From an uncultured Lachnospiraceae bacterium (lineage in GTDB: Bacteria > Bacillota > Clostridia > Lachnospirales > Lachnospiraceae), in NCBI GenBank assembly GCA_902803245.1, contig CADCPJ010000037.1, positions 1 through 12,717 of the forward strand: DNA of 12,717 nt, written 5' to 3'. A model generated the notes under the pieces. The model was not told the DNA's origin and searched no databases. It saw nothing but the letters and a program-made list of their open reading frames with translations. Shown here piece after piece: positions 1 to 12,717 of the stretch. The position numbers and the translations under genes are program-made. The first letter of the stretch is position 1; every line of letters begins with the position of its first letter.

Positions 1-145
1 CGCCTCGGAGTCGATGTACAATCCCGACTATGTGTACACGAAAGAAAACGTTCTGAAAAACTGGCTGCGCATTCTGGTCTTTGTCGCGGTTTTTGCCGCT
101 CTTGCGGTGATTACGCTGGAATTTATTGACAAGGACAAGCGCTGA
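1..145 (+). CDS. C-terminal end of an unidentified membrane protein (5' truncated by window)
   Basis: The frame starting at base 2 is open from the window edge and ends at TGA 143-145, giving 47 residues. A short polar stretch (YNPDYVYTKEN) is followed by one clear hydrophobic segment (WLRILVFVAVFAALAVITL) and a charged tail ending FIDKDKR, as expected for the last membrane helix of a polytopic protein with a cytoplasmic C-terminus. A strong hairpin terminator begins about 20 bases after the stop, so this gene ends its own transcription unit and is probably not part of the downstream operon. The tail resembles the ends of ABC-2-type exporter permeases, but that is an impression from a short fragment. 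It does not look like the end of a Dpp/Opp-type permease, which matters because the next gene encodes a peptide-type binding protein. Function is not assigned. Confidence 0.7.
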   Translation, partial: ASESMYNPDYVYTKENVLKNWLRILVFVAVFAALAVITLEFIDKDKR

Positions 146-165
146 AAAGGAATAAGCTCTGCTTA

Positions 166-199
166 GAGAAAGGGGAGGCCTTGGGGCCTCCCTTTTCTC
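166..199 (+). terminator. Rho-independent-type terminator hairpin
   Basis: A 15-base left arm (166-180) pairs with a 15-base right arm (185-199) around a TTGG loop, with one G-T wobble and no unpaired base. The stem has a GC-rich top (GGGAGGCC/GGCCTCCC) and an A/T-rich base, so the right arm itself supplies CCCTTTTCTC. There is no long T run beyond the stem. It lies about 20 bases after the stop at 143-145 and separates that gene from the operon starting at 420. Confidence 0.8.
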
Positions 200-300
200 A
201 GCTTAGAGGCACGCAGCTCCTTTTACCAGCCGGGGAGTGTTTCCGGCCCTTTGCCCAGCCGTGAAGCGCGCTTTCCCTTTTCCGTCCGGGATCAAATAAA

Positions 301-344
301 TGAGTCAGAACCTTCATACTTTTTGCTCGAAAGAGCAAGACTCA
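301..344 (+). promoter_or_regulatory. Nested inverted repeat upstream of the operon promoter; possible operator or RNA hairpin
   Basis: The perfect inverted repeat TTGCTC-GAAA-GAGCAA lies at 323-338. An outer pair, TGAGTC (301-306) and GACTCA (339-344), abuts it on the right with a 16-base bulge on the left. If transcription starts near 391, the inner palindrome is centred at about -60, a common position for an activator site. As RNA it would fold into a six-pair stem with a GNRA (GAAA) tetraloop, but it lies upstream of the predicted start, so it would be transcribed only from another promoter. Which of these it is cannot be told from one sequence. Confidence 0.4.
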
Positions 345-355
345 GGGATCTTTTC

Positions 356-384
356 TTGAAGTCAAGGGGATTGTCCTGTACAAT
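356..384 (+). promoter_or_regulatory. Housekeeping sigma-type promoter for the operon
   Basis: The -35 element is TTGAAG (356-361), followed by a 17-base spacer and the -10 element TACAAT (379-384), one mismatch from TATAAT. The predicted start is near 391, giving a leader of about 30 bases before the ATG at 420. An alternative, TTGTCC (371-376) with TATATT (393-398) and a 16-base spacer, overlaps it and is a weaker match at the -35. Confidence 0.6.
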
Positions 385-403
385 AAAAGTAGTATATTTT
401 TAC

Positions 404-410
404 GGGGAGG
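404..410 (+). promoter_or_regulatory. Ribosome binding site for the solute-binding protein gene
   Basis: GGGGAGG lies nine bases before the ATG at 420 and supports that start, which also gives a proper lipoprotein signal peptide. Confidence 0.75.
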
Positions 411-419
411 GCAGCTACC

Positions 420-2078
420 ATGAACAGGAATTCCAAGCGGAAGCGCGCGGCCGGCCTTCTTCTTGCAATGGCGCTGACTTCATGCGGACTGACAGGCATT
501 ACGGAAGGCGGGACGGAGGAAACACCTGCGAAGACAGAGCCGGTCGTGGAGGCAGACACGTCACATTATATTGTCGCTGTGGAGGATGAGCCCGACACGG
601 TTGATTTTCAATGCACATCCATTCACTACACCGTAGCACAGAATGTCTTTAACCGCCTCATCGAGATGGAGAGCGACGGGAACGGCGGGATGAAGATTCT
701 GCCTTCTCTGGCAAGCTCGTGGGAGATCTCCGACGACGGACTCACCTATACGTTTCACTTAAGGGAAGGAGTGACCTTCAGCAACGGTTCCCCGCTCACG
801 GCGTCCGACGTGCAGTATACGTTCACGAGGCTTCTCACTCATCCGGAATCCTGCAATCAGGATATACTCGACGAGGTTTCGGGTGCAGGAGAGCTTAAGA
901 GCGGACAGACAGACTCTCTTAAGGGGTTTGAGGTTTTAAGCGATCTGGACTTTGAGATCACTCTTCAAAATCCGTTCCAGGCATTTCTCGCCTGTCTGTC
1001 GATGCCGGGCGCATCGATCCTCGATGAGGAGACCACACGGGAAGCCGGCAGCCGCTTCGGACATGAACCGGAGTGGACGATCGGGACGGGGTCATTTATC
1101 CTGAAAGAGTGGATTCCCGGGGAAGGCCTCCTGCTTGCCGCAAACCGCAGCTGCTTTCAGGGACCGCCGAAGTGCGACGGCCTGGACCTCCGGTTTATCA
1201 CCGATTGCAAGGAGATACGGAGAATGTTCGACAGAGGCGAGATCGATGTCCTCGATCTCGACGAAGTGGGAAATGATGCGGAGTTCTACATCCACGGGGA
1301 CATCTATCAGAACCGGCTCTTTTACGTCCCGCGCATCGGGATCACCTATATTGCGCTGAACGAATCCTTTGCTCCGCTTGATGATGTGAGGGTCCGGAAG
1401 GCCATGCAGCTCTCTCTAAACCGCCCCATACTGCTCCAGGCGGTATACAGCGGCAGGGGATCCGTTGAAAACGGGATCTACCCCCACGGGCTCTACGGCT
1501 TTAATCCGGATCTCCCCGAGATTCCCTATGACACGGACGAGGCGGAAAGGCTCCTCGATAAAGCCGGATACCCGGACGGATTTGACCTGACGGTGAGCGT
1601 GAATTCCTCCTCGACGCGGTGGGAGCTGGCCGTGCTGAGAATGGCTGCATCAATGTGGGACAAGATCGGAATCCGTACGAAGATTGACGTATTAGATGAG
1701 AGCGAATTCATGCGCCTTAGGAAAACCGGCAGACTGGAGTGCTATACCGCTCTTTGGACCGCGGACTTCAACGATCCGGACAACTTCGTCTACACATTCT
1801 ACGGCAGCGAGGCGAACACGACCTTCCGCAGCCTCTGCTACCCGAGGGAGGACGTGATGGAGAGAGTGCGCATGGCGAGGAAGATAGAGAATTCGGAGGA
1901 GCGCATAGCGGAATACCAGGATCTTGAGCGGATCATCGTCCATGAGGACGCGGCCTGGATCCCTCTCTACTCGAGACTCCGCTATTATGTCACATCCGAG
2001 AGGCTTCAGGGGATTCAGGCATCCTGGAACGGATCGGTGAAGAACATGTACCGCGAGATGTCGGTCGCCGACCCTTAA
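420..2078 (+). CDS. Family 5 extracellular solute-binding lipoprotein (oligopeptide/dipeptide/nickel type)
   Basis: A 552-residue protein, the usual length for the OppA/DppA/NikA group. It starts with a basic stretch (RNSKRKR), a short hydrophobic core and the lipobox ALTSC, predicting lipidation at Cys22 and anchoring outside the cytoplasmic membrane. The family signature lies at about residues 98-135: ASSWEISDDGLTYTFHLREG followed by a TASDVQYTFTRLL stretch. Further family landmarks are a DDVRVRKAMQLSLNR stretch and DFNDPDNFVYTF near the C-terminus. The family normally delivers peptides, nickel or sugars to an ABC importer, but no permease or ATPase gene lies in the window, and the fragment upstream is behind a terminator and does not look like an Opp/Dpp permease. 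It leads a run of signalling genes, so presenting a ligand to one of their sensor domains is a reasonable inference. It may equally serve a transporter encoded elsewhere. The exact ligand cannot be read from the sequence. Confidence 0.93.
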   Translation: MNRNSKRKRAAGLLLAMALTSCGLTGITEGGTEETPAKTEPVVEADTSHYIVAVEDEPDTVDFQCTSIHYTVAQNVFNRLIEMESDGNGGMKILPSLASSWEISDDGLTYTFHLREGVTFSNGSPLTASDVQYTFTRLLTHPESCNQDILDEVSGAGELKSGQTDSLKGFEVLSDLDFEITLQNPFQAFLACLSMPGASILDEETTREAGSRFGHEPEWTIGTGSFILKEWIPGEGLLLAANRSCFQGPPKCDGLDLRFITDCKEIRRMFDRGEIDVLDLDEVGNDAEFYIHGDIYQNRLFYVPRIGITYIALNESFAPLDDVRVRKAMQLSLNRPILLQAVYSGRGSVENGIYPHGLYGFNPDLPEIPYDTDEAERLLDKAGYPDGFDLTVSVNSSSTRWELAVLRMAASMWDKIGIRTKIDVLDESEFMRLRKTGRLECYTALWTADFNDPDNFVYTFYGSEANTTFRSLCYPREDVMERVRMARKIENSEERIAEYQDLERIIVHEDAAWIPLYSRLRYYVTSERLQGIQASWNGSVKNMYREMSVADP

Positions 2079-2089
2079 GGCTTTAAGGG
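2072..2089 (+). other. Short hairpin spanning the stop codon, not a convincing terminator
   Basis: CCCTTAA (2072-2078) pairs with TTAAGGG (2083-2089) around a GGCT loop, so the TAA stop lies inside the stem. There is no T run after it and the stem is only seven pairs. It may pause or stabilise the transcript, but I do not read it as the end of the operon. Confidence 0.3.
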
Positions 2090-2164
2090 CGACCTGGGGT
2101 AAGAATATCCTTTCGGCGGGCATTTTCGTAAAGCGGCTGTAAAACACTGCCGGCTCTTCCATGC

Positions 2165-2171
2165 AAGGAGG
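2165..2171 (+). promoter_or_regulatory. Ribosome binding site for the dCache/EAL gene
   Basis: AAGGAGG lies eight bases before the ATG at 2180. It is a near-consensus site and fixes the start, which also places the first membrane helix at residues 7-29. Confidence 0.85.
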
Positions 2172-2179
2172 GACAAGCG

Positions 2180-5100
2180 ATGCATTCGATCCGAACACAG
2201 ATCACAGTTATAACGATCGCTGCGATCCTTACGAGCATTCTGGCTGTCTTTGCGGCCAGCTTTATCAGCATCAAGGGCGAGACGGACAGGAACTCCGCGC
2301 AGATGCTGTACCTGATCGAGCAGGACACCCAGAAAAATCTCGAGAAATACTTCGACAGCATCGAGCAGTCCGTTGAAGTCGCTGCGAATCTCGCCATCGA
2401 AAGCCTGGACAGCGTGCTTCTCGTGGAATCCGGCTTGGTCACAGCGGACGCAGAGGCTTTCTCTCAGACGGAGGAACAGATTGCAGCCCTCGATGAGTAC
2501 CTGAAGAGCTACTGCAAATATGTCCAGAACTTTTTTGCCGGCGTCGCTGACTACACACAGGGCGTGACGGCCTATTACTACAGCATCGATCCGGGGGTCA
2601 GCACAGACGAGCGCGGTTTCTTTTACCAGAAGATCGGAAAGACGGGATTTATCGAGCAGACGCCCCTTGACGTCAAGCGCCTGCTCCCGGTGGATGTTCT
2701 CCATGACACGTGGTACGATGCGGCGGTAAAGAAAGGGCGCCCGGTGTGGCTCGGCCCCTATCCCTCTTCGCTTAAGCAGGGAGAGTGGATCTGCTCCTAT
2801 TTTGTTCCGGTCTATAAATCCGGAATGCTCATCGGAATCATGGGCATGGACATCCCGTGTTCGACTCTGATTGATCTCTTAAGGGACATCCGCGTATATG
2901 AGACGGGGTTCGTCTGCCTGATGAACGCGGAGGGCCAGGTGATTTATCATCCCGATCTCCCCATCGGCAGCAACCTGGATCAGCTGGGCTTAAGCGTCGA
3001 TGCGGACATTTTGAAGAATTTAAGCAGCGGAGATACGCTGATCCGCTATTCGCCTGCTGACGGTCAGGAGCGGCAGCTGTCCTTCTCCACACTCACCAAC
3101 GGGATGAAGCTCGGCGCAATCGCGCCCACCGCTGAGATCAACGCCCCCTGGACCCGGCTCGTCCGCGTCATCCTGCTCATCGCCGTGGCTGTCATCATTC
3201 TCTTTGCCCTGCTGATTTTCATCGTCATGCATGCCCTCACCTATCCCCTCAAAGAACTGACCGACGCATCCAAACAGCTCGCAAATGCGAATTACGACGT
3301 GGATCTTAACTATCAGGGGAACAATGAAATCGGTACCCTGACCCGCGCCTTCACGAAGATGAGGGATGAGATGAAGGGGTACATCAGCGACCTGAACCAT
3401 CAGATCTACCACGACAGGCTGACGGATCTCCCGAATATGAGGCACTTTTTCACTTTGGCGGAGGAGACGAGGAGCCGCATGCTCCTCGAAGGCAAGCAGC
3501 CGGTCATGCTCTATTTCAATATCGTCGGGATCAGGTATTACAACCGCCAGAAGGGCTTTGACAAGGGAGACCAGCTCCTTCGGGACTTCGCAGAAATCCT
3601 GGTGCGGCAGTTTGATAACCACCGCGTATGCCGGCTGAACAGCGACCGGTTCGGCGCTGTGACGGATGAAGGGAGCGCGGATGAGGAGCTCCGGGCGATC
3701 CTTAAGGAATGGGAGAGAAGCCCGGAGAGAAAGCGGATCCCCATCTGCATAGGAGCCTACCCCAACAGGCTCGATGAAGTGGATGTGAACGTCGCCTGCG
3801 ACCGCGCGAAGTTCGCCGGCGACCGGAATAAGAGTGAACACTCCTCAAGCATCACGTATTTCAATGAGGAGATGTTAAAAAACGGAGAGATCTATCTCCA
3901 TATCATCCAGAATCTCGATCAGGCCCTGAAAGAGGGCTGGGTCAAGGTGTACTACCAGCCGATCGTCCGCGCCGCGGACGGAAAGGTCTGCGACGAGGAG
4001 GCGCTCGCCCGCTGGATCGATCCCGTCTTCGGGTTCCTCTCTCCGGGAGATTTTATCCCGGCCCTGGAGGAGTCCAAGATGATCTACAAGCTCGACCTCT
4101 ATGTGCTCGAGCAGGTCCTTATGAAAATGAAGAAGACCGCCGAGGCCGGCCTCTACCTGGTGCCCCAGTCCATCAATCTCTCCCGCATGGACTTCGAGAG
4201 CTGCGACGTGATTGAGGAGATACGCCGCCGCGTCGACGATGCGGGAATCGACCGCTCCCTGATCACCGTTGAGATTACGGAGAGCGTGATCGGAGGCGAC
4301 TTCGACTTCATGAAGGAGCAGGTCAGAAAGTTCCGGGAGCTCGGCTTCCCCGTGTGGATGGACGACTTCGGGAGCGGTTACTCCTCGCTTGACGTGCTCC
4401 AGCAGATTCATTTTGACCTCATCAAATTCGATATGCGGTTTATGGAGCGCTTTGACGAAGGGGATGAGAGCAAGATCATCTTAACCGAGCTGATGAAGAT
4501 GGCCATCGGTCTCGGTATGGAGACCGTGTGCGAGGGCGTGGAGTATCCGGAGCAGGTCGAGTTCTTAAAAGAGATCGGCTGCACGCGCATTCAGGGATAT
4601 TATTACGGAAAGCCCATTCCGTTTGAAAGGATTCTTGCGGGGATAAGGGACGGAAGCATCCTCGAGTACGAAAATCCGGATGAGACGGAATACTACTCAT
4701 CCATCGGCCGCATCAATCTCTATGACATGTCCGCCGTGGCGAGTGAAGACGACGAGTCTTTGTCGCAGTATTTCAATACGCTGCCCATGAGCATCATGGA
4801 AGTCAGCGGGACAAAGGTGAAATATATCCGCTGCAACCGGTCCTACCGCGAATTCATGAGCCGCACTGTCGGTGTGCCTTACAGTACGGATGAAATAGAC
4901 ATCACTTCGATGGATTCTGTGATCGGACTGGCTTTCCTGAAGTCCGTAGTTCAGTGCGGCATCGACGGGAACCGCACGATCCTCGATGACAGAGTAAACG
5001 AGAATACCATAACCCATACACTCATACGCCGCGTGGCGGTCAATCCCGTCACCAAAACGGCAGCGGTCGCAGCGGCGGTGCTGGCGGTCATAAGGGAGGA

Positions 5101-6406
5101 TGAGCAGACCGGTACCAACTACAGCCAGATGGCCAGAGCCCTGTCGGGCGACTATGTGGATCTCTACTATGTGGACCTTGATTCGGAGAAATTCATTCAG
5201 TACACACCGGATGCCGAGCTCGAGGACCTGGTGATGGAGAGGCACGGGGAGAACTTCTTTGCGGCGAGCAAGCGCGACGCGCAGGTACACCTCGTGAAGG
5301 AGGACCAGGCGGCTTTCCTGAAAGCATTCACCAAAGAGAACGTGACGGAGACCCTGGAAAGAGAGGGACAGTTCAACCTGACTTACCGGCTCATTGACGG
5401 AGATGAGAATGTCTATGTCAGCATGAAGGCAGTGAGGATGCCCGGCGACCGCTCCCACATCCTCGTGGCCGTCTCCGACGTGAATGACCAGATGCGGCAG
5501 AAGGAGGAGATGTCCCGCCTTGAGGCGGAGAGAGCGGCTTACTCCCGCGTCAGCGCGCTGACTCAGGATTTTATCTGCATCTACACCATAGATCCGGACA
5601 CGGACCGCTATGTCGAGTACCGGGCCACCAGCGACTACGCCGGACTCGGAGTGCCCCGGGAGGGAGACGATTTCTGGGCACAGACTCTCCTCGAGAGCGC
5701 GAAGCACATATATCCCGAGGACCTGGAGAAATTCCGGGCGCTCGTGACCAGGGAAAACATCATGCGAAAAGCCGAGGAGGACGGGATCTTCACCTTCCGG
5801 TACCGCCTGGTGCTGAGCGGAAAACCGCACTATGTGAGCATAAGGGCCGCTCTCGTCGACGAAGAGGGAAGCCGGGTGCTTGTCATGGGCATCTATGACA
5901 TCGATACACAGATCCGGAACGAGCAGGAATACGAGCGGAAGCTGTCTTCCGCGAGGAGCAGGGCGAATCTCGATCTGCTCACGGGAGTGAAGAACAGGAC
6001 AGCATACGAGAACATGTCGGAGAGCCTCACACGGCAGATCGAGAGCGGAGAGAACGTCCGGTATGCGATCGTGATCTGCCGCGTGCACGGCGTGGGGTGG
6101 ATCAATGAGACTTTAGGGCGGGAAGCAGGGAATATGCTGATCCGCAGGTCCTGCGACACCATCTGTGAGACGTTCAAGCACAGCCCTGTCTTCCGTGTGG
6201 CCGGCGACAAGTTTGCAGTGATCGCGATGGGACACGACTACGAATGCATCGAGGATCTCATGGAGCAGATCAAGGCGTACAACCCGGGAAGCGAAGGGAA
6301 CGGAGAGCCCGGCATCACCTGCGGCATGGCAAAGTATGACGGCACGGGAAGCGTCGCCTCGGTATTCCACCGCGCGGAGGTACTGTGCAGCCCTGACGAA
6401 AACTGA
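2180..6406 (+). CDS. dCache-HAMP-GGDEF(degenerate)-EAL-PAS-GGDEF(degenerate) protein; probable c-di-GMP phosphodiesterase
   Basis: 1408 residues. Membrane helices at about 7-29 and 327-352 enclose an extracytoplasmic dCache-type sensor with the family's W-Y (178-179) and GMD (Asp224) landmarks. HAMP (350-403) and a first GGDEF (412-565) follow. That GGDEF is degenerate: the signature is NSDRF (487-491) and the first metal aspartate is Asn447. The EAL domain (about 575-825) has the full active-site set: EALAR from Glu607, Asn666, Glu701, DDFG from Asp728, Lys749, Glu785 and Gln805, so c-di-GMP hydrolysis to pGpG is expected. After it come a PAS-like region (about 862-975), two related PAS-like modules (from about 981 and 1121) and a second GGDEF (about 1260-1408), also broken: AGDKF at 1341-1345, Arg1301 for the metal aspartate, and a terminal region without the usual ADxxMYxxK. 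A second GGDEF after an EAL is unusual. Motifs are seen; phosphodiesterase activity is inferred. Confidence 0.92.
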   Translation: MHSIRTQITVITIAAILTSILAVFAASFISIKGETDRNSAQMLYLIEQDTQKNLEKYFDSIEQSVEVAANLAIESLDSVLLVESGLVTADAEAFSQTEEQIAALDEYLKSYCKYVQNFFAGVADYTQGVTAYYYSIDPGVSTDERGFFYQKIGKTGFIEQTPLDVKRLLPVDVLHDTWYDAAVKKGRPVWLGPYPSSLKQGEWICSYFVPVYKSGMLIGIMGMDIPCSTLIDLLRDIRVYETGFVCLMNAEGQVIYHPDLPIGSNLDQLGLSVDADILKNLSSGDTLIRYSPADGQERQLSFSTLTNGMKLGAIAPTAEINAPWTRLVRVILLIAVAVIILFALLIFIVMHALTYPLKELTDASKQLANANYDVDLNYQGNNEIGTLTRAFTKMRDEMKGYISDLNHQIYHDRLTDLPNMRHFFTLAEETRSRMLLEGKQPVMLYFNIVGIRYYNRQKGFDKGDQLLRDFAEILVRQFDNHRVCRLNSDRFGAVTDEGSADEELRAILKEWERSPERKRIPICIGAYPNRLDEVDVNVACDRAKFAGDRNKSEHSSSITYFNEEMLKNGEIYLHIIQNLDQALKEGWVKVYYQPIVRAADGKVCDEEALARWIDPVFGFLSPGDFIPALEESKMIYKLDLYVLEQVLMKMKKTAEAGLYLVPQSINLSRMDFESCDVIEEIRRRVDDAGIDRSLITVEITESVIGGDFDFMKEQVRKFRELGFPVWMDDFGSGYSSLDVLQQIHFDLIKFDMRFMERFDEGDESKIILTELMKMAIGLGMETVCEGVEYPEQVEFLKEIGCTRIQGYYYGKPIPFERILAGIRDGSILEYENPDETEYYSSIGRINLYDMSAVASEDDESLSQYFNTLPMSIMEVSGTKVKYIRCNRSYREFMSRTVGVPYSTDEIDITSMDSVIGLAFLKSVVQCGIDGNRTILDDRVNENTITHTLIRRVAVNPVTKTAAVAAAVLAVIREDEQTGTNYSQMARALSGDYVDLYYVDLDSEKFIQYTPDAELEDLVMERHGENFFAASKRDAQVHLVKEDQAAFLKAFTKENVTETLEREGQFNLTYRLIDGDENVYVSMKAVRMPGDRSHILVAVSDVNDQMRQKEEMSRLEAERAAYSRVSALTQDFICIYTIDPDTDRYVEYRATSDYAGLGVPREGDDFWAQTLLESAKHIYPEDLEKFRALVTRENIMRKAEEDGIFTFRYRLVLSGKPHYVSIRAALVDEEGSRVLVMGIYDIDTQIRNEQEYERKLSSARSRANLDLLTGVKNRTAYENMSESLTRQIESGENVRYAIVICRVHGVGWINETLGREAGNMLIRRSCDTICETFKHSPVFRVAGDKFAVIAMGHDYECIEDLMEQIKAYNPGSEGNGEPGITCGMAKYDGTGSVASVFHRAEVLCSPDEN

Positions 6407-6444
6407 TCTTTTCAAAAGCGGAAGAATACAGGTGCGGCATTTTT

Positions 6445-6452
6445 GAAGGGAG
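6445..6452 (+). promoter_or_regulatory. Ribosome binding site for the diguanylate cyclase gene
   Basis: GAAGGGAG lies nine bases before the ATG at 6462. A second purine run, GGGAG at 6455-6459, is too close to the start to be the main site. Confidence 0.55.
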
Positions 6453-6461
6453 TCGGGAGAT

Positions 6462-8894
6462 ATGTATTATTCTGCAGTCAGCATACTTGCAGGTGCCATA
6501 TTGCTGATCGAGAATCAGGATATCCTGCGCGGAGAAGGAGGCGTTTTCGAAAAGCCCGTCTGGAACGCGTACAGGAAGTTCCTGATTGCCGTGATGGCTT
6601 ATTACATCACGGATATCCTGTGGGGTTTCCTTGAGATGAGGAATGAGCCGCAGCTCCTCTTTGTGAACACAACTGCGTACTTCATCGCGATGGGAATCGG
6701 CGTCCTCTCATTTGCGAAGTTTGCAGCGGCTTACCCGGAGGACAGTACTTCTTTCGGGCGCGTCCTCGAATATGTCGGCGGTGTCCTCGCGGGGTTTATC
6801 GTTGTCCTCTCCTTAGCGAACATCTTCGTGCCGGTTCTCTTTACTGTGGATGCAGACTGCGTCTACCGCGCACTTCCGCTCCGCTACTTCATACTCGTCT
6901 GCCAGATCCTTCTGTTTCTTCTCATATCGATCTTTGCGGCCGTCGGTCCCGGACAGAACAGTCCGAAGGAGAAGCGGTACCGCGCGCTCGCTCTCTCCGG
7001 GCTTGTCATGGCGGTGTTCCTGTTTCTTCAGATCTGGTTTACGAATTATCCGCTCTATGCCGCTGCGTATCTCTTCGGAACCTGTATCATTCACGCATTC
7101 GCGGCCAGCGAAGAGAAAGAAGAGTACCGCAAGGGGATGGAGGAGGCAGAAAAGGCCTGCAGTTTAAACCGCGCGACCGCTTCTCTCCTTGACAACATGC
7201 CCGCCATGGCATTCACGAAGGACGCAAAAAGCGGCGTATATCTCACCTGCAACCAGGCCTTTGCCGACTTTGCGCATAAAGAGAGTCCGTCCGACGTGAT
7301 CGGCTCCGCCGATTCCGAGATTTTTGACAGGGAGACGGCGGCTCATTTCGAGGCGGACGACCGGATTGCCCTCTCCATGGAGGAGCCTTTCATATTCTAT
7401 GAGGACGTGACGGATGCAGACGGAAACCGCCGCGACATGCAGACAACGAGGCTGAAGTACCGCAGCACAGACGGAGAGCTCTGTCTCCTCGGCATGAGCG
7501 AGGATGTGACGGATCTGGTCCGCATTCAGCGCGGGAATGCAATGACGAAGGAGACTTACGAGAAAGCGAAGAGCACGGGGATCATGTTTACGCACATAGC
7601 CCAGGCGCTGGCACGCGGATACACGGACCTCTTCTACGTCAATCTCGACTCCGAGGAGTTTGTGACCTATTGCTACGAAGAAAGCGGCGGGCTCGTCGAG
7701 ACGAGGCGCGGCTGGCACTTCTTCGAGATGTGCCGTCTGGAGATTGAAAAAAGAGTCCATCCCGACGACCGCACTGCCGTGAAGAATGCCCTCGACCGAA
7801 AGACGCTCATCAGGGCACTGGACAGAAATGAGACCTTTGTCATGACCCATCGCTTTCTGACGGACGACGGAGTGCGGTATTACACCATGAGGGCATCCCG
7901 CATGAAGGACGACGACCGGTTCATCGTCATAGGTCTCACGGATGTGGACGATCAGATGAGGCAGCGCCGGGCAGCGATGCGGGCCGCGGAGGAGCAGATC
8001 GCCTATACGCGCATCAGCGCGCTCACAGGAAACTATCTCGCTCTGTATGTCGTCGATCCGGCAACCGACCGCTACAGGGAATTCAGCGCGGACGAGAGCT
8101 TCAGCCGGCTGTCTAAGGTGCAGGCAGGCATGGACTTCTTTGAAATGATCCGCGAATCCGCGCGCACGCACAATTATCCGGACGATCTGAACCGCTTCCT
8201 TGCGGTCTTTACCAGGGAGAATGTCATGGCAGAGATCGGGCGCCGGGGCATTTTCGTGCTCAGCTACCGGCTCATGAAGGACGGGGTGCCCATCTACGTG
8301 CAGATCAAGGCAGCCCTGCTTGAAGAAAATGAAGGCAGACGACTCATCGTCGGCATCAATGACGTCGATGATGAGGTGAAGCAGGAAGAGGAATATATCC
8401 GGCATATCTCCGAGGCCAGGATGAGTGCCAGCATCGACGCCCTGACGGGAGTAAAGAACCGCCACGCCTATCTTGAAGCGGAGGACCGGCTGAATAACCA
8501 GATCGCGAACCGCCGCGGGACCGAATTTGGCGTCGTGCTCCTCGATGTGAATGACTTAAAGAGAATCAACGACACTTTGGGACACAGCGCCGGAGACCAG
8601 TACATACGGGACGCCTGCAAGATCATCTGCGACACGTTTAAGCGCAGCCCGGTTTTCCGCGTGGGAGGCGACGAATTTGCAGTCATCGCGCAGGGGAGCG
8701 ACTACGCATCTATCGAGGAACTCGTCGGGAGGATGAACGACCGGAATGCGAAGGCAATCCATGAGGGCGGAATCGTGATCGCATGCGGCATGGCGAAATA
8801 CGACGGCGATGAGAGCGTCGAATCCGTTTTCGAGCGGGCAGATCAGAGCATGTACAAAAACAAGAGCGAGCTGAAAACGAGAGGTTCTGCTTAA
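6462..8894 (+). CDS. 7TM-PAS-PAS-PAS-GGDEF membrane diguanylate cyclase
   Basis: 810 residues, predicted to make c-di-GMP from two GTP at the membrane. Residues 1-212 hold about seven hydrophobic helices with YYITDILWG at 47-55. I recall this N-terminal type from Lachnospiraceae signalling proteins; its ligand is unknown to me. A PAS domain (about 240-352) begins SLLDNMPAMAFTKDAKSG. Two PAS-like modules follow: the first around residue 387 (YTDLFYVNLDSEEF), the second around 524 (NYLALYVVDPATDRY). The GGDEF domain (about 655-808) has DALTGVKNR, metal aspartate Asp695 in LLDVNDLKRIND, intact GGDEF at 735-739 and ADQSMYKNK at the end, so it should be catalytic. The inhibitory RxxD site before GGDEF is absent. 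It starts 55 bases after the phosphodiesterase gene, whose C-terminal half is its degenerate sister, so the two form an opposing synthesis/degradation pair. The 240-520 region is also closely matched in the kinase encoded next. Confidence 0.93.
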   Translation: MYYSAVSILAGAILLIENQDILRGEGGVFEKPVWNAYRKFLIAVMAYYITDILWGFLEMRNEPQLLFVNTTAYFIAMGIGVLSFAKFAAAYPEDSTSFGRVLEYVGGVLAGFIVVLSLANIFVPVLFTVDADCVYRALPLRYFILVCQILLFLLISIFAAVGPGQNSPKEKRYRALALSGLVMAVFLFLQIWFTNYPLYAAAYLFGTCIIHAFAASEEKEEYRKGMEEAEKACSLNRATASLLDNMPAMAFTKDAKSGVYLTCNQAFADFAHKESPSDVIGSADSEIFDRETAAHFEADDRIALSMEEPFIFYEDVTDADGNRRDMQTTRLKYRSTDGELCLLGMSEDVTDLVRIQRGNAMTKETYEKAKSTGIMFTHIAQALARGYTDLFYVNLDSEEFVTYCYEESGGLVETRRGWHFFEMCRLEIEKRVHPDDRTAVKNALDRKTLIRALDRNETFVMTHRFLTDDGVRYYTMRASRMKDDDRFIVIGLTDVDDQMRQRRAAMRAAEEQIAYTRISALTGNYLALYVVDPATDRYREFSADESFSRLSKVQAGMDFFEMIRESARTHNYPDDLNRFLAVFTRENVMAEIGRRGIFVLSYRLMKDGVPIYVQIKAALLEENEGRRLIVGINDVDDEVKQEEEYIRHISEARMSASIDALTGVKNRHAYLEAEDRLNNQIANRRGTEFGVVLLDVNDLKRINDTLGHSAGDQYIRDACKIICDTFKRSPVFRVGGDEFAVIAQGSDYASIEELVGRMNDRNAKAIHEGGIVIACGMAKYDGDESVESVFERADQSMYKNKSELKTRGSA

Positions 8895-8984
8895 GAAACA
8901 CCGAAGGTGCACTTTGCGGAGACGGTTGTGTCAGCGGCGAAAACGACGATCACGAACAGGGCGACTATCAGGCAGTTACAGATC

Positions 8985-8991
8985 GGGAAGG
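8985..8991 (+). promoter_or_regulatory. Ribosome binding site deciding the start of the permease-kinase gene
   Basis: GGGAAGG lies ten bases before the ATG at 9002. The reading frame stays open upstream, back to the previous gene, with only a TTG at 8996 as a near alternative. A later in-frame ATG at 9089 would start inside the first membrane helix. The ATG at 9002 is therefore the best choice. Confidence 0.6.
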
Positions 8992-9001
8992 CACTTTGGA
9001 A

Positions 9002-12000
9002 ATGGAAGAAGCGAAATCTGCCTCCTCTTCAGCTTCAAAGGGAAGCGGGCAGGAAGGAGGACTTAAGGCTGGGTTCACACCTCTCGGCATGTGGGCGTTT
9101 TCTATCGGCACCAGTATCGGCTGGGGCTCATTTATCGTGACCTGCAACACGTATCTCCTGAAATCCGGACTCCTCGGCACGATCCTGGGAATGCTGGCCG
9201 GAATGGCCGTCATCCTCATCATCACCTGGAATCTCCAGTACATGATCCGGAAAAATCCGGGAGCAGGAGGAATCTATTCCTTTCAGAAGCAGGTGAGCGG
9301 AAAGGACTTCGGCTTCCTAAGCTTCTGGTTTGTGCTGATTACCTATCTGGCTGTCCTGTGGGCGAATCTCACGTCCCTTCCGCTCTTCGCCCGCTTTTTC
9401 CTGGGAAATGCGTTCCGGTTCGGGTTCCGCTACGAGGTGTTCGGCTATGAGGTGTGGTTCGGAGAGGCGCTTCTGTCGATCTGCGCGGCCGCACTGATCG
9501 GCTTTTTATGCCTTGCGGGATCCAGGGTGCCGAACCGCGTGATGATCATCGCCGCGCTTGTTTTCACCGTCGGATTCGCAGTGTGCGCCGCGGCGGCGGT
9601 CATAAAGCATGAGAGCGGATTTCACTATGATCCGCTCTACACGGAAGGGGCAGGGGCATTTTCCCAGATCGTCCGCATCGCAGTCATATCTCCCTGGGCT
9701 TTCATCGGATTCGAGAATATCTCTCATTTTTCCGGGGAATACGATTTTCCGCTGAAGAAGGTGCGCCGGATCCTGATCCTTTCGGTGGTGATCACCACGC
9801 TTCTCTATATCCTTGTGTCACTGCTTTCGGTCTCGGCCTATCCGCCGGAATACGACAGCTGGATCTCCTATATACGGGACATGGGGAACCTGGACGGGAT
9901 CAGGGCCGTGCCCGCTTTCTATGCAGCCGGCCACTATCTCGGCGAGACCGGTGTCAAAATCCTGATGCTCTCGCTCTTTGCAGTCATCCTGACCAGCCTT
10001 ATAGGGAACACGATGGCGCTCAGCCGCCTGCTGTATGCGGCCGGCAGAGAAGGGGAGGCTCCCGCGGCGCTCACACGGCTTAACAGGCAGGGTGCGCCGC
10101 ATGTGGCTGTCCTTGTGATTGCCGTCATATCGGTGCTCGTTCCGTTTCTCGGGAGAACGGCGATCGGCTGGATCGTGGACGTCACCACTTTGGGAGCGAC
10201 GATCATCTACGGACTGATCTCCTTTGCCGTCTACCGCCATGCAAAAAAGTCCAAAAACCGCTCGGAGACCGTGACGGGCGCCATCGGAATGGCGCTCATG
10301 CTGCTCTTTTTGCTGCTCCTTCTCATTCCCGGCCTTCTTCCGTTCCACGCGATGGAGACGGAGTCCTACGCCCTCTTTATCTTCTGGTCCGTTCTCGGCC
10401 TCATCTATTACCGCCTTCTTGTCCGCCTGGATAAGAAGAGGGAGCACGGGCAGAGCGCCATCGTGTGGGTCACACTCATGATGCTTGTGGTGTTTGCGTC
10501 GATCATGTGGGTGTCAAGGGCCACCGAGTCGGCTGCGGGCAGAGCCGTGGAGAGAATCTACGAGTATCACCAGAGCCACCCGGAGCGCGACGAATACAGC
10601 ATGGACTCCAGGATGCGGGTGCAGTTCCTTGAGGAGCAGGCAGATGCCATCAGCAGTGCCAACACCTTGTATTCCGTCGTCTCGACAGGTCTCTTCCTTC
10701 TCTTCATCACTCTTCTTATTAACAACTACCGTGATACGCAGAAGCTGGGAAAGAAACTCTCTGAAGCCGAGAGGGAGGCGGATTCGGCGCGCAGAATTGC
10801 CGAGCTCACAAACTCCATCAGCTCCCTCCTCGACAACATGCCCGGCATGACCTTCACAAAGGATGCGGAGACAGGGGTGTATCTCGCCTGCAACCAGGCT
10901 TTTGCGGACTACGCCAGGAAGGAGAAGCCCGCGGGAGTCATCGGCCTCACCGACGTCCAGATCTTCGATAAGCGCACGGCGGCCCATTTTATCGAGGACG
11001 ACAGGATCGCCCTCTCTATGGACACCCCTTACATATTCTACGAGGACGTCCCGGATGCCGCCGGTGAACACCGCCAGCTGCAGACGACGAAATTGAAATT
11101 CATCGATTCCACGGGCCGGGTCTGCCTGCTCGGCATGTGCCAGGATGTGACGGATATGGTGCGCATCCAGCACGAGCACGCCATGACGAAGGAGGCATAT
11201 GAAAATGCCGTCTCCGCAGGCATTATGTACAGCCACATTGCTCAGACCCTGTCCCGCGAATACACGGACATATTCTATGTCAATCTCGACTCCGAGGAGT
11301 TCGTTGAATATCAGCGGAAAGAGGGGGGCGGGGCGCTCGTCGAGACGAGACGCGGCTGGCATTTCTTCAGTGACTGCATAGCGGAGTTTTCCGGAGACGT
11401 CACAGACGATGACCGGGAAGCATTCCTGGAGGCGATGAACCGTCTGACGCTCATGAAGGCTCTGGAACGCAGCGGCACCTTCATGATGACGTTCAGGGAG
11501 TCGAGGAGAGGGGAGCCGGTCTACGTCACCATGAAGGTCTCCCGCATGGAGGACGATGAACATTTCCTCGTCGTCGCGATCAAAAACGTCGACGCTGAGA
11601 TGCGCGATGCGATCTCGAAGAGCGAGGCTCTCTCCCAGGCGCTGATCTCGGCGGAAGAGGCCAGCAAGGCCAAGACGTCCTTCCTGTCCAGCATGAGTCA
11701 CGAGATCCGCACGCCGATGAACGCCATCATCGGCCTCGATACCCTCGCGCTGCGCGATGAGACGCTGAAAGAGGAGACGAGGGACTATCTGGAGAAGATC
11801 GACGGGAGCGCCAGGCACCTCCTTGGCCTCATCAACGACATCCTGGACATGAACCGAATCGAGTCCGGACGGATGGTGCTGCGGCGGGAAGTCTTCTTAC
11901 TTGGAGCAGTTCTGGACCAGATCAACGCGATGGTCATGACCCAGTGCCGGGAGAAGGGCCTCACCTACGAGTGCCGCATGGTGAGCGGCATGAACACCCC

Positions 12001-12717
12001 TTACGTCGGCGACGACATGAAGCTGAAGGAGGTGCTTCTCAACATCCTGTCCAATGCCGTCAAGTTCACCGATCCCCCGGGCAGCATCACGACTACCGTG
12101 GAGCGGACCGTACAGTTTGAGAACCAGTCCACGCTCCGCTTTGTGATCCGGGACACCGGAATCGGGATTGACAGTGAGTATCTCACCAGGATATTCGACC
12201 CCTTCTCCCAGGAGGACAGCTCGCGCACGACCAGGTACGGCAGCACGGGACTCGGGATGGCCATCACGAAGCGGATCGTGGAGATGATGAACGGCTCGAT
12301 CAGCATCGAGTCAAAGAAGGGCGCCGGCACCGAGATTGCAGTGACGATTACACTCAGAAATGCGGACAGAAGCGGTGAGGACTGGGAGAGTGCGATCAAT
12401 CCCCGCGCCTTCCGCGTGCTCGTGGTCGACGACGATCCGATCGAAGCGGAGCACGCGAGGACCGTGCTGGACGAGGTCGGCATCCATGCCGACTCCTGCA
12501 CAAGCGGCGAGGAGGCTCTCAGCAAGATGGAGGTGCAGCATTTAAAACAGAAGCCGTATAACCTCGTGCTCATGGACTGGAGCATGCCGGGAATGACGGG
12601 ACTGGAGGCGTCCGCGGAGATCCGGAGATTATATGACAGCGAGACGACCGTTGTGGTTCTTACGGCTTACAACTGGGACGACATCGAGGAGGAGGCCCAA
12701 AAGATCGGCGTGGACAA
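9002..12717 (+). CDS. APC-type amino acid permease domain fused to a PAS hybrid sensor histidine kinase (3' truncated by window)
   Basis: At least 1238 residues; the frame is open to the window end. A polar Ser/Ala/Gly-rich tail (1-29) precedes a 12-helix APC-superfamily domain (about 30-480). Helix 1 has the unwound substrate-site motif GTSIGWGSF (36-44). Helix 6 has SPWAFIGFE (230-238). SRLLYAAGREGEAP (341-354) is the family's conserved stretch after helix 8. Two extra helices (about 486-505 and 557-575) flank a roughly 50-residue outside loop. Then come a PAS domain (605-720), a PAS-like module around 754, HisKA with SMSHEIRTP (phospho-acceptor His900), and a HATPase with Asn1018, DTGIGI from Asp1051 and GSTGLG (1080-1085). 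A receiver domain follows, with acidic Asp1143-1145, phospho-acceptor Asp1192 and Thr1221; the window ends before its conserved lysine. It is predicted to autophosphorylate in response to substrate binding or transport and pass phosphate to its own receiver. The output partner is not in view. Whether the permease part still transports is unknown. Confidence 0.93.
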   Translation, partial: MEEAKSASSSASKGSGQEGGLKAGFTPLGMWAFSIGTSIGWGSFIVTCNTYLLKSGLLGTILGMLAGMAVILIITWNLQYMIRKNPGAGGIYSFQKQVSGKDFGFLSFWFVLITYLAVLWANLTSLPLFARFFLGNAFRFGFRYEVFGYEVWFGEALLSICAAALIGFLCLAGSRVPNRVMIIAALVFTVGFAVCAAAAVIKHESGFHYDPLYTEGAGAFSQIVRIAVISPWAFIGFENISHFSGEYDFPLKKVRRILILSVVITTLLYILVSLLSVSAYPPEYDSWISYIRDMGNLDGIRAVPAFYAAGHYLGETGVKILMLSLFAVILTSLIGNTMALSRLLYAAGREGEAPAALTRLNRQGAPHVAVLVIAVISVLVPFLGRTAIGWIVDVTTLGATIIYGLISFAVYRHAKKSKNRSETVTGAIGMALMLLFLLLLLIPGLLPFHAMETESYALFIFWSVLGLIYYRLLVRLDKKREHGQSAIVWVTLMMLVVFASIMWVSRATESAAGRAVERIYEYHQSHPERDEYSMDSRMRVQFLEEQADAISSANTLYSVVSTGLFLLFITLLINNYRDTQKLGKKLSEAEREADSARRIAELTNSISSLLDNMPGMTFTKDAETGVYLACNQAFADYARKEKPAGVIGLTDVQIFDKRTAAHFIEDDRIALSMDTPYIFYEDVPDAAGEHRQLQTTKLKFIDSTGRVCLLGMCQDVTDMVRIQHEHAMTKEAYENAVSAGIMYSHIAQTLSREYTDIFYVNLDSEEFVEYQRKEGGGALVETRRGWHFFSDCIAEFSGDVTDDDREAFLEAMNRLTLMKALERSGTFMMTFRESRRGEPVYVTMKVSRMEDDEHFLVVAIKNVDAEMRDAISKSEALSQALISAEEASKAKTSFLSSMSHEIRTPMNAIIGLDTLALRDETLKEETRDYLEKIDGSARHLLGLINDILDMNRIESGRMVLRREVFLLGAVLDQINAMVMTQCREKGLTYECRMVSGMNTPYVGDDMKLKEVLLNILSNAVKFTDPPGSITTTVERTVQFENQSTLRFVIRDTGIGIDSEYLTRIFDPFSQEDSSRTTRYGSTGLGMAITKRIVEMMNGSISIESKKGAGTEIAVTITLRNADRSGEDWESAINPRAFRVLVVDDDPIEAEHARTVLDEVGIHADSCTSGEEALSKMEVQHLKQKPYNLVLMDWSMPGMTGLEASAEIRRLYDSETTVVVLTAYNWDDIEEEAQKIGVD

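Follow-up and report, generated by a model that had tools for sequence, protein, structure and literature searches.

We analyzed a window of 12,717 nucleotides, which makes up all of contig C37 in a fragmented draft genome (417 contigs totaling 2.23 Mb; completeness 86%) from an uncultured Lachnospiraceae bacterium. An uninterrupted frame of 1238 codons begins at the ATG at 9002 and remains open to the final complete codon of the contig, at 12715 (Table 1). A TTG at 8996 is an in-frame alternative start. The initial annotation had described one frame running from an amino acid permease into PAS, HisKA, HATPase and receiver domains. Pfam confirmed this order, with all matches above the curated cut-offs; the permease, PAS, HisKA and HATPase domains stood as listed, whereas the receiver was found to be incomplete, covering profile positions 1-93 of 111. 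Many full-length relatives are approximately 1400-1410 amino acids long. The start of contig C255 corresponds to residues 1241-1404 of the full-length relative P0002, with 75% identity, and therefore the lost tail, comprising the remainder of the first receiver and a second receiver, is probably located on C255. The coupling hairpin, the further kinds of output and the common clade, all described below, are absent from the initial annotation.

Table 1. Features of the APC permease-hybrid histidine kinase locus in the 12,717-nucleotide window
Feature	Coordinates	Strand	Basis or remark
Partner gene: membrane N-terminus, PAS_4, two PAS-like domains, GGDEF	6462..8894	+	Pfam, repeats
Candidate ribosome binding site GGGAAGG	8985..8991	+	predicted from the sequence
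APC permease-hybrid histidine kinase	9002..12715	+	1238 codons; 3' end is the contig end
APC/LeuT-fold permease domain, 12 TM helices (residues 22-480)	9065..10441	+	Pfam, AF2, PDB matches
Helix 1 break GTSIGWGSF (residues 36-44)	9107..9133	+	conservation; broken in model
Helix 6 break SPWAFIGFE (residues 230-238)	9689..9715	+	conservation; broken in model
Helix 8 motif TSLIGNTMALSR (residues 331-342)	9992..10027	+	conservation; N336 aligned with AdiC W293
Helix 10 motif FLGRTAIGWIVDVTTLGA (residues 382-399)	10145..10198	+	conservation
Coupling hairpin CPL (residues 485-604)	10454..10813	+	AF2 helices; hydrophobic segments in relatives
PAS_4 domain (residues 610-719)	10829..11158	+	Pfam
Second PAS-like domain (residues 745-872)	11234..11617	+	repeat common to relatives
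HisKA (residues 890-956), SHEIRTP at 899, hence His 900	11669..11869	+	Pfam, motif
HATPase_c (residues 1003-1118)	12008..12355	+	Pfam, motifs
Receiver domain, cut off, Asp 1192 (residues 1139-1237)	12416..12712	+	Pfam, LMDWSMPG at 1190

The signaling half matched PAS_4 (2.3e-9), HisKA (3.8e-18), HATPase_c (1.3e-27) and Response_reg (3.9e-17) in Pfam. The second PAS-like domain had no Pfam match in the query protein and was delimited through repeats in relatives. HATPase_c contains NILSNAVKF at 1014, DTGIG at 1051, FSQED at 1068 and GLGMAI at 1083, which we take to be the N, G1, F and G2 boxes. The protein is a hybrid histidine kinase, carrying the HisKA histidine, the HATPase_c boxes and the receiver aspartate, with the receiver truncated at the contig end.

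The membrane half matched AA_permease_2 over residues 30-442 (1.1e-29), and both APC superfamily profiles scored above their cut-offs (104 against 27 bits for AA_permease_2 and 95.8 against 24.6 bits for AA_permease). An AF2 model built from a 65-row alignment (pLDDT 90.7, pTM 0.89) shows a LeuT-type fold with helices 1 and 6 broken. Conservation peaks in helices 1, 3, 6, 8 and 10; W232, E238 and T395 are identical in 65/65 rows, and G40, W41 and G42 are invariant in 77/77 rows below 80% identity. Among 119 fused frames searched for the helix-1 motif, 110 carried G-W-G, one carried G-F-G (L213) and eight had no match, of which L092 has G-W-G further in and the other seven lack helix 1 in the frame. 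Position 41 is thus tryptophan in 111 of the 112 fused frames with helix 1 and phenylalanine in L213.

AdiC, CAT and ApcT-type permeases share this fold, the helix 1 and 6 breaks and the positions of AdiC W202, I205 and E208, whereas they are solo proteins without hairpin or output. Alignment to AdiC bore out the claim of a retained substrate site for helix 6, where W202, I205 and E208 align with W232, I235 and E238. It did not hold elsewhere, as W41 replaces S26, making the helix-1 loop G-W-G rather than the G-S-G of AdiC, and N336 replaces W293. The side chain of S26 is reported to be dispensable in AdiC, where backbone amides bind the carboxylate (PMC5877779), and solo relatives also carry G-W-G; this pattern therefore does not demonstrate lost binding. 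W41 could crowd the classical site. We rejected W41 as the mark of a dead site because a tryptophan at this position is common to solo permeases.

Between the permease and PAS_4 lies a membrane hairpin that we name CPL, with a predicted order of TM13, an extracytoplasmic helical hairpin, TM14 and a cytoplasmic coil. It forms two long helices in the AF2 model (residues 485-525 and 533-604), and a Pfam scan of residues 479-590 gave no family above cut-off. Exactly two hydrophobic segments, with centers 41-78 residues apart, separate the APC domain from the first recognized downstream domain in 120/120 fused frames measured, with every output type among them; this set leaves out L114, L134, L197, L214 and L215 and includes frames that end at a contig edge after the PAS domain. 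In the control set of closed solo permease frames, no hydrophobic segment followed the APC match in 26/26. Two distant APC proteins without a recognized output, L055 and L057, have two and one segments after an APC match that stops early, and we take these to be their own last APC helices. Six fusions to iron-type alcohol dehydrogenase have no such segment in one case, one in four and two in one (L208).

Conservation within the hairpin was 0.62 for TM13, 0.36 for the extracytoplasmic part, 0.45 for TM14 and 0.28 for the coil; outside TM13 it is the least conserved part, which we count against the receptor reading given below. In a model of L005, a paralogue without PAS before its kinase, a helix runs unbroken over residues 529-620 from TM14 into the phospho-acceptor helix, with limited confidence where the two halves meet (pLDDT of 57-77 in blocks across residues 581-660; pTM 0.54). 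These models suggest that a TM14 helix continuing into the signaling half is likely the transmission line. A word-limited and length-limited search with residues 479-598 returned 10 proteins from 383 candidates, nine of them with an APC domain. The tenth, P0242, was considered as a hairpin without APC and rejected, as it starts with the last APC helices and is a fragment. We make no claim that the hairpin is a new fold.

With residues 1-600 as the query, 8000 candidates were scored, of which 1478 passed E≤0.001. The 120 top-ranked proteins all contain the APC domain and the hairpin, followed by a kinase in 70, GGDEF in 47, GGDEF plus EAL in one and neither in two, so that an output domain follows the hairpin in 118/120. 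The architecture is recurrent. The two proteins without output are P0085, whose record is named 'partial', and P0084, whose choline-binding tail of cell-wall repeats we dismissed as a probable chimera: its PAS domain breaks off into the repeats, and it forms a single-sequence cluster. The names displayed by NCBI for the relatives read 'amino acid permease'. We then scanned GTDB species genomes, where 236 pattern matches yielded 206 confirmed loci and 80 that were kept; near-duplicate or shorter locus copies were removed ahead of the tree, neighbor, motif and hairpin counts. Record titles of the 80 are mostly Clostridia or families within them, many from ruminants, and otherwise Chloroflexi/Anaerolineaceae, Atopobiaceae, Coriobacteriaceae, Solobacterium and Sutterella, bearing in mind that titles of metagenome-assembled genomes (MAGs) can err.

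Behind the APC-hairpin unit we found HK-REC(-REC), PAS-PAS-HK-REC-REC, GGDEF, PAS-GGDEF, EAL and GGDEF-REC-GGDEF-EAL, as well as HD-type domains (HD_5/HD) in L197, L214 and L215, which we presume to be HD-GYP. Many relatives have no PAS before the output, the hairpin leading straight into GGDEF or HisKA. The GGDEF motif is present in 63/67 GGDEF matches and the H-box histidine in 46/47 kinase matches; kinase matches in L222, L223, L225 and L226 are weak (17-60 bits). Values of dN/dS were 0.05-0.50 in every domain compared across four pairs, and both the permease and the signaling sides are under purifying selection. With an APC-hairpin profile, fused genes were found in at least 11/392 genomes of the order (the long frames of G176 and G419 being left out of inspection), in 7/391 of the class and in 4/398 of the phylum (both at a cut of 1e-100); the three draws overlap, and each contains the window's own genome. 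In that genome, PF13520 and PF00324 match three places, every one fused, and neither profile detected a solo permease in the 86% complete draft.

A quick IQ-TREE phylogeny (LG+G4) of 133 APC domains, with long-branch warnings and 45/130 inner branches below 80, placed 108 rows in one clade with an SH-aLRT of 85, or 109 rows with 99 when the solo permease L053 is added; solo G-W-G permeases branch outside the 108-row clade. Taken together, the nine labels imply no fewer than 30 changes on the tree, or 24 without unassigned rows, many forks being weak; starred branches alone force four changes for kinase, five for GGDEF, four for PAS-GGDEF and six for GGDEF-EAL. Within the 108-row clade only L114 bears a no-output label, and its frame is interrupted by a stop following the hairpin; a few other rows end at contig edges. 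Because the earliest branches are kinases, we infer from these sequences that the kinase fusion may have come first. On balance we lean slightly towards a single event in an ancestor among gut Clostridia, in which an APC fold became an APC-hairpin receptor module that was later placed before hybrid kinases and all three c-di-GMP enzyme classes (GGDEF, EAL and HD-type), spread beyond Clostridia to records titled Anaerolineaceae/Chloroflexi and Atopobiaceae, and is the sole use of this carrier family found in this genome draft. An origin of this kind would mean that an entire transporter gave rise to a wide superfamily of receptors.

Several known systems resemble this protein in part. Like CbrA, CrbS and RpuS, the SLC5/STAC kinases, it places a solute carrier N-terminal to kinase parts; those proteins use SLC5 and STAC, whereas here an APC domain and a two-helix membrane hairpin are used and GGDEF, EAL and HD-type outputs also occur. 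By its carrier the protein is not a member of SLC5/STAC, as no SLC5 domain was found and the membrane part matches only AA_permease families in Pfam. Where STAC would follow the carrier, residues 479-590 matched no Pfam family above cut-off and the model has a membrane hairpin. CbrA is reported to have a LeuT-type fold and to bind and transport histidine, with the carrier N-terminal to the kinase parts (PMC13022988, PMC7096432, PMC9100948). Ks-Amt5 is likewise reported to reuse a transporter domain as a sensor, with its kinase coupled to the ligand (PMC5764959, PMC8534201), whereas that domain is an ammonium transporter; no Amt domain is among the Pfam matches of our protein. Sensor kinases with an ECF S-component fold or 5TMR also employ a transporter fold as receptor, one that differs from the 12-helix APC fold, and the 2024 S-component paper presents its own case as the first prokaryotic transceptors under a definition that excludes CbrA (PMC11109136). 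In E. coli, a lysine-dependent conformational change of the permease LysP is reported to inform CadC (PMC5936718), with two proteins there and one chain here. Literature searches directed mainly at fusions of transporters to kinases or GGDEF brought up SLC5/STAC kinases, Ks-Amt5 and S-component receptors. No description of APC-signaling fusions was found in the searchable literature, outside which most subscription journals lie, and the word 'permease' is absent from a c-di-GMP sensing review. Within these bounds, the earlier view that an APC input to a hybrid kinase is little or not described holds, and the fusion is real, recurrent and undescribed as far as our searches reach. To our knowledge, APC is the third carrier type fused whole to kinases, after SLC5 and Amt, and its c-di-GMP outputs are exchangeable.

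We consider it quite probable, as the best explanation of the whole, that the gene product is a transporter-fold receptor in which the APC domain and hairpin drive the kinase. The APC domain would bind a small nutrient, probably amino-acid-like, between broken helices 1 and 6, and the open/closed motion of the fold would shift the helix pair 13-14. Helix 14, continuing as a coil into the signaling half, where two PAS-type domains precede the dimerization helix with His 900, would set autophosphorylation, with the first receiver accepting the phosphate on Asp 1192 and probably handing it to the second. The fusion, the hairpin, the catalytic motifs, a single clade of varied outputs and a conserved pocket are seen in sequence or model; we infer the ligand class, the direction of the signal, the dimer mechanics and any solute movement. 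The protein likely works like a transceptor. As relatives place the same unit before enzymes making or degrading c-di-GMP, it may be an exchangeable input module. The clade is moderately supported on a quickly made tree, and CbrA shows that fusion to a transporter does not have to place the kinase under its control (PMC7096432); both count against this explanation, as do the weak junction of the L005 model, the weak kinase matches in L222, L223, L225 and L226 and the possible crowding by W41. If it is correct, the APC family of transporters, including human LAT and CAT, would join the short list of carriers reused as bacterial receptors, and natural output swaps on one input would let kinase, cyclase and phosphodiesterase forms be compared to learn how alternating access becomes a signal. 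Behind the public name 'amino acid permease' would then lie a system with which rumen and gut bacteria likely sense nutrients.

It is unlikely that the protein is a working amino acid transporter with a kinase run mainly from inside through PAS, as proposed for CbrA, the fusion serving co-location more than ligand sensing. Transport and kinase are separable in CbrA, whose autokinase and phosphotransfer are both reported to be unaltered by histidine (PMC7096432), two PAS-type domains stand between the membrane part and the kinase here, and the conserved pocket and helix breaks would suit a transporter. However, many relatives, including the modeled L005, have no PAS before the output, the helix pair persists across every output measured, and no solo permease was found in the genome draft by PF13520 or PF00324.

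We regard as improbable a role of the APC part as membrane anchor, or as stress or membrane-state sensor, with its solute site unused. Membrane input domains that sense no solute exist, and the tryptophan and asparagine at the S26 and W293 positions would fit such a role, but conservation is highest in helices 1, 3, 6, 8 and 10, extends to W232, E238 and T395 in 65/65 rows, and the position-41 tryptophan is shared with solo permeases. Control in the reverse direction, with the signaling enzymes regulating the permease, is very improbable: PDB entry titles record a structure of KimA, a permease that shares the fold, in complex with c-di-AMP, whereas catalytic outputs of unrelated chemistry fit one input with many outputs. 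We give next to no weight to the idea that misassembly or a frameshift has merged two separate genes. Most source records are titled MAG or uncultured, frames are broken in L114 (a stop between hairpin and GGDEF) and in L051, L143 and L155 (which end or shift early), and P0084 has its unrelated tail; yet 118/120 best-matching proteins carry an output, a strain-named record without MAG label, NK3B98 (L102), has an intact 1175-amino-acid APC-PAS-GGDEF gene, and selection is purifying on both sides. No stop interrupts the frame in 9002-12715, and recurrence of the fusion in relatives refutes an artefact in practice.

In 17/21 APC-PAS-kinase loci (24 loci, three dropped for short upstream DNA), the gene immediately upstream, in the same orientation, encodes PAS-PAS-PAS-GGDEF, the cytoplasmic type of the partner gene in the window. 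Four of eight upstream partners scanned have two SBP_bac_3 stretches; a ninth scanned protein, from L089, is a downstream kinase and stands outside these eight. SBP_bac_3 is reported to act in L-arginine sensing in RmcA (PMC8846402), and by this analogy the partner lends amino-acid-type sensing no more than indirect support. A fusion to iron-type alcohol dehydrogenase occurs in more distant relatives (L065, above the Pfam cut-off); none of 13 listed NCBIfam models reached its cut-off (SarD 207 of 700, ErcA 240 of 550), and therefore no substrate was deduced from them. In G889, two G-W-G solo permeases lie between a sulfoacetaldehyde acetyltransferase and a PRK06062 protein, both above cut-off, the latter presumably a class III aminotransferase. 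Such a permease occurs at only one (G889) of 11 xsc loci inspected (10 plus G889, with a twelfth row, G947:C32, left out), so taurine was rejected as a general ligand and is a weak lead at best. Genes for lysine 5,6-aminomutase are found close to another solo relative.

Two genes at the start of the window lie side by side, with that of a lone binding lipoprotein of the SBP_bac_5 family immediately preceding that of a dCache-HAMP-GGDEF-EAL protein. No ABC permease gene was seen within the window, and the lipoprotein is possibly a ligand-delivery protein for signalling. On contig C255, which probably carries the missing tail of the permease-kinase gene, the match to a second hybrid kinase contains one TAG.

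Coordinates of the features on the window and on contig C255 of the same genome
Feature	Location	Remark
Peptide-type binding lipoprotein (SBP_bac_5)	window 420-2078	lone
dCache-HAMP-GGDEF-EAL protein	window 2180-6406	
Second hybrid kinase	G000:C255:939-2969	after probable tail of window gene

Among the relatives, L222, L223, L225 and L226 (genomes G1148 and G827) are APC-kinase genes arranged in tandem; the kinase half of each gives a weak match (17-60 bits) and appears degenerate, and the H-box of L222 and L223 reads HDIG. A PAS-PAS-HK-REC-REC half resembling that of the window protein lies behind a different membrane input in L038 (G029:C31), whose upstream neighbour looks, from its sequence, like a periplasmic-binding-domain PAS-GGDEF protein.

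Related permeases with the helix 1 motif G-W-G also carry a C-terminal iron-containing alcohol dehydrogenase (L065, L066 and L205-L208), a part that exceeded the Pfam cut-off in L065 and was assigned from sequence or length in L066 and L205-L208. The solo G-W-G permeases L227 and L230, which have no fused output, adjoin lysine 5,6-aminomutase genes in one case and a sulfoacetaldehyde acetyltransferase gene in the other. L213 (G736) is the sole fused relative found in which G-F-G replaces G-W-G in helix 1.
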